Below are positions 1-64,000 of a stretch of DNA of 64,000 nucleotides, piece by piece; the first letter of the stretch is position 1, and each line of letters begins with the position of its first letter. The notes beneath the pieces were generated by a model, which worked only from the letters and a program-made list of their open reading frames with translations, was not told the origin of the DNA and ran no database searches. Made by a program: the position numbers and the translations under genes. The stretch is from Stentor roeselii. Its lineage: Eukaryota; Ciliophora; Heterotrichea; Heterotrichida; Stentoridae. The stretch lies in assembly GCA_006503475.1 (NCBI GenBank), contig RSEH01000207.1, positions 1 to 64,000 on the forward strand, in the 5' to 3' direction.

Positions 1-77
1 CACCCTAACACCCTAACACCCTAACACCCTAACACCCTAACACCCTAACACCCTAACACCCTAACACCCTAACACCC
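1..77. repeat. Telomere, CACCCTAA tandem repeat
   Basis: Nearly ten perfect tandem copies of the 8-bp unit CACCCTAA start at base 1 and stop at the sequence CACCCAGACAGG. An 8-bp C-rich unit of this kind is the telomere type of heterotrich ciliates. The C-rich strand reads inward, as expected for the left end of a linear chromosome. This marks the window as starting at a chromosome end, most likely macronuclear. Confidence 0.96.
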
Positions 78-486
78 AGACAGGTCGAGGCTAAATGAGA
101 CCCGCCCACCCATCTTGACCACAAACTCCCTAACACCCTATCGAAAATATACTTTTCATGGTTTATTTTTGAATTTCAAATCTTAATAATATATATTCAA
201 GTTTATCGATTGCTTAAAATATTTATAACAAAGTTCTTTCCAAAATTTTGTAATTTTCATTTCTTTAATAATCAATTTTCTTTCAATAGTTCCAAAATTT
301 ACATATATAATAAGTATAAGCCTTTATGTTAATAAGAGCGCACACATATATTATTAAAAAAGCATACAGTGTAATGAAATATTAGTCTTTTCGATGAAAT
401 AGTTTACATAAAAATATCAAGTATAAATAATGTGTCTATAAATGAAGTGTCTATATTTTAAAACTTAAATTTTATAGGTTAAAAAT
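78..486. other. Subtelomere: GC-rich patch, then AT-rich non-coding
   Basis: Bases 78-127 are clearly more GC-rich than what follows. A short second telomere-like island (CCCTAACACCCTA) lies at 128-140. From about 141 the sequence is very AT-rich with no supported gene. It must contain the promoter and 5' leader of the gene starting at 487. Confidence 0.6.
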
Positions 487-1450
487 ATGTCCTGCCAGTT
501 TCAAGGGTGTGTCGATGAGATAAAGTATATGTGCAAATCATGCAATGATAAAAAATATCTATGCAACTTTCATGCTGAAGCTCATGATACAAGCCATTTA
601 GTCGAACGGCTGACAATTACTCAATTAGAAGGAATTTCATTAGCATTAGCTAAAAGTCACATAAAAAAATGCATAAAAAATATTGCTGATGATAGCGCTG
701 CTGTAATTATTTCTATCAAGAGTGCTGCAAGAAAAGCAATCAATCAATTAAAATCGATAAACAAAAGTATTAAAAAGATTTCAGATTTTCAATTAGTTCA
801 TTTTGATAGTAGGAAAGTAAAATTCCTTACCGAGCAAGCATCTTGCATCTCAGATCAAGGCTTTTTTAAAGATGATTTTGATAAACTACTTACGGAAAAG
901 GAGTTTGAGTTGGCTAAAGTCAAAGCTAGATTAGAAGAATCAGAGAAAAATTTGAGAGAAATATCATCAAAAGTTTCTCAGGGTAAATATAAAATAGTGA
1001 AAATTATTAAGAATAAGGCTAAAATTCAAGGTTAAATACACTCAGAATTTAGAGCCACGCCTCTTAATCAGAAATTGCAGTACATCCTAAAAGCATGGGG
1101 CTTCGACATCACTAATCACAAAAATGTAGTTGAAATCCTTATATCAAATGATGGGAATTTTATTTTTATTTGTAATAACTACAAAGGTAAGAAATATGAG
1201 ATTGTAACCTACAATTAAGACGAATGTAACCTACAACGAAGATTGTAACCTACAACGAAGTATGTAACCTACATCGAAGCGCGTAACCTACATTTAGGTA
1301 AGGGATATAGAAGACTGTATCATCTACATAGTTCAAGTTTGGAACCTTGAAACTAAAAAACAAGAGTTTGGCGGACATTATGATTCTTCTGATGCAAGAA
1401 AATGGAAAGATCGCTACATAGAGTGCATCTATGAAAAGTGGGGCTATTAG
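487..1450 (+). CDS. B-box zinc-finger protein with WD-repeat-like C-terminus (spliced)
   Basis: The N-terminus has a Cys/His-rich B-box-like finger at residues 3-42 (C..C..CxxC..C..H..H), then a helical, probably coiled-coil stretch to about residue 180. The frame stops at 1033-1035 unless a 15-nt intron (1031-1045, GTTAAATACACTCAG) is removed. It then runs in frame to a TAA at 1216-1218, inside a run of intron-shaped repeats at 1204-1297. Removing that block (as one 94-nt intron or as five 15-16-nt introns) keeps phase 0. It leads to a tail containing VWNLETKKQEF, typical of a WD strand, ending at TAG 1448-1450. B-box proteins of this type are usually ubiquitin-ligase or scaffold proteins. 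The exon structure is inferred. The alternative is a gene broken by the repeat. Confidence 0.6.
1031..1045 (+). other. Probable 15-nt intron
   Basis: GTTAAATACACTCAG removes an in-frame TAA and keeps the frame open for 56 more codons. It begins GTTAA rather than the GTAA seen in the other introns here, so it is less certain. Confidence 0.55.
1204..1297 (+). repeat. Five tandem intron-shaped repeats (GTAACCTACA...AG)
   Basis: Five copies lie at 1204-1219, 1226-1241, 1245-1260, 1264-1279 and 1283-1297. Each is 15 or 16 nt, starts GTAACCTACA and ends AG. They are separated by 6, 3, 3 and 3 bases, so the period is mostly 19 bp. The whole block starts and ends at codon phase 0 of the surrounding gene, so it can be removed as one unit or copy by copy. 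Confidence 0.85.
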
Positions 1451-3189
1451 TTTAGATAATTAGATTAGTATTTGAAAGAAAATTGTATGAGTTTCCTTTC
1501 TTTTTGAGTAGTAGTCTAATATCTTTAATTCGTTTAAATATAATTAAAAAAAACTACACTGATGAAAGATAATAAATAAAAGCTGGATTAATTACTTAGG
1601 ATTGTTTGATCAATTGGTTGTATTTATATAATAATTTATAATGAATTAGCTGGCCTAAACTTGCTAATTGATCAATAACTCTGCCAGTAAGAGCTCAACA
1701 CAAAAGTATTCATACTTGCTATCTCTAGATGCATAGATAGAATATAATCTCAGTTTCAAAATTCCAGAAGTATTCGAAATATTTTCAAAGCAATTCTGAG
1801 GACTAAAAGTCAGCGAAGACCAAAGTCTTGGAACTTTAATTGGTCTTGAGCAAGGACTAATTCTAGTTGACAATATCAGGGCTGATTCAGATGAAAGCAT
1901 ATATAATCATATTCATGGTAAAGTCTTATATCTTGCGATTTCATAGTCAAACAGAAGAAATCAATAGAGACTTAGTAAGAAACAACTCCTTTTTCTTATG
2001 AAATTGATTAACGAATTCAATTCTTAGAGCGTGTAAATCAACAACTGCATGGCTTACCAGTTTATTTTCACAGTACCTCTAAAGATCTTGCAGGTATAAA
2101 TTTCTTTAATTTTAACCTAATGAATCTCAAATTTAACTCTTGCATTCATTTCAAGTGCTTCGAAAATTATTTCAGGAGGCCAAGATCATTACTTGATAAT
2201 ATTAACCTCTAGACAAGAAGTTGTTTCATGAAAATAGATCTTAAAGTTAAATGTCTTTATGTTCAAACACTAGTAAATAATCATTTGATGATCTTTCGGT
2301 ATAATAATGATATTCGAACTGTTAATATTGATATGCAAGTGCTAAAGTTTGCTTGATGGTCATCTTGATGAATTACTTTTCGAAATCTATGAATGTTAGC
2401 TACTGGAGGGCACGATCATTGAATATATATTTAAAAAATTGATAATCAATCATTTGCATCCATAATGAATGCACATGATAGTTGTGTCAATTGTTTGAAC
2501 TTTCGTAAAATTAAGAGTTACTTGCTAGCTATGGAGGCGACTTCTTCATTTGATATAGAATTGGAATACCATGGAAATGATAAGATTATTTAAATCTGAA
2601 AATAATCTTACTCACATATTTGTAGCTGAAGATGATTCTTTGGATTTTGATATAAAGTGGAAATAAAATTACTATTTGACAACTCTATGCTTATAAGATT
2701 CACCATCTCAATTATAAGGTCAGGCTTAAACATGCGTATTTTATAAAAAAATCAAAGGTATATGATTTTGATTAAATTTATGTTTTTTATCATCTGGAAG
2801 TTCGATTTAGTGAATAAAATAGTTAATGATTCTGAACTTGCTCATCTTTATTTATAATGAACTTATTAACATTCTAAGAATAACAGTCCAGAAGTCAATC
2901 ACCTGCTCATAGCGCAATTCTCCAGCAAGTAATAGTCAATAGCTTTTCTATTTACTCGCTTTTTAAAGTATTTCTTGATTGAGATAAGCAACTGAATATT
3001 GTACCACGGATGGTACACCTGATGGTTTTCTCTCCGGCAATTGTCATTAAGCCTTCTTGAATAGTCTGAAAGCTGTAAGAAGGGTAGAATGATTTTTTCA
3101 GTTTTTGTATATTAAGAGACGCTTGCGGAATCTTTCTAGTGCTGATAGTATTTCGCTTAATTAAAGTGCAGAATCTTTGTTGAAATACT
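1451..3189. other. Long AT-rich stretch, no supported gene
   Basis: No frame in this 1.7 kb stays open or shows a conserved motif on either strand. The texture (partly codon-like, interrupted by frequent stops, with echoes such as GGAGGCCAAGATCATT near 2176 and GGAGGGCACGATCATT near 2405) suggests decayed subtelomeric coding DNA. I could not identify the parent family. Confidence 0.45.
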
Positions 3190-4640
3190 TTTATTTTAAG
3201 TACTGTATATTCATTTTTGGTAGAAATTCATGATTAGGTAGAGTTTTTTTTAAGTTTGGAGAGATTGAGGATGGAAATATTAAAGGATTCTTCATGCAAT
3301 ATGTAAGCTCTTCAATAAGCCATAGAATTCGAAATAGCTCAGAAATATCATGCTCGATAAAATAAATTAATTTTTGAAATCTCATCCTTTTTCTAATTCT
3401 GATTCAACATGATTTTGAATAGCTTTCAAGCCACAAAATATTACTATTTTTCATTTGTCTAAGAAATGGTCAATGTTTTCTCTCAATATTTGAAATTTTC
3501 CAAATTAACCAGTTCTAGAATTACCATAAATAATGAAAAACCATCACATTTTTTAAATTTGTTCAACGCTTTAGCTAGATTCTTCAGGAATTCGATACTT
3601 CCCTGATTTTTGTTTTCTGAATTAAAATATTGTTTCTGATTTATTGCTGAATAAAGAAAGTGTATAATGAAAATATTGTAGTTATCATCGATAAGAAAAG
3701 ACTCAGAGTCAATATTTCGATGTAAGATGTTTTTGCTTATCATTAAAGAGAATGATTTACTTCATTCTTTCTTTCTTAACTCAAAAATTATGTCAGTCAG
3801 TGAGTATTGTATAATGATTGAGATTGATTACTAAAGAAAACTCAAAATGTTAAGGAAACTTATCATGCATAGTTTTTAATGAAAAGCTATCTACTTAGAT
3901 ATTGTAAGGTATGAAAAAAGTAAAGTTTATCTATTTACATATCATAAGGTATGAAAACAAGTTTATATGTCATCAAATAACTGCCATCCTTTTTATTAAT
4001 ACTGTGATAAAGCATTTTCGAAAGGTCAGCTATATTAGAGTTAACTCCTCTATCAAGAATTAAGATTCTCAATTTCGATGACTTGTACTCATTTATCTGA
4101 TTGCAGACATAATCAGGGAGCCTTTTTAAGTTATTTTCTAATTCAATGAACCAATATCCATCAGTATTGACTATAACCCCTGACTATTTCGATCCTGTTG
4201 ACAATAAAAATGATAAAATAACTGAGAATTTTCGATCTAATTGTGGTTTTGAACAATAAAATCAGGATTACCTCGAAAATGCTCTAAGCTATAAAATCTT
4301 TTTTCAATCTTTTCACAATTTTTAATAGTTTCCAGTTCCTGAACTTTGATTCGAGCCTCAACAAATTTTTTTTCTTGATCAATCTTTATTCCATCAAGTC
4401 TTCCTGATATAAAACTGTTGATCAAGCCCTGAAAATTTCCTTGATACTGAAATTTCGTGAGTACCAACTCATGAGAAGTGATTTTCTCAAGTTTATTTAA
4501 ATCTTCTTGAATTTTGATATCGAGATTTATATATCGCCGATATTTTGTGTTATAAGACACAGTAAGTCCTTTCTCTTCTCAATCAAAAACTTGATACGTT
4601 CGATCATGACTCAATGTATTCCAGGTTTCCATCAATTAAA
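3190..4640 (-). pseudogene. Decayed protein kinase gene
   Basis: Reading the minus strand, a segment at 3743-3483 contains ILHRNIDSESFLIDDNYNI followed by FIIHF. This clearly descends from a kinase catalytic loop and DFG region (HRDxKxxNFLIDDNYNIxIIDF), but the catalytic Asp and the DFG are lost. Further on, residues like CDGFSLFMVILELVNLENF resemble the kinase helix-F region. Upstream, 4632-4237 reads as a helical N-terminal part that begins METWNTLSHDR and meets an in-frame TGA after 17 codons. About 4190-3950 is another open fragment in a different phase. Several stops and frame changes separate the pieces, and no 15-nt intron rescues them. I judge this a pseudogene of one kinase. Confidence 0.6.
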
Positions 4641-4799
4641 TTTCACAAATGCACTAAATTTTGAGTTTAAAGTTTAATGGAAACTTTATATAAGAAAATT
4701 CCTATGATTTTGATTTTTTCAATTTTAAATAACATTAACTTTTTTATTCATTGAAATCGATTCACTCTATTGATATTCAATAATTTCCTCAATTTCTGA

Positions 4800-5330
4800 A
4801 TGATTAGCTACAATGCTCTCTATATGAAGGTGCTAACTTCAAATATCTACATGAGTTTTTCAGTTGTTAATCCATAAAAAGCTCCTTAATTAGTTTTATC
4901 GCTCAAATATTTCGCTTAAATCAGATCATAAGGTAGGATATGAATTTTAATCAAAATAGTATTTTCGTTTAGTATATTACAATTCTGAAACTCATTTAAA
5001 GTGTTACGGATATCTTATTGAACCCTATGATGCAGATTCAGTGGCTAATTTATTCAGAAGTTCAAGAGCAATTACCAGGCTCTAGCAAGAAATGGAAAAA
5101 GTCATATGAAAATCTATGAGAATTAAAAAATAGTCACTAAAATTACTATATATAATGAATAATCAAATTTCTCTTCAATCTTAGTTAAAGTTTATGATTA
5201 ACCCTTTGATATGCATATATTCATGGCTTGTGTTTGAAGGAAAGGATTGAAGGCTGTGGTTAGTTAAGCAGTATTTGTTTTTTATATGGAAAAAAGTTTA
5301 GGATTAATTCTTTAAGATTCCTGAAACTCT
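4800..5330 (+). pseudogene. Decayed ubiquitin E2 plus U-box copy
   Basis: Bases 4813-5107 align by eye with the E2 part of the intact gene downstream (7289-7600). The YEGGNF region survives as CTCTATATGAAGGTGCTAAC, and later segments match codon by codon but with stops and indels. Near 5195-5240, ACCCTTTGATATGCATATAT followed by CATGGCTTGTGTTTGAAGG matches the U-box core of the intact gene (7708-7748). No vWA part is recognisable upstream, where the minus-strand kinase relic lies. It is a dead duplicate of the E2-U-box module. Confidence 0.65.
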
Positions 5331-5972
5331 ATATTGATCCAATAGTATTGCCTGTGTTTTGATGTTTAAGTTAGCACTGAATTATATTCTAAGCTATATA
5401 AATCATGAAAATTCAATAAAAATACTACTTTGTAATAGTGAAATATAGTTTTTCTGATACTTAATATAATAAGAGCGCTTCATCAAATACTATGCAAGCT
5501 TAGGATACTTTACTGTAAAGAGTATAATAGAATCAAAGATGGGAATTTATACAAATAAAGCAAATATAAGATCCTTTAGAGCCTCTACACCAGAAGGTGA
5601 AAGTGGTTTACAGCAAGTTCATCATTTTTTTAAATATTGCAGCTTTCGCATTACTAAAGTGTAGTCTGCTTGATAAGAACTATGAAATGACTCTCTCCAA
5701 GTGGTAAATACCACCTAGAACAGAAGAAAATATATGTAAATAAAAGTCTCTCCTACACTGATAAATTGTAGGTCTTAAAACCAATCTTCCTGGCATTGCA
5801 AGTATAATAATGAGCAGAAATATAAAATATAAAGTTCTAGGCTTTTACTGAGGCTCTTTTATCATGAAAAAATTAACTTCCCTCACTATTATTTTTTTTT
5901 CAGTTTTCTAATCAATTTCATCAGTCCCTGGGAATGATTTAAAAGTTCTTCAGATTAAGTGAGTTGGTGATA
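5331..5972. other. AT-rich spacer upstream of the vWA-E2-U-box gene
   Basis: No open frame or conserved motif was found. It should contain the promoter of the gene starting at 5973. Confidence 0.5.
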
Positions 5973-7879
5973 ATGATGACAAAATTTGATAGATCTTATG
6001 AAATTATTAAAATTCTCGCTCAGGGACCTACTATTAGAAATATGAACAATTTTGAATCAATAAAAAATAAAAGGTATGTAACTCAAATTACTAGTTATTT
6101 AGAATTAAAACAAAATCAAAAAAGATATACTCTCACTTATAATCTCGAGAAAAAAATTGTAATAAATGAAGGTTTAAAGATGTGCTCAAATTTAATTACT
6201 TTGAAGGATGCTTTCTCAGATTCATTAACTGATATAGACCCTTCTGACCTGGCTCCAGTTTTTGAAAATTGTTTAAACAATTTACATAATCAAGATAATA
6301 GAAATCCTCAAGTTCAAGAAGAAAATTATTCGAGAATCCCAGATGAGGCAATAGCAATTTTACTAGATACTAGTGGGTCAATGGGAACAACTTATCTAGA
6401 TACAGAGAAGGTAAGGCTCTCGATTGCAAAAGATTTTTTAAACTCTTTTATCAATAGATCCTTAGGATACAATCTACCTCAAGTCATTTCACTTATCACT
6501 TTTAATGACTCAGTAAAAAAAATCACAGGCTTTACTGAAAATGCTTTCAAATTCTGTCAAAGGCTTGAAAAAATTGAAAGCAAAGGAAATACCTCAATAT
6601 TTGATGCAATCGTTCTTGCAATCAATGACTTAAAAGAAATTAAAAACAAGTATAATAATATAAAGACTAGAATCATTTGCTTTAGTGATGGAGAAGATAA
6701 TTCTTCGAGTAATTCTGAGACTTTGGTGTTAAATACTTTAGTTACCAGTAATATTGTTCTAGATTGCATCAACCTTGGAGAAAAATGCATCAGTTTAAAA
6801 AATGTGTCTCTTTTGTCCGGTGGCTTCGCATTTTGGTGTGATAATGTTGAACAAGGTTTCAAAATTTTTGAATCAGATGCTTTTATTTCGTTAAATTTTA
6901 GAATACCTTGGGAAACTTGTGATACAATTTCAGCTTCGAATTTAAAATCAAGTACTTTTAAGAGTTTTACAACAATTCCTCCACCGTTTAAAAAACCTAA
7001 TCAAATTAAGTTGCAAGCATCGAGTATTGTTTCGGCTCTGGTTACTATGGAGATAGCTAAACCAAAATTTGAAACTACTACTGGATCTTTAAGATTCAAG
7101 AGAATTAACCGTGAGATGGCTTTAATTCATAAAAATCAAAATGCTGATATCCAAATTTACCCGTGTGATACTGATATTCAGTTCTGGAATGGAATTCTTA
7201 CAGGTCCACAAGGATAACGCAAATTTTATTTTCTTTCTGTTGATTAATCATCCCGATTGTTTCATTTCACCTTCAGGATTATTAACTGCAAGGCACTCTT
7301 TATGAAGGTGGTAATTTCCATATCTATATAATTTTTCCAGAAGAATATCCATACAAAGCTCCTGAAATAAGGTTTATCACGCAAATATTTCACTTAAATA
7401 TTAACTCCTCAGGAAGAATTTGCATTTCAATCTTAAATAGTGACTATGGGCCAGAAATTACAATCCTTAAACTTCTGCAAAGTATTTATGGACTATTAAT
7501 TCAGCCTGAGGATGTAGACTCGCTAGATACAAATGTTGCTATTTTATACCGAAGCTCAAAAGCAAAATACGAATCTTTAGCCAGAGAATGGACAAGATTA
7601 TATGCAAGTAGATCAGCATTAGAACTTCTTAATGGAATTAGTGAGAATGAAATCAACAATAGAATTCCTGTTGAATACCTTTGTAATCTTACAAAAAATA
7701 TAATGATAAACCCAATGATATGCAGGACTTCTGGCCTTGTGTATGAGAAAAGTGTAATTGAAAAATATATCAACGAAAATGGTGTCGATCCTGTTACTAA
7801 ACAACCCACATCATTGAAAAAATTACTTCCTGATAACTCTCTCAAAAAATCGATAGAAAGATTCAATAAATATAGTTAG
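5973..7879 (+). CDS. vWA - ubiquitin-conjugating E2 - U-box fusion protein
   Basis: With one 80-nt intervening sequence removed, the gene encodes about 608 residues. A von Willebrand A domain (about 124-310) has an intact MIDAS: DTSGSMG at 132-138, GNTS, and the SDGEDN loop. An E2 fold (about 372-520) shows NGILTGPQGTLYEGGNF, then FPEEYPYKAPEIRF, HLNI in place of HPN, and the active-site Cys in GRICISIL (about residue 457). A U-box (about 538-604) runs from IPVEYLCNLTKNIMINPM to the end. E2 enzymes carry ubiquitin as a thioester and U-boxes recruit such E2s, so this protein could be a self-contained E2/E3 that picks targets with the vWA domain. The start is the first ATG at 5973 (a second at 5976). 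The join is described under 7209-7288. If it is not spliced, translation stops at 7217 after 30-odd E2 residues. Confidence 0.75.
7209..7288 (+). other. 80-nt intervening sequence bounded by CAAGG direct repeats
   Basis: CAAGG occurs at 7209-7213 and again at 7289-7293. Removing 80 nt (one CAAGG kept) joins GGT CCA CAA GG to C ACT CTT TAT, giving GPQGTLYEGG, the exact E2 consensus across the break. With the 80 nt in place there is a TAA at 7215. No GT-AG pair reproduces this join. The nearest GT-AG option (7204-7292, 89 nt) would delete the PQG residues. It could be an unusual intron, a retained internal eliminated sequence, or an inactivating insertion. Confidence 0.7.
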
Positions 7880-8829
7880 CTAAGTTTAATTCTTTTGATA
7901 GGTTGAATAATGAATTGATTTTTAAGATTGAATATTGGATAATTCATGAATTTTTTATATGGTACAATTAAGATATTAACAAATAGATATAGAATAATTT
8001 TGTTTTATTTGGTTCCAAATAAGATCTATTTCAAATATTACTGAACTCTATTTGTTTATTATTGTGGAGTTTGTGACTTCGTCGACTGGAAAAGAAGAGA
8101 CTCATAGGAAAGAGTCAGAAGATATGAAAGTGTTTTTATGAGTGAGGAGCATATTGATCATTTTAATTTTATATATTTTCTGAGTATTCAAATAGAGTTG
8201 ATATTTTTAGATGATTAGAAGAGTTCTGAGGTATATTGATTTTTTTAGTTTAATAATTTATAAGGTATAGTATAAATTTTTTAAATTATTGATTTTAGAA
8301 ACTTTGATGACTGTTGATTTAGTTAGCATGCAAAATAAAAACTTCTATATTTTTTTATAGACAAAAAATTGTAGGACAATTATTTAAAAAGTAGACAAAG
8401 AGAATGATAATTTTATTATAAATTTTTGTAGACAAATATTTCAGGCATATCTTTTTATAAGTAGACAGATAAATGAAATATTTCTAATTATTAACCAATT
8501 ATTTAAAAGTAGACAGAGAAAAGAAATTCTTTGATTTAGATTTTTGTAGTATAAAATCATAAAACGAATTCTTGAATAATAGATATCTTGCTTTACACAA
8601 ACTTTGTAGGCTGATTCTTTATTTCAAAATATTTTAGATAAAAATTAATAATTATTTTTAATTAAAAAACAGCAGCGATATCAAAAGGATTATATAGAAA
8701 AATTAAAAGAAAATCTTTTGTCTGTCTTTGTGATTCTTAATAAGATCAATTTCAAAATCCCACAACATTTTGATTAATATCTATTATTAGAATGTCTATA
8801 TTTAAACCTAAAGACTTATAATAATAAAT
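7880..8829. other. AT-rich intergenic with GTAGACA motif cluster
   Basis: No gene is supported in this 950-bp stretch. The heptamer GTAGACA recurs at about 8391, 8428, 8461 and 8509, with a near copy ATAGACA at about 8357. Two of them are preceded by CAATTATTTAAAA. Function is unknown. Confidence 0.5.
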
Positions 8830-10038
8830 ATGGAACCTATTCATATGAAGCGTTCTTGTATGTTTGGAGATGTGGCTCTCTTAAGAAGAGATAATAATCC
8901 TGGAATGATGTTTCAAGAAACAACAATTTCACCATCCATAGGCTCAAAAGATAATTCACTTGTTCAATTCGCTTCAGGAGGTACAGGATTTTTAGTTTCG
9001 ATAAAACGTATAAAAATCTGCGGATTAATCCAAAAACTTGCTTTAATATTAACAGCCTCCCATGCAATAATGGATATCGTGAATTCTAGGCTTTACTTAG
9101 ACAGAATAATTTGTTTTTTAGAAAATGATAAAATTAGAGTATCATATCTAGTAAAAAATTTCATCGATAGATCAACAGATAGCTATGTATCTAATTTCAC
9201 AAATTCGAGTTATTGTGGTGGGTCAGATATTTCAATCCTTCTTATGCAACTGGAAGATACTGATGATGTAAATTGCTATCAATTAGAATCAAATTTTTAT
9301 TGTGGAGAAAGTTGTTTTATTTCTGGCTTTCCGAAAAAACCTAGCGATTTTTTATATTCAGTACCTCTAGTAAACAACACAAGAGAAGCAGAATTTCATG
9401 CGAATTTAATTTTCTGTGGTTACGATAAAAAAATCTATTCTAATGGTTTTATAGAAAGTTTCAACAACGGTTTAGTTGAAGTATCATGCTCTACTACTAA
9501 TGGTCTTTCTGGCAGCCCAATTATTACGAATGGAAAAGTCATAGGAGTGTATGCAGGTGGGCCGCCATTACCCGGACAGAAAGAAATAATTAATATATTG
9601 AAAATGTTTGATCGCGCAGACCTAGAAGAGATATTAAATGAAGTTAAAGCTCTAACAGCACTAGATATATACTATAAACTTCCGATTTTCGCATTAATTG
9701 TAAAATCTACATGTGTACGTTCCCTTGAAGTTATGCATCGTATTAAAAATAAAGAAATATTACAAGAAAATGAAAAGCTAAAGTTTAATCATATTATTAA
9801 TAACCCGAGTATGTTGGAAATTTACATAGAGGCCACTATGAATGCTCTGGCTCAAAATTTGAATTCCGCTATGTATCAAACAGTCATATTATTTTCTGAA
9901 AAAACAAATTTTTTAGCTAATGTCGGAATATCTACGAAAAGTGTAATATTTGGAGAAATCTTTCAAATCATTGAAAAATTCGATAAGAAAGAAGAAGATG
10001 ATTCATTAGAAAAATTAATAAATAATATTACCAATTAG
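8830..10038 (+). CDS. Trypsin-like serine protease, cytosolic type
   Basis: The 402-residue protein has a chymotrypsin/DegP-type catalytic triad: His78 in LTASHAI, Asp133 in GGSDISIL, and Ser228 in TNGLSGSPI followed by VIGVYAGG. GTGFLV near residue 51-56 is the first beta-hairpin usual in this fold. There is no signal peptide or membrane segment, so a cytosolic or nuclear location is inferred. After about residue 255 a helical tail of about 145 residues has no recognised domain. The ATG at 8830 is preceded by an A-rich leader. It lies in a subtelomeric zone with long flanks, unlike the packed genes after 14 kb. Substrates are unknown. Confidence 0.8.
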   Translation: MEPIHMKRSCMFGDVALLRRDNNPGMMFQETTISPSIGSKDNSLVQFASGGTGFLVSIKRIKICGLIQKLALILTASHAIMDIVNSRLYLDRIICFLENDKIRVSYLVKNFIDRSTDSYVSNFTNSSYCGGSDISILLMQLEDTDDVNCYQLESNFYCGESCFISGFPKKPSDFLYSVPLVNNTREAEFHANLIFCGYDKKIYSNGFIESFNNGLVEVSCSTTNGLSGSPIITNGKVIGVYAGGPPLPGQKEIINILKMFDRADLEEILNEVKALTALDIYYKLPIFALIVKSTCVRSLEVMHRIKNKEILQENEKLKFNHIINNPSMLEIYIEATMNALAQNLNSAMYQTVILFSEKTNFLANVGISTKSVIFGEIFQIIEKFDKKEEDDSLEKLINNITN

Positions 10039-11270
10039 GATTAGTTACTAATTCTTGATAATAATTTCTAATAATATATATCTACTTGAACTTAGATATT
10101 AACCTAACTCTAATATTTATTAGGAAGATTCCTATAATATAAATCAAAATAGATGGGTAAGTTAGCATAAGTTTAAAATTTATAATTAAGTTATATTTGA
10201 TATGTTTTTTACCTATTAAGATAAATTTTTCTTATCATAAGTCATTTGGAAGAGTTCTAAAATTTTTGATGGTGACATTTTGTTACTTAAAACAGCATTT
10301 CTTCAAACAAGAGCGCTTCATATGCATAGGTTCCAATTTATATTGATGTTACATTCTTTAAAATAAAAAACCAATCTACAATTTTTTTGTGATATTACGA
10401 TGCCATTTAAGTCAGAAATTCAATCCTAATGTTATATTAAAAAACTTATAATTAAATATTCACATTTTGTATCAGCTTTAACAGCCATTATTATATTTTA
10501 GATTTAAATCTCTTATAAATCCCCCTGGCTGAAGCCAGGTGGCTACCAGGTGGCTTCTAGGGCCCTACAAAGTTCTAGCAGAGGTCACACTTGTTAAATC
10601 TTGTAATGCTTCATAAAAAAAAAATTTCTGTTTCATGCTCAAATTAGAAGGTTTTGGTATCAAATCCAGAAAAAAATTAATTACTAAAACCTTTAAAGAA
10701 TGATTAAATATATTATACAAGTTTATCCTTATCCAAATGTGATAGATATTTAGTATATTTAACAAAAACAGAAAAAAATTTTATACATGAGTTAAAAAAA
10801 TACTTCAAAATATAGCAGAAATATTATCGTTTTTTAGAATTCAATAAAAGTGTAAATCTCAATGAACTTGGAAGTAATAAATTAGTGAAAATATTTTCTT
10901 CATTCGGAGAATTCATGAAAATTTAAATGATGGTGAAGATTTCAAGGGTCTTCCAATGAATAGTTCAAAGGAAACATCAATACAGCAAACGATTTATTTG
11001 AAGCTTGTATGAGGTGAATATGAATAAATAAAATCATTAATCTATAAATAATTTACTAACATGCTTTACTTTTAATTTTCTTATATCATAGTCTTTCTAT
11101 ATCAATTTCTAAGCCATCTAATTTTTTTATTAATCAACACCTTGAAGTATTGTCTTGATTTTTCTAGAACTTGATTTAATATCTATGCATAGAAATTTTA
11201 AACATAACTTACTACAGAAATATTCACTATGCATCTAAATAATATTATACCTAATTTAATATTCATTAAT
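10039..11270. other. AT-rich intergenic; small GC-rich palindrome at 10521-10568
   Basis: No gene is supported on either strand. A short GC-rich island stands out near 10521-10568. It holds the inverted repeat CCTGGCT-GA-AGCCAGG (10524-10539) and two direct copies of AGGTGGCT (10537-10544, 10548-10555). Confidence 0.5.
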
Positions 11271-12977
11271 CTAATGCAAATTAGAAAACGTTCTAGTTGC
11301 AGGGATCATGTTAAAGAATGCCAGAGCTTCTGAAAACGAAGGCCTTGTATTTGGATCAACAGAAAGCATTTTCCCAATAGCCTTCTTAGTATCCTTCGAA
11401 ATCTCCGTAATATTCTGAATATCATTAAAAATAATTTCAGGAGTCATATTCTGTACATTTTTATAAGTAAGCAACTGGTAAAAAACAAGTCCAAGAGCAT
11501 AAACATCAGCCTTTTCCCTGTTAAAATTAGCTGTTTTCTGCCCAGCACTCAAAGCAGCCCTCTGCTCAGGCGAAATATATCCTTCAGTGCCCTGTATAGG
11601 AAAATAGCCAGTAGCCGAGAAGGTAACATCTTGAATCTTAATCAAAGAGATATCAAAATCGATTATTTTGATATTCCACTGGTCATCAATCAACATATTG
11701 TGAGGTTTGATATCATTATGAAGTATACCCAAGTCAGCCATTGTTTTAAAAGAAGAAACCAGCTTGTAAGTGACAATCAAATACTGCACTTCGCTGAACT
11801 TAAATTTTATTTCTTTCAAATGATTGATGTAGTCCATTAAATTACTTTCATACCATTCCATAACCATGTTGATTTTACCATTCTCAAGGAAAGTCCCGTA
11901 ATACTTCAAGAAGCAGTTCGTGTTGTCAGCTAATTTCGAAAGAGCTTCATAGATCTTTATTTCTTTCGTCGCCTTTAAAAGGTCTGCCTGTTGGGTTGAT
12001 GATGAGTAAACTTTAACACAGACTGGGGTTCCTTTCATGTCTCCATCAAAAATACTGATCTTTAGTTTACCTTTAGGCATCATATATCGAGCTGGTTTTT
12101 TCACAGTGATCAGCGATTTGTCAAAGTTGTAAATTCCTGAATCAAGGCTTGAAGAACTTGCAGGTTTTGATGAGGTTTGAGGAACTTCTGATGGTGTCGG
12201 CTGCAAGGTGTTATCCAATAAGATTTTCAGCTCTTTCGCTTCTTTTCTCACATCAGGATCTTCACAAATTTCTTCTAAATTTTTGAGTAGTTCGGCAGAA
12301 GCAATTATTTTTGATTCTTTATGTTTTCCTGTGATATTTAAATTATTTGAAGACAAGGCTTGGATGTACTTGAAAACAAATTCAGCTGAAGCGTAGGCCA
12401 TGTCCTTTGTGTATAGACCGATTCTCTTAGCGATCAGCAACTGGTTTATTACGTATTTAATGTCATTCCCTGGAATATCGGCTTCACTAAACACTTTAAT
12501 TTTTGTCCAAAGTGAAAAAAGGAAAATATTTGCCTGCTTTTTAAAGAAAAAGTTGAAGTTTTCCAAGTGATCTTCATAGATTTTTACTATTTCTGCAAGT
12601 TTCAAAGCATTATAAAGAGCATTTTCTTCATCGAAATTGCAGAATTCATTCAACAATATGTTATCAATACACTTAGCAACTAATTTATTTTTCTCTGAGT
12701 TGGTTACTATCAGTGCTCCATAAAGAGCCCAATTAAGATAATTTGTAAAATTTTCAATGTTTGTAGTAGAAATACAAGAACCAGAGCTTTCACACTTAAG
12801 AAGGAATATAATCGACCAATATTCGAGTTGGCCCTTGTTTCCTTGAATAAGTGGTAGAGTCTCTATGAGGGTCTGAAGGGAAGAGTTATAGTCCAGATTA
12901 AGCAGTAGTTTTGAACTTGATTGCTGTTTTAGGTTAGAGTGTAAAAGTCTCGCATGTGAATTGAGATCTACTGACAT
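11271..12977 (-). CDS. Atypical protein kinase with helical N-terminal region
   Basis: The protein has 568 residues. About 1-285 are helical and unrecognised, and the kinase domain spans about 300-560. The ATP-site lysine is in VCVKVY, the helix-C Glu in ATKEIKIYEAL, and the catalytic loop is GILHNDIKPHNML (HND in place of HRD, catalytic Asp kept). The metal-binding motif is IIDFDIS (DFD in place of DFG, Asp kept), and GTEGYISPEQ is the APE-like segment. The usual glycine-rich loop is not clear. The key ionic residues remain, so activity is plausible. Large kinase families are typical of ciliates. The 5' end at ATG 12977 is the first in frame. The target is unknown. Confidence 0.85.
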   Translation of the reverse strand: MSVDLNSHARLLHSNLKQQSSSKLLLNLDYNSSLQTLIETLPLIQGNKGQLEYWSIIFLLKCESSGSCISTTNIENFTNYLNWALYGALIVTNSEKNKLVAKCIDNILLNEFCNFDEENALYNALKLAEIVKIYEDHLENFNFFFKKQANIFLFSLWTKIKVFSEADIPGNDIKYVINQLLIAKRIGLYTKDMAYASAEFVFKYIQALSSNNLNITGKHKESKIIASAELLKNLEEICEDPDVRKEAKELKILLDNTLQPTPSEVPQTSSKPASSSSLDSGIYNFDKSLITVKKPARYMMPKGKLKISIFDGDMKGTPVCVKVYSSSTQQADLLKATKEIKIYEALSKLADNTNCFLKYYGTFLENGKINMVMEWYESNLMDYINHLKEIKFKFSEVQYLIVTYKLVSSFKTMADLGILHNDIKPHNMLIDDQWNIKIIDFDISLIKIQDVTFSATGYFPIQGTEGYISPEQRAALSAGQKTANFNREKADVYALGLVFYQLLTYKNVQNMTPEIIFNDIQNITEISKDTKKAIGKMLSVDPNTRPSFSEALAFFNMIPATRTFSNLH

Positions 12978-14000
12978 TATTTATATTAGATAAAACTTTT
13001 GAGGAAAAGCTATTGAATTCATTAATTTTGTTGAAAGATTTGCTCTATGAGCAGCTAGGGCTGAAATAAATTTAATTAATCCTACATTTTTTTAGGAAGA
13101 AAATACTTAGAAGATCTTGATTAAATTTTATTAGAGGATTTATGATGGGACGCTCTGAATTTTACAGTTATAGTTATTTCAATGCTTAAGTTTATTTTGA
13201 TCAATCATTATTAAATGATAGTTCTATCAGTGCACTTTGAATTTGTTTTTTTTTTTCAGTTATCCACGTTTATATTCTTTACTTTCGGCCGTTTAAAGAG
13301 ATAGCTGCCATGAAGTCTTAAATAATTGGTTAGGTTTGTGCCATTCTTATTATTATACTATAAAAATTTATCTTTCCTTTAGTTGATCTATCAACAAACA
13401 TTTACATAAATGGAGTTTTGTTAATGTCATTTTGTTTTGAATTTACCTTTAGTCGTGCATTACATTTTATTCTTTTTTTGGAAAGGTAAAACAACTTAAT
13501 CTTAAAATTTTTGAGTAAGAATGGAAAAAATGTTTAAAAAATGCATAGAGTATTTCATAGAAGAATATAACAATCATAGAAGACAGAGTCCTCTAAATTT
13601 TTACCTTTCCTTTTCCTTGTGTAAAAATCAATATAATAATTAAGATTAGTAAAACCAATTAAAGTATAATTATCACAATTGAAAATGGAACTATTTAGAT
13701 AATCAAACTATAAGATGATACAAATGAATTACATTCAATGATTTCATAATTTCATTCAGATCGAACCATGCAATTAAATGATCAAATTATCTAAATAAAC
13801 AATAAATCATTAACCAGATTACCATCAAACTCAGCTTATAATTTCTATAAATTGACTTCAAGGTACTTTATCTTATTTACGATATTCAACTTAAATATTT
13901 AAATTTCTTAACTTCCCTCATATAAATTTTTACTTTCAAGTAAACCTAATCTCAAATAATCTTGCAAAATATCAAAACACGATTAACTCCTTTAAAAAAT
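12978..14000. other. AT-rich intergenic between divergent genes
   Basis: About 1 kb without a supported gene on either strand. It separates the minus-strand kinase from the plus-strand MoaA gene and so holds both promoters. I see no recognisable element beyond T-rich and A-rich runs. Confidence 0.5.
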
Positions 14001-14945
14001 ATGGCTTTGATAGATTCCTTCAATAGAGTCCACAACTATCTTCGTCTCTCATTAACCAGTTCCTGCAACTTCAAATGTTCCTACTGCTACTCGTCAGAAA
14101 CTCCAAAAGAAAGCGTTTCAGTATCATTCCTAATGCGTTTAGTATCCTTATTCGCAGCGCAAGGAGTGACCAAAGTGCGTCTGACAGGAGGAGAGCCGTT
14201 GATCCACCCAAAAATCCTGGAAATAGCAAAATCAGTAAAGCAAGTGAAAGGAATAAATCACTTAGCAATAACCACAAACGGTTTACTACTGCGCAGACAC
14301 CTTCCAGGCCTGTTATCAGCAGGTCTAAATTCAATAAACCTGAGTCTAGACTCATTAATCCCAGCGAAATTCGCCTTCATCTCGAAAGTCGACGGTTTTT
14401 CCAAAGTCTGGCAAGGTTTCAACGAGTGTCTTGGAAAAGTTTCCCTGAAGCTGAACTGTGTGGCCATGAAAGGAGTGAACGACGATGAAATCCTTGATTT
14501 TATCGAACTTGCGAAAGACCGAGAAATCAGTGTGAGGTTCATTGAATTCGTTCCTTACACAGGGAACCAGTGGGAAGACAAGCGGTTCATTTCACATGAG
14601 GACATTTTGAAGGTCATCAGTCAAAAGTACGCCTTTCGAAGGATCCTCGAGAACGACCCCATTGCGAAGTACTACAAAATCGACGGGTTCGCCGGAAGCT
14701 TCGGAGTCATCGGGTCCATTTCAGAGCCGTTCTGTGATCGCTGCGACCGACTCAGGATCACTGCTGACGGAAAGTTCAAGGTTTGCCTCAACTCGCCGCA
14801 GGAAGTCACTCTGGATGAGCAGATGACTGATGAAGAGCTGTTGAAAGTCATCAAACTTGAACTTTGGAATAAGCCAAAAGAACATGGAGGCGTCAACAAC
14901 ATGATCGGAAACGGAAATCGTCCCATGATCGCCATAGGAGGTTAG
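14001..14945 (+). CDS. MOCS1A: GTP 3',8-cyclase MoaA/MOCS1A, molybdenum cofactor synthesis
   Basis: This radical-SAM enzyme makes 3',8-cyclo-H2GTP, the first step of molybdenum cofactor synthesis (with MoaC/MOCS1B). The 314 residues carry both 4Fe-4S sites: CNFKCSYC at Cys22/26/29, and C-terminal FCDRC...C at about 245, 248 and 262. LTGGEPL is the SAM-binding segment, and the essential terminal Gly-Gly is present (IAIGG end). The start chosen is ATG 14001, giving MALIDSFNRVHNYLRLSLT, the usual MoaA beginning. The frame is open a little further upstream but has no ATG. No mitochondrial presequence is evident. It ends only 5 bp before the ATG of the importin gene. The Gly-Gly must be terminal, so a fusion with the next gene is unlikely. 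Confidence 0.93.
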   Translation: MALIDSFNRVHNYLRLSLTSSCNFKCSYCYSSETPKESVSVSFLMRLVSLFAAQGVTKVRLTGGEPLIHPKILEIAKSVKQVKGINHLAITTNGLLLRRHLPGLLSAGLNSINLSLDSLIPAKFAFISKVDGFSKVWQGFNECLGKVSLKLNCVAMKGVNDDEILDFIELAKDREISVRFIEFVPYTGNQWEDKRFISHEDILKVISQKYAFRRILENDPIAKYYKIDGFAGSFGVIGSISEPFCDRCDRLRITADGKFKVCLNSPQEVTLDEQMTDEELLKVIKLELWNKPKEHGGVNNMIGNGNRPMIAIGG

Positions 14946-14950
14946 TAATT

Positions 14951-17900
14951 ATGGAAAGTTATCCAAGAAGACTCTTTGAATTGATGCAGATGGTCTTGTT
15001 TGGAAACCAATTTGATAGAAATGACGCCCAAGATCAGATTGAAAAATTTAAACGAGAAAGACCTGAAGAACTTTTAGATGAACTTGGAAGAATTTATTTG
15101 GGTTGTGAGGAAAAAATGAAGAAATTGGCTTGTGTGATTTTTAGACAAATACTTAAAATTGAATCGTTTTTGAGTAGGAATGAAATGGATTTGAGAAATT
15201 TTGGACAGAAATTTTGTGAAATGTTTTTGGACCTGCTGAGGCAGGAGAAGAAAGAACTTCAGGGAAATTTGATTTGTTGTGTTGTTGAGTTGTTTGAGGT
15301 TCTTGCTGCAGCTAGTTGTTATGATGGCTTTTTTGATAAAATCTTGGAGTTGATGAGAGAAACAGAAGATCGCATCTCTTCTGGTCTTAGAATTTTAAGT
15401 GAAATTTGCACTTTCGTCCATCCAAGTATTTTCCAAATGAGGGACTTTTTTAGTGATATCTGCAAGAAATGTTTAGAAAGTGATTGTTTTTATATCAGGA
15501 GTTCAAGTGTGAAGTTTACTTGCAAGTATCTAGAAATTTTAAATGAAAACGAAATAAACGAGTTCAGACAAATGTGGGAATTAGTCATTTCTTATCTAAA
15601 AAAACAAGTAAAAAAAAATTCTAAAGAAACTATTCAAGATATTAATGAACTAAGAGACCTGGCAGAAGCAAATCCTTCAGTCTTTAAATGTTACTTAAAA
15701 GATATCGTCGAAATGATAGACTCAGTTCGAATCACAGGAGTCGACGAGTTGAATCTGTTGAATTGTTTTTACCAGCTGATTGAGTTCACATTATCGAGTA
15801 TCGGCGATGAACTCTTAACAAATTTTCCAAGTTTTGCCAAGTTGATAGATTCTATCTTTGAGTTCATGAGCTATCAAAAGCTCTTGTTTGAAGAAGACTG
15901 GCTTAGCCCTGAAGCAGGGCACAACGAAGACGACCTGAACGATTCCACTGAAATTGACTATAGCAGAATAGGCGCCAATTATATCTCAAACATTGTGAAT
16001 TTTTTAGGGGAAAGCTCGACTCTTCCTTACATTTTCAGTCTGATTGATAAGTATTTTTCTTCGAACTGTGTAGAAAGAATTAATTCAGCTCTACTCATAC
16101 TAAACGAGTTACCTCAATACACAGATAAAAAGTCTCATTTTTCTATTTACATCTCTAGATTTCCTTCCCTTCTACAAGAACCGAATCCTAAAATAGCATC
16201 ATCAGTTTTGAACTGCATTACAAGTTTATCTGAAAACTACTCAGAACAATTCACTGAAACTTTTCATGAGTTAATAATGAATGATCTTCTAAATCTTCTT
16301 AATTCACCAACAACCCGACTTGTGAACGATGCTCTAAAGTCACTAAAAAGTTTTTTCAGTCATTCAGGTTATCTCCTTTTCAGTCTCTACAAATCGAGAA
16401 CCCTTTCCCAGTTACTCAACCTTTTAAACCACGTTAACTCATCAGTCCAAAACGAGTGCCTCGGACTATTGATTGTCCTCTGCAACCTTTATTCTCAACA
16501 ACTGCAAGACTGGCAATACCCGATCTTCAACAGTCTAAATAACCTCATCTTCTCCAACTCACTTCTGAGAGTTCGAGGAAAAGCTTTGGAAGCAGCATCA
16601 GTGATTTGTGTAAAAATAGAAAGTCAGTCAAAAAAAGCACTTTGCCAACAACTGATGAAATTAGTTTTAAGTGCACAAGAGCAAATGATTGAGCAGGACT
16701 CGGCGATGAGAGCTTTTGTGTTGAGTGTTTGGCAGATTTTAGCTCCTATTCTGGGTGTTAATATTTCTGAGTATATTGAAGGGATTCTTTCAGTGATTTT
16801 AGCTATTTTGGAAGGGAATCAAGGAGAAAGGAGTTTGGAAGGAGATTCAAAAAGTGACGGGAAAGTGAATTCCACTTGCAACCAAGAAATTGTTAATGCT
16901 TGTGAAGCCTTGATGATTATTTCTAATAACCTTCGAGTTCTTTTCAGCCCTTTCTTGGTAAGGACGACGAAAGATGTGTTAAACTTACTTGATTCTAAGT
17001 TTTCATCAGGGGTTCAAGAATCAGCTGCTGTAGTTTTACCTGTTTTTATTCAGATCTTTAAAGAATCAGGTCAGTCTGACCCTATCTTCATTCGAGAAAT
17101 CCTCAAAAAGCTTTGGGACCAGGTCTCTGAAGAATACGACAAAAAGCTTCAGTCAGTTTTCATCGGTTCTATCAAGTCATCACTTGAAAACTTTCAGGAA
17201 AACTGGATGACTTGTGAGGAGTTTCAAGTCACTTCAAAGAACCTGATCACTATTTTAAAAAATTCCTTTTTCGAGTTCAAAGCCGTTTCTTCAATCACAT
17301 CAAATAAAGCAACTTTTCCAGAAGAAATAGACGAACTCAATGTAATGATCAGTGAACTTCTCTCAACTTTGATGAAAACTCATAAAAACTACTGTTCTCT
17401 ACTCGCTGAACATATCACGACTCAGTTATTTTCTCTTTTCCTGAACCCTGAAGAACCTGCTCAGTACCACAAGGCAGCTTTATTCATCATGGACGACATG
17501 ATTGAAAATCTTGATTTTCTCCTTCTTGAAAAATATTGGGACCCTTTTTTTCAGTCTTTGAACAGCCACGCTCTTCACCCTGACCCTGAAGTCAGACAAG
17601 CTGCTTACTATGGAATCGGCCTCATGATGCAAAAAAGTCCTCGAAACTTCTTCAAGACTCAACATTTGGATATTATCAATCTTCTGAAAAATGCGACTTT
17701 TTCTCAGGTTAATCAAGGAAAAAAAAATGTTTATGCTAAGGAAAATGCTTTTTCAGCACTTTTGAAATTTTTTAGGTTTCAGGGTCAAACTTGGGAAATA
17801 ATTGAAAATTTTCAGGGTGTTGTTGAAAGCCTTCCAATTATTTATGATAAGGAAGAGGCTAAGGTCGCTAATGACTTGATTTGTGAAATTTGCTTTCAGA

Positions 17901-18118
17901 ACTTTGAATTGATTTTTGATAGGGAAAATAATGTTGAGAGGGCTTTTAAAGTTTTTGCTGTTGTTTTAGATACACAGCTGTGCGAGGTTTTAACTATTCG
18001 CAAAATTCAGGCTATATTGAAAAGACTTGTTGAAAAATATCCTGTATTTGTAGAGAAAGCTTTCGAAGATTTAAGTGAGTTGCATCAGAGAAAACTTAAG
18101 GTGTTACTTGAGGAATGA
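14951..18118 (+). CDS. Importin-beta family karyopherin (importin-4/5-like)
   Basis: This 1055-residue all-helical protein is built of HEAT-type repeats. An acidic, Asp-rich stretch (AGHNEDDLNDSTEIDY, about 325-340) leads into a segment like that of importin-4/5 (Kap121/Kap123). Its length also matches that group (about 1050-1100). Such karyopherins carry histones and ribosomal proteins into the nucleus in a Ran-GTP-dependent way. The start is ATG 14951, only 5 bp after the MoaA stop, so its promoter must lie in or before the MoaA gene unless the two are co-transcribed. It is one of the few genes here ending in TGA. All its Trp codons are TGG. The exact orthologue (4 versus 5) was not resolved. 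Confidence 0.82.
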   Translation: MESYPRRLFELMQMVLFGNQFDRNDAQDQIEKFKRERPEELLDELGRIYLGCEEKMKKLACVIFRQILKIESFLSRNEMDLRNFGQKFCEMFLDLLRQEKKELQGNLICCVVELFEVLAAASCYDGFFDKILELMRETEDRISSGLRILSEICTFVHPSIFQMRDFFSDICKKCLESDCFYIRSSSVKFTCKYLEILNENEINEFRQMWELVISYLKKQVKKNSKETIQDINELRDLAEANPSVFKCYLKDIVEMIDSVRITGVDELNLLNCFYQLIEFTLSSIGDELLTNFPSFAKLIDSIFEFMSYQKLLFEEDWLSPEAGHNEDDLNDSTEIDYSRIGANYISNIVNFLGESSTLPYIFSLIDKYFSSNCVERINSALLILNELPQYTDKKSHFSIYISRFPSLLQEPNPKIASSVLNCITSLSENYSEQFTETFHELIMNDLLNLLNSPTTRLVNDALKSLKSFFSHSGYLLFSLYKSRTLSQLLNLLNHVNSSVQNECLGLLIVLCNLYSQQLQDWQYPIFNSLNNLIFSNSLLRVRGKALEAASVICVKIESQSKKALCQQLMKLVLSAQEQMIEQDSAMRAFVLSVWQILAPILGVNISEYIEGILSVILAILEGNQGERSLEGDSKSDGKVNSTCNQEIVNACEALMIISNNLRVLFSPFLVRTTKDVLNLLDSKFSSGVQESAAVVLPVFIQIFKESGQSDPIFIREILKKLWDQVSEEYDKKLQSVFIGSIKSSLENFQENWMTCEEFQVTSKNLITILKNSFFEFKAVSSITSNKATFPEEIDELNVMISELLSTLMKTHKNYCSLLAEHITTQLFSLFLNPEEPAQYHKAALFIMDDMIENLDFLLLEKYWDPFFQSLNSHALHPDPEVRQAAYYGIGLMMQKSPRNFFKTQHLDIINLLKNATFSQVNQGKKNVYAKENAFSALLKFFRFQGQTWEIIENFQGVVESLPIIYDKEEAKVANDLICEICFQNFELIFDRENNVERAFKVFAVVLDTQLCEVLTIRKIQAILKRLVEKYPVFVEKAFEDLSELHQRKLKVLLEE

Positions 18119-18457
18119 TTTTGAATTAGTTAAGTATCAACAGTGATAATTATAAAAATAGACTAAAAGATTATTTTGAGTTCAATAATTAATAAATTCT
18201 TCTACATTACCTAAATTCATTCTACCTTCAATATCAACTTCTTCCACATATAATTAAAGAAGCAGCTCTCTTCATCGATACTTCATAATTAATTACTCTA
18301 TTAATCAAATCAGTTATAACAAAAGGTCTTCTTAATCCAAATCATTTGTTTTCCCACATCTTCATTCTACCTTCAATATCAACTTCTTCCAAACATCATT
18401 AAAAACCAACTCACTTCATCCATACTTCATCATTAATTACTCTATTAATTGAATCAG
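18119..18457. repeat. About 145-bp tandem duplication in the convergent intergenic
   Basis: Bases 18216-18359 are repeated at 18361-18503 with few changes (start TTCATTCTACCTTCAATATC in both). The second copy extends into the last codons of the gene ending at 18458. The first therefore carries a dead copy of that gene's 3' end and its flank. No other gene is seen here. Confidence 0.85.
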
Positions 18458-21343
18458 TTATAATAAAAGGTCTTCTTCATCCAAATCATAGTTTTTCCTC
18501 GCTTCAACCTTAGCTGCCGGTTTCTTGAACTCCATAAAGGGTTCTGGATTTTTTGAACTTTCAGAAATTCCTCTAAATCCCGAGTCGAATTCAGGTTTTT
18601 TGGAGCCATCATTGCCTGAAAACATGTTGAATTCGTTTTTCTTGTCCCTACTTGCAGGTCTATTATTTCCTGAAAACAAACTATAATCATTTTTCTTATC
18701 TCTACTCTCTGGCCTGTTATTCGATGAAAACATGTTGAATTCATTTTTCTTTTCCCTGCTATCTGGCCTAATCGGCAGAAGTTTGGACTGAATATTCGAA
18801 TTAACAGGTTTTTCTTCATTAAACCCTCCAAAAAAGTCGTGATTTGCTGCATTTGAAGCAAGTGCAGCGATTTTATCATCTTTTTTTTCGTTTTCCTTCG
18901 TCAAATGATTTCTATTTCTTTTCTTGCTAGGATCAGAAACATTGATATTCCCAAACAATTCATTTTTCTTCTCATTGCCTTCCATCAAAAAGTTCGGCTT
19001 TTCCTCGATTTTTCTCCAAGGGTCTTGGTCTTTTTTCGATTCAAGTTCATCAAAAAGTCCCAGTTTTCGATTTCCTTCGTTTTTCGAGCTGTCTTTTCGA
19101 GCGAAAAGTTCATCAGCAGGTGCTTTTACAGGGTTGAACCCAGAAATATCAGCTTTTCTTTCATTCTGCTGTAAAAAGCTAGGCTTTTCATTGAACTTTT
19201 TACTTGGGTCGTTGAATCCAGGTTTTTCTTCCAGTTCATTGAAAATCGGTTTTTTTGCTTCATTCAAAGGACGGAAGCCATCTTTTGATCTTGGTTTTTC
19301 CAGTTCATCAAAAATCGACGACTTAGGAGGTTTTTCTTGAATTCTTTTAGGAGAGGGTTGCTTAGGTAAAGCCTCTTTAGTTTCTTCTTCCAGTTCTTCA
19401 AAAAGTGACTTTTTCTTAACTTCAACAACTTTCGGCTGAGGTTTTTGAGTTTCATCTTCAAGTTCTTCTAAAATAGATTTTTTTTTTACTTCTTTTTTCT
19501 TTTTTTCAACACTTTCATCAAGTTTCTTTAAAAATCCAGGTTCTTTTCCCAGTGGGCTCTCGACATCTTCAGGAATATCTTCATCGATTTCATCAGACAC
19601 TTTTTTTTTAGGTGGTTTTTGTTTTAAAGGAGGTTTCTCCGAAACCTCTTTTTTACTTTCAGAGTCTTCAAAGTTTCCTGGCTTTGCAAAGTTAAACTTC
19701 GGCTTCACGTTGAGGTCGAACTCGCTTTTCGCCTTCGCCTGACTCGTTGACAAGTTGGTCGGAACGTCTTCTTTGAAAGGTCCTTTATAAGAGTCGTTGT
19801 TGCTTTCGGCTTCCAGAGGACCTTTTTCTGACCTGGGCCTGTTAAGTAGAGACACAAGTTTTCCCATGTTGTTGCTACTCGCGAACATTGCAGTTTCGTC
19901 AAGTTCCAAGCGGAGTACTTTGAGTTCTTCGGTTTTTTCTTTGATTTTTCGTTGGAGCTCGGCAAGTTCTTTTAAATAAGCGTCTTTTTGAGTCTTCACA
20001 GTGTATTCCTGAACTTTTAGCTGGCTTTGAGTCGCCGTTTTTGTTTTTTCGAGGCCTTGAAGAGTTGTTTGGAGCTGGGAGTACTTTTTGACCATTTTAC
20101 TGTCAGAGTAATGCGTTTGGAACTCCTCTGGTTGACTTTTTTCCAGCTTTTCTTGCAATTCGACTTCTTTTTCTTTGTTGATTTGGTACCATTCGAGTTG
20201 ACGAGTCATTTGATCTTGGAGTGCTTTCATGCTATCATCGACTTTCGAGTATTCTTCTTGGAGATGGATGAATTTTATCTTTTGTTCAGCTAATTCTTTG
20301 TCGTCGAAGTTTTCGATTTTTTTTGAACGGTCCTTTTGGCTTTTTTCTAGTTCTCGGTTCCTTTTTTCGAAATCTTTGGTGAGTTTTTCTTTCTTTTTTA
20401 TCTGTTCTTTCAGTTCTATCAAGTATTCAGAGTCGTTAACTCGATCATATTTGTCTTTAATTTTTTTATACTCATCTTGGTAGATTCTGAGTCGTTTATC
20501 ATTGATTTCATCAGGGTTGACTTTAATCTCTCTCTCCTGTTTACTATTTTTATCATTTTTCGACTTCATTTCCGCAGCTGTATCCAGATACTTCGTGAGT
20601 TGATCATTCAAAGACTTAAGATCATCTCTAAGTTTTTTATTTTCCTTTTCCAGCATCTGTTTATTTTTCTTGGTAGCTTCAGTCCTCGGTTTTAAATTTT
20701 CAAGAGTTGAGTTCTTCGAGAGTCTCACTGAACTTTTTTGCGACCCAGGCTTGTTTCCTTGGACTCTGGGCAGTTTATTTCCATTAAAATCCAGTTTCTT
20801 TCCCAACTTCATAGGAGAACTCGAGTACCCAGGTGTTTCATGCGAATTAGAATTTCTTCTCGGATTACTGCTTCCTCTGCTCGGCACCTTGGGAGGGTAC
20901 CTCGAAGACCCGGTTTCTTGTCGTTTTACTGAAAAATGTGCTTCATTTGACTTTTTGTGTTTTTCTCGGTCGTCTGAGTCTTCTTCGAATGAATTTTCGT
21001 ATTCGTTTTCGTAGTCAGAGTCTTGTTTCTCTTTGTGACCCGCGAAGTTCTTTGAAGAGTTCGAAGAATTTCTTGAAGATTTCCTGGAGAACTGCTTTGG
21101 CTTCGAGAAATGGTCGGAATGTTTTGATTGAATTGAAGATGAGTTTCTTGATGAATTTTTTGATTTATTTGAAGACGAATGTCTTGACTTTGGTGATGCT
21201 GACCTTTCTGAGTTCTCTGAAGATTTTCGTTTGTCGAATGCTTTTGATTGGTGCTTTGATGGAGGCGCTTTTTGTTTCGGCTGCACTACTTCTAGGTCTT
21301 CGAAGTCAGACTCGTAGTCTGGCTCTATCCCGAAATCACTCAT
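18458..21343 (-). CDS. Large coiled-coil, low-complexity protein
   Basis: The protein has 961 residues. Residues 1-235 are acidic, Ser/Lys-rich and disordered. About 235-490 form a strong coiled coil (KNKQMLEKENKKLRDDLKSL onward). About 500-960 are disordered with repeated short motifs: SILEELEDE / SLFEELEEE / SIFDELE / PIFNELEEKP / GLFDELE, and near the C-terminus three tandem copies of NNRP-SRDKKNEFNMFSG-like units. Long coiled-coil proteins of this type in ciliates often belong to basal bodies, cilia or cortical fibres, but I recognise no family. Stop TAA at 18458. The 3' end is duplicated downstream (see 18119-18457). Confidence 0.85.
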   Translation of the reverse strand: MSDFGIEPDYESDFEDLEVVQPKQKAPPSKHQSKAFDKRKSSENSERSASPKSRHSSSNKSKNSSRNSSSIQSKHSDHFSKPKQFSRKSSRNSSNSSKNFAGHKEKQDSDYENEYENSFEEDSDDREKHKKSNEAHFSVKRQETGSSRYPPKVPSRGSSNPRRNSNSHETPGYSSSPMKLGKKLDFNGNKLPRVQGNKPGSQKSSVRLSKNSTLENLKPRTEATKKNKQMLEKENKKLRDDLKSLNDQLTKYLDTAAEMKSKNDKNSKQEREIKVNPDEINDKRLRIYQDEYKKIKDKYDRVNDSEYLIELKEQIKKKEKLTKDFEKRNRELEKSQKDRSKKIENFDDKELAEQKIKFIHLQEEYSKVDDSMKALQDQMTRQLEWYQINKEKEVELQEKLEKSQPEEFQTHYSDSKMVKKYSQLQTTLQGLEKTKTATQSQLKVQEYTVKTQKDAYLKELAELQRKIKEKTEELKVLRLELDETAMFASSNNMGKLVSLLNRPRSEKGPLEAESNNDSYKGPFKEDVPTNLSTSQAKAKSEFDLNVKPKFNFAKPGNFEDSESKKEVSEKPPLKQKPPKKKVSDEIDEDIPEDVESPLGKEPGFLKKLDESVEKKKKEVKKKSILEELEDETQKPQPKVVEVKKKSLFEELEEETKEALPKQPSPKRIQEKPPKSSIFDELEKPRSKDGFRPLNEAKKPIFNELEEKPGFNDPSKKFNEKPSFLQQNERKADISGFNPVKAPADELFARKDSSKNEGNRKLGLFDELESKKDQDPWRKIEEKPNFLMEGNEKKNELFGNINVSDPSKKRNRNHLTKENEKKDDKIAALASNAANHDFFGGFNEEKPVNSNIQSKLLPIRPDSREKKNEFNMFSSNNRPESRDKKNDYSLFSGNNRPASRDKKNEFNMFSGNDGSKKPEFDSGFRGISESSKNPEPFMEFKKPAAKVEARKNYDLDEEDLLL

Positions 21344-21750
21344 ATTTATAGGAGTAACAGTTATAGGTGAGAATCAAGTGGAAAAAGAAGGACTTTTAGA
21401 GAAGCTGGATTTTTTTGGTTTGAAATCGTGAGGGTGGATATAAAGAATTTTAGTTTTATCACCTGGAAGTTTTAACATGTGGAAAGTTAGAACTGGAAGA
21501 TTACTGCTAATGAAGAAATTAATACTTATAGAGAAAGACTTTTTTATATTATCTTTCTAGAAATAAAAGATTTTTCAATTTATTTTTCAGAAGAAAATTT
21601 CTGATAATTGTCTTTATAACCTTAGGAGATTACTAAGTTATTTATTCGATAAATCAGAAGATAATTATCTTTTTCCTTAACTTCAATGAAAAGCAGTATT
21701 ACTAGAATTAATCATTGAACTAATAACTCAATATTTTAAAATTGAATTAA
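21344..21750. other. AT-rich spacer, nothing recognised
   Basis: About 400 bp between two minus-strand genes. It contains no supported open frame and presumably the promoter of the coiled-coil gene. Confidence 0.5.
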
Positions 21751-23031
21751 TTACGACTTAATTTTATTATTTATCAAGTACTTCGGCGCATCAGGAACAG
21801 ATACAAGAAACTCATAAGACCCAGGCCCAGGTATTTCTAAACTTTTATCAACAGTTTTAGCGCTTTTCCTAAAACTCCATCCAGGTGAATCATTCACTCT
21901 GGATCTTTCATATGTTCCTGGTCCAGGTACACCTTTGGTGTCTTCTTCAAATTTCCTTTTGGCACTTCCCATGACGGCACTGAAGCTCTTGCCTTTCGCA
22001 CTTTTGAACTCAGGACTGTAATGGCCGGGTCCAGGCATCTGAAGATCTTTGTTTGAGTTTTCTCTTCTCGGGACCAAAGTAACTTTGGGTCCGTTGAGTG
22101 TGTAGCTCTTGGACTCATAGGCACCAGGTCCGGGTACTAAAGACTCAAAATTAATTGGTGGTCTTTTTCCCTTTCCGATACTTTTCCCAGGACTCGTATT
22201 CGATGAAGGAGAATACTCAGCAGGTCCAGGAGATTGAATTTTTTGATTAACTTCCGGTCGTTTTCCTTTCCCAACAGAAAAGCTAGGAAAGATCTGCGGC
22301 AATTTCGCATCATAAGATCCAGGTCCTGGAACAAAGCCATCAGTCCTCTTGACTTCCCTTTTCGGTATCACAGTAGCTCCTTTTCCATTGGCATCTTCAA
22401 TAAAGCTCTGAATGACATAAGCCTGAGGCGAAGGATAATGATTTTCAGGAAGTCTTCCTCTTTCCTGTATCGGGAAAGTGTATCGAGGAGACTCCAGGAA
22501 ATAACTTGGGTCGTAATGGCCTGGTCCTGGGTTCTTGGTTACAGAAAGTTCAGTTTCCCGCTGAGCTTTTGTAAAAGAAATGGGTTTAACTGGCTCGATT
22601 GATTTGAAGTTCGGGGAATAGTTGTCAGGACCCACTGAAACAAACTCGGCAGAGCCGGACAAGCTGTATGCTTTACTGCCCATTGAGTAACTCAGGGACT
22701 TTTGGTGGGATTGGGGGTGAAAGCTCCCTGGACCTGGGGATTCTACCTTGATCCGCTCGCGTTTTTCTTTTACGCTTATAACTGGCCTGTTTTTGTTTGT
22801 TAGAATCACCTGGTCCACAAAAGTAGGAATATAATAAGCTCCTGGTCCGGGTAGGTCAACCTTATGCGAAGAGTCGTTACGCGAGCTTTTGGCGAACCTG
22901 ACAGAAGGAACAGTTAAATTTTCATTCCTGACGTTGTAAGTATCAGGACTAGGAGCTAACTTGTTAGTCGTGACAGGTTCTGCCGGGTATTTCAAGCCCA
23001 AAGAATAGGCAGGAGCCGAAGAGTGTTTCAT
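21751..23031 (-). CDS. SHIPPO/ODF3-type repeat protein (ciliary microtubule-associated)
   Basis: The 426 residues contain nine Pro-Gly-Pro motifs at roughly 35-50-residue spacing: LPGPGAY, SPGPGSF, NPGPGHY, VPGPGSY, SPGPAEY, VPGPGAY, MPGPGHY, VPGPGTY and IPGPGSY. These are STPGR/SHIPPO-1 repeats, found in ODF3/CIMAP proteins that lie along or inside ciliary and flagellar microtubules. A role in the cilia or cortical microtubule ribbons of this cell is inferred. It starts 30 bp after the stop of the RCC1 gene on the same strand. Confidence 0.9.
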   Translation of the reverse strand: MKHSSAPAYSLGLKYPAEPVTTNKLAPSPDTYNVRNENLTVPSVRFAKSSRNDSSHKVDLPGPGAYYIPTFVDQVILTNKNRPVISVKEKRERIKVESPGPGSFHPQSHQKSLSYSMGSKAYSLSGSAEFVSVGPDNYSPNFKSIEPVKPISFTKAQRETELSVTKNPGPGHYDPSYFLESPRYTFPIQERGRLPENHYPSPQAYVIQSFIEDANGKGATVIPKREVKRTDGFVPGPGSYDAKLPQIFPSFSVGKGKRPEVNQKIQSPGPAEYSPSSNTSPGKSIGKGKRPPINFESLVPGPGAYESKSYTLNGPKVTLVPRRENSNKDLQMPGPGHYSPEFKSAKGKSFSAVMGSAKRKFEEDTKGVPGPGTYERSRVNDSPGWSFRKSAKTVDKSLEIPGPGSYEFLVSVPDAPKYLINNKIKS

Positions 23032-23061
23032 ATTGTTTACTAGTTTTAAGCACTGTTAATT

Positions 23062-25254
23062 CTAAGAACTTTGCAGCTTCAGGAGTTTTTTACGCAGCTC
23101 GTCGGCGAAGTCGAACTGGTCGCGATTTTGCTGCAAGAAGTACTTCTGAACAGCTTGCACATGAGGAATCAGACGAGGGACGAAACAGATGATGTCGGAA
23201 CCTTGGGCGTAGCCTTCGTTGTTTAAGAAGCGACCGGTTATTCCTTTGCCCCAGCCGTAAACTGCTCCAGTTTGTGAGATGCACATAACAGTTGACTCTC
23301 CACAGACCAGATCTACGATGAACTCATGTCTAAGCCCGCTGACTAAAGATGGAAAATTTGCTGAAACGAAAGTATTTCCAATGCCAAGCTGTCCAAACTC
23401 TCCATTTCCCCAAACAAAAACTTGTCCCAAATCCGTGACACAAGCCGAAAATACACTTCCCGCAGAGATTTTCACTGCTTTATAAGGCATGGAGTCAATA
23501 GTCCTAATATTTGAAGTTCCATTGTTATCATCATATCCAAGTTGCCCATACTCAGCCCATCCAAAAGAGTAAATTTTTCCTTCAGAATCAAGAAGTAAAG
23601 TATGAGCTTCTCCACAAGCGACTGCTTTGACACAAGTTCGAGCCTTGCTAAGTTCTTTCAACAAAACAGGCCGAAGAGCGACGAGTCCCATTTCGTCTTT
23701 CATCAACTTTTTGACAGGGACTCCAAGTTGTCCGACATCAGCTCTGCCCCAAACAAAGACTTCGCCATCTTCAGTGGTGCAGACAGTGTGATACCCTCCA
23801 CATTCAAGATAAACAACCCGGTACTCAAACAAGCAATTCACCAACGTCGGACTTTTACAGCTATGAAGCGATCCATGACCGAGACACCCGGCGCCTCCGT
23901 ATCCCCAGGTGAGTACTTTTCCTTCAGAAGTGACTGCAGCCATATGTTCATATCCACTAGAAACCCACTCAACTTGAGTAGAACAAATTTCATTAACAAC
24001 AGAAACATCCCACAAGTCCCTCCACAAGTCTTTCTTCTCATGCGACGAGGGAAAAGCTTTATTACTTGCTTCATTTTCAGAGTACTCAATCACCAATGCA
24101 GAGCCGTAGCCGCTGCAAGCAGCGGCTGATTTAATTTTAGCCTTTTCCAGGCTGGACTGCTCGAAAATCACTATTTTTTTTGAGATTAGTGAAGAAACAT
24201 CTGGAAAGTCGATACCTGGTTGAGTTTCTGGACTAGTTGTAAGGATCTGTGAAGAGGTTTCGACCATGATTTTGTTTGATAACTGCCGAATGATTCTCAC
24301 TTTTGCCACTGGGCCTGAGAGTTTCGCTTTAGAAGCAGTTTCGCCGTTGAGGAAGAGCCGAGCTGTTGATATTTGAAGCGGGCCTTCGTCGTCTGGAGAG
24401 GAAAGACCGTCTTCTTCCGTGCATTTTGAGCCTTTTCGCGATAAATTCACATCATTCAGTGAATTTAAATGAAGGTCTTGGTAGTCAGGGACCAATTCCA
24501 CTAAAATATTAGATCTTCGAAGACTTTCTTCAGTTCTTTTAAAGTACGCTGGGTAATTTTCTTCCATTTCAGAAACTTCTCGCTCCATACTGCAGAACTT
24601 GCGGTTTTCATATAAAGAACTTCCAACTTCTGAATTAAATACCTGAGAGTTTTCAATTGAGATCTCACTGGCTGGAGTGATTGAGTTCAAATTAAAGTCA
24701 TCTTGCATGGCAGTGAACTTTCGATGAATATCTAAAATCTTTTCTTTAGTGTTCAAAGAAATATTCGCCTTTTCTGGGCAGTTACTCGAATTTAAAGCTG
24801 AAGAAAGATAAGACCCTTGGATGGAAAAACTATTTCTCTCCATTTCTTCTGCAAGGTTGAAGGGAGTCCCGATGCTCATAAAAGACTGAGAATTCAAACT
24901 GTTCAGGTTCACTGAATTCTTCGGAGCTGCTCCGTTGAAAGGCGTCAAATGAATCGAAGGGGTTGAGACTTCGGAGTTGTGAGACCTGCCAAATGCTGAC
25001 TTTTCTTGGATCTGCTGAAGAGAACGGCTCATGCTTATTAGCTCCGGCTCGAAACAGTCTTTTGGACTCAGCTTCGGGCCTGGAAGAGTACCTGGAAGAA
25101 CAGGGAATTTGTAAATCGAATTTATTGGAATGCATGAGTACTTCGATGACTTTGAGTATGATTGAAGACCTGAGTACTCCGGGTTCGTTTCGAGGAAAAA
25201 TTGGATTGGATCTGACTCGCTCTTTGCAAGAGGGTTTGAGGCATGAGATTTCAT
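23062..25254 (-). CDS. RCC1-repeat protein
   Basis: The 730-residue protein has a disordered Ser-rich N-terminal part (1-330) and then a C-terminal RCC1-type beta-propeller (about 365-720). Five clear blades are VLTWGYGGAGCLGHG, VFVWGRADVGQLG, IYSFGWAEYGQLGY, VFVWGNGEFGQLGIG and VYGWGKGITGRFLN. In this family a propeller may act on Ran or on other partners. The chromatin-binding or GEF residues cannot be judged here. Start ATG 25254. A long AT-rich upstream flank would hold its promoter. Confidence 0.88.
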   Translation of the reverse strand: MKSHASNPLAKSESDPIQFFLETNPEYSGLQSYSKSSKYSCIPINSIYKFPVLPGTLPGPKLSPKDCFEPELISMSRSLQQIQEKSAFGRSHNSEVSTPSIHLTPFNGAAPKNSVNLNSLNSQSFMSIGTPFNLAEEMERNSFSIQGSYLSSALNSSNCPEKANISLNTKEKILDIHRKFTAMQDDFNLNSITPASEISIENSQVFNSEVGSSLYENRKFCSMEREVSEMEENYPAYFKRTEESLRRSNILVELVPDYQDLHLNSLNDVNLSRKGSKCTEEDGLSSPDDEGPLQISTARLFLNGETASKAKLSGPVAKVRIIRQLSNKIMVETSSQILTTSPETQPGIDFPDVSSLISKKIVIFEQSSLEKAKIKSAAACSGYGSALVIEYSENEASNKAFPSSHEKKDLWRDLWDVSVVNEICSTQVEWVSSGYEHMAAVTSEGKVLTWGYGGAGCLGHGSLHSCKSPTLVNCLFEYRVVYLECGGYHTVCTTEDGEVFVWGRADVGQLGVPVKKLMKDEMGLVALRPVLLKELSKARTCVKAVACGEAHTLLLDSEGKIYSFGWAEYGQLGYDDNNGTSNIRTIDSMPYKAVKISAGSVFSACVTDLGQVFVWGNGEFGQLGIGNTFVSANFPSLVSGLRHEFIVDLVCGESTVMCISQTGAVYGWGKGITGRFLNNEGYAQGSDIICFVPRLIPHVQAVQKYFLQQNRDQFDFADELRKKLLKLQSS

Positions 25255-26434
25255 TTATTAGATGTTTAATTAACGATTTTTAAGGCAAAGGCTTTGGTTT
25301 TTTTTTTAGTAGGTGCGGGTATTGAATTAATACAAGAAGAAGTATTAGAAATGGATTTTTTTTAGATGGAAATTTTGAGAAGCTGGAAATATTAAGGAAT
25401 TTTTTACAGAAATTCTTATTGACTTAACACTTAAATGATGATTAAAATTTTTTGTATTACTAATTTAATAGATTATAAAAAGAATTTATCATTGTTGATT
25501 GAAGAATCTTCGAATGATATTTGAACATATTCTGATATTTTTTTATATTATAAGAAAGAATATTCCAGATTTTTTTTGAAGTTTTATAAGAAAATAATAT
25601 ATATGAAGGTTTAAAACTATTCAGCTATCTAAATTTTCAAAGTTAATTCCAAAATAATGGCACTTGTAATCCAGAAAGTCGTTTAGAGTTTAATAGTTGC
25701 CATATAAAAATGTTTAATTTTGAGGTTGTTACTTTTTTGATTGGTATGCATTTAAGATTTTTTTTGTTATTTTTAAGATTGTAACACTTTTGCATGAGTT
25801 ACAAAAAAAAATATCTTTGGTTTATACAACAATTTACATTCATTCAATTTTTTTTTCTAAATTGATCTTCGAAAATTTAATTCATAATTAATATTAATAG
25901 AAACTTTCAATAATTGTAATTGCCTTTTACCCTGTGGTTTTATTATGTAATGATTAAATTACGAAAATATTTTTTAGATTAAGTAGCACAAGAATAAACT
26001 TAAGTACATACATAATCTACTAAATTATTATATTTAGCTGGCTTTTACTCATTAAAATTAATTTTCACACATGAAAGAAATAATATTTTAACAATATTTA
26101 GTCATAGTCTTCCATAATATCATCTCATCTCTTTATCCAAATTGAATAAAAAGAATATTTAATTTTCATACTATGGTTTATCAATAGATACTATGTTCTT
26201 TAACAAATAAATAGTTTAATTACAAATGGGGATTCTCTAAACTTAAAAATTCAGTCACAAACTACTTTCATGCTATCTGATCGAATAACCTTCAGATTTC
26301 TTTTTAAAATTATCATTAAAAAGTTCTTTGTGAATGAATTATATAGTATTTTTTGTATAAAACTTGAATTCGATACTCTGATAAAATATTAGCAACCTTA
26401 ACAATTTAAGGCTAGAAAAATTAAAATTCAAAAT
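25255..26434. other. 1.2-kb AT-rich region between divergent genes
   Basis: No frame or motif is supported on either strand. It holds the promoters of the RCC1 gene (minus) and the coiled-coil gene (plus). Confidence 0.5.
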
Positions 26435-28063
26435 ATGGAATTGGATTCTTATTTTCAAGAATTATCAGCGATTGATAGGTCAGAATGGAACAACATCCCA
26501 ACTCCACTTATCAAAGCTCTGAAGACCTTAAAAAAGTGCCTTGCAGGATTGCACCTTTCTTTCAAAACATCAAATGATGAGCTTTCTACTCTTTCAAAAA
26601 AGGTGACAACTCAGCTCGACGTTTATGATTCAGATATCAACTCAATTCAAAGAATCGTTGCAAATTCAGAGATAACCCTAAAAAAACAAGTAAAGGAAAT
26701 CAACGAAAAAGTAAAACAAACCAAATCAGTTCTTCAAACAAATCTATCGACAGAAATTGAATACATGAAAAAAAACTACGACGGAAAATTCCTCTTCAAC
26801 GACACACAAATAAAAAGTGCCCAGTCAACAATCAAAACCCTTCCAAAATTCGAAGACGTCGAAAAGTTAATAAAATCTTTCGTTGAAAACTCAAACCATC
26901 ATTTCGGAGCATCTCTGAAAGAAGAAGTGAAAAACTGGTTCATCGATCCAGAAATCCATAAAATAAATGAAAAATTTCAAGAAATCGAAGAATTCAAGGA
27001 AAACCTGGAAAAGTAAGAAAAACTTAGAAACCTTGCTTCAATCAAAGAAAACGATCAAAAAGAAAAAGAAGCCATAAAGGAAGACTTGAAGGAAAAGCTT
27101 CAAAACATCGACGAAACCTGTGAAATCCTTCAAAAAAGCATTGAAAAAAACTCATTGGAAATAGAAAACCAGTCTTCTAAACTCACTCATAAAATAAACG
27201 AGACGATAAAAAAGACCCAGACACAAGTGGACACCTGCATTTTAAACGTGAACAACTCACAAGAAAAGGTTTCAAAAAGCATTAAAGAGCTCAAAACGAA
27301 CCTGGAGAACCAATACGAAGAAATCATCAATCTCAAAGAGTCATTCGTTCCAGCCTCACATTCAATTGTATTTGAACAGCCGCCGAGCCCATCAGAAAAA
27401 GTTGAAAAAGAAGAAATTCATCAAATATCAAAACCAAAAAAACCAAAAGATGAAAAAAAAAACACCCAAACACAATCCTTACAAAATTTCAAAGACTCTA
27501 TTGAGAAGATGAAGCAAGACTTCAACAACCTTAAACAAGAACTTGAAGACTCAATTGAAAAAACAGAAAAAAACAGCAAAAACGCTATGGAAACTTTTTC
27601 AGAATATCTTGGAAAAAGTGTTAATGAAATGAAAATAGAAGTCAGTGATAGTTTATTGGAACTACGAGAAAAACTCAAATGGCTCCCGATTAACTTGAAA
27701 GAAATCAAAGGAATGTCTCCTAATGAAGCAAGAATCTTCATCTTAGAGGCAAGGGTCAGAGCAGAAGAAAACACTCGAAGTGAACAAATCACTAAAATCA
27801 TCAACATGCTTGATTGCCTAAAAGTTGACTTCCGCAGTCAGACTGATAGTTTCGTCATGGGAAATATGCTGCCTAGTCTTAATTCTGGAATCGGGTCACA
27901 AACTCCTGAGTGCTTTATTAAAGAAATTTACAAAAACCCTTCAAAAAGCTTTAGAAATTCTCCTACTCCTGAAAGGGTTAATTTCCAGTTGCCGAAAAAT
28001 ACAAAGATTTCGATGTCAGTCGATATCAGGAAAAAGAACAAGAAGAGACTTGATCCTTTTTAG
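26435..28063 (+). CDS. Coiled-coil protein with one 15-nt intron
   Basis: Two open segments (to 27016 and onward from 27028) join in frame when the 15-nt intron 27013-27027 is removed, giving 537 residues. Almost the whole protein is heptad-like coiled coil rich in Lys, Glu, Ser and Asn (for example KKVTTQLDVYDSDINSIQRI). A Ser/Pro-rich C-terminal tail ends IRKKNKKRLDPF. I recognise no named family. A structural or cytoskeletal role is only a guess. The stop is TAG directly followed by TGA. Confidence 0.88.
27013..27027 (+). other. 15-nt spliceosomal intron
   Basis: GTAAGAAAAACTTAG interrupts a Lys codon (AA|A). Its removal takes out an in-frame TAA and joins two long coiled-coil reading frames in phase. 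Confidence 0.92.
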
Positions 28064-28889
28064 TGACTTTTGTTGATGCTTTAATTTAGCATGAATAAAT
28101 AAAAATACTTAATGTGCACTAAATTTGAGTGAGTGTTAAGAAAAATATTCAAAAAAGGGTAAAGAAAATGATTTTTTTTTTTTTCATTAGGATAATTTTG
28201 TGTAGAGGAATTTTGAATGGTCTCACTCTTTAAGTGATGTCATGGAAAAGTAGTTTTTTGTTTGAGTTACTTATGGTTAAATGCTCGATCTTACTTTTGA
28301 CTTCCCTGATCGCGAAAATGATTTTTTGGAAATTTTGATTTGATTAAAGCTTTCCTAAGTTTTAAATCTTTCCAATTCCAAACCTTGATTAATCAACAAC
28401 TCTAGAAAAATTTGTTATTTTAAAGAGCTTTTATCAAATAACTTAAAATTTTTCTCTCAAAAGCACAAAATCAAAGAAAAAATTTAAAGATTATACAAAA
28501 AAACCTAACTTTTTTTTGAGCCGAATAGGAAATATGAAAACCATTAAATTTCTATTTAAATAGAAACTAAGTCAATAATTTCAAAAATTTCATCTAGCTG
28601 CAGGCTCAGCTCGACTGCTTAAGATTTATTAAAAAATAATGAAATATTTGATAAAGCCCTTCTCTTTAAAGGTTACTCATTTTTTTCCAATCTCAAATTT
28701 TAATTTCTTTTTGGCCAAATTTCAAACCTTTCACAGTCTATCAAGTGTTAGACTTGAATCTCTTGACATGTGATGAGGACCAGAGTTTTCTTTCGATTTT
28801 CCTTAAAACCCTTTAAAAAGTCTTATAATTCTAGAAACCCTTCAAAATTTCCAGCCTTTTCTGGTTATTAAACTTTGGATTACTCTAAT
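28064..28889. other. AT-rich convergent intergenic, nothing recognised
   Basis: About 825 bp between the 3' ends of a plus-strand and a minus-strand gene. Several poly-T runs are present and no frame is supported. Confidence 0.5.
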
Positions 28890-29348
28890 TTAACCTCTCA
28901 TATCGCACTTCAGCATATGTGGAGGTACTAAATACTTGCTATAAAACGTCTTTCCGCATAATGGACAGTTAGTTCTAGTGGACTTCTCGTGGACTTGTCT
29001 TACATGGAACTTAACAGCATGTTTTGACTTAAAATATTTTCCACAGATATGGCAAATACTGTTTTTATTCGAGTTGTTGTGAACTTTTCCCAAATGTTGC
29101 ATGTAAGCCTTTGAGCTTTTGAAAAACAGGCAACATTCTTCACACTTATTATGATCTTTAAATTTATCTTCCACGTAGGCCTGCCAAGAATCTGCTTCTA
29201 AGTGCTTCCGAAGGTCAATTTCTTTCTTAAAGATCAAGCCGCACTTGGAGCACTCAGGGTAAAGAGTTTGCCTCGGGTTTCCAATCAAGCTTATTGCAGG
29301 GGGTGGAGGGAGAAGGCTGACCACAGAAAGATTTGGAATATTTTCCAT
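28890..29348 (-). CDS. C2H2 zinc-finger protein
   Basis: The protein has 152 residues with four fingers: CSKCGLIF...H, CEECCLFF...HLGKVH, CHICGKYF...HVRQVH and CPLCGKTF...H, the last followed by a C-terminal Cys. The first has an unusual spacing before its last ligand. The N-terminal 25 residues are hydrophobic and proline-rich. Tandem C2H2 fingers usually bind DNA or RNA, so a nuclear regulatory role is likely. The target is unknown. Confidence 0.85.
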   Translation of the reverse strand: MENIPNLSVVSLLPPPPAISLIGNPRQTLYPECSKCGLIFKKEIDLRKHLEADSWQAYVEDKFKDHNKCEECCLFFKSSKAYMQHLGKVHNNSNKNSICHICGKYFKSKHAVKFHVRQVHEKSTRTNCPLCGKTFYSKYLVPPHMLKCDMRG

Positions 29349-29731
29349 TATTAGATAAATATATTAGAAAATTTTTTAAATGTGTTTAAGGGATGATTTA
29401 TTCAATATCGTTTTGATGCAGAAAGGTAAGACTATTTGGGGTGATTCCTCAGGTGAAAACAATGTTCCGTGATTTTAAGTTGAAATATAATTATTTCGAT
29501 TTCTGAGAATCACCAAGATCTGCAAAGATTTAAATAATCCTTATCGAAAATAACTTAAATTTCATGAGTTTCTTAATTTTCTTCGAAAAGCCTCATAAAA
29601 TAAAGTTTTTATCTCGATTGGCTTAATTTCCCAAATTTCTAAAAAATTATAAAATTAAATGATTTTAAGCGGCTTGAGATACTTAAAATAAAATATCAAC
29701 TTCTTTCAATGATTGAATGAAAAACTAAATC
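29349..29731. other. AT-rich spacer, nothing recognised
   Basis: About 380 bp between two minus-strand genes with no supported frame. Confidence 0.5.
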
Positions 29732-31318
29732 TTAAGTAAAACTAATATTTTTAAATGAATTTATGCACTTAACGCATCCTAGTCTCAGTTCATGATTAAC
29801 ACAAACAACTTTTGCATCAATTCTACAATCACAAAGCTCAAACTTAAAACTTATCCCTTCAAAATAAGGAAGAAATTCATCAATAATCACCCAGTCCTGC
29901 TTTCGAAAGAGAAAAATCCGAAGATCTAAAATAAGAGATGAAGGCAAATTGAAATTAAAATCGCAATTGGTGCTGCAACATTTTGCCTGAAATTTATTCG
30001 AAATGCTTGAAAATGTTTTGTTTTTCACATTATTGAGAAACTCGTAATACAAGTGTAGATTTTCTTTGATGAGGCAGAGAAAACATTGGTTATGATTGCA
30101 AACCAATGCAAAATCAGAGATTTTTTTACAGTTTGAACAAGTCGGGTCATTCAAAATCGAGAGAGAAAATTCTTTGTGATTATCTTCATCCAGATTCATG
30201 GAATTTTGGTCTTCTAAATAAATTTGATGTATTTCGAAACGGTTCTGATGTAATTCTTTATTTTGATAGTTAAAAATATATATGCAGCGTTGGCACTTGC
30301 AAGTTTGTAGGATTTTTTTAAAGGTTTCTTCATTTTTAAAGCAAATATTACAGTAATAATTACCTTTTTCGCAATAAATCGCGTCTAAATTGAAAGTTAT
30401 TATAGAGCAACAAACGCATCTTTTTAGTTTTTCTTTAATTGTCCTTAAACAAAATTCACAACCTTCCAAGATACAACCGATTAAAAGGTTTGTATAATTA
30501 CTTAATTCGATATTTATGCATGATGTGCATACAAGAAACTTTTGACATTCAGATGTTTCATATCCTTGGCAGTAATATCCGCATACACTGCATTGTTTTG
30601 ATCTTATTTTTATTTCTTTTAAATTTTTGCAGTACTCACATTTACAAATTGAAAGGGATTCTATAACTTCAGGTTTACGTAGACAATTTTCGCAATAATA
30701 ATTGAAGTTTAAGCACTGTGAATAATTTTCTAAATAATTCAATTTCAGATTGCAAGATTTACAATATATTCCAGATTTCGCTGCTTCAATCTCTAAAAAT
30801 TTCATAGAATAAATATATTTGCAGTAATCACATCGAGAAATTTGATCTTCATAATTATTAAAACACCCTTCATCAAAGCAACTTCCACAATTGCATAAAT
30901 GTCCATTCCCATCAAGTGGCTTTCTACAAGAGTTACAAAATTTATTGTTTCTGCATTCAAAACACAAGATTCCCAAATAAAAACTATCTGAATTTTCTAA
31001 TCCTCTGATTTTTTTGCAAAAAGTGCAGATAGTCCTTTTATTTTCTCTCAAAGAATCTTTGAAGTTGGTACTTTTGATACATTCCTGACAAAACATCGCG
31101 ATTTCTGAATTTTCTGATGATTTCGAGCACCTAAGACAATAATCCCCCTGCCTATCATGAATCCCCAAGACTCCCAAAAGACAATCATTGCAATCCAAAA
31201 AAAATAACTCATTCTTGTAAAGATCTAAGCACTGCTGATGATAAAAGTGCATAGAATGAAAACTAGTAACATCCTCAAGACAATCCCCTCCACAGACAGC
31301 ACACATCCTAAGATTCAT
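29732..31318 (-). CDS. Large cysteine-rich multi-zinc-finger protein
   Basis: The 528 residues contain more than a dozen CxxC pairs spread along the whole length (CAVCGGDC, CLRCSKS, CTFCKKI, CNSCRKP, CDYCKYIY, CKSCNLKL, CEYCKNL, CSVCGYYC, CCSIITF, CSNCKKI and others). This pattern suggests serial RING/LIM/PHD-like zinc modules, but I cannot assign one named domain. The start is ATG 31318 (MNLRMCAVCGGDC); the frame is open seven codons further but has no ATG there. It is divergent from the TPR gene, with 47 bp between the two start codons. Confidence 0.78.
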   Translation of the reverse strand: MNLRMCAVCGGDCLEDVTSFHSMHFYHQQCLDLYKNELFFLDCNDCLLGVLGIHDRQGDYCLRCSKSSENSEIAMFCQECIKSTNFKDSLRENKRTICTFCKKIRGLENSDSFYLGILCFECRNNKFCNSCRKPLDGNGHLCNCGSCFDEGCFNNYEDQISRCDYCKYIYSMKFLEIEAAKSGIYCKSCNLKLNYLENYSQCLNFNYYCENCLRKPEVIESLSICKCEYCKNLKEIKIRSKQCSVCGYYCQGYETSECQKFLVCTSCINIELSNYTNLLIGCILEGCEFCLRTIKEKLKRCVCCSIITFNLDAIYCEKGNYYCNICFKNEETFKKILQTCKCQRCIYIFNYQNKELHQNRFEIHQIYLEDQNSMNLDEDNHKEFSLSILNDPTCSNCKKISDFALVCNHNQCFLCLIKENLHLYYEFLNNVKNKTFSSISNKFQAKCCSTNCDFNFNLPSSLILDLRIFLFRKQDWVIIDEFLPYFEGISFKFELCDCRIDAKVVCVNHELRLGCVKCINSFKNISFT

Positions 31319-31365
31319 AATAAAAAATATAGACAATCTAAATCAAAAATCAATAATCCTTAACA

Positions 31366-32376
31366 ATGACCCAAAAACAATCATTTTACTCTCTTCCCCA
31401 ATTTCACCAGGCAGGTCTTCACTACTTTTCAGACCTTCGAGTAGTGATAAATTCTTCTCTCTCAGAGAAAATAAAGTTCTTCAAGCAGAAAAAGTCAGAA
31501 GGTTACGAGTCTTTCAAAAACTGCGACTATCCAGGTGCTCTCGAAAAATACCATCAATGTCTCGTTATTTTTCGTTGGATCGAAAACCGTAACCCGAACT
31601 GGTCAAGTCGTCAAATAAACGACTCTGACTTAGCCTTTCGCGCACATCCAGTTTCAGACGAGGTCAAATCATGTCTCATCACTGCTTATCTCAACATCGC
31701 CATCTGTAGTTTAAAGCTGGAACAATGGAAAGAAGCTGAACTCGCTTGTGATGAAGTCTTGAAAATTGATGATAAGAATGTTAAAGCTCTGTACCGCAAG
31801 GCTCAGGCTATTTCTTCTCCTGTCACTGCTGGACCTGAGGAATATAAACAGTCGATCAGGTTTTTAAACCTCGCTCTTAGTTTAGATCCGAAAAATGTGG
31901 AGGTCAAGATGAGGTTGTCTGAAGTAAGGCAGATCTCAAGTGATGGAAATGAGGAAAGGAAAGGAAATAAAGGATCTCATCGACCTTTTACTAGTTCAAT
32001 TCATGAGTTGAATGAAATGATTGCTAAGTGGGAGGTGATGGTTAATGAAATGAGTGAAGATGATGCGGAACTCAGTGTTCTTCAAAAAAATCTGGAAAAA
32101 ATTAAAAAGTATAAAAATCAACTTGAAAATAGTCTTTCTGGGTTAAGTGATAGAGAACTTACTAAGTTCAAAACAACGAAATTTGGAATTGACATTACAG
32201 ACTTTCTTACATTTCAGAGGATTAAAGAAGTGCAAGAACAGGGGTCAGAAGTTTTAAGATCAAAGCCACTTGGAACTAGGGAGACTTGGGAAGGCTGGTT
32301 CATGATCTTGTTGTTGTTTTCACTTTTTATGTCAATTGTCTCGTTCAACATCGAAAAGACAGGGATATTTAATTAA
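31366..32376 (+). CDS. Tail-anchored TPR protein
   Basis: The 336 residues contain three tetratricopeptide repeats. The first (about 43-75) has GYESFKNCDYPGALEKYHQCL, the second is LNIAICSLKLEQWKEAELACDEVLKI, and the third is YKQSIRFLNLALSLDPKNVEV. A charged coiled coil covers about 210-265. Near the C-terminus, WFMILLLFSLFMSIVSF is a single membrane span with a short tail, so tail anchoring in the ER or mitochondrial outer membrane is inferred. The TPR arrangement resembles that of immunophilin/Hsp90 co-chaperones such as FKBP8, but no peptidyl-prolyl isomerase domain is present. Confidence 0.85.
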   Translation: MTQKQSFYSLPQFHQAGLHYFSDLRVVINSSLSEKIKFFKQKKSEGYESFKNCDYPGALEKYHQCLVIFRWIENRNPNWSSRQINDSDLAFRAHPVSDEVKSCLITAYLNIAICSLKLEQWKEAELACDEVLKIDDKNVKALYRKAQAISSPVTAGPEEYKQSIRFLNLALSLDPKNVEVKMRLSEVRQISSDGNEERKGNKGSHRPFTSSIHELNEMIAKWEVMVNEMSEDDAELSVLQKNLEKIKKYKNQLENSLSGLSDRELTKFKTTKFGIDITDFLTFQRIKEVQEQGSEVLRSKPLGTRETWEGWFMILLLFSLFMSIVSFNIEKTGIFN

Positions 32377-32521
32377 GAAAAACATCAAGTTTCTCAGTCA
32401 AATCACTGAGCCTTTAATCCTAATTTTTCCTTAGGCCCCAAGTTCATCAGAAAAAAATGAAACTCTTGAATTTGATTGGCTGAATTTTTTATTTAAATCA
32501 TCTGATCATTGCTAATATATA

Positions 32522-33925
32522 ATGAATATTTTAGAAAGCTATCCTGAAGATGTTTTCTCAACATTTGAGCCGCCAGTGCTCAACAAATGGAAAAGCATCG
32601 AACTTGAGGCTTTAGAGCCGATGCAGCTTCAAAGAGCCTCAAGCGACTTCAGCTTTTTCCCTGTAAACTTTTGTGAATTTAATGTAAAAGCGGTCCAAGA
32701 CTACGAAATTTTTCCTCTTCTTAACTTTGCTGAACTGTTTTCATTTGAACCTGAGGAAATTCAAGTGAAAGTTGGAAAAGTTGATGAGAATCTTCATTTA
32801 GAAGAACTTGAAGAGTTTTTGAATGGGTTTGATGTGGTTGAAGTTCAGAAGGATAAAGAAGAGGAACTCTTCTTTCAGGGGTTTGATTTATTTGAGAATG
32901 AGGAAGAATTGGACTTTTTTAATGGGTTTAACCTGGATGATGAGCGAAATCCTCAAAGACCTGCTCGAGCTCCGAGACCGCCTAGGCAGGCCAGGCCTCA
33001 GAGACAAAGAAATCCTCCTAGGCCGGCCCCTGTTCGTCAGCAGGGCCGTCCACAAGACGAAGAAGTTGACTACCAAGTCTTCGGTCTCTTCGAGGACCAT
33101 GTTCTAATAAGACTGCCCCACGAGCTTATTGAAGACATGAAGGAATTCGCATTTAACTGCGTTTTAGAGCTAGACCCTCACTCAATAAGCTGCAAGATCT
33201 GTTTACGCAAAAGCGACGACTACTTACAACTCGACTGTTCCCACCGTTTCTGCATCGACTGCTACAAACTTTTCTCGATGAGTCTTCTGGACTGTGGAAA
33301 AATCATGCAAGATGACCTGAACTGTCCAGAGTGCAGTACTCGCTTTTCAGATGCTCTCTTCCTGAGGTACTTCTCATTCGAGGAAGTCGAAAAAATCAAG
33401 AACTTGAGATTTAAACTCAAGGGGCAACTTCTTGTTGCACAGAAGAAAGCTGTCTCTTGTCCGGTACCTGACTGTCCGGGCTATGCGCATATCTTAGAAC
33501 ATGAAAAAATCACAGCATGTTGCAAGTGCAGATGCACACTATGCTGCAGTTGTGGACTTGCTGTCCATCCTGGAATCACTTGTGAAGAAAACGCAAAAGA
33601 GTCTCAGGATGAGACTCTTGAAAAGTTACTTTTGAGTCAGAACTGGAAAAAATGTCCTACTTGTGGAGTGCCTGTTGAAAAACTGGATGGATGCCAGTTT
33701 CTTTACTGCAGCTCCATGATATGCAAAGGTCGCAACAACCTTTGCTATATCTGTGGAAGGTTTGTTATTGAAGCTCAGCATTTTTCACATTATAAGACCA
33801 AAGGACCCTTTGGTGATACTTGCAACACTATTGACGGAATTCCTGAAGAAGTTGACCCGAGCTTGTTAGTTCCTCAACTTGGAGAAGTCGATCCTAACAT
33901 GATGCAAGGAGGTGAAGAAGAATAA
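32522..33925 (+). CDS. RBR (RING-IBR-RING) ubiquitin ligase
   Basis: This 467-residue protein has RING1 at about 224-271 (CKIC...CSHRFCIDC...CPEC), IBR at about 313-354, and RING2 at about 378-411 starting CPTCGVPVEKLDGC. Cys391 sits at the catalytic thioester position of RBR ligases (as in HHARI/parkin). RBR enzymes take ubiquitin from E2 onto this Cys before transfer. The N-terminal 140 residues are acidic with three FxxGF[DN] repeats (99-105, 117-123, 132-138), followed by an Arg/Pro-rich linker (about 142-178). These look like protein-docking motifs. No Ariadne domain is seen after RING2. Confidence 0.92.
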   Translation: MNILESYPEDVFSTFEPPVLNKWKSIELEALEPMQLQRASSDFSFFPVNFCEFNVKAVQDYEIFPLLNFAELFSFEPEEIQVKVGKVDENLHLEELEEFLNGFDVVEVQKDKEEELFFQGFDLFENEEELDFFNGFNLDDERNPQRPARAPRPPRQARPQRQRNPPRPAPVRQQGRPQDEEVDYQVFGLFEDHVLIRLPHELIEDMKEFAFNCVLELDPHSISCKICLRKSDDYLQLDCSHRFCIDCYKLFSMSLLDCGKIMQDDLNCPECSTRFSDALFLRYFSFEEVEKIKNLRFKLKGQLLVAQKKAVSCPVPDCPGYAHILEHEKITACCKCRCTLCCSCGLAVHPGITCEENAKESQDETLEKLLLSQNWKKCPTCGVPVEKLDGCQFLYCSSMICKGRNNLCYICGRFVIEAQHFSHYKTKGPFGDTCNTIDGIPEEVDPSLLVPQLGEVDPNMMQGGEEE

Positions 33926-33993
33926 TCTTGATGTAATTAATATTAAACCTTCTCAGATTTGCTTTCATTTTTATTAATATTCTGGTAATTACC

Positions 33994-35118
33994 ATGTGGA
34001 GTGTTCGAAGAAGTCTCAGTTACAAGCTATTCACCCCAGGTCCTCTAAACACAACCCCATCAGTAAAGCAAGCGATGTGTGAAGACCTAGGAGAAAGCCG
34101 AGTCTTTTCTTCTCTCTCCTCCTCAATCCGTGCATCTCTACTGAAAATAGCAAGTCTCCCTTCCTCATCTCACACTTCAATCCTTCTTCCCGGCAGCGGT
34201 ACCTTCGGTGTAGAAGCGACTTTACGAACAGCCTTATCAAAATCCAATAATCTTCTAATAGCTGCTAACGGTGCATACGGTGAAAGAATGTCAAAAATCT
34301 GTTCAATCCTTTCAATTCCCCACAAAGTCCTCCGTTACGACGAAAGGGAAAAAGTGCGTACACAAGACGTTTTATCTCATTTATCATCAGATTTCTCTCA
34401 CTTCGCAATGGTCCATTCAGAGACCACCACCGGGATCCTGAACCCGATTCAAGAAGTGGCAGAAGCAGTGAAGACCCACAGGCCAGGAACGGTGATCATC
34501 GCTGACTGCGTCTCTTCATTTGGCGCCGTCAGCATCGACTTCTCCTCCTTGGACTTCATCGTCACCTGCTCCAATAAACTGATCCAAGGCGTGCCTGGCC
34601 TTGCTTTGGTCATTGCCCGAAAGGAGGTACTTGAAAAATGTGAGGGAAATGCAAAGTCAGCCTTTTTAGACTTGCTTCAAATTGAAAAAAGTGGAAAAAA
34701 CTTTGTCACTATGCCACCTTTTCAAAGTGTCGTCGCTTTGCAACAGGCTTTGAATGAGTTTTTTGATGAAGGAGGACTTGAAGCCAGGGAAAAAAGATAT
34801 CAGAATAATTTGAAGGTTTTGAAAAGGGGAATGGAAGAATTGGGATTTAGATATTATATTAGACCGGAAGACCAGGGATGGATCATCAGCACTTTTATTG
34901 AACCGAAGCACCCGAATTATGATTTTAAAAAACTTTACCAGTTTTTGGTTGATAGAGGAATTGTTATTTACCCTGGAAAACTTAGCAAGTTTCCTACTTT
35001 TCGAATTGGAACTATTGGAGAACTTCATGAAAGTGATATGAAATCTTGCATTCAACATATTCGAGATGCTTTCGAATTTATGAAAATTCAGATGCCTTTA
35101 AATGAATCTTGCTATTAG
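33994..35118 (+). CDS. phnW: 2-aminoethylphosphonate--pyruvate transaminase
   Basis: This PLP class-V aminotransferase interconverts 2-aminoethylphosphonate plus pyruvate and phosphonoacetaldehyde plus alanine. Hallmarks are TPGPL at 14-18, GSGTFGVEA at 67-75, ANGAYGERM, HSETTTGILNPIQEV at 141-155, Asp171 in IIADCVSSFG, and the PLP lysine Lys195 in SNKLIQGVPG. The match to PhnW runs the whole length (374 residues, family about 365). The N-terminus MWSVRRSLSYK is basic and could be a short mitochondrial presequence. Ciliates are rich in aminoethylphosphonate (ciliatine) lipids, so the enzyme may serve either synthesis or turnover. Confidence 0.92.
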   Translation: MWSVRRSLSYKLFTPGPLNTTPSVKQAMCEDLGESRVFSSLSSSIRASLLKIASLPSSSHTSILLPGSGTFGVEATLRTALSKSNNLLIAANGAYGERMSKICSILSIPHKVLRYDEREKVRTQDVLSHLSSDFSHFAMVHSETTTGILNPIQEVAEAVKTHRPGTVIIADCVSSFGAVSIDFSSLDFIVTCSNKLIQGVPGLALVIARKEVLEKCEGNAKSAFLDLLQIEKSGKNFVTMPPFQSVVALQQALNEFFDEGGLEAREKRYQNNLKVLKRGMEELGFRYYIRPEDQGWIISTFIEPKHPNYDFKKLYQFLVDRGIVIYPGKLSKFPTFRIGTIGELHESDMKSCIQHIRDAFEFMKIQMPLNESCY

Positions 35119-36385
35119 TTAGGTTTTAGCTCGTAATAGATATTTCGCTGTAGTTATTCTTTTTAGGAAAATGAGTCGAAGGTGAATGATGGATTTGGGA
35201 TAATTACTCTAGAGGAATAATTGACTGAACTTGTAAAGACTTGCTGGAGGTATTCGGGGTATTGCTGAAATTTTCACCACTTGAGATGAGGATTTTAATA
35301 GCAAACTTGGTAAATGACAAGAATTTACAATTTTTCGAAGAATTTTATTATTTATATACTTAAAAGATTCAGCACTTTTAATAGAATCACTGAAAAATTT
35401 ATCAGAGAAGGAATTTAGAAAATTAATATATTGTAAATGTATTTTTTTTCAAATATGGCCCATCGAAAGAAAACAAATTAAATATTATCCCAGAGAGAGA
35501 TATACTCAATATAAAATATATTATAATAGAAATTGCCCGATGCAATCACTAACTGCATAATTCACTACACAATATTTGATAATTACCTGGTGGAAAAAAA
35601 ATATTAAGAAATAAACTAAATGCAAAAACTGCCAGAGATTTGCACTTTGCCAAAAGATTCTAGAAATTAAGAAGAGTATGTGTAGATTCAATTATTGTTA
35701 TATCGGGAAAAGTATTAGAAATCAGTCAATCATGGATAATTTAAATAAAGATTAGCCAAATATACCTTATCTACTTTGGGCTAATAAATATTTGCAAAAA
35801 CATACAGAGTTTCATAATGTAATTACACTCACCATCTGGTAAATCATTAAGATAACCCTATAGATCCATATGATAAAAATATCCAAACCCAAAATATTTA
35901 AAATGTATATTCAAGGGTCAAACATAAATTCAGATAGCAATTTGAACACCGAATCATGTATTATTTCAAGCCATTTATTTGAATTCACATGAAGACATTA
36001 ACGCGAAAAAATTATTTCGAAAGAATCTTAAATGAATTGTTTATTCTTTTCAACTTTATAAAAAAACTCTAGAATTTTTTTCTCCACATCTAACTTTAAG
36101 ATTTTATTATTTTTATCCATATATTATCTGAATAATCCTTAAAAATATCTAAAAAAGTGTAAATTTTTTTCATTTACTTCAAACTCCGCGGTTTCACACA
36201 TATGGTTTCAAAATCGGTGATTTGTTACCCTTTACCACCATATTCCAAACTGGGTCCTGATCTTTATACTCAGTACCAATCTTGCTGAATTTCTGTATTT
36301 CATTATTAATTTGTGTATATATTCTATTAGCTAATAAACTTAAAATCATTAATTTTCATACAATTCCAAATTCTGAAAATAAAAT
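35119..36385. other. 1.27-kb AT-rich convergent intergenic
   Basis: The largest gene-free gap after 14 kb. No supported frame, RNA gene or repeat was seen. Confidence 0.5.
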
Positions 36386-38236
36386 CTACACAATTCTCAG
36401 TCTTCTATTATTATTCGGAGTCCTAGTCCTGAGCGAAGGACTGATGACCGCCGGTAAGCTTTCTTTCGAGTTCATCATATTCGAGGCTTCAAAATTCGAC
36501 TCATCAACAAAAGCTTTAATATTCTGACACGCTTCAATGACCAAGTTTTCAAATTCCTTTTGTTTCCAAGGAATAGTTGTTTTGCTTGACTCCCAAGAAA
36601 GTTTCAGCATTTTTTCCTTCATCTCGATCAAGTCTTTCCTTGCGAATTCCTTGTTTCGGTAGAGAATTGAAGGTACTTTAGGAAGACTCGGCCTTGCAGG
36701 TAGTAAGACGTTGTTGCTCGTCAAGGCAACTCCTCGCTTCTGGGGCGGTTCGAGTTTCGGCTTTAAAAAGCTGTTACCTTTGATTTCTTCCTCCTGGGCC
36801 AGTAATGCCAGGTCAATTTGAGCGTTTTCCACAAGCGTCACTAACAAAAAGCTGCAGTTTTGAATATTTTCCTCGTTTTTTCTGATTTTCATTAAAAAGT
36901 TACCTTCATTTTCCTTGATTTCAGTGAAAATAACTTCTAAATTATGAACATCTTTGAGTTCTTTCGCTTTAAGCTCTTCAACCTCTCTTAAGACCTGCTG
37001 ACTAAATAGCATTCCTTCATTTTCACAAGAAGTTATCAATTTTTTCAGCATGTCGAACTTTTCAATGACCTCAAGTTTGACTTTTTGCATGGCAGGTTCA
37101 ACTTTAAGTTCACAAAACTTCTCAAAAACATCTAACATGTCACTTTTACTGACATAATTTTCATGATATTTCGTATCTTTCGAGACCTTTACCGGACTTT
37201 TGCTTTCAACGCTGCGAATAGCGACAGGAACAGCTTCTTTAGGTTTTTCAAGTAAAATTTCAGTTTTACGTTGTTCAACATGTTTAATAGTTTCTAAGAT
37301 TTTCGCAATTGCAGCTTCCCTGGTTGGATTATTTCCAACGTTAAGAGCTTCTGAATGGAGTTCTTTAAGTAAAACATTTTCGAACTCAGCAAGTCGTTTA
37401 CGGGAGAAAGGGTCGAGGCAGTAGTTAAGTGCATCTGAAATAAGGCCGACTGTTTGAAGAGGAATGAACTTGTCCATGAAAGAGTCTCTGATGATGAAGG
37501 CAGTCTTCGCGTCTTGAGTGTCTTGATTGAGTTCTTGCAACTTGCTGTCGACTTTCACTCTTTCGCCTTCAAAAACCTCCTGATCCAGTTTATTAGTCTT
37601 TAAAAGATTGATAGTACTGTAAATGTCCCCCAAGCTTTTTTTCACCCCTTCAAACTGCCGGTCGTATTTCATCAAGTTTAACAGAATTTCATCCATTTTC
37701 GTCTGAGTCGAGTTCATTTTTTCCTCAACTTTCAGTCCTTTGTCCAGGTAGTTCGCGTTTAGTTCCTTGAAGTGTGAGTTGATTGTTTCGATTTCATGTA
37801 AAATCAACGCCTGGTGACTTTCAACCAAGTCCTTTACTCGAGTGATGTCTTTTGTTAGTTCGTCTTGAAGACCTTCAACTCGCTTCATGTTTTCAGAGGT
37901 GCCCGTGATTTGAAAGGAAAGTGATTTGAAGTGTTCTTTGAAACTCACGATGTCCTGATCGAAGCGGACCATGTCGCGTTTTCGAGACCCTTCAATATCA
38001 GAGATTTTCTTCTTCAAGTCACTAAGAACAGTATTTCCAGCTTCTTCTCCAAACACGCAAGCTTCGGCAAGACTAAGTCGCTTTTCAATACTTTTCACAT
38101 TTGAAGCAAGTGCGGCATGGGCCTCACGGTCTTCCCTGGCTTTTTTATTGAAAATCTCAAGTTGTTGATAAATGACTTCTCTCAAGCGAGTCTCCAAGTC
38201 GAACCATTCAAGTTCTTTCACAGTAGTTTCAGTCAT
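36386..38236 (-). CDS. Coiled-coil protein
   Basis: The protein has 616 residues, mostly heptad-rich coiled coil (about 20-300 and 370-520), with a Pro/Ser-rich C-terminal tail ending in an Arg-rich RTRTPNNNRRLRIV. Start: ATG 38236 (MTETTVKELEWFDLETRL) leaves 49 bp to the divergent MFS start. An in-frame ATG at 38317 would overlap that gene and is less likely. No family is recognised. A cytoskeletal or basal-body role is a guess. Confidence 0.82.
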   Translation of the reverse strand: MTETTVKELEWFDLETRLREVIYQQLEIFNKKAREDREAHAALASNVKSIEKRLSLAEACVFGEEAGNTVLSDLKKKISDIEGSRKRDMVRFDQDIVSFKEHFKSLSFQITGTSENMKRVEGLQDELTKDITRVKDLVESHQALILHEIETINSHFKELNANYLDKGLKVEEKMNSTQTKMDEILLNLMKYDRQFEGVKKSLGDIYSTINLLKTNKLDQEVFEGERVKVDSKLQELNQDTQDAKTAFIIRDSFMDKFIPLQTVGLISDALNYCLDPFSRKRLAEFENVLLKELHSEALNVGNNPTREAAIAKILETIKHVEQRKTEILLEKPKEAVPVAIRSVESKSPVKVSKDTKYHENYVSKSDMLDVFEKFCELKVEPAMQKVKLEVIEKFDMLKKLITSCENEGMLFSQQVLREVEELKAKELKDVHNLEVIFTEIKENEGNFLMKIRKNEENIQNCSFLLVTLVENAQIDLALLAQEEEIKGNSFLKPKLEPPQKRGVALTSNNVLLPARPSLPKVPSILYRNKEFARKDLIEMKEKMLKLSWESSKTTIPWKQKEFENLVIEACQNIKAFVDESNFEASNMMNSKESLPAVISPSLRTRTPNNNRRLRIV

Positions 38237-38285
38237 ATTTGAATTAAAAGTTAAAGAATTCCAGTGATTCAGAGTCTTGTTAAAA

Positions 38286-39641
38286 ATGTTTACCAAAGAA
38301 GCTGGAACTCCGCTCATTGGTCAGTCGCCGAAGAAGTACAACTTGTTGAAGTCGATAAAGTCATTAAAAAAGAACCCTCGAGAGTTTTGGTTACTTTACC
38401 TGGTGGCTTTATTGACGATCACTCCCTTCACAACGTCAGTGATTTCTACAACTCTTTACACCACACGAATCCTGAAGTTCACAGATGTTCAGGCAGGAAT
38501 GATAATGGGTTCCTTTGGGTTAATTGTTGGAGTTTTTTCAGTTCTTTTTAGCGGATTTCCAGCTCGCTTCGGCCTTCGAATTGCGCTGCTGGTCTCTACA
38601 GGCCTAAGCATTGTTTTTAACTTGCTGATGACGATGGGCTTCCACAGATACATCCAGATAGGCCTGATGCTTGTGTTGTTCTTGCCAGGGTTTTCAATAA
38701 TCATCATCAGTTTAAAGCTTTCAGTGAAACTTTACACATTTCCTAAAAATCGCAGTGCGGGTTACTCTTTGTTTTACATGATCTTCTTCGCATCTGGAGG
38801 CTTTGCTGGAGTGACTGCGGACCTTGTGTTATATGAAAGGACAACAGTGTTTGAATCGTATCAAGAACTCATGTTTTTCAACATTGGTTGTTATGTCTTC
38901 GCTTTTTTTGTCTCTTGTTTCATGCGCAATCTGGATGTCGGGGAAAGTGGAGAAAAAATCTTAGAGTTTAAAAGAGAAGAAAGCAACTGGGAGTACTTGA
39001 AACAGGTTTTTATCACTGAAAGATTTTGGAGGTTTTTTTTGTTGATTGTTTTGCTGACTGTTGTAAAATCGATGTACTTTCATTTGACTGCCACTCTGCC
39101 TTTATATGTGAAGAGGGACTACGGGGAACAGGAACATTTCGGAATTTTGATGGGTGCTCATCAGGTGGTTTTATTGATTTTTATTCCGATTTTAACTGCA
39201 TTGATCAGGTTCTGCGACTTTTACACCCTGCTTATTGTTGGCAGCTTGTCAACCGCGTTGTCTCCTTTTGTGTTGTTTGTGGAGGACTCGTTTTTTATGT
39301 TAGGAGTTTTTGTCATTGTTTTGTCTGTTGGAGAAGCGATTTACGCTCCGAGACTTGTGGACTACACCTTGGCTGCTGCTCCTAAAGGAAAAGAAGCGAT
39401 TTATCTGGGACTTTCAAATATGCCTAACTCTATCGGCTTACTTGTCACAGGCATCAGCTCAGGCCTGCTTATGAGCAACTTTTGCCCAGCGGGTGGCGGG
39501 GAACAGTGTTATTTGGTTTGGATTTACATTGGAGGGTATTGTCTCTTTATCTGTTTTATCATTATTATCTTTCGAGGGTATTTTGATAAGAAGTACGAAA
39601 GTGATGACAGTGTCGAATTAGTTGAGAAAAGAATGAACTAA
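38286..39641 (+). CDS. Major facilitator superfamily transporter
   Basis: The 451 residues have about twelve hydrophobic segments in two halves of six, separated by a charged cytosolic loop (about 215-250, LEFKREESNWEYLKQVF). GLRIALLVSTG after the second helix resembles the MFS loop 2-3 signature, and PKNRSAGYSLFYM follows in helix 4-5. The substrate cannot be told from sequence. The ATG at 38286 is the first; the frame is open upstream without an ATG. Confidence 0.85.
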   Translation: MFTKEAGTPLIGQSPKKYNLLKSIKSLKKNPREFWLLYLVALLTITPFTTSVISTTLYTTRILKFTDVQAGMIMGSFGLIVGVFSVLFSGFPARFGLRIALLVSTGLSIVFNLLMTMGFHRYIQIGLMLVLFLPGFSIIIISLKLSVKLYTFPKNRSAGYSLFYMIFFASGGFAGVTADLVLYERTTVFESYQELMFFNIGCYVFAFFVSCFMRNLDVGESGEKILEFKREESNWEYLKQVFITERFWRFFLLIVLLTVVKSMYFHLTATLPLYVKRDYGEQEHFGILMGAHQVVLLIFIPILTALIRFCDFYTLLIVGSLSTALSPFVLFVEDSFFMLGVFVIVLSVGEAIYAPRLVDYTLAAAPKGKEAIYLGLSNMPNSIGLLVTGISSGLLMSNFCPAGGGEQCYLVWIYIGGYCLFICFIIIIFRGYFDKKYESDDSVELVEKRMN

Positions 39642-39776
39642 TAGATTAACTAAATTCATAGATTATTTCAAAATCTTTTAAGAAATTTGATGTTTTATTA
39701 TCTGCTGATATTAATCAATAATTTTAGTTAAACTAGTCATATTTCTTGATAATGGAATCTTTTCATAAAGAAAACA

Positions 39777-40775
39777 ATGAAAATATTAGACTACTGGCCA
39801 GGCAAGAACCTTTTCATCTGTAAAGGGAAGTTAATGCTAGGGCCAGACTGGTACAAAGGTCTATCAACATGTCTTCTAATCCTAACAATAAGTGGTTTAA
39901 TCTACACCTACCCTTTGCATTACTTTCAAGGCCAATCTCTTTATTCCCCAACAGTTCTAATCTCAGTTCTTCTTCCAACATCGCTCTTAAGTCTCTTCTC
40001 AGTAGCAACTCACGAGCCGGGGTACATTCCAAGGCAAAGTTCAATTTTCACATCAAAGCAAAATCAAGGAATCAACGAATACATCACCTCGCCACGCCCG
40101 CTCATCATTCAGCATCGAGGGTCGATGTACAAGTTGAAGTTCTGCAAGACTTGCCTTTTATTCCGTCCTCCTCGTTCTTCCCATTGTTCAGTTTGTGACA
40201 TGTGCGTTGAAGAGTTTGACCATCACTGTCCTTGGATTGGAAATTGTGTAGGCAAAAGAAATTATTTTTACTTTTTTCGATTTTTAGTCTCCATCAACGC
40301 CTTGTCTTTTGTGGCTTTTGTTGTTTGTTTATCACATGCGGCGGATGAGAGAGCTAATAGGTATGACCGAGTCGCTTCTTCAGTTCTTAGTGTCGCGATT
40401 TTCGTTGTTTTGTTCTTTGTTGTGGGACTTTTGGCCTTTCATATCTACCTGGTACTCACTGGAACGACCACAAATGAAAAAATTAAAGAAACTTGGCCGG
40501 AGTCTAGTTTTAACCCTTTTTTCTTCGCTAGTAGGAAAATTAATTGCTTGGCTAAGGTGAAGAACAGGAAAAGTAAACCGCAGTTTAATTTAAATGCTGT
40601 TGTTGAACAGTATCAGGATGAACTTAATCCCAATTTGATTTTGAGAAATGTTAGGGTTTTTAGAAGGTTTCTTGGAAGTAATGGAGATGATAGTGCTGAA
40701 CAGCTGAGTAAACCAGTTTCTATTTTTAAACCGGGGATTAGTAGACCTGAATCACCTTTAAAAGAATTTATTTAG
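39777..40775 (+). CDS. DHHC palmitoyltransferase
   Basis: The 332-residue protein has the Cys-rich DHHC domain at about 120-170, with [18 protein letters not shown], then DHHC at 148-151 in [14 protein letters not shown]. Two hydrophobic segments lie before it (about 30-48 and 58-77) and two after (about 165-185, 200-228), the usual four-span layout. These enzymes attach palmitate to cytosolic Cys residues via an acyl-Cys intermediate. The TTxE-like motif ([13 protein letters not shown]) follows the last span. The C-terminal 90 residues are basic and disordered. Confidence 0.95.
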
Positions 40776-40858
40776 GAAGGGGGTTGTTTATATTTCAAGT
40801 TAGGCCTTTATTTAATTAATACAATTTTTTAATACCAATTACAAAAAGATTACTAACT

Positions 40859-41470
40859 TTATAGAAATATGTCTTGAGACTCGTTTAAAGTACTTTCTGA
40901 CTCTAAATAACGGTTTTTTTTACCTCGGAGGCTTTTTTGTGGAAGGGTTTTCAACTCGCTTATTTCTTTATCCTTAAGAAAAATTTCAGATTGCAGTTTT
41001 TCGATGGTTTCTGCAGATTTCTTCAAACTCATATTTAAATTTTCCACTTTTTCCATTATTTTGCTTCTGTTCGATCCTCTTAAAAGTTCAATCAACAAAC
41101 CAAGCAGCATTTTCCTGTCATCGAAACCAAGGCAAACAGTTTCTTGTTCAGAAATAAAAAGTTTATTAACAACAGAAACTTCTGAAACTATTTCAGTCTT
41201 TGAAAGAGACACTTTCTTGCTAAACTCATAACAAAGAGTTGTAATCAAACTTTTTAAATTTGTGAAAGTTTTCACCTTTGAATTATGAGGAATGTTTCTT
41301 TGCGCAAGGGTGAGTGAAAGGGCAGAGATCAGGTCTTCATAAGGACTGACTGTTGAAGTTTTAGGAGTTTTTTCGTGTTCAACAGTGTTGGTCTGAGAAG
41401 AGCCGTATTCTGAATCGTCGTCTGAGGAGGATACTGAAATTTTTGAAATCTTTTGGGTGTTATTTTCCAT
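40859..41470 (-). CDS. Small coiled-coil protein, unrecognised
   Basis: The protein has 203 residues. The first 45 are acidic and Ser-rich (SVSSSDDDSEYGSS), the middle is helical, and about 145-180 look like a coiled coil (MSLKKSAETIEKLQSEIF). No family is recognised. Its ATG (41470) is 33 bp from the divergent ATG of the methyltransferase-like gene. Confidence 0.75.
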   Translation of the reverse strand: MENNTQKISKISVSSSDDDSEYGSSQTNTVEHEKTPKTSTVSPYEDLISALSLTLAQRNIPHNSKVKTFTNLKSLITTLCYEFSKKVSLSKTEIVSEVSVVNKLFISEQETVCLGFDDRKMLLGLLIELLRGSNRSKIMEKVENLNMSLKKSAETIEKLQSEIFLKDKEISELKTLPQKSLRGKKNRYLESESTLNESQDIFL

Positions 41471-41503
41471 TGTTTATATTATAACCTCGGCTTATATTCT
41501 TGA

Positions 41504-42829
41504 ATGATCAAAAGTCCTTTAATTAATGCTAAGAGAAAGATTTGCTGCTGCTTTACTGTTGATGACTCTGATGAATCTGATACTTCGACTATTCATTTAC
41601 AGAGGGTTGAGTCGGATGTCAGTCCTTCCGTGCTTGAGCCTGGAATTTATTCTACCAAAAAGTTTGCTGCTGATAAGATTTACTATTTGAACAGTGGCAG
41701 TCATACTATACTTGCATGTTTTCGACATGTTGTGCTTAATATTGATGATGAATCTGGTACTGCTTCTGACAGGCCAGATCACATTCCAGAAGATTTTTGG
41801 AAAGACCGATACAAATACTACTCAAAATACGACAGAGGTGTGATGATCCACCAAGACAGCTTCACCTGTGAAGTCCAAGAAAAGATAGCAAAGCATCTCT
41901 CAAAGTTAATAAACGAGCGTAAAAAGCTCGAAACATGTCTAATCTACCCTTGCGGAGTAAGCAACATTCCACTACAGCTAAGCAAGTACTTAACCGTAAA
42001 AGTCTTAGAAACCAATGAAACAAAAATAAAATACCTAAGACAAAACGCTGAGATCTACGAAGTCACTGCCCAACTCGAACTATCCCCTTCTCCCCTCGAA
42101 GAAATCACAGAAAAATTCGACATTTTCATAATCTGCCCTGAAATCGACCGAAAATCGCAAGTAAAAGTCTGGACAGACCTTGGTTACCTTCCAGATTTAC
42201 TCGAACGTGCATCAACTCTATCTTCAAACATAGCAATTCTCTTTCCTCCAACTCTCGACCCTTACGAATTCGTAGAATGTCTGAAGTCTCTAAACATGGA
42301 ACCCTGCGTCGAGTTTATTCTTTTATTCGACCATTCACATCTAAAGAACATTGCTTGTTTCCTTGGAAATATCACAAAATTCCCAACAAGTGACATCGTC
42401 AACAGCATTCTAAGTAAAGTAGGAATGGACAAGCGTCAAAGGGATTTTATTTTTGACATCCTTCAAAAAGTAGGATTAAAGAGAGTTCTTGAAATTCTTG
42501 ACCAGGCTGAAGCTGAAAGTGAAAAAGGAAGTGTTTTGGAAAAACTTAAGTCGAAGTCGAGGAAGTTTATTGATATTTTAAAGGATGAGGAAAGGATTTC
42601 TTTGGAGGGGATCATTGTGCTTTATAGAGGTAGTGATGGGGATGAAATCGCCAGGCTTTTTGAACAGGCAAATGTTTTTTTTGTGGAAGTCGAGTCGGAA
42701 GGTGTTAGCTATGTCGAGGTCAACAGAAACGTCATTGAGGGCTTCGAGGACATCAGCCGGTATGTGGAAGACTTGAAAACTAAAGAAACACCAAATAAAA
42801 ACTCATTATTTCAGTTAATTGGCTGTTAA
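41504..42829 (+). CDS. TGS1-like methyltransferase fold, probably catalytically dead
   Basis: In this 441-residue protein, residues 96-190 follow trimethylguanosine synthase TGS1: FWKDRYKYYSKYDRGVMI matches the TGS1 entry helix, LRQNAEIYEV the NNAEVYG segment, SSNIAILFPPTLDPYEF the NIVYFLPRN strand, and HLKNIACFLGNI the last strand. TGS1 normally adds two methyl groups to the m7G cap of snRNA. Here SAM motif I (AFCGVGGN) has become LIYPCGVSN (146-154), and the catalytic SPPWGGP motif has become IICPEIDRK (209-217). Both lose their defining Gly and Trp residues. About 300-441 have no known domain. A scaffold or RNA-binding role is possible. The gene overlaps its convergent neighbour by 4 bp. 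Confidence 0.72.
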   Translation: MIKSPLINAKRKICCCFTVDDSDESDTSTIHLQRVESDVSPSVLEPGIYSTKKFAADKIYYLNSGSHTILACFRHVVLNIDDESGTASDRPDHIPEDFWKDRYKYYSKYDRGVMIHQDSFTCEVQEKIAKHLSKLINERKKLETCLIYPCGVSNIPLQLSKYLTVKVLETNETKIKYLRQNAEIYEVTAQLELSPSPLEEITEKFDIFIICPEIDRKSQVKVWTDLGYLPDLLERASTLSSNIAILFPPTLDPYEFVECLKSLNMEPCVEFILLFDHSHLKNIACFLGNITKFPTSDIVNSILSKVGMDKRQRDFIFDILQKVGLKRVLEILDQAEAESEKGSVLEKLKSKSRKFIDILKDEERISLEGIIVLYRGSDGDEIARLFEQANVFFVEVESEGVSYVEVNRNVIEGFEDISRYVEDLKTKETPNKNSLFQLIGC

Positions 42830-43419
42830 TTATTAACCAGGTTCTCAAGAAAACGGTCAAAAGTCGACTTTTGGTCATCTTTTGCGATATTTTCAAATAA
42901 GCTAAACAAATAATCAGCGGAATTTCCTACTTCTAAGTCGATTTCTTCGTACTTTTGAATCAGGAAAGACAAAAATTCAGTTTTTAATTTCATATTCATT
43001 GAATGTGCTTCAAGATTTTTCTTTTTCTCTTCTTTTAAATTTTCGAGTTTTCTGATAAGTTCAAAAGTGTGATTTCTGGCTTTTTCTTTCATTTTTATTT
43101 CTTGTTGGAGACAATGTTCTACGTATTCCCCAGCAGCTTCAACAACATTGATTTTCACAAAATGAACATAACAATTAAAGCAGATCTTTTCAGGATTTTT
43201 CGTTTCAGGATGTATTCCTGTTAAAGTCAAACAAGCAGCGCAAAAAGCTTTAAAACAAAATTTGCAGTAAAACTTTTTCAGTCCAGTTTTTCCGATGACA
43301 GTTCCACAAGTCTCACAATTTTTCATCAGAATGTAAGTCGACCTGTCAATATTCTGATCGATTTGACTGACTTTTAAAGGAACTCTTGACAAATCTTTAG
43401 AAAGTCGAAATTCAGTCAT
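42826..43419 (-). CDS. FYVE-like zinc-finger coiled-coil protein
   Basis: In 197 residues, a zinc finger at about 35-80 has the eight-Cys FYVE/FYVE-related pattern (CETCG...CKFCFKAFCAAC...CFNC). It lacks the basic RRHHCR motif needed for PI3P binding, so it is closer to FYVE-related fingers. The rest is coiled coil (about 95-165). Stop TAA 42826-42828 overlaps the TAA of the convergent gene (42827-42829). It begins 8 bp after the stop of the importin-alpha-like gene. Confidence 0.75.
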   Translation of the reverse strand: MTEFRLSKDLSRVPLKVSQIDQNIDRSTYILMKNCETCGTVIGKTGLKKFYCKFCFKAFCAACLTLTGIHPETKNPEKICFNCYVHFVKINVVEAAGEYVEHCLQQEIKMKEKARNHTFELIRKLENLKEEKKKNLEAHSMNMKLKTEFLSFLIQKYEEIDLEVGNSADYLFSLFENIAKDDQKSTFDRFLENLVNN

Positions 43420-43427
43420 AAAGTTAA

Positions 43428-44972
43428 TTATAAGCTAAAATGAGAAACATTTTGCATTATCGGTTGTGGCTCGGGTGAAGGGCAGATCATGTTAATCAGA
43501 ATGTTTAGAAAAGTTGTGATTTCTGAGTTTTTTGAATGGAAAAGCATGTCTTCTAGCTTTTGAAGAGTTCCTAATTCTGAAAGACAGGTTTGCAAAGTCA
43601 CCCAATCCACACTAGAAAGATTTTTTTGAAGGACTTTCATTATTGCCTGGATCCTGCCGAGGCTTTTCTGTGAAGATGCCAAAGTCTTCAGGCTCATATG
43701 GAACAGCATCTCAGGAATCAATGACAAAGACAGAATTTTTTCATTTAAAACGGCAGATCTCTGAAGAACGGTATTAAAAATACATACCACCCCCTCCGCG
43801 AACAGTGAACCACCCGGGTGGCTTAGAAAGGTTTCAATGATATTGAACGAAAATTTCAAAACTCTCATCGCCTGGGCTTCAGTCCCTGTTAAAATATTTC
43901 CGATGACTGACGCGATCGATTTTTTTATTTCCAAATCAGAATTTTCAAAAATTTTCATCATTTTAATAAGAGTCCCGTTGTTTAAAAGGATCTGGGTAAA
44001 TTTCTGGTCTTTTTCTGAAGTCAGATATTTAAAAAAATTTAAAGCGCAATTTACATGTTTTGCACTTTTTACCTCGAAAATTGCGAAAATTTGAGGTAAA
44101 AAATCGATCGCATCGTTCATTTTAAGTTTTTCGTATTGGATGAGATTTGTGATTGTTTCAATTATAGAGATTGTCATGTAAGTGTCGGGTTGGTCTATGA
44201 GGATTAAAAGGTTTTTAATCATTTTAGAGACTAATTTGTCTGAGAGCTGAACTGGGTTGGCATAGCGATAATATCTGAGAATAGCTCCTTTGTTTTGAGT
44301 TGTTATGAGACTTGTGGAATGTAACACGTGGTTAATCGAATTCATGATTTTTTCATGAAGTTCAGATGACTTTGACTCGCTGGTTAATTGATTGATCGCG
44401 ACTGTTAAGTCAGATAAAACCTTTAACACGTAATAAGTCAATTCCAGGTTATTACTCTGTAACAAAGGAAGAATTTTCAAAATAAACTCATTTAAAATAA
44501 AAGGAAACCTGTAGTTCAAAGTGTTTTCAACAAGATGTGCAATAAACTTCATTGTTTTTTTCACAACTTTCTCATGTCTAATCTTAAGGTTCCGAATTAA
44601 ATCAACAGCATTCTGATGACTAACAAAAACATCTTTAAACTCATAAAACAACACCCTGGCCTCACTACTCAAAAACTCCAAAACCAAAACAGCAGTCTCA
44701 TCACAATTCTCACAACAAGAAATATTAACAAGTCTATTAACCAGTTCATTGCAAGTCTTAAACGAATTCAACTCCGGGTATTTGATTAAAAGTTCCTCAG
44801 GAAGAGTTTTTAAAAGACTTGTTTGTATCTCTTGTTTTCGAAACTCGTTCTGTTGGTCAATTCTTTTTTTATTCCTAAGATTGACAGTGAATCGATCAAC
44901 ACGGTCTCTATAGTCTTGATATTCGCAGCCTTTTTGAAAGTTCTGGATGCGGGTGGCGGCTATTTTTTCCAT
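43428..44972 (-). CDS. Importin-alpha-like armadillo protein
   Basis: The protein has 514 residues. The N-terminus (1-50) is basic and resembles an importin-beta-binding region (IQNFQKGCEYQDYRDRVDRF, LRNKKR). It is followed by helical repeats of armadillo type (about 75-490) and an acidic-poor tail. The length fits importin-alpha (about 530). The WxxxN array that binds nuclear localisation signals is not clear by eye, so this may be a divergent karyopherin-alpha with altered cargo. The importin-beta-like gene at 14951 in this window is a different family member. Confidence 0.65.
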   Translation of the reverse strand: MEKIAATRIQNFQKGCEYQDYRDRVDRFTVNLRNKKRIDQQNEFRKQEIQTSLLKTLPEELLIKYPELNSFKTCNELVNRLVNISCCENCDETAVLVLEFLSSEARVLFYEFKDVFVSHQNAVDLIRNLKIRHEKVVKKTMKFIAHLVENTLNYRFPFILNEFILKILPLLQSNNLELTYYVLKVLSDLTVAINQLTSESKSSELHEKIMNSINHVLHSTSLITTQNKGAILRYYRYANPVQLSDKLVSKMIKNLLILIDQPDTYMTISIIETITNLIQYEKLKMNDAIDFLPQIFAIFEVKSAKHVNCALNFFKYLTSEKDQKFTQILLNNGTLIKMMKIFENSDLEIKKSIASVIGNILTGTEAQAMRVLKFSFNIIETFLSHPGGSLFAEGVVCIFNTVLQRSAVLNEKILSLSLIPEMLFHMSLKTLASSQKSLGRIQAIMKVLQKNLSSVDWVTLQTCLSELGTLQKLEDMLFHSKNSEITTFLNILINMICPSPEPQPIMQNVSHFSL

Positions 44973-45004
44973 TTATTATAAAATGATGGGTCTTTTCAGT
45001 GATT

Positions 45005-45625
45005 TCACTCAAAAGGAGTCGCGACTATTGACCGAGAGTCTCCTGTGAACTCCCAAGGTGATGATGACCGGATTTTTACCCTTCTTTGAATGCGAGAAGT
45101 CGCTTTTCTTGATTGTTTTGGAATTCTTTCTAGTTGACCGATGCGTGATTTTATTTGAAAGTTGTTTAGTCTTGGCTTTATGTCCACGCTGATTGGGTTG
45201 TGAAGGGAATAGTCTTCGGAAGTCATTAATTCAAAGAGCTGGTCGTCGATTATGCTGTCCTCTGGCCATACGTAGTCTTTGAACTCGACATCGAAGTAAC
45301 CTTTTTTCTTTTGATTGGATTTTGATAGTGAATCGGTTATTTTAGATGTTTTTTGAGGGTTTAATGCGATTTTTCGCTTTAGATCGGATGTTTGGAATGA
45401 TGAGAAACGGTATTCTTCTGGAGTTTCGTGGATTGGACGGAGTTTTCGGAATACGCTTATTTCTTTTATGATGTTTCGGCCATTTGAACGGTTTATTCTA
45501 CGGTTTAGCTTTTCTAGGTCTTTGCTTTCTTCGAGGATTTTTGAGTAGAGCTTTCGAGGGGTTTTTTCGAATGATCTTTTTGTACTCACAGAGCATCTTA
45601 GATTGCTTTGATTTCCAGCTTCCAT
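45005..45625 (-). CDS. Basic, disordered protein, unrecognised
   Basis: The 206 residues are rich in Lys, Arg and Ser, with no clear fold. They include a short acidic patch (EDSIIDDQLFELMTSEDY, about 120-140) and an Arg-rich C-terminal part. No family is recognised. It stops with TGA. It is in the minus-strand run, 32 bp upstream of the next gene's ATG. Confidence 0.7.
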   Translation of the reverse strand: MEAGNQSNLRCSVSTKRSFEKTPRKLYSKILEESKDLEKLNRRINRSNGRNIIKEISVFRKLRPIHETPEEYRFSSFQTSDLKRKIALNPQKTSKITDSLSKSNQKKKGYFDVEFKDYVWPEDSIIDDQLFELMTSEDYSLHNPISVDIKPRLNNFQIKSRIGQLERIPKQSRKATSRIQRRVKIRSSSPWEFTGDSRSIVATPFE

Positions 45626-45764
45626 GTAAATTATTAGAATGAAGCAGAAAGTTACGAAATAGAGAAAAATTAGTTAAAATCATTTCATGTTAAATAATAA
45701 ACACGAAATATTGACTCCATTAGCCCTTAAAGTTTCCTAATTAAACTTCCACTTTAAACTGTAG

Positions 45765-46379
45765 TTAATTAATATCCCACAAGTTCTCAAAAGCTGAAGC
45801 TATTCTACCAACACAAGAAGCAGCAGACAAATGATAAGCAGAAATTGCAACAAGTTCATCACAGTAATCAATTTCCTTAGCAGTATCTTGGTGAGCAGTC
45901 ATCCCAATAACAAAAACCGGGCACGTGCTAGGTTCATTTTCATCAAGACTAACAAACTTCATCCTCTTTTCCCTGACATATTCCCAAACCTTGACAAGTT
46001 TCCCATTAACACTAGTTCCAACCTTAAAAGCTCCAGGTGGAAGATGTGCAGTGACCGGATTTTTCACAACTTTCATAAGAACCTTCTTCCCTTCACTAGC
46101 CTTGATCTTCCTTGTATGCAGCAATTGTGTGATGAGCCCTGCAAATCTCTTGAAAGTCCTGGGAACTCTCAATTCCGGCGAAACTTTAATCAAAACATTG
46201 CTACTCGTATGAATAAGCAATTCAAATCTACCTGCCTTAGCGAGAGGACTATCAAAAAGCGTCAAAATACTCTGATGCAAGATATCCGGACGATAATCCG
46301 CAGGATTATTTCCCATTTTAACGATGATAGCAGTATGATCATCTGAATTAAGCAGGACATATTCACCGTTTTTTCTCAT
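45765..46379 (-). CDS. EMG1: rRNA pseudouridine N1-methyltransferase EMG1/Nep1
   Basis: The 204 residues align along the full length with Nep1 (SPOUT family), which methylates the hypermodified pseudouridine in helix 35 of 18S rRNA and is needed for 40S assembly. Matching segments are YVLLNSDDHTAII, RPDILHQSILTLFDSPLAKAG, RVPRTFKRFAGLITQLLH, VVKNPVTAHLPPG, the SAM-site VFVIGMTAHQD, and LSAASCVGRIASAFENLW at the end. It has no long N-terminal extension. Confidence 0.95.
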   Translation of the reverse strand: MRKNGEYVLLNSDDHTAIIVKMGNNPADYRPDILHQSILTLFDSPLAKAGRFELLIHTSSNVLIKVSPELRVPRTFKRFAGLITQLLHTRKIKASEGKKVLMKVVKNPVTAHLPPGAFKVGTSVNGKLVKVWEYVREKRMKFVSLDENEPSTCPVFVIGMTAHQDTAKEIDYCDELVAISAYHLSAASCVGRIASAFENLWDIN

Positions 46380-46455
46380 TTGATGTGTTTCTAGAACTCT
46401 ACTTGATAATTACGCTCCTTCAAAGACAAAAACTACTTTGCTCACCATTTTTAAC

Positions 46456-47250
46456 TTATTCACTAAAGGATTTAGGAAGTTTGATCCCAGTTCCAGAAAT
46501 TCCACAATAACCTGCTGGTCGTTTTGAGAGGTACTGTTGATGATAAGTCTCTGCATAGTAAAAAGACGTCGCTGGGATCACTCGAGTTGTCACTTGACCG
46601 AAGCCTCCTTTGAAAAGTTCTTTTTGGAATAAAGTCCTGCTGGAAATAGCAAGTTCCTGTTGTACAGGGTTTAAAGGCATAAGAACAGAGCGATACTGAG
46701 TCCCTAAGTCCTCTCCTTGCTGCATTCCTTGAGTCGGGTTGTGATTTTCCCAGAAGACTTTTAGCATCTTGGAATAAGAAGTGACTCTAGGGTCATAAAC
46801 TATCAAAACAACTTCTGTATGTCCAGTGAAACCGGTATAGACCTCTTCGTAGTTCGGATTCGGCGTGATTCCAGCGGCGTATCCTACAGCAGTTGAAAAA
46901 ACTCCAGGCTGCTTGTAAAATAATCGCTCGACACCCCAAAAACATCCCATTCCTATAATCATTGATTCAAGGTGAGAGGGAAAAGGAGGGAAAATAGGAG
47001 TTTGTAAGAAATGATGAAAGTTTTCAGGGATTAATGACTCTTGTCGTCCTAACATCGCTTCCTCGTCTTGGGGGAGGTCTTGAAGGGTTGATTTTAGTGA
47101 AGAACAGTCTTGGGTGCACTTTAAACATCGAAGATCACTGTTTTTTTCACGTTTTTCTGAGAGGTATGAGTCGATGATCAACTGAGCTGAGCTGTAAATG
47201 CAGCCTTGGGTGAGGAGGGTTGAAATAGAAAGGATTAGAAAGAGTTTCAT
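46456..47250 (-). CDS. MSRA: Secreted peptide methionine sulfoxide reductase A
   Basis: The 264-residue protein has an N-terminal signal peptide (MKLFLILSISTLLTQGCIYS), a spacer with three Cys (42, 45, 49), then the MsrA domain (about 96-255). The catalytic Cys103 is in GCFWGVER. Further hallmarks are TAVGYAAG, GHTEVVLIVYDP, FWENHNPTQ and GTQYRS. MsrA reduces S-methionine sulfoxide. The signal peptide points to the secretory pathway or cortex rather than cytosol or mitochondria. The start region is duplicated upstream (47231-47296). Confidence 0.95.
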   Translation of the reverse strand: MKLFLILSISTLLTQGCIYSSAQLIIDSYLSEKREKNSDLRCLKCTQDCSSLKSTLQDLPQDEEAMLGRQESLIPENFHHFLQTPIFPPFPSHLESMIIGMGCFWGVERLFYKQPGVFSTAVGYAAGITPNPNYEEVYTGFTGHTEVVLIVYDPRVTSYSKMLKVFWENHNPTQGMQQGEDLGTQYRSVLMPLNPVQQELAISSRTLFQKELFKGGFGQVTTRVIPATSFYYAETYHQQYLSKRPAGYCGISGTGIKLPKSFSE

Positions 47251-47296
47251 TTATTCAGGGTTAAATAAAAAGGATTAGAAAGGGTTTCATTTATTG
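47231..47296 (-). repeat. 40-bp tandem duplication at the MsrA start codon
   Basis: AGGATTAGAAAGAGTTTCAT at 47231 is repeated at 47271 with one change (AGGATTAGAAAGGGTTTCAT), including the CAT that is the start codon on the minus strand. The gene thus has a second, upstream ATG copy outside the main frame context. Confidence 0.85.
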
Positions 47297-47310
47297 GAAT
47301 GGCTTAGATA

Positions 47311-49290
47311 TTAACCGGAGTTGCTACGGTTGTAAGAAGGGACTGATGGTCTTTGTTTCGTGTTTGCTAAAAGTAAAGACTTCAGCTTTGGGTCTGAGGA
47401 AGGGGTTAGGTAGTCTAAGGCTTTGCGACCTGATGTGTCGAATAAGTTTGCATCTGCTCGCTCTTGAATCAAAAATCTCGCCATTTGGAAGTGGTTTGAT
47501 ATTGCTGCCTATGAAGAGGTTACCATCATTAGAGCTGTCTTTCGCTGGGTCACTGTTGCTTCGTTTACTGGACAACCTTTACGCAGAAGCTTACGCATTG
47601 TATCTACGTCTCCATTTCTGGCGGCATTCCAGATTGCTGTTTAAGTCTTACTTTGAAAAGCTTTCCTAGTCTTCACATCAGTCGTTAACTCCTGAGGAGT
47701 CATCCCTTGCGAGTTCCTCATTCCAAGTAACTCATGATCATCAGCATTCCACTTAACAAGAACCTTAACAACCAAATTTTTACAGTGAAAGCTGGCATAA
47801 TGTAAAGCGTTCCAAAGTCTTTCATCAGTTTTTCTGAAATTGCATTTTTCCGCAAGTAGTTCTTTGACACATTTAACAGAACCATGCTTGGCCGCTATCA
47901 TTAAAGGAGTTCTTGAATGATTATCAACTGCGTCTTTATCTGCTCCAGACTCGATAAGTGGCTGGACAAGACTCACTCTGTCAAACTTGCAGGCTAAATG
48001 AAGAGGGGTCAGTCCTGATGAAGACTTTGCCATTACATTTGCTTGATTTTCGATTAAAATTTTTGCATCTTCTAGTTTTCCTTGAATGCAAGCTAAGTGA
48101 AGGGGGGTGTAGTTGTTCCAGTCGCATTGGTTTACATCTCCAGTTAAGGCGATTACTTTGTTCACTAGTCCTCCACTCATAACAGCATAATGTAAACTAG
48201 TCATCAAGTAGCTATTATTCGAAAAGTTCAAATCAAACCCAGAATTGACAAAATCTTTCATCCCAGCTTCATCCTTTTGACTAACAACTTCAGGTAAAGA
48301 GCTTAAATGTTTCATAACCATCTTATTAGAGCACAAATCAAGTGGTCTTAAGTTTTTCCTATCACGGGCTGACTTGTCAGCCCCATGTTTGACGAGTAAC
48401 TTGACAACCTTAAAGTCGCCTGCATAGCAGGCGAGATGAAGAGGGGTCTGTCCATTAACATCTTTTGCATTCAAAGCAGAAATTTTTATTTTTTTCATGT
48501 TTTCTTGATGCTCTTGAAGGGCGCGGTCGAAGACCGCGCCGAGAATTTCAGAAGTGTCTTGAAGGACTGAAGAATAACGAGATGGGTCAATTTTTTGACT
48601 TGAAAAAAGAGGTTGGACTTGATAAAATAACTCAATAAAACTAGGAAAACCTTCCAAGTCTTCTAAAATCACCTCGATTGCTTTGTAGCTCCAGGTGAAT
48701 TTTGAAAGTGATGCGTAGTGTAAAGGGTTTCGTCTGTTACTGTCTTGGGTGCATAGAATAAACTTGTATAGGTCTAGTATTTTTTTAAAGTATATGTCTA
48801 CTCGTTTGCTTAACTCAGATTTTGATTCGATTGGTTTTTCTGGGATTTTGTTAAAGGTTATGCTTTTTGCCAGATACAATGCAATCGTATTCCTTAAAGT
48901 TATATTCTGCATGGAAAACCCAAATTTCAAAAGAGTTATCCAGTCATTTAGCTCTTTTCTGTAAACATGCTGAAAATAATTTAAAACCGTTTGCAAAGTG
49001 CGAAAGTTTCCTTTTGCAAGTATTCCAAAAAACCAGCTCTGTCCTGTCTTATCCATCAAATAAGGATCAACTCCAGCCATAAGCAAATAAAGACTAATAG
49101 CATGCAAGTTCAAAAACCCCGAATAATGCAAAAGACTACGTCGTGAAGAGTCAACACCTTTAAGGTCAACATTTTTTTTTTGATGTTCTAAATGCAGAGC
49201 ACTAAGCAGTCCTTCAGAAACAAAGAAAAAAGCTTTAGAAGTCTCTTTCGGCTTTTCAAAAGTAATAAAAATTTCACCCGGATTTGCCAT
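47311..49290 (-). CDS. Ankyrin-repeat protein, three exons
   Basis: Exons 49290-47652, 47636-47524 and 47508-47311 are joined by two 15-nt introns to give 649 residues. Helical N-terminal repeats include LLHYSGFLNLHAISLYLLMAG. Canonical ankyrin repeats follow from about residue 280 (NGQTPLHLACYAGDFKVVKLL, YTPLHLACIQGKLEDAKIL, GLTPLHLACKFDRVSLVQPL, RTPLMIAAKHGSVKCVKEL). The spliced tail adds further repeats (TIWNAARNGDVDTMRKLL, NHFQMARFLIQERADAN). Without splicing, the protein would stop at 47641 and lose the last 110 residues. Ankyrin proteins bind partners; no catalytic domain is seen. Start ATG 49290 lies 11 bp after the next gene's stop. Confidence 0.88.
47509..47523 (-). other. 15-nt intron 2 of the ankyrin gene
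   Basis: GTAACCTCTTCATAG on the minus strand. It lies at phase 0, contains an in-frame TAG and joins two ankyrin repeat halves. Confidence 0.9.
47637..47651 (-). other. 15-nt intron 1 of the ankyrin gene
   Basis: GTAAGACTTAAACAG on the minus strand. Its removal deletes an in-frame TAA and continues the ankyrin reading frame. Confidence 0.9.
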
Positions 49291-49301
49291 TTCTTATCTA
49301 A

Positions 49302-50828
49302 CTAAAAGTCAGAAGATGATGACTTCTTGTCTTCCTCTTCAGATGAGCTGCTTTCTTTATAGAGTTTCTCTGATTCACTATCAGAACTAGACGATTTCGC
49401 CTTGATATTAACTTCGACTTTAGGATGAGAAGGAGGTTCATATCTAGTCGGTGCGAAAAGGTTTGAATAAGAAGAGTCTTCATGTTTTACTTCAGGTTCT
49501 GAGTGAGTTGAATGAGGAGGTTCTTCATGTTTTACTTCAGGTTCTGAGTGAGTTGAATGAGGAGGTTCTTCATGTTTGACAATTGAATAATGAACCTCGT
49601 CATGTTTGACTTCAGTTGGCAAGTGAATAAAATGAGAAGGCTCCTCATGTTTTACTTCAGTTACAGAGTGAATTGAATGGTGAACTTCTTCATGTTTTAC
49701 TTCAGTCACAGAGTGAATTGAATGGTGAACCTCTTCAGTCACAGAATGAATTGGATGAGGAGGTTCTTCATGATGAGGCTCAGGAACTGAACTATGTGAA
49801 TGATAAGATTCATAATGAACAGGTTTATTTTCTTCATGAGAATGCATCTCATGGGTCCTGGCATTATCCGCTTCTTGATGTTCAGAGTGACTAACAGGTT
49901 CAGAATATTCAACATGCGGGTTCTTTTCATGTTCCTTATTCTCCCCCTCATCAGAACTCGAACTTCCCTTTTTCTTATCTGAATCACTCGAACTTCCCTT
50001 TTTCTTATCTGAATCACTCGAACTGCTTTTTCGTGTAACAACAGGATGCAAGACCTTGACAGGTTCAATTTTCTCAACTTTATCCACAATTTTAAAAGAC
50101 CCATCTCTCATTTCCCAATGATTTTTAATTTTCCTAACTTTTTCTCCCTGAACAGTTTCTTCCCTGATTTCACTAGTGAGTTTAACAGCGCCTTCAAGCC
50201 ATTCATCAACAACAGGATTCTGAGGCACAACGGCTTCAGAAGGTTCAAAAGCCTCAAGAGTTTCATTGTCGTTAAACCCAACAGCAAAGAGAAGACAAAC
50301 AACAGTTTTAAATTCTGAATGCGGACCAGCCCCAAGTCCTATTTTTTTAAAGTTTTGGTTCAACAAGGCCTTTCGATGCGGCCTGGTTGCGAGGCCATCA
50401 TCGACAAGTAACGATAGGACGACTTCGAAAGCATTACAAGAGCCGTAGTCAAGAGCTTCAACAAGGTTTCCAGTCCATTTTCCAAAGGACTCTACTCTTT
50501 TTTGAAGAGAAGTCTCACGACTTCCAATATGACCAACAATGCCCAAGGGTCCAGTGTCAGTGCAATGCTGAAGAGCGGCAAGGGTGAGACCGAGAGAAAA
50601 CTCTAAAGGTGGAAGAGAGTCGATTTCTTCCAGTTCTTTGAAAAGCTCGACTGCGCCTTCGACGCCTTCTCGAGTCTGAAGAGGGACAGTCCCAGGCCGA
50701 TGAAGGACGTTGTCAGGACGATAGTACTCAAAAGTTTCCTTCACTGTCAATGCGAAGTCTTTCGGCGACTCTCGTAGTTTGCTGATCGTTTCAAAGATTT
50801 CTTCACAGAGCTGCTTGAAAGTTGACAT
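49302..50828 (-). CDS. CAP-domain protein with Ser/Lys and His-rich repeat tail
   Basis: The protein has 508 residues. Residues about 15-190 form a CAP/SCP (PR-1) domain: LAALQHCTDTGPLGIVGH gives the first His, RVESFGKWTGNLVEAL the Glu region, RPHRKALLN and GLGAGPHSEF the later signature. No signal peptide is seen, although CAP proteins are usually secreted. The tail has KKGSSSDSD repeats (about 265-295) and then a long His/Glu-rich array of about 15-residue units (EVKHEEPPHSTHSEP and variants, about 350-480). It ends in acidic Ser-rich clusters. The repeats are near exact at the DNA level (45-bp unit at 49477-49566). Metal or polyanion binding is an inference. Confidence 0.82.
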   Translation of the reverse strand: MSTFKQLCEEIFETISKLRESPKDFALTVKETFEYYRPDNVLHRPGTVPLQTREGVEGAVELFKELEEIDSLPPLEFSLGLTLAALQHCTDTGPLGIVGHIGSRETSLQKRVESFGKWTGNLVEALDYGSCNAFEVVLSLLVDDGLATRPHRKALLNQNFKKIGLGAGPHSEFKTVVCLLFAVGFNDNETLEAFEPSEAVVPQNPVVDEWLEGAVKLTSEIREETVQGEKVRKIKNHWEMRDGSFKIVDKVEKIEPVKVLHPVVTRKSSSSDSDKKKGSSSDSDKKKGSSSSDEGENKEHEKNPHVEYSEPVSHSEHQEADNARTHEMHSHEENKPVHYESYHSHSSVPEPHHEEPPHPIHSVTEEVHHSIHSVTEVKHEEVHHSIHSVTEVKHEEPSHFIHLPTEVKHDEVHYSIVKHEEPPHSTHSEPEVKHEEPPHSTHSEPEVKHEDSSYSNLFAPTRYEPPSHPKVEVNIKAKSSSSDSESEKLYKESSSSEEEDKKSSSSDF

Positions 50829-50854
50829 TAATAAGGACTTAAGTTTAATTACAA

Positions 50855-52240
50855 CTACGCTGGTTCACTTTCAGTTATCACTTCATGGATACCGTTCGGG
50901 TACTGCAGAACTCGAACTACTACTTCGATGTCCCCTCGACATATATGGCAAGTTCCAACATCTTGATGCAGTTTTGAAGCACATTCAAAGCAGATCCCTC
51001 CGTGACCACAGTTCATTATCACTGCATTTGAGATTTTTTCCATACATGTCAAACATTTTTCAACGTCGATACTCGCCATGTTGGTATCTGAGACTTTTTT
51101 TTGCTTTTTCGTGAATTCCTCACTTGTGATTGACCTGCGATGGAAAAGTTGTTCAACTGGAACCACTGCGACACTTGAAGTTCTTTTCTTGGCAGGGCGG
51201 AGGTTTGAAGGAACTTGTTTGAAGTAAGAACTGGAAAGTTTTACTAGAAATTTTGGAGTATTGCTGATGACTGAGATAAATGAAGTATGTTCTCGTCTTT
51301 CAGGTGTTATTTGAGTTATTTGGACTACTCTTGAATCAGGGTCAAATGTTAGGAACTGGGTCAGACTTAATAAGAGATAGTTTCTTAAGAAATAAGAAAA
51401 AAAAACGAAAAGTATCAAAAAGATCAACGGAGGGTAAAAGTTAGGGGATTGAGATGCTAGTGAAATAAAAAACAAGGTGAGGACTATCATTGAAACTAGT
51501 AAAGATAGGATCAGGTATATCGAACCTGATATTTGAACACGGTAAAGTCGAGTGTCCACGTAAAGACCTAAGGAAAAAAAAAAGAGTCCTAAAGTCACAA
51601 GTCCGATGATGCTGATAAAAGACCAGATTGGCCAAAACGTCAGTGACCAGTCAAAATTGTAAAAATTGTCGATACGGAAGAAAATACTCACGCAAGTCAA
51701 AAGTCGCACCACTCGAAGCATGATGAACATCTAGATGATTTTTACAATTTCTGAAAAAATCTGGCATTTGTTGAAAGAAATCGATTTTATCGAAATATTT
51801 CCTAATGTGCTTAGACTTAAAGGCACCAGGCTGAAGATTAAAGGAAAATTTCGAAGTTGCAGGTAAATTACGACCATGAGCTTTGTGGATGATGTGCCGA
51901 TGTTTTCGATGATTTCTTTTAAAATCAGTCTTTTTTCATAGCTAAATTTTTTTTACTCTTCTTTTCGGATTCGAAGTGAAAGTAGCGACTTGAATATTGT
52001 GAATAGGTCTGAAAGGACTGAAGGAATGAAACATATTACTAGAGGTATATCGACTTTTTGCCATAATAGCAACAGCAAAAAGGTTATTAAATACGTCGAT
52101 GCTAAAAATAACCATTTTTCGAACTCTTGTTTGGAGAATGAGGAAAATGTTGAATTTGATTCAGTTTGCTCGGTTTGAAGACGCTCGGAAGGGTTGGAGT
52201 TGTTGATTTCTTGGGGTTCTGCCATGTACTGATTTTCCAT
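50855..52240 (-). CDS. Multipass RING-finger protein (TMEM185-like), three exons
   Basis: Exons 52240-51957, 51941-51746 and 51730-50855 join through two 15-nt introns into 451 residues. The N-terminal half has several membrane spans (WLFLASTYLITFLLLLLW, LVICFIPSVLSDLF, FPLIFSLVPLSL, then WPIWSFISIIGLVTLGLFFF and IYLILSLLVSMIVLTLFFIS). This pattern resembles the TMEM185/Fragile-X-F membrane family. The C-terminus has a RING of C3HC4 type (CLTCMEKISNAVIMNCGHGG then CFECASKL and CHICRGDI), suggesting a membrane ubiquitin ligase. The spliced model adds two upstream exons. Reading only from 51730 would lose the first spans. Confidence 0.85.
51731..51745 (-). other. 15-nt intron 2 of the TMEM185-RING gene
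   Basis: GTAAAAATCATCTAG on the minus strand, phase 0, ends in an in-frame TAG. Removing it joins SEI to MFIML. Confidence 0.9.
51942..51956 (-). other. 15-nt intron 1 of the TMEM185-RING gene
   Basis: GTAAAAAAAATTTAG on the minus strand. Removing it deletes an in-frame TAA and opens 65 further codons of membrane protein. Confidence 0.9.
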
Positions 52241-52657
52241 TTATACATAAGGGATTTTACCATAGAGAGAAATTTGAATTTAATGACTTAGGATGAAGTT
52301 TTGGTTTAAAATTTATGAAGAAAAGTTCGAAGGTTTAATTGAATGATTTTAGGGAAAAAAAGATATTTCAGAAATTTTATTTTTTTAGAAAATTTTTACA
52401 CCTTAAGAATGAAAGTTAAAAGTTGTTGACCTAGACAGTTATTTTTAATGAAACTTTTAACAGTTTGAATTGAATGTGTTTTAAAAGATTATAATAAACC
52501 AGTTTATAGAAAATAAAATGATTAATCAAGTGATATTAATAATAAATTATTGCTCAATATAAATCTGCATTAATGCTATTCCCTAAACCCTTGAGTTCAG
52601 TACCCAAAATAAACCCAAACTAAACCCTAACATCATCTTACTTAACTCATTCTCCCT
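52241..52657. other. AT-rich spacer, nothing recognised
   Basis: About 415 bp between two minus-strand genes with no supported frame. It includes the promoter of the RING gene. A short CCCTAAACCC / AAACCCTAAC motif near 52578-52631 resembles telomere repeats by chance. Confidence 0.5.
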
Positions 52658-54520
52658 CTAAATCTTAGGTCTTAAAACCTTTAAAATATCCCCTTTCTTC
52701 ATCTTATTAACAGGATTCAAATTCTTCGAAGTCCAGACCATCTCCTCATAAGGATTTCCTTTACTCAAAACACTATTCAAAATCTCATCAGGAATCTCAA
52801 AACTCTCAATCAACCCCAAACAATTTTCCCTAATCCACTCATAACTTTCAAAAGCCAAATCTCTAAACCTTTGCCATTCCTCATCTTTAATTCCAGCTTT
52901 TCTAAAATCCGCTTCAAAGCATCGAGTTTCCGATTCAAAAAAAACATTTCTCAAAATTTCCAATATTTTCCTATTTTTCGATTCCGTGAAATTTCTAAGC
53001 ATTTCTTTATGAGCCAGACATAAAAACAAGGCATCAGCAGTCTTAAGAGCTTCAACTTGAAGAAAAGAGTCCCAAATTTCTTTTTCTGAAATCGAGCCGA
53101 CAAGTTGATTAAATTTCGAGTCAAGGCTCTGAAGATGTGCCTTTGCGACTTGATTAAGCCAGAACTGTTGTTTGTTGATTTCTTGATTGTTGATGATGTC
53201 TTGCCAGAACCTTTTCGGCTTATTCCTGATGATGACTCTCATCGCTTCGATGGAAATAACTGAGTTGTCACCTGCGTAGGTGCAGGAAGGAAGGTAGTTG
53301 CAGTAAAAAGTTGAAAGACCTGCAAGTTTCAGGTACCCGTGACCCCCGCAGGCTCTTCGGCTTAGTTCTAAGTCTTTTGCTGTTCTTTCTGTGATACCTG
53401 CTTTGAAAAGACTTGCAAGGCAGAAAATTTCATCAAAACTTGAGTTGTTTCCTTGTTTGAACTCTGAAATAACAGTATTCAAAAGAAGTTTTAAGGATTT
53501 TAATGAAAATGTAAAACAAAATAACCTGCAAAGACCTGGAAATAACTTTTCTTGTTGGATTTGGTAGTCGATAAGTCTTACTTCTTGATTTGGTTTCTCG
53601 GGATCTGGGAACTGTCTACGGAAAACTGAGTATTTTAAAGAAATCGACAGTGAAGGTGCCAGAAAAGCCCAGAAGTTGCTTAAAATTTTTACCCTTGCAA
53701 TTAAATTGGTTATTGTGATCACTTCTTTACTATCAAAACGACTTGAGTAATTTCCAAAGTTGTCTATATTTGAAAAGCGGTTAAGTAGAGCTGTTTTAGG
53801 CAAGGTAAGGAACTCGTATCGAGCAAAGCCTTGATCAGAACTTGTAAGTCCCATTTTCGGTCCAACCTCGCCAATGAAAGCTCCATGAACAGCTTTATGA
53901 CTGCGAAAGTTCCTGATTTGCGTGATAAAAGCATGAGGACCGTAATCTTTCCCATCAATAACAAGTCTTGCAACAAGCAAGGTAAAGTTCGCATTAACAC
54001 CCACTCCACCAATCCAGTACTTTGAAGAAGTAATCGTTGGTGAATTAACAATAAACTCCTGTTTTTCCCTGTTATAAATAACTTGAGTTTCAATCCCATT
54101 CAAATTCCCTCCATTTCCAAGTTCAGCTTGTGAGTAACTTCCAATGATTTGGTTATTTTCAATGAGATGTCTGTAAAATGAGGCCTGAGTTGATGTTCCC
54201 AGGAATTCAAGAGCTTCGTAAAAGTAACTGTTTGACTCGACGACTGTTAAATCTGGGTAAAAAGTTCGGATGAAGTCGATTTCGTCGCCATTTAAGTCGT
54301 GTTCTCGGATGAATGCTGAGAAATTAACTGCATATCGAATTGCTCGATTTTGGAGCTCGACTGGGTTTTCATAGTAAAATTGGTAGTCTAACATTAAGTC
54401 TTTTTTTTCAAGGGCTAAGGTTTTTAGAAACCGGATTCTGTCCAAGTCGATTTCTGGGTATAACAAGGAATAAAGTTCTCTGGTTAAGTTTTCCATTTCT
54501 AATAAATGATATTCAGACAT
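52658..54520 (-). CDS. Acyl-CoA oxidase-like protein, catalytic Glu replaced
   Basis: The 620 residues follow the peroxisomal acyl-CoA oxidase layout: helical N-terminus, FAD-site strands (IIGSYSQAELGNGG, ETQVIYN, SSKYWIGGVG, HAFITQIRN, GEVGPKMG), and the helical C-terminal half with SRRACGGHGYLKLAGLSTFY. In active oxidases and dehydrogenases of this class the base is the first Glu of TYEGENTV. Here it reads TYAGDNSV, Ala at 416. The C-terminus LRPKI is not a PTS1 signal, and no PTS2 is seen at the N-terminus. The enzyme is therefore of uncertain activity and location. It is divergent from the RanBPM gene (30 bp between starts). Confidence 0.88.
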   Translation of the reverse strand: MSEYHLLEMENLTRELYSLLYPEIDLDRIRFLKTLALEKKDLMLDYQFYYENPVELQNRAIRYAVNFSAFIREHDLNGDEIDFIRTFYPDLTVVESNSYFYEALEFLGTSTQASFYRHLIENNQIIGSYSQAELGNGGNLNGIETQVIYNREKQEFIVNSPTITSSKYWIGGVGVNANFTLLVARLVIDGKDYGPHAFITQIRNFRSHKAVHGAFIGEVGPKMGLTSSDQGFARYEFLTLPKTALLNRFSNIDNFGNYSSRFDSKEVITITNLIARVKILSNFWAFLAPSLSISLKYSVFRRQFPDPEKPNQEVRLIDYQIQQEKLFPGLCRLFCFTFSLKSLKLLLNTVISEFKQGNNSSFDEIFCLASLFKAGITERTAKDLELSRRACGGHGYLKLAGLSTFYCNYLPSCTYAGDNSVISIEAMRVIIRNKPKRFWQDIINNQEINKQQFWLNQVAKAHLQSLDSKFNQLVGSISEKEIWDSFLQVEALKTADALFLCLAHKEMLRNFTESKNRKILEILRNVFFESETRCFEADFRKAGIKDEEWQRFRDLAFESYEWIRENCLGLIESFEIPDEILNSVLSKGNPYEEMVWTSKNLNPVNKMKKGDILKVLRPKI

Positions 54521-54550
54521 GTTATCCCTTCGCTACCGGAACCTCCGCAT

Positions 54551-56014
54551 ATGATAGATACGTCTAATGGTTTATTTCAGTTTTCTACGGACCGATTGAC
54601 TGTGACTTATACTGGAAAGTCAAACCCGAGTATCACTTCAGTAATCTCTAGATAGTGCCTTCAATGTTCAAGCCCAGCCCGACCATTTCCAGGTACATTC
54701 ATCTACTACTTCGAAGCCACTTTAAAAACCCTCAGCACAAACCGTGCAGGTTTCGTGATCGGTTTCACCGAAGAGTTTTTCCAAAAGACCCGTTCCCCAG
54801 GTTCATCCAAAAAGTCCTTCGGCCTGCGATCAGATGGAAAACTTATAAAAGAGCCATCTCAAATCCCAGACTTTTCTCCAAAATTCGAACAATCAGACAC
54901 AATCGGTGCTGGAATATGTTACGTTTCCCGTAAAGTCTTTTTCACTCGAAACGGGCATTTTTTAGGAAAACCTTTCGACATTCCTGAGATTTACCCTCTT
55001 TTCGCGTCAATTTCAATAAACTCTCCAAATGACTCAGTTACTTTAAACTTCGAAGGAAATTTTTTATTTGATTTGAAAGGACTGGTCTATGAAGAAAACA
55101 CGAAAATCGAATCAGAAGTTGATGCAGAAGTTGTTGACCCCCGAGAAATGTTTAAACTTGTAAGGGACTACCTGGAACAAGAGGGTTACGCTGATACTTT
55201 GATTGCTCTTGAAAAGGTGATGAGAAGTGAAAGTACTGAAAAAATCGCTGCGAAGGTCAGAAGCTACTCGGGAAGGGTATCGGAAAGATATGATTCAATT
55301 GACATCGACCCAGAATGTGAATATTGTGAAAATTTCGGAAAGTTATGCAAGTTCTGTGTGAAAAAAGTCATGGAAAACGTCGAACCTGCCAACGCGATTC
55401 GACTTCCTGAGTCTCGAAATAGATGTGATAGTGTCGAGGTCTCTTCTATTTACTTGAAACCACTTGAACAACACCCTGCTGATCTTCATTCACCTGGGTA
55501 TGTAAATGATGTGAAAGCCAGAAGCTTGTTGAGGAAAATGATTGTAAGAGGTGAACTCAATCAAGCTCTCGTTTTTTTAACTGAGAATTTTCCTGAAATG
55601 CTCACTGATGAACTCTGTATGCTTTACTTTCATGTACAGGAGTTTATTGAACTTATTAAAGCTAAACAACATCTTCAGGCCTTGTATCAAGCAAGGGAAA
55701 AACTTGCGAAATTTGTTGGGTTTAATGTTTTTTATAGGAATTCAGAAGATGTTCAAATTCCTGTCAGACAAGTTGTTGGACTTATTGCCTATCTTGACCC
55801 TTGGACTTCTCCTTTGAAGGGACTTCTTCAGCAGGCTCAGATGGAATTGACTGCTGATTTGATTAACTCGAGAATTACACAAAAGTTAAGGGAAGGGAAG
55901 AATTCTTTGGAAGATATGGCTAAACATTTACTTGCTCTTCAGAGCTTGTATCAAGATAGTGTCTTGATGAATAAAGTTGAAAGGGTTGAGATGAAATTTG
56001 AGAATTTTAATTGA
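54551..56014 (+). CDS. RanBPM-like SPRY-LisH-CTLH protein (GID/CTLH complex)
   Basis: Two exons (54551-54640 and 54656-56014) joined by a 15-nt intron give 482 residues. The SPRY domain starts in exon 1 (DRLTVTYTGK) and runs through GTFIYYFEA, GFVIGFTE, GAGICYVSRKVFFTRNGHFLG and IYPLFASISI. LisH follows (MFKLVRDYLEQEGYADTLIAL), then a Cys-rich insert (CEYCENFGKLCKFC), and CTLH/CRA near the C-terminus (LLRKMIVRGELNQALVFL). RanBP9/10 and yeast Gid1 with this order are substrate-receptor scaffolds of the CTLH ubiquitin ligase. The intron is needed to attach the first SPRY strands. An upstream in-frame ATG at 54506 overlaps the divergent gene. It ends in TGA. Confidence 0.9.
54641..54655 (+). other. 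15-nt intron of the RanBPM gene
   Basis: GTAATCTCTAGATAG, phase 0, ends in an in-frame TAG. Removing it joins two parts of the SPRY domain. Confidence 0.88.
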
Positions 56015-56896
56015 GTAGAAATTTAAGATTTTATTGGATTGATGATGATTTTTCAGAAGGTTTCAAGAAATTTAGGGGTTTTTAAAATTGTTTGAATTTT
56101 TGTATAAAATTTTTAATGTGGTAAGTGTTATTGAAACTTGGTTTTTTAATTAAGTCACTAATTATCGAGATTTATTATGAAATTAGTTGAATTTTAGTTT
56201 ATAATCTTCTGTAAATTAAATTAATCCCTAGACTGAAAAGACTTAAAAGGATAATTAGGTAAAAACTTGTGCCATTCCTCTACTGTATTTAAATATAACT
56301 CATTTAAGCATGGAGTATGAATACAACTAAAACTATAGTTTCCTTGTATTGAATTCTAATCCTCTTCACGAACAGCAAATTTCTGAGATCTTTAATAAAT
56401 TTTAAGTTTTTTCAAAAATAACAAACTCAACTATGAAAATTAGGTATTTTCCTAAAATATCAAGTAAATAGATTTTCAATGATTTGATCTAGAAACCACT
56501 AGAGTTTGAAATGATCCCCTATAATTATCCAGATTTTCTAGTTACACACAGTTCTCATTAAAAACCTTCTGAGCCCCGATGATCCTAGTTCCATACCCGA
56601 TAATAAATTTTAATTCAATTCCGAATAAAAATCTTCCAGGTCAAAACAGATTCGTATCAAATAAAATTCAATACTAAAAAAGATCCAAAAAGCCAAAACA
56701 TCTTCATCAGAACTTTTTTTCAACTTTGGTCATTGTTTTTCAAAGTTGAAATGAACGAAACTTCGATAATTAAGCGAAAGTTTTGAAGTTGATATATTCT
56801 TAAAGCTTTCCAAGTACTTTGACTTTCCCATTAGACTAATAAATCTTCTATTTCATTAGAAATGTAAGTAATTATCAGAATAAATTTTGTTATAAT
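56015..56896. other. AT-rich intergenic, nothing recognised
   Basis: About 880 bp after the RanBPM stop without a supported frame or motif. Confidence 0.5.
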
Positions 56897-57300
56897 TTGA
56901 CTGAAAAAATCTCGAAGGTGATTCTTGCTCATTCAACCATGTCCTCATCTTCTCTATTGAAAAAGCCTAAAACCTGCTCATCTGATGCAATTAAATCAGA
57001 ATCAGAAATAAAAAAAAATTTCAAATCAACCACACAGGCCATAATACAAAAAAACTTAACACCCAGAAGTATCTACCCTTAAGCTGCAGAAATCATTTTT
57101 CAAGGTCGAAAATTTAATAAAAATTCATAACCACGACAAAAACCAGGAAAAATTCAAAAAAATCCTGAAACTCAACTTCTGTGAACAAATTTATTCCTTT
57201 TTCATTCAGTAATTGAACGAAACACAATCCCTGAAAGAAAAAATCTCCTAAGACCTAACGAAAAGCTTTCCTTATAAAAATCATTTAAGAGGTTCAAAAT
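56897..57300 (+). pseudogene. Possible decayed Lys/Ser-rich coding fragment
   Basis: From ATG 56940 a short frame (MSSSSLLKKPKTCSSDAIKS onward) stops at 57080. Codon-like, Lys-rich text resumes in another phase to about 57212 and again to about 57300, with in-frame stops between. A 15-nt GT-AG candidate at the first stop (GTATCTACCCTTAAG) leads to the wrong phase; a 21-nt one would fit. No family is recognised. Either a decaying gene or chance. Confidence 0.3.
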
Positions 57301-57308
57301 TACACCAA

Positions 57309-58415
57309 CTAATTATAATCATTTGTGGGAAAAGAATATAAATCCATGACCGGCTCCTCCAAATCCAAGTCATTCAATTTCCATTCTTCACCATTACGAT
57401 AAAAACTAGCAGCAGTGACAACACGTGCAGCTTCTTCCTTCATACCGCAAGCGCGGTATACAAATGCCAAGTTCTTCAAGTTGGTCAAGTCAAACGGGTG
57501 CAGCGATCGAAGTCTTTGAAACCCTTCCAAAGCCCTGGCCTTTTTTCCAATTCTAGCCTGAACAATAGCAAGATACTCTGAATAATAATAATTCAGAGGA
57601 AAAGTCTTCACCAAGTCCTCTAAACTTTCCTCAGCTTTTTCAAACTCTTTCATTTTCATCCAGGCCAAAGCTCTTAAAAATCCAAAATCGCTCCATTCTT
57701 CCAGTTTTCGATCTTTATTCAAAACCTTCTGACAAAGTTTTTCCGCCATTTGTGGTTTCGAGTCGAGAAGGGACAATGCAAAAGCTGAGAGACTTCTAAA
57801 TGTTTTATTGATTTTGACAGCATTTTGGAATAAAGTAGTGGCTCTTGATTTTTTACCTTGTTTTTCATTTATATAAGCGAGTAGGACTATTGCTTCTGAA
57901 AGTGAGTGATTGTTCGCCTTTTTACTGTTGAAAACTTTTGTAAGGTATTGGGTGGCGTTGGTGAAATCCTGGAATATTGTAAGGATTCGAGCAAGTTTTA
58001 GGTTAATCAGGTTAGTGTACGGGAACTCAGGGTATGAGTTTAAAAGGAGTGTAAAAGCCATGTGGCTGTCTGAAAACATCTTTGTTTCGAAGTAGGTCTG
58101 GCCTAGGCCGAATAGAACCTCGGCTTTTAAGTCGCCTGTTGTTTTTGGTAAGATTTCTTGGTAGACCTGCTCAGCTTTAGAGTACTTTTTTTGAATGTAG
58201 AACAAATGGCCGAGCTTTAGAGGGACTTCTGGATTGGAAGTGGTCGACATTAATTTAAAAATGAGTTTTTCAGCTTCTGAGTAGTCCCTTTTTGACAGAG
58301 CGGAGTCAATGTCTTGGATAGTGGTCATTATTTGTTCTTTTTCTAGATCTGGTTTTGAGTCTTGTGAAGGGTTGGAAAGTGTTTCAAAGGTGCTGTTGCC
58401 TACAGAATTGAACAT
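57309..58415 (-). CDS. TPR-repeat protein
   Basis: The 368 residues comprise about eight tetratricopeptide repeats from residue 30 to 345 (KRDYSEAEKLIFKLM, PLKLGHLFYIQKKYSKAEQVYQEIL, EVLFGLGQTYFETKMFSDSHMAF, KLARILTIFQDFTNATQYL, ALAWMKMKEFEKAEESLEDL, LAIVQARIGKKARALEGF). A short acidic C-terminal tail follows. TPR arrays are protein-binding scaffolds in APC/C, IFT/BBS and co-chaperone complexes. I could not pick one. No signal or membrane segment is present. Confidence 0.85.
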   Translation of the reverse strand: MFNSVGNSTFETLSNPSQDSKPDLEKEQIMTTIQDIDSALSKRDYSEAEKLIFKLMSTTSNPEVPLKLGHLFYIQKKYSKAEQVYQEILPKTTGDLKAEVLFGLGQTYFETKMFSDSHMAFTLLLNSYPEFPYTNLINLKLARILTIFQDFTNATQYLTKVFNSKKANNHSLSEAIVLLAYINEKQGKKSRATTLFQNAVKINKTFRSLSAFALSLLDSKPQMAEKLCQKVLNKDRKLEEWSDFGFLRALAWMKMKEFEKAEESLEDLVKTFPLNYYYSEYLAIVQARIGKKARALEGFQRLRSLHPFDLTNLKNLAFVYRACGMKEEAARVVTAASFYRNGEEWKLNDLDLEEPVMDLYSFPTNDYN

Positions 58416-58779
58416 ATTTATTATTTCATCAGATTTAATCGAAATATTAGTCCATATGTGGATCTGGGTTAAATAAAGGGTTTGGAATATTAATGGTAAT
58501 CGAACAAAATGGAAATAATTTCTAAGAAACTGAAGAAAATCTGTTTTGATCTGTCTTTGAAAGATTTACATTCAAACCTTGAAAATTTCGACTCTTTACC
58601 TAAATCAGAAAAATATTCCACACTAAATTTTCCCCTAATTAAAAAATCCCATCTCGACAAAATCATTCTAAAAATCTCATCAAAATCCTTCAATTCTCCA
58701 AAAAAGTTCTAATTTTTTTAAAATCTTTGCTTCAAGATCAATCTCATATTTAATAGTTCAGTAAAACACCCATTCTAGA
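58416..58779. other. Convergent/upstream spacer with one small open frame
   Basis: This gap lies between two minus-strand genes. On the plus strand, 58509-58712 is open from an ATG for 67 codons (Lys/Ser/Leu-rich, no known motif). The minus strand is also open in part. A real small gene cannot be excluded but I see no support beyond length. Confidence 0.3.
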
Positions 58780-59868
58780 TTATTTTCCTAACAAAACCGA
58801 ATAATTCCCTCCACCCAAGTAACTTCCAGCGACGAGTACCTTAGAAACTCCAGTCTTCACTTTTCCATCAAAGAAATTCCCAGTAAGTTCAAGCGGCTGA
58901 CGTAAGTTCATCAGTCGAAAACTTTTATTCTGCTTAAACCTTACATTAGAAAGTGCCAAGACCCCAGCAGCGACCTGAGTACTTCCAAGAGCTCCAAGTA
59001 ACATTCCAGCGAATGACTGAACACTAGAGACCTTACAAGCAAACAAAGAAGAACTAATAGCAAGTACCTCGGCGTAGTCCTTTTCACTATTTGCTAAACC
59101 ATCAAGTACCGCAAAGTCGACTCTAGTCTGAGAACCAAGACATTTTTTCACAGCTCTTCGCAACCCTTCAGCATTTTCATCAGGTCTCAACAAGTACCTT
59201 CCATCTGAAGTCCTTTCAAAAGCCTCGACCTTGGCAAGGACCTGAGCGTCTCGAGCCTTCGCAGATTTTTCACTTTCTATTAAAAGAGCAGTTGCGCCTT
59301 CAGCAAGAACAGTTCCTCGACAGTTCTTGTCAAAACTTTTGACAGCCCCGTGAGGATTACCTAAATCTACAGTATTTAAAATGCCTAAAGGCAACAGCTT
59401 GTCATAGAAATAACTTTGGACTGAGTGAGACACGCCGACTAACAACACCTTGTCAACTAGTCCTGAATGAATTTTAAAGAAGGCGGAACAGACACCGTCT
59501 AAAGACCCAAGTGGAGAAAGTTTTAACTCGCTGTTGCTTAATCGCAGCATTGACCGCAATGACTTCATCAGGGGCCAGTCGAGAGTCCCTGAAACGCAAG
59601 ACTCGAGGATTAAGTTGACTTCTGAAGGACTTGTTTTACTTGAAGTTAAGGCTTCGGAACCTGCGAGATAAGCGTATTGAAGACCTGGAGTTTCATGGGT
59701 CTCTGAAATTTCTTGCATGAAGGACCTTGGAATTGAAAATAGTCGTCGGGGGGAGTAGTGAGGGTCGCTTGTTATTCCTGAATTGCCTTCGAAGAGACTT
59801 GTCCAAAGAGATGAGGAGGTACTTCCGAGGGAGGTTACTGAGCCGATACCTGTGATAACAGCTCTCAT
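58780..59868 (-). CDS. Beta-ketoacyl-ACP synthase-like protein lacking both catalytic His
   Basis: The 362 residues (family about 410) begin AVITGIGSVTSLGS like FabF/KAS II and end in a normal last strand (LGGGNYSVLLGK). The nucleophile Cys is present at 127 (LDGVCSAF). The first catalytic His motif (AHGTSTP) reads DGLANSEKD (256-264). The second (KSxxGHxxGAAG) reads QSFAGMLLGALG (284-295), with Met in place of His. Condensing enzymes need Cys plus two His (or His/Asn) to decarboxylate and condense malonyl-ACP, so synthase activity is unlikely. A thioesterase-like, acyl-binding or chain-length-factor-like role is possible. Confidence 0.85.
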   Translation of the reverse strand: MRAVITGIGSVTSLGSTSSSLWTSLFEGNSGITSDPHYSPRRLFSIPRSFMQEISETHETPGLQYAYLAGSEALTSSKTSPSEVNLILESCVSGTLDWPLMKSLRSMLRLSNSELKLSPLGSLDGVCSAFFKIHSGLVDKVLLVGVSHSVQSYFYDKLLPLGILNTVDLGNPHGAVKSFDKNCRGTVLAEGATALLIESEKSAKARDAQVLAKVEAFERTSDGRYLLRPDENAEGLRRAVKKCLGSQTRVDFAVLDGLANSEKDYAEVLAISSSLFACKVSSVQSFAGMLLGALGSTQVAAGVLALSNVRFKQNKSFRLMNLRQPLELTGNFFDGKVKTGVSKVLVAGSYLGGGNYSVLLGK

Positions 59869-59969
59869 ATATTAATATGCATAAAAGTCCTGGAACTCAG
59901 TCTAAGGACTCTTTACTTTTTTTTATGTATTAGTTACTTAGAAACTGCTCGGAATCTAGAGTTAATCTT

Positions 59970-60773
59970 ATGAAAAAAGGACAGAAATTGATGAATGCTG
60001 CGAATTTTCAGTCGATTGTTTATCGTGATATGCAGAATAAGGATAACTCGAAATTTGTGAAAATACTGCCGAAGTCCAACCCGATGCAGAAAGTTAGAAA
60101 CCCATCTATTCGCAAATCACTTTCCCCAGTTCGTGAGAATAAAAAAAGAATACCTGACTATTTAACCCACGCTCAGAACAAGACCTACAATTTCGACATC
60201 CACGCTTCAATAGAAAATAAAAAACTCGAAGACCTTGAATCTTTTTTTGTCGAAAAGTTCAAGAAAGTCTCGAAAAAGATGCAAGAAACAGGAAAAAGCA
60301 CGAATTCCGAGAGTCTCAACGAGAAAAAACCTGAAAAGCACGACATTCTCGAAACCGGATCAGAAGAACAACCCATCTACATGAGCAGAATGAGAAAAGA
60401 CCTTCTTCAAACTGAACTCGAAGTAAATCAAGAGCTAGACCTCGAAGAACTTCAAGGAAAATCAAAAGAAACCTCTCCAGTCATCGAGTTCAAAAAGAAA
60501 AAACAAGACTTTTCAATTCCTTACAGTCAAAAATTTATCATCCTCAACAAAAGAACCTCAAAATTTTTCTCTTCTTTCGAGTCTCAAGGCCGAAGAGACC
60601 TAAGCCAACAGCCGAGTTCTTCAACGCTTTTAAAAGAACCAATAAAGCTTCCTTCAACGCTTTTAAAAGAACCAATAAAGCTTCCAGTGATCCGCAGGCC
60701 TAAATTTTACGACCCGACTCCAATGCCAAGCGACTTCCAGTTAAGCAAAGACATGATTTTACCTGAATACTAA
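59970..60773 (+). CDS. Disordered basic protein with exact 11-residue duplication
   Basis: The 267 residues are Lys/Ser/Glu-rich, mostly disordered, with short helical stretches (about 80-105 and 140-165). STLLKEPIKLP occurs twice in tandem (33-bp exact unit at 60619-60684). No family is recognised. The ATG at 59970 follows an AT-rich leader. The next gene starts 12 bp after its stop, and the two share a compositional style, so they may act in the same structure, but this is a guess. Confidence 0.78.
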   Translation: MKKGQKLMNAANFQSIVYRDMQNKDNSKFVKILPKSNPMQKVRNPSIRKSLSPVRENKKRIPDYLTHAQNKTYNFDIHASIENKKLEDLESFFVEKFKKVSKKMQETGKSTNSESLNEKKPEKHDILETGSEEQPIYMSRMRKDLLQTELEVNQELDLEELQGKSKETSPVIEFKKKKQDFSIPYSQKFIILNKRTSKFFSSFESQGRRDLSQQPSSSTLLKEPIKLPSTLLKEPIKLPVIRRPKFYDPTPMPSDFQLSKDMILPEY

Positions 60774-60785
60774 TCTTTTCTATAA

Positions 60786-62330
60786 ATGGAAGAACTTTTA
60801 GAAGACTTTCTTGAACAACTTGAAACCTTCCAAAAATCTTTCAAGTCTCGCATGTCAAAGGCGAATCATCTGTTTTGGGCTGAAGCTGAAGAGTGTCGAA
60901 TTTTAGAACTGCTTTCAGAGTGCTCGAAACAGAACCAACACTTGCAACATCAGATTGACTTGATTTTAGGAATCAATGAGGCGGACTTGAAGAATGACTC
61001 GGATCAGTTGAGGATTGAGATTCAAGGTTTGAATGAGTCGATTTGGAAAACTTGTCATGAGATTCAAGGGCTTGATGGGCAGATTAGCAAAAAGGAAGAA
61101 GTTATTGCTGAACTTTCAGCAAGAATCGAAAAAATCAACCCTCCAGATTTCGCTTCGATTGGTTTGCCAAATGAATGGAAGTACCTCGAAGGAAAACAAA
61201 TTGAATATGAAATCATTTCGCCGAGGTTTTTGAATGACTCAGAAGACTCGTTGAAGGACTTTAATGAAGTCACTGTTTTTTCACCTAGTAATAAAGTGAA
61301 GAGAAATACTTGCAAGTCACTTGATATGCAGAATAATTGTTTTTTTGATACTGAAGAGTTTAGAAGGGTTTATGGAAAGGAAAAACTTCAAGAAGGGAAG
61401 AAAAATGAGGGAATGAAAGATGAGGGTCGAAATGAAAGAGAGGAATGGGAAGAATTTAAAGAGGAAAAAAATCATTTGAAAAGTGAAGAAGATGAGAAAA
61501 GGATCAGTGATCAGCTTCATGAAGAGAGACAAGGAGTTATTATTGAGTATAAAGAAGAAACTCAGATTGAGTTTGAAGAAAGAAATGAAAATAATGAAGG
61601 GGATCTCGAAGTTCAAGGAATTACTGAACTCCATTTAAAAAAAGTGGAAAATGGTCTGGATGTTGACAGAGAAAATAAAGGGGATATAAATGATAATGCT
61701 GTAATCAGCATCGTTTCGAAATGGGAAGAATGGGATGAGGATCTAGTCAAAGATAAATTAACCCTTGATGATAATGAAAAAACCTCCAAGGTTAATCTTA
61801 AGATCCTAGAACAAAAAGAAATTCAAGAGGAAATACTCAACAAAAACTCAACTTATTCACCAAAACTTAAAAAAAATACTTTAAATACAATAGAAGAATC
61901 TCAAAATCTCCGTAAAGGATTAGAGCATTCGATTTCTATTGAAACTTCTGGAAAAATAGAAAATTTCAACAATGAAATGAGAATCAAAGAGTCTCAAGAA
62001 AATGCTGATGATTTTGAACCTGCTCACAAAGTCAAATGCTTTTCAAGTCAATCCAATGAATATAGTCCAGACATTCAAAAAAACATTAAAAATGATTCAC
62101 CTGAAAAACAACCAGAGCTATTCTCTCCATCAGAAACCATAAACCCTGAAGGCAATACTGAAGAAGTAAAAATTTCTGTTAAAAGTCCAACAAAGGAGCA
62201 GCCTGTCGTCAACAGTGTAAAAAAAGAAGACCCTCCGAAGAGATTTTTCAAGTATCAGCCAAGAGTTATTCCGAAAAAAATCCAGGCTGCGAAAAACCAA
62301 AAAGATGACTTCTTTGATGAACTTTTATAA
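60786..62330 (+). CDS. Coiled-coil, acidic low-complexity protein
   Basis: The protein has 514 residues. Residues 1-125 form a coiled coil (LLEDFLEQLETFQKSFKSRM, ISKKEEVIAELSARIEKI). About 180-330 are extremely Glu/Lys/Asn-rich. The C-terminal third is disordered, ending with a basic RFFKYQPRVIPKKIQ and FFDELL. The FFDELL end echoes the FxELE motifs of the 961-residue protein at 18458-21343. No family is recognised. Starts 12 bp after the previous stop. Confidence 0.82.
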   Translation: MEELLEDFLEQLETFQKSFKSRMSKANHLFWAEAEECRILELLSECSKQNQHLQHQIDLILGINEADLKNDSDQLRIEIQGLNESIWKTCHEIQGLDGQISKKEEVIAELSARIEKINPPDFASIGLPNEWKYLEGKQIEYEIISPRFLNDSEDSLKDFNEVTVFSPSNKVKRNTCKSLDMQNNCFFDTEEFRRVYGKEKLQEGKKNEGMKDEGRNEREEWEEFKEEKNHLKSEEDEKRISDQLHEERQGVIIEYKEETQIEFEERNENNEGDLEVQGITELHLKKVENGLDVDRENKGDINDNAVISIVSKWEEWDEDLVKDKLTLDDNEKTSKVNLKILEQKEIQEEILNKNSTYSPKLKKNTLNTIEESQNLRKGLEHSISIETSGKIENFNNEMRIKESQENADDFEPAHKVKCFSSQSNEYSPDIQKNIKNDSPEKQPELFSPSETINPEGNTEEVKISVKSPTKEQPVVNSVKKEDPPKRFFKYQPRVIPKKIQAAKNQKDDFFDELL

Positions 62331-62401
62331 GTTTAATAACTTGTTTCATGAGCTGGTCTTTCAAGATAATTGGTTACTAGAGGTAATTATTAATAACTAT
62401 T

Positions 62402-62785
62402 TCAATTCGATTTTTGAAGTTTACAAACAGAACATTTTGTATCTGCTTCTTTATTTGTCATCTGGCATCTGATGCATCTCCAAGGTCCTGCTCGGACAGC
62501 AGCTTTTTTAACAAATACATACATCCCTTGTCCTGTAATATTTTTTAAAGCTTCGTTGAAGGTTTCTTCATTTGATATCGGTTTAAAGGCTGCTATTCGG
62601 TCGTTCAATTCAATATACCCGAAATCTCGATCTTTATAATTCAAATTCATGAAATCCTTTAAATAAGAATAGTTGTTTTTTAAAGGGTACTCTCTGATGA
62701 CTGTGTAAGTCATATGCTCAAGGATAAAGAATTTGAGTCCTCTAAAATCACTGATCATTATTTTTATAGACATTTTTTGGCACAT
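62402..62785 (-). CDS. Small RanBP2-type zinc-finger protein
   Basis: The protein has 127 residues. The C-terminal 30 have a RanBP2/Npl4-type finger (GPWRCIRCQMTNKEADTKCSVC), which binds ubiquitin or single-stranded RNA. The rest looks like a small alpha/beta ubiquitin-fold or PB1-like domain (ISDFRGLKFFILEHMTYTVI to GMYVFVKK), only suggestive. The start is the first ATG at 62785; a second in frame is at 62773. The frame is open further upstream without an ATG. It ends in TGA. Confidence 0.72.
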   Translation of the reverse strand: MCQKMSIKIMISDFRGLKFFILEHMTYTVIREYPLKNNYSYLKDFMNLNYKDRDFGYIELNDRIAAFKPISNEETFNEALKNITGQGMYVFVKKAAVRAGPWRCIRCQMTNKEADTKCSVCKLQKSN

Positions 62786-62942
62786 GGAAGATAAAGTTTG
62801 AATGGGATTATTAAGAGTTTGTATCTTTAGATTTATTGTAATATTCAAATATCTTTAACAATTTTCAGCAAAACTTTCAAAGATCAGATAGTTGTTGTTG
62901 TTAAACATATTTAATGATTTCCTTATAACTATTTAAACCATA

Positions 62943-63572
62943 TCAATCTCTTACCAACTCTTCATTCCCTGCCCTGATCTCAAATATCTTGGGAAATATT
63001 TCTTTTACATAAAACCCATTCTGCCTACACATCTGCAAAAAAACCTCTTCAGTATCAATCCTTCTTCTATTATTAAGCCAAAATATAGCCCCAAGTCCAA
63101 TTAGTGCCTTTAAAGTGTTAATAAGTAGCGGAAACGACTTCAAATAAATCAAAATATCAGAAGCCAAGACAAGGTCGAACTTCTGAAGTAAATGCAAGTC
63201 CTGTCCCCAAAGATCTGCTTATTCCTTACGAGGAAAGAATTCCAATTCAACTCCGTTTTCCTTCGCATTAAACATAATATTTTCCCTTACTTCTTCATCC
63301 GGGCAGTCACTAGCAGTGACATCAACTTCCAAAATCCTTAAAAAAATTGAAAGAATTCCACTTCCAGATCCCAATTCAAGAACCTTTTTCCCTTTCAAAA
63401 ATTCAACCTGTCCCTTTAAAAACTCCGCAAAAATCTGATTTCCAGGCCAGACTTGATTCGCATTAAATCGATGAAACGAAAATTCCCTGATTTTTAAATG
63501 AACTCCTCCAAAATCATGAGAATTTTCATCATAAATCTGTTGAAACTCGTCTTCTCCAAATAAATCATTCAT
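62943..63572 (-). CDS. METTL21-like protein methyltransferase, two exons
   Basis: Exons 63572-63230 and 63214-62943 are joined by a 15-nt intron to give 204 residues. The family-16 methyltransferase pattern is clear: QVWPGNQIFAEFL, motif I KVLELGSGSGILSIF, acidic VTASDCPDEEV, FFPHLWGQDL across the splice junction, then FDLVLASDILIYLKSF and a C-terminal beta-strand. This family (METTL21, METTL18, EEF-KMT) methylates Lys or His in translation factors and chaperones. The exact substrate is unknown. It ends in TGA. Confidence 0.88.
63215..63229 (-). other. 15-nt intron of the METTL21-like gene
   Basis: GTAAGGAATAAGCAG on the minus strand. Removing it deletes an in-frame TAA, rebuilds Pro-His-Leu-Trp-Gly and unites the two halves of the methyltransferase. 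Confidence 0.92.
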
Positions 63573-63584
63573 ATTTCCTATTAC

Positions 63585-63974
63585 CTAGTTAACCTTGTTT
63601 TCACCGTTTTCTAGTTTAATCTCTCTTCCCGAGTCCACATTTTTACCATCATCAATCGGCACATTCGACTGTCGGTGCTTAAGCCAAACGTAAAGCAAAA
63701 AAGGAATCGTCAAGAAAGGATAGTAAATCAACATCGCAATTCCTATTCTCGGACCTGCCTTCGCACAAATTGGAGGAGCAGAATGATCTGAATTGTAAAG
63801 TTCTTCACATTCATCATCAAACCTCGCCTTGGTCAAGCCGATCCACACTAAAATCGCTAAATAATGGCAGACCCAAGCTAAATTCGAAAACAAGAAAGCC
63901 AAGCGCATATGTGGCTTTCCTTGAATAAACAGAAGAATTACAACAATAACTGCCGCACAGTTAACAAGACTCAT
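63585..63974 (-). CDS. Membrane protein, possibly continuing beyond the window
   Basis: The 129 residues from ATG 63974 have two to three membrane spans (VNCAAVIVVILLFIQ, LAFLFSNLAWVCHYLAILVWIG, IGIAMLIYYPFLTIPFLLYVW) and an acidic tail. The same frame stays open to the window edge upstream of that ATG (reading GFYITLEI), so the gene may be longer and cut by position 64000. No family is recognised. It ends 12 bp from the methyltransferase ATG. Confidence 0.65.
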   Translation of the reverse strand: MSLVNCAAVIVVILLFIQGKPHMRLAFLFSNLAWVCHYLAILVWIGLTKARFDDECEELYNSDHSAPPICAKAGPRIGIAMLIYYPFLTIPFLLYVWLKHRQSNVPIDDGKNVDSGREIKLENGENKVN

Positions 63975-64000
63975 TATCTCTAAGGTAATGTAAAAACCTG

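Follow-up and report, generated by a model that had tools for sequence, protein, structure and literature searches.

The window, meaning the whole 64,000-nucleotide stretch analysed, comprises the first 64 kb of contig C124 in a genome assembly of 44.4 Mb and 522 contigs (G000). The contig begins with a telomere, and a gene copy combining a vWA domain, an E2 domain, and a U-box lies 6 kb from this CCCTAACA array. The features at the locus are as follows.

3..74 (no strand): nine CCCTAACA repeats forming a telomeric array where the contig begins
4754..5238 (+): decayed remnant (E2 and U-box start) of another member of the gene family, with in-frame stops
5955..7217 (+): first open part of the window gene copy, homologous to the paralogue C112 from about residue 458, containing the vWA domain and the E2 start
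6351..6737 (+): vWA domain (PF00092, E 1.3e-8; PF13519, VWA_2, E 9.4e-17)
6366..6380 (+): MIDAS motif DTSGS, by direct reading; retained as well are the Thr in GNTS and the Asp in FSDG
7209..7293 (+): 80-nt interruption, with CAAGG direct repeats at 7209–7213 and 7289–7293
7289..7591 (+): remaining E2 domain (PF00179, UQ_con, E 3.1e-29), of UBE2D type by phmmer
7391..7399 (+): HLN of the E2, by direct reading
7421..7423 (+): codon of the E2 active-site Cys, by direct reading
7664..7870 (+): C-terminal U-box (PF04564, E 1.2e-15)

The copy is divided between two open reading frames. The first (5943–7217, +) has its first ATG at 5973 and ends at TAA 7215–7217, and the second (7286–7879, +) is closed by TAG 7877–7879. 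The UQ_con match in the second frame starts at profile position 38, and the missing first quarter of the E2 profile is carried by the 3' end of the first frame. The original prediction had described a vWA domain complete with MIDAS, an E2 that keeps its Cys, and a U-box at the C-terminus, all sharing one frame once 80 nt are removed, and both the sequence and the profiles confirm this arrangement. In the Pfam comparison proposed along with it, the VWA, UQ_con, and U-box profiles all matched the window frames, and omission of the 80 nt reproduced the predicted 608 residues. The change of HPN to HLN with the Asn kept was also borne out by direct reading.

Subtelomeric setting

The decayed remnant at 4754–5238 lies directly upstream of the window copy on the same strand. 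It matched C112 at 70% over 4810–5237 in blastn (E 1e-45) and at 36–38%, with stops and a frame change, in tblastn (E 3e-10). Positions 1–14000 of the window are an AT-rich subtelomeric block with few long frames, in which the first seven 2-kb steps have a GC content of 27.5–30.6%; further on, GC reaches at least 34% in 21 of 25 steps and long frames are dense. Downstream of the gene copy, 8330–8560 is a low-copy dispersed AT-rich repeat with matches of 74–86% on contigs C8, C214, C187, and C112, the last of them located downstream of the intact paralogue. Next to the gene copy, 8812–10038 (+) is an intact frame of 408 aa with a weak match to a trypsin-like peptidase (Trypsin_2, E 1e-4, under the cut-off).

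Several features of the genome could be compared with those of other heterotrichs. The telomere repeat CCCTAACA is the one reported for Blepharisma, the introns of which are mostly 15 and 16 bp according to the same report (PMC9942806). The two confirmed introns of the present genome, both in the E2 gene L025, are 15-nt GT-AG introns, the removal of which restores the E2 sequence. Within the window, a scan for GTA-AG stretches of 12–30 nt that join open frames yielded 18 candidates, among which 15 nt was the commonest length (4 of 18); two 15-nt candidates lie, in plus-strand coordinates, at 51942–51956 and 51731–51745, away from the kinase gene at 11271–12980. Among 39 frames with a length of 250 aa or more, 18 end with TAA, 18 with TAG, and 3 with TGA. 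In the three long frames ended by TGA (from the window and L037), another stop follows one, three, or seven codons on, perhaps as a back-up. No TGA occurs within the intact frames of the vWA–E2–U-box family, which exceed 1000 codons. If UGA encoded Trp, as reported for Blepharisma stoltei (PMC9942806), such codons would be expected there, and the genome is therefore probably that of a different heterotrich. Together with a SHIPPO-repeat gene, the telomere repeat, the 15-nt introns, and the stop usage are in keeping with the macronuclear genome of a heterotrich ciliate, the group to which the original prediction had pointed.

The paralogue family and its domain structure

Four further copies of the gene were found in the genome, on contigs C112, C207, C507, and C152, encoding proteins of 1070, 1069, 1048, and 1113 aa, respectively, from the first Met. 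In each of them, the vWA, E2, and U-box domains occupy a single uninterrupted frame, the UQ_con profile is covered from position 1 to 137–139 of 140, and UQ_con, U-box, and VWA_2 exceed their Pfam cut-offs; for the U-box profile (cut-off 21.4 bits), the same holds for the window copy. Unlike these four, the window copy has an E2 split by the 80 nt. All five copies retain the MIDAS pattern (DxSxS...T...D) and the catalytic Cys in a GRIC or GSIC context. The HPN triad is altered in all five to HLN, HIN, or HCN, with the Asn kept and the Pro replaced by L, I, or C. In the aligned parts, identity to C112 was 77% for the first and 87% for the second part of the window copy, 55% for C207, 44% for C507, and 29% for C152. 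Adjoining the C152 copy is a presumably tubulin-like frame (L013, 3–959, +) with a length of 318 aa or more.

Since four paralogues encode all three domains in one open frame, the vWA–E2–U-box fusion is real and not a product of chance. In the window, a stop separates the two halves, which also differ in frame, as would be the case if two neighbouring genes, one for the vWA part and one for the E2–U-box part, only appeared to be joined or if the join were an assembly error. However, paralogues on four other contigs carry both halves in one frame, and the second half lacks the E2 start, with which the first half ends; this makes either of these explanations extremely improbable. The claim of a single gene thus stands for the chain itself; it does not stand as a claim of a working gene at the window locus, where the copy is truncated at its 5' end and interrupted by 80 nt that make a poor intron. 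Nor does 608 aa hold as the length of the full product, the family protein being 1048–1113 aa long.

The family accounts for five of at least 19 U-box matches in the genome and five of at least 29 matches to an E2–U-box query. In a tree of 16 E2s from the genome, the five fused E2s clustered with a support of 0.873, and the four closest among them with 1.000. Separate trees for the vWA and E2–U-box halves both paired the window copy with C112 and differed in the placement of C507.

The intact copies have about 450–455 additional residues N-terminal to the point at which the window copy begins. In a genome-wide search, the lost N-terminal 455 residues matched at four places, all of them intact paralogues, and nowhere else. 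This region contains a degenerate U-box-like segment, which hhalign recovered with a probability of 64% (E 6.4e-5) in a comparison with eight U-boxes of the genome, four of them the family's own; C152 also matched zf-Nse at E 1.1e-5 as a whole protein and 8.5e-4 as a piece, both under the cut-off. The region possibly includes ubiquitin-like folds: a full-length model of low confidence (mean pLDDT 47.9) has a secondary structure suggestive of two or three beta-grasp folds. The third C152 segment matched PF00240 at E 3.2e-4 as a cut-out piece, under the curated cut-off, and at E 0.017 in the whole protein. Four of six cut-out N-terminal pieces scanned against Pfam had no match at E 1, the probabilities were 2.2–2.4% when three segments were compared by profile with 11 domains of the ubiquitin family from the genome, and a PDB profile search for the ubiquitin-like segments had no match at E 10. 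On these profile comparisons, the degenerate U-box-like segment is better supported than the ubiquitin-like folds. Elsewhere in the genome, PF00240 has 104 matches (E 0.001), many of them in tandem (e.g., on C80, C288, C50, and C453), forming a large ubiquitin-like expansion.

The interruption and the state of the window copy

When aligned with C112, which is continuous at this place, the window copy showed homology up to 7213 and again from 7289. A search of the genome with the 80-nt insert, in which very common words were skipped, returned only the insert itself. The 80 nt were rejected as a canonical spliceosomal intron: no suitable GT-AG pair is present, and the confirmed introns are 15 nt long. 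None of the GT-AG pairs between 7150 and 7320 restored the conserved length on removal; four of them keep the frame, each at the cost of conserved residues. For example, removal of the 89-nt stretch at 7204–7292 preserves the frame and deletes P-Q-G from the GPxxTxYEGG stretch. In ciliates, a TA is expected in the boundary repeat of an internally eliminated sequence (IES), a rule that may not hold in the Stentor roeselii lineage. The boundary repeat here is CAAGG, which contains no TA, and the insert accordingly does not qualify as a TA-bounded IES. The end of the insert was also considered as a decayed copy of the E2 start or of the neighbouring remnant, a likeness seen by eye. The shuffle test did not support this, since the smallest tail count across eight targets was 196 of 1000 and came from an unrelated control stretch. 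One ungapped match of 77%, between 4789–4840 and 7267–7318, reaches about 22 nt into the insert, and this stretch in fixed register may still reflect such an origin.

The missing N-terminal part, the 80-nt insert, the proximity of the telomere, and the decayed neighbour speak for a damaged subtelomeric duplicate as the most likely identity of the window copy, which would have lost its 5' part and gained the 80 nt.

The coding sequence itself shows purifying selection. Over 614 codons, which contain no stop in the window copy, the comparison with C112 gave dN 0.115, dS 0.767, and dN/dS 0.15, with ratios of 0.18 on the vWA side and 0.09 on the E2–U-box side. When changes were assigned to branches, codons with a single change had non-synonymous to synonymous counts of 29:54 on the window branch and 26:60 on the C112 branch, a tally that omits 63 unassigned changes and 49 codons with multiple changes. 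Counted by site and with the help of two outgroups, the figures were 53:59 for the window and 51:53 for C112, with 123 changes unassigned; these divide into 46:39 and 37:33 on the vWA side and 7:20 and 14:20 on the E2–U-box side. Of 141 positions that do not vary among the other four copies, 5 are changed in the window copy; for C112, the corresponding figure is 4 of 140. In neutral simulations (500 runs), a divergence of 0.05 produced a mean of 4.3 stops and left 1.6% of runs free of stops; at a divergence of 0.02, 16.6% of runs were stop-free. Because of the purifying selection and the stop-free codons, the window copy appears to have been under selection until recently or to be so still, which argues that it is not long dead and either died recently or still works.

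These data bear on a second explanation, that the window copy is a working gene which loses the 80 nt (or 89 nt) either by splicing of an atypical intron or by DNA elimination, yielding a shorter protein that starts at ATG 5973 and lacks the N-terminal region. Such a gene would account for a window branch about as constrained as the C112 branch, with nearly the same number of changes at otherwise invariant positions, for the absence of stops in 614 codons where the simulation at a divergence of 0.05 averaged 4.3, and for the frame-preserving 89-nt GT-AG stretch. Nevertheless, both confirmed introns are 15 nt, the GT-AG pairs tested never give the conserved length and the 89-nt one loses P-Q-G, the insert is flanked by CAAGG repeats that contain no TA, the N-terminal part has been lost, and a decayed sister copy adjoins. 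We therefore consider a working gene at this locus rather unlikely and regard the window copy as a duplicate that was probably inactivated recently.

Predicted ubiquitin transfer and relation to known E2/E3 hybrids

Ubiquitin transfer usually depends on separate E2 and E3 proteins that pair. The simplest reading of the family sequences is a self-contained E2–E3 ligase with a vWA binding arm. In the mechanism that we infer, E1 would load ubiquitin onto the E2 Cys, the linked U-box would activate the E2~ubiquitin either on its own chain or inside a dimer, and a substrate or partner would be held by the vWA domain; ligase activity, cis transfer, and targeting by the vWA domain, which the original prediction proposed as a metal-dependent target reader, are thus predicted properties. 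A one-chain ligase is supported by the domain order in four copies, the retained catalytic and MIDAS residues, and purifying selection. Our main reading, to which we assign a probability of roughly 0.6, is that the five copies form a family of ubiquitin ligases in one chain, built from an N-terminal region, a vWA domain, an E2 of UBE2D type, and a U-box, with the window copy as a subtelomeric duplicate that was probably inactivated recently.

By sequence (phmmer), the nearest solved relatives of the E2 domain are UBE2D (UbcH5) structures, which are also its fold match, with UBE2E close. The AlphaFold2 (AF2) model of the E2–U-box half of C112 has two folded domains (mean pLDDT 86.7, pTM 0.62), and the modelled E2 superimposes on UBE2D and UBE2E structures at about 1.7 Å, with a target-normalised TM of up to 0.94 among the matches listed. 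The family E2 differs from UBE2D in being embedded in a chain of more than 1000 aa, in its altered HPN in all copies, and in its changed loops in four of five. The solved relatives of the C-terminal U-box are PRP19 (E 2.3e-7), the bacterial LubX (E 3e-7), which ranks between the other two, and CHIP/STUB1 (E 3.3e-6). The intact paralogues have no further Pfam domains in common with PRP19 or CHIP, and residues 1–788 of C152 matched no PRP19- or CHIP-type chain in the PDB. At E 0.01, the window vWA domain had four solved sequence relatives, all of them Rpn10 of the 26S proteasome (best E 2.6e-5). The DxSxS motif is intact in the family and reads DNSEW in the aligned S. pombe Rpn10; beyond the likeness of the vWA domains, nothing links the family to the proteasome.

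The top fold-search match of the C112 E2–U-box model was the UbcH5B–RING fusion 8v0d, in which an E2 is followed by an E3 domain in one chain, as in the family. The domain placement of 8v0d, which is titled a fusion structure and is presumably engineered, was not reproduced in the model, the rmsd over both domains being 18.9 Å. Because of this value and the low confidence of the linker between the E2 and the U-box, docking in cis is not supported, and the modelled placement neither favours nor rules against action in cis.

In E2 enzymes, loops of the WSPA type are the usual docking surface for an E3. The UBE2D-like stretches YPFKPP and QWSPA are retained in C152 and in L014, a free UBE2D-like E2 of the same genome, and are altered in the other four copies, in which WSPA is replaced by Y-G/A/S-PE. 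To judge from these residues, the altered loops could weaken binding of the U-box.

Some of the substitutions would also suit a family E2 that is catalytically weak or only a scaffold, in a protein that acts as a U-box E3 with separate E2s: HPN is altered in all five copies, and the second residue after the Cys is Ser or Ala in the family where L014 has Asp. However, the Cys and Asn are retained in all five, the E2–U-box half is the more constrained one (dN/dS 0.09), and the E2 fold appears intact in the model, and we find this explanation unlikely. Distinctly less probable still is that the chain transfers a ubiquitin-like protein of this genome in place of ubiquitin. The 104 PF00240 matches mean that several modifiers could exist, but the E2 and the U-box are nearest to enzymes of ubiquitin itself (UBE2D, PRP19, and CHIP).

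The original prediction had also stated that E2 and E3 activities are normally on separate proteins and that no vWA–E2–U-box chain was known. The first part needs qualification, as BIRC6 and UBE2O are established E2/E3 hybrids that, like the family, combine an E2 (UBC) domain and an E3 function in one chain, as described in PMC13061254. The family differs from them in that its E3 part is a U-box and a vWA domain precedes the E2. To our knowledge, neither BIRC6 nor UBE2O has a U-box or a vWA domain before the E2. The second part agrees with our literature search, in which no vWA–E2–U-box protein was found in titles and abstract starts among the matches listed, eukaryotic protein databases being outside its scope. 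No relatives were confirmed in viral contigs or prokaryote genome contigs, which says little because those collections hold no eukaryote genomes. Given that BIRC6 and UBE2O exist, the vWA–E2–U-box chain is an addition to the known E2/E3 hybrids.

More tentatively, and with less confidence than we place in the family of one-chain ligases as such, the proteins may represent a near-complete ubiquitin relay in one chain, in which a vWA-guided E2 would be activated in cis by its own U-box and the N-terminal region would contribute a degenerate U-box-like module and ubiquitin-like folds. The family would have undergone expansion and recycling through duplication and decay in a heterotrich lineage, its docking loop and U-box drifting jointly away from trans partners. 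As a fixed natural pair of E2 and U-box joined to a binding domain, the family proteins offer a ready test of cis transfer and of the evolution of E2–E3 pairing, for which C152, with its QWSPA kept, and the four loop-altered copies form a natural comparison series inside one genome.
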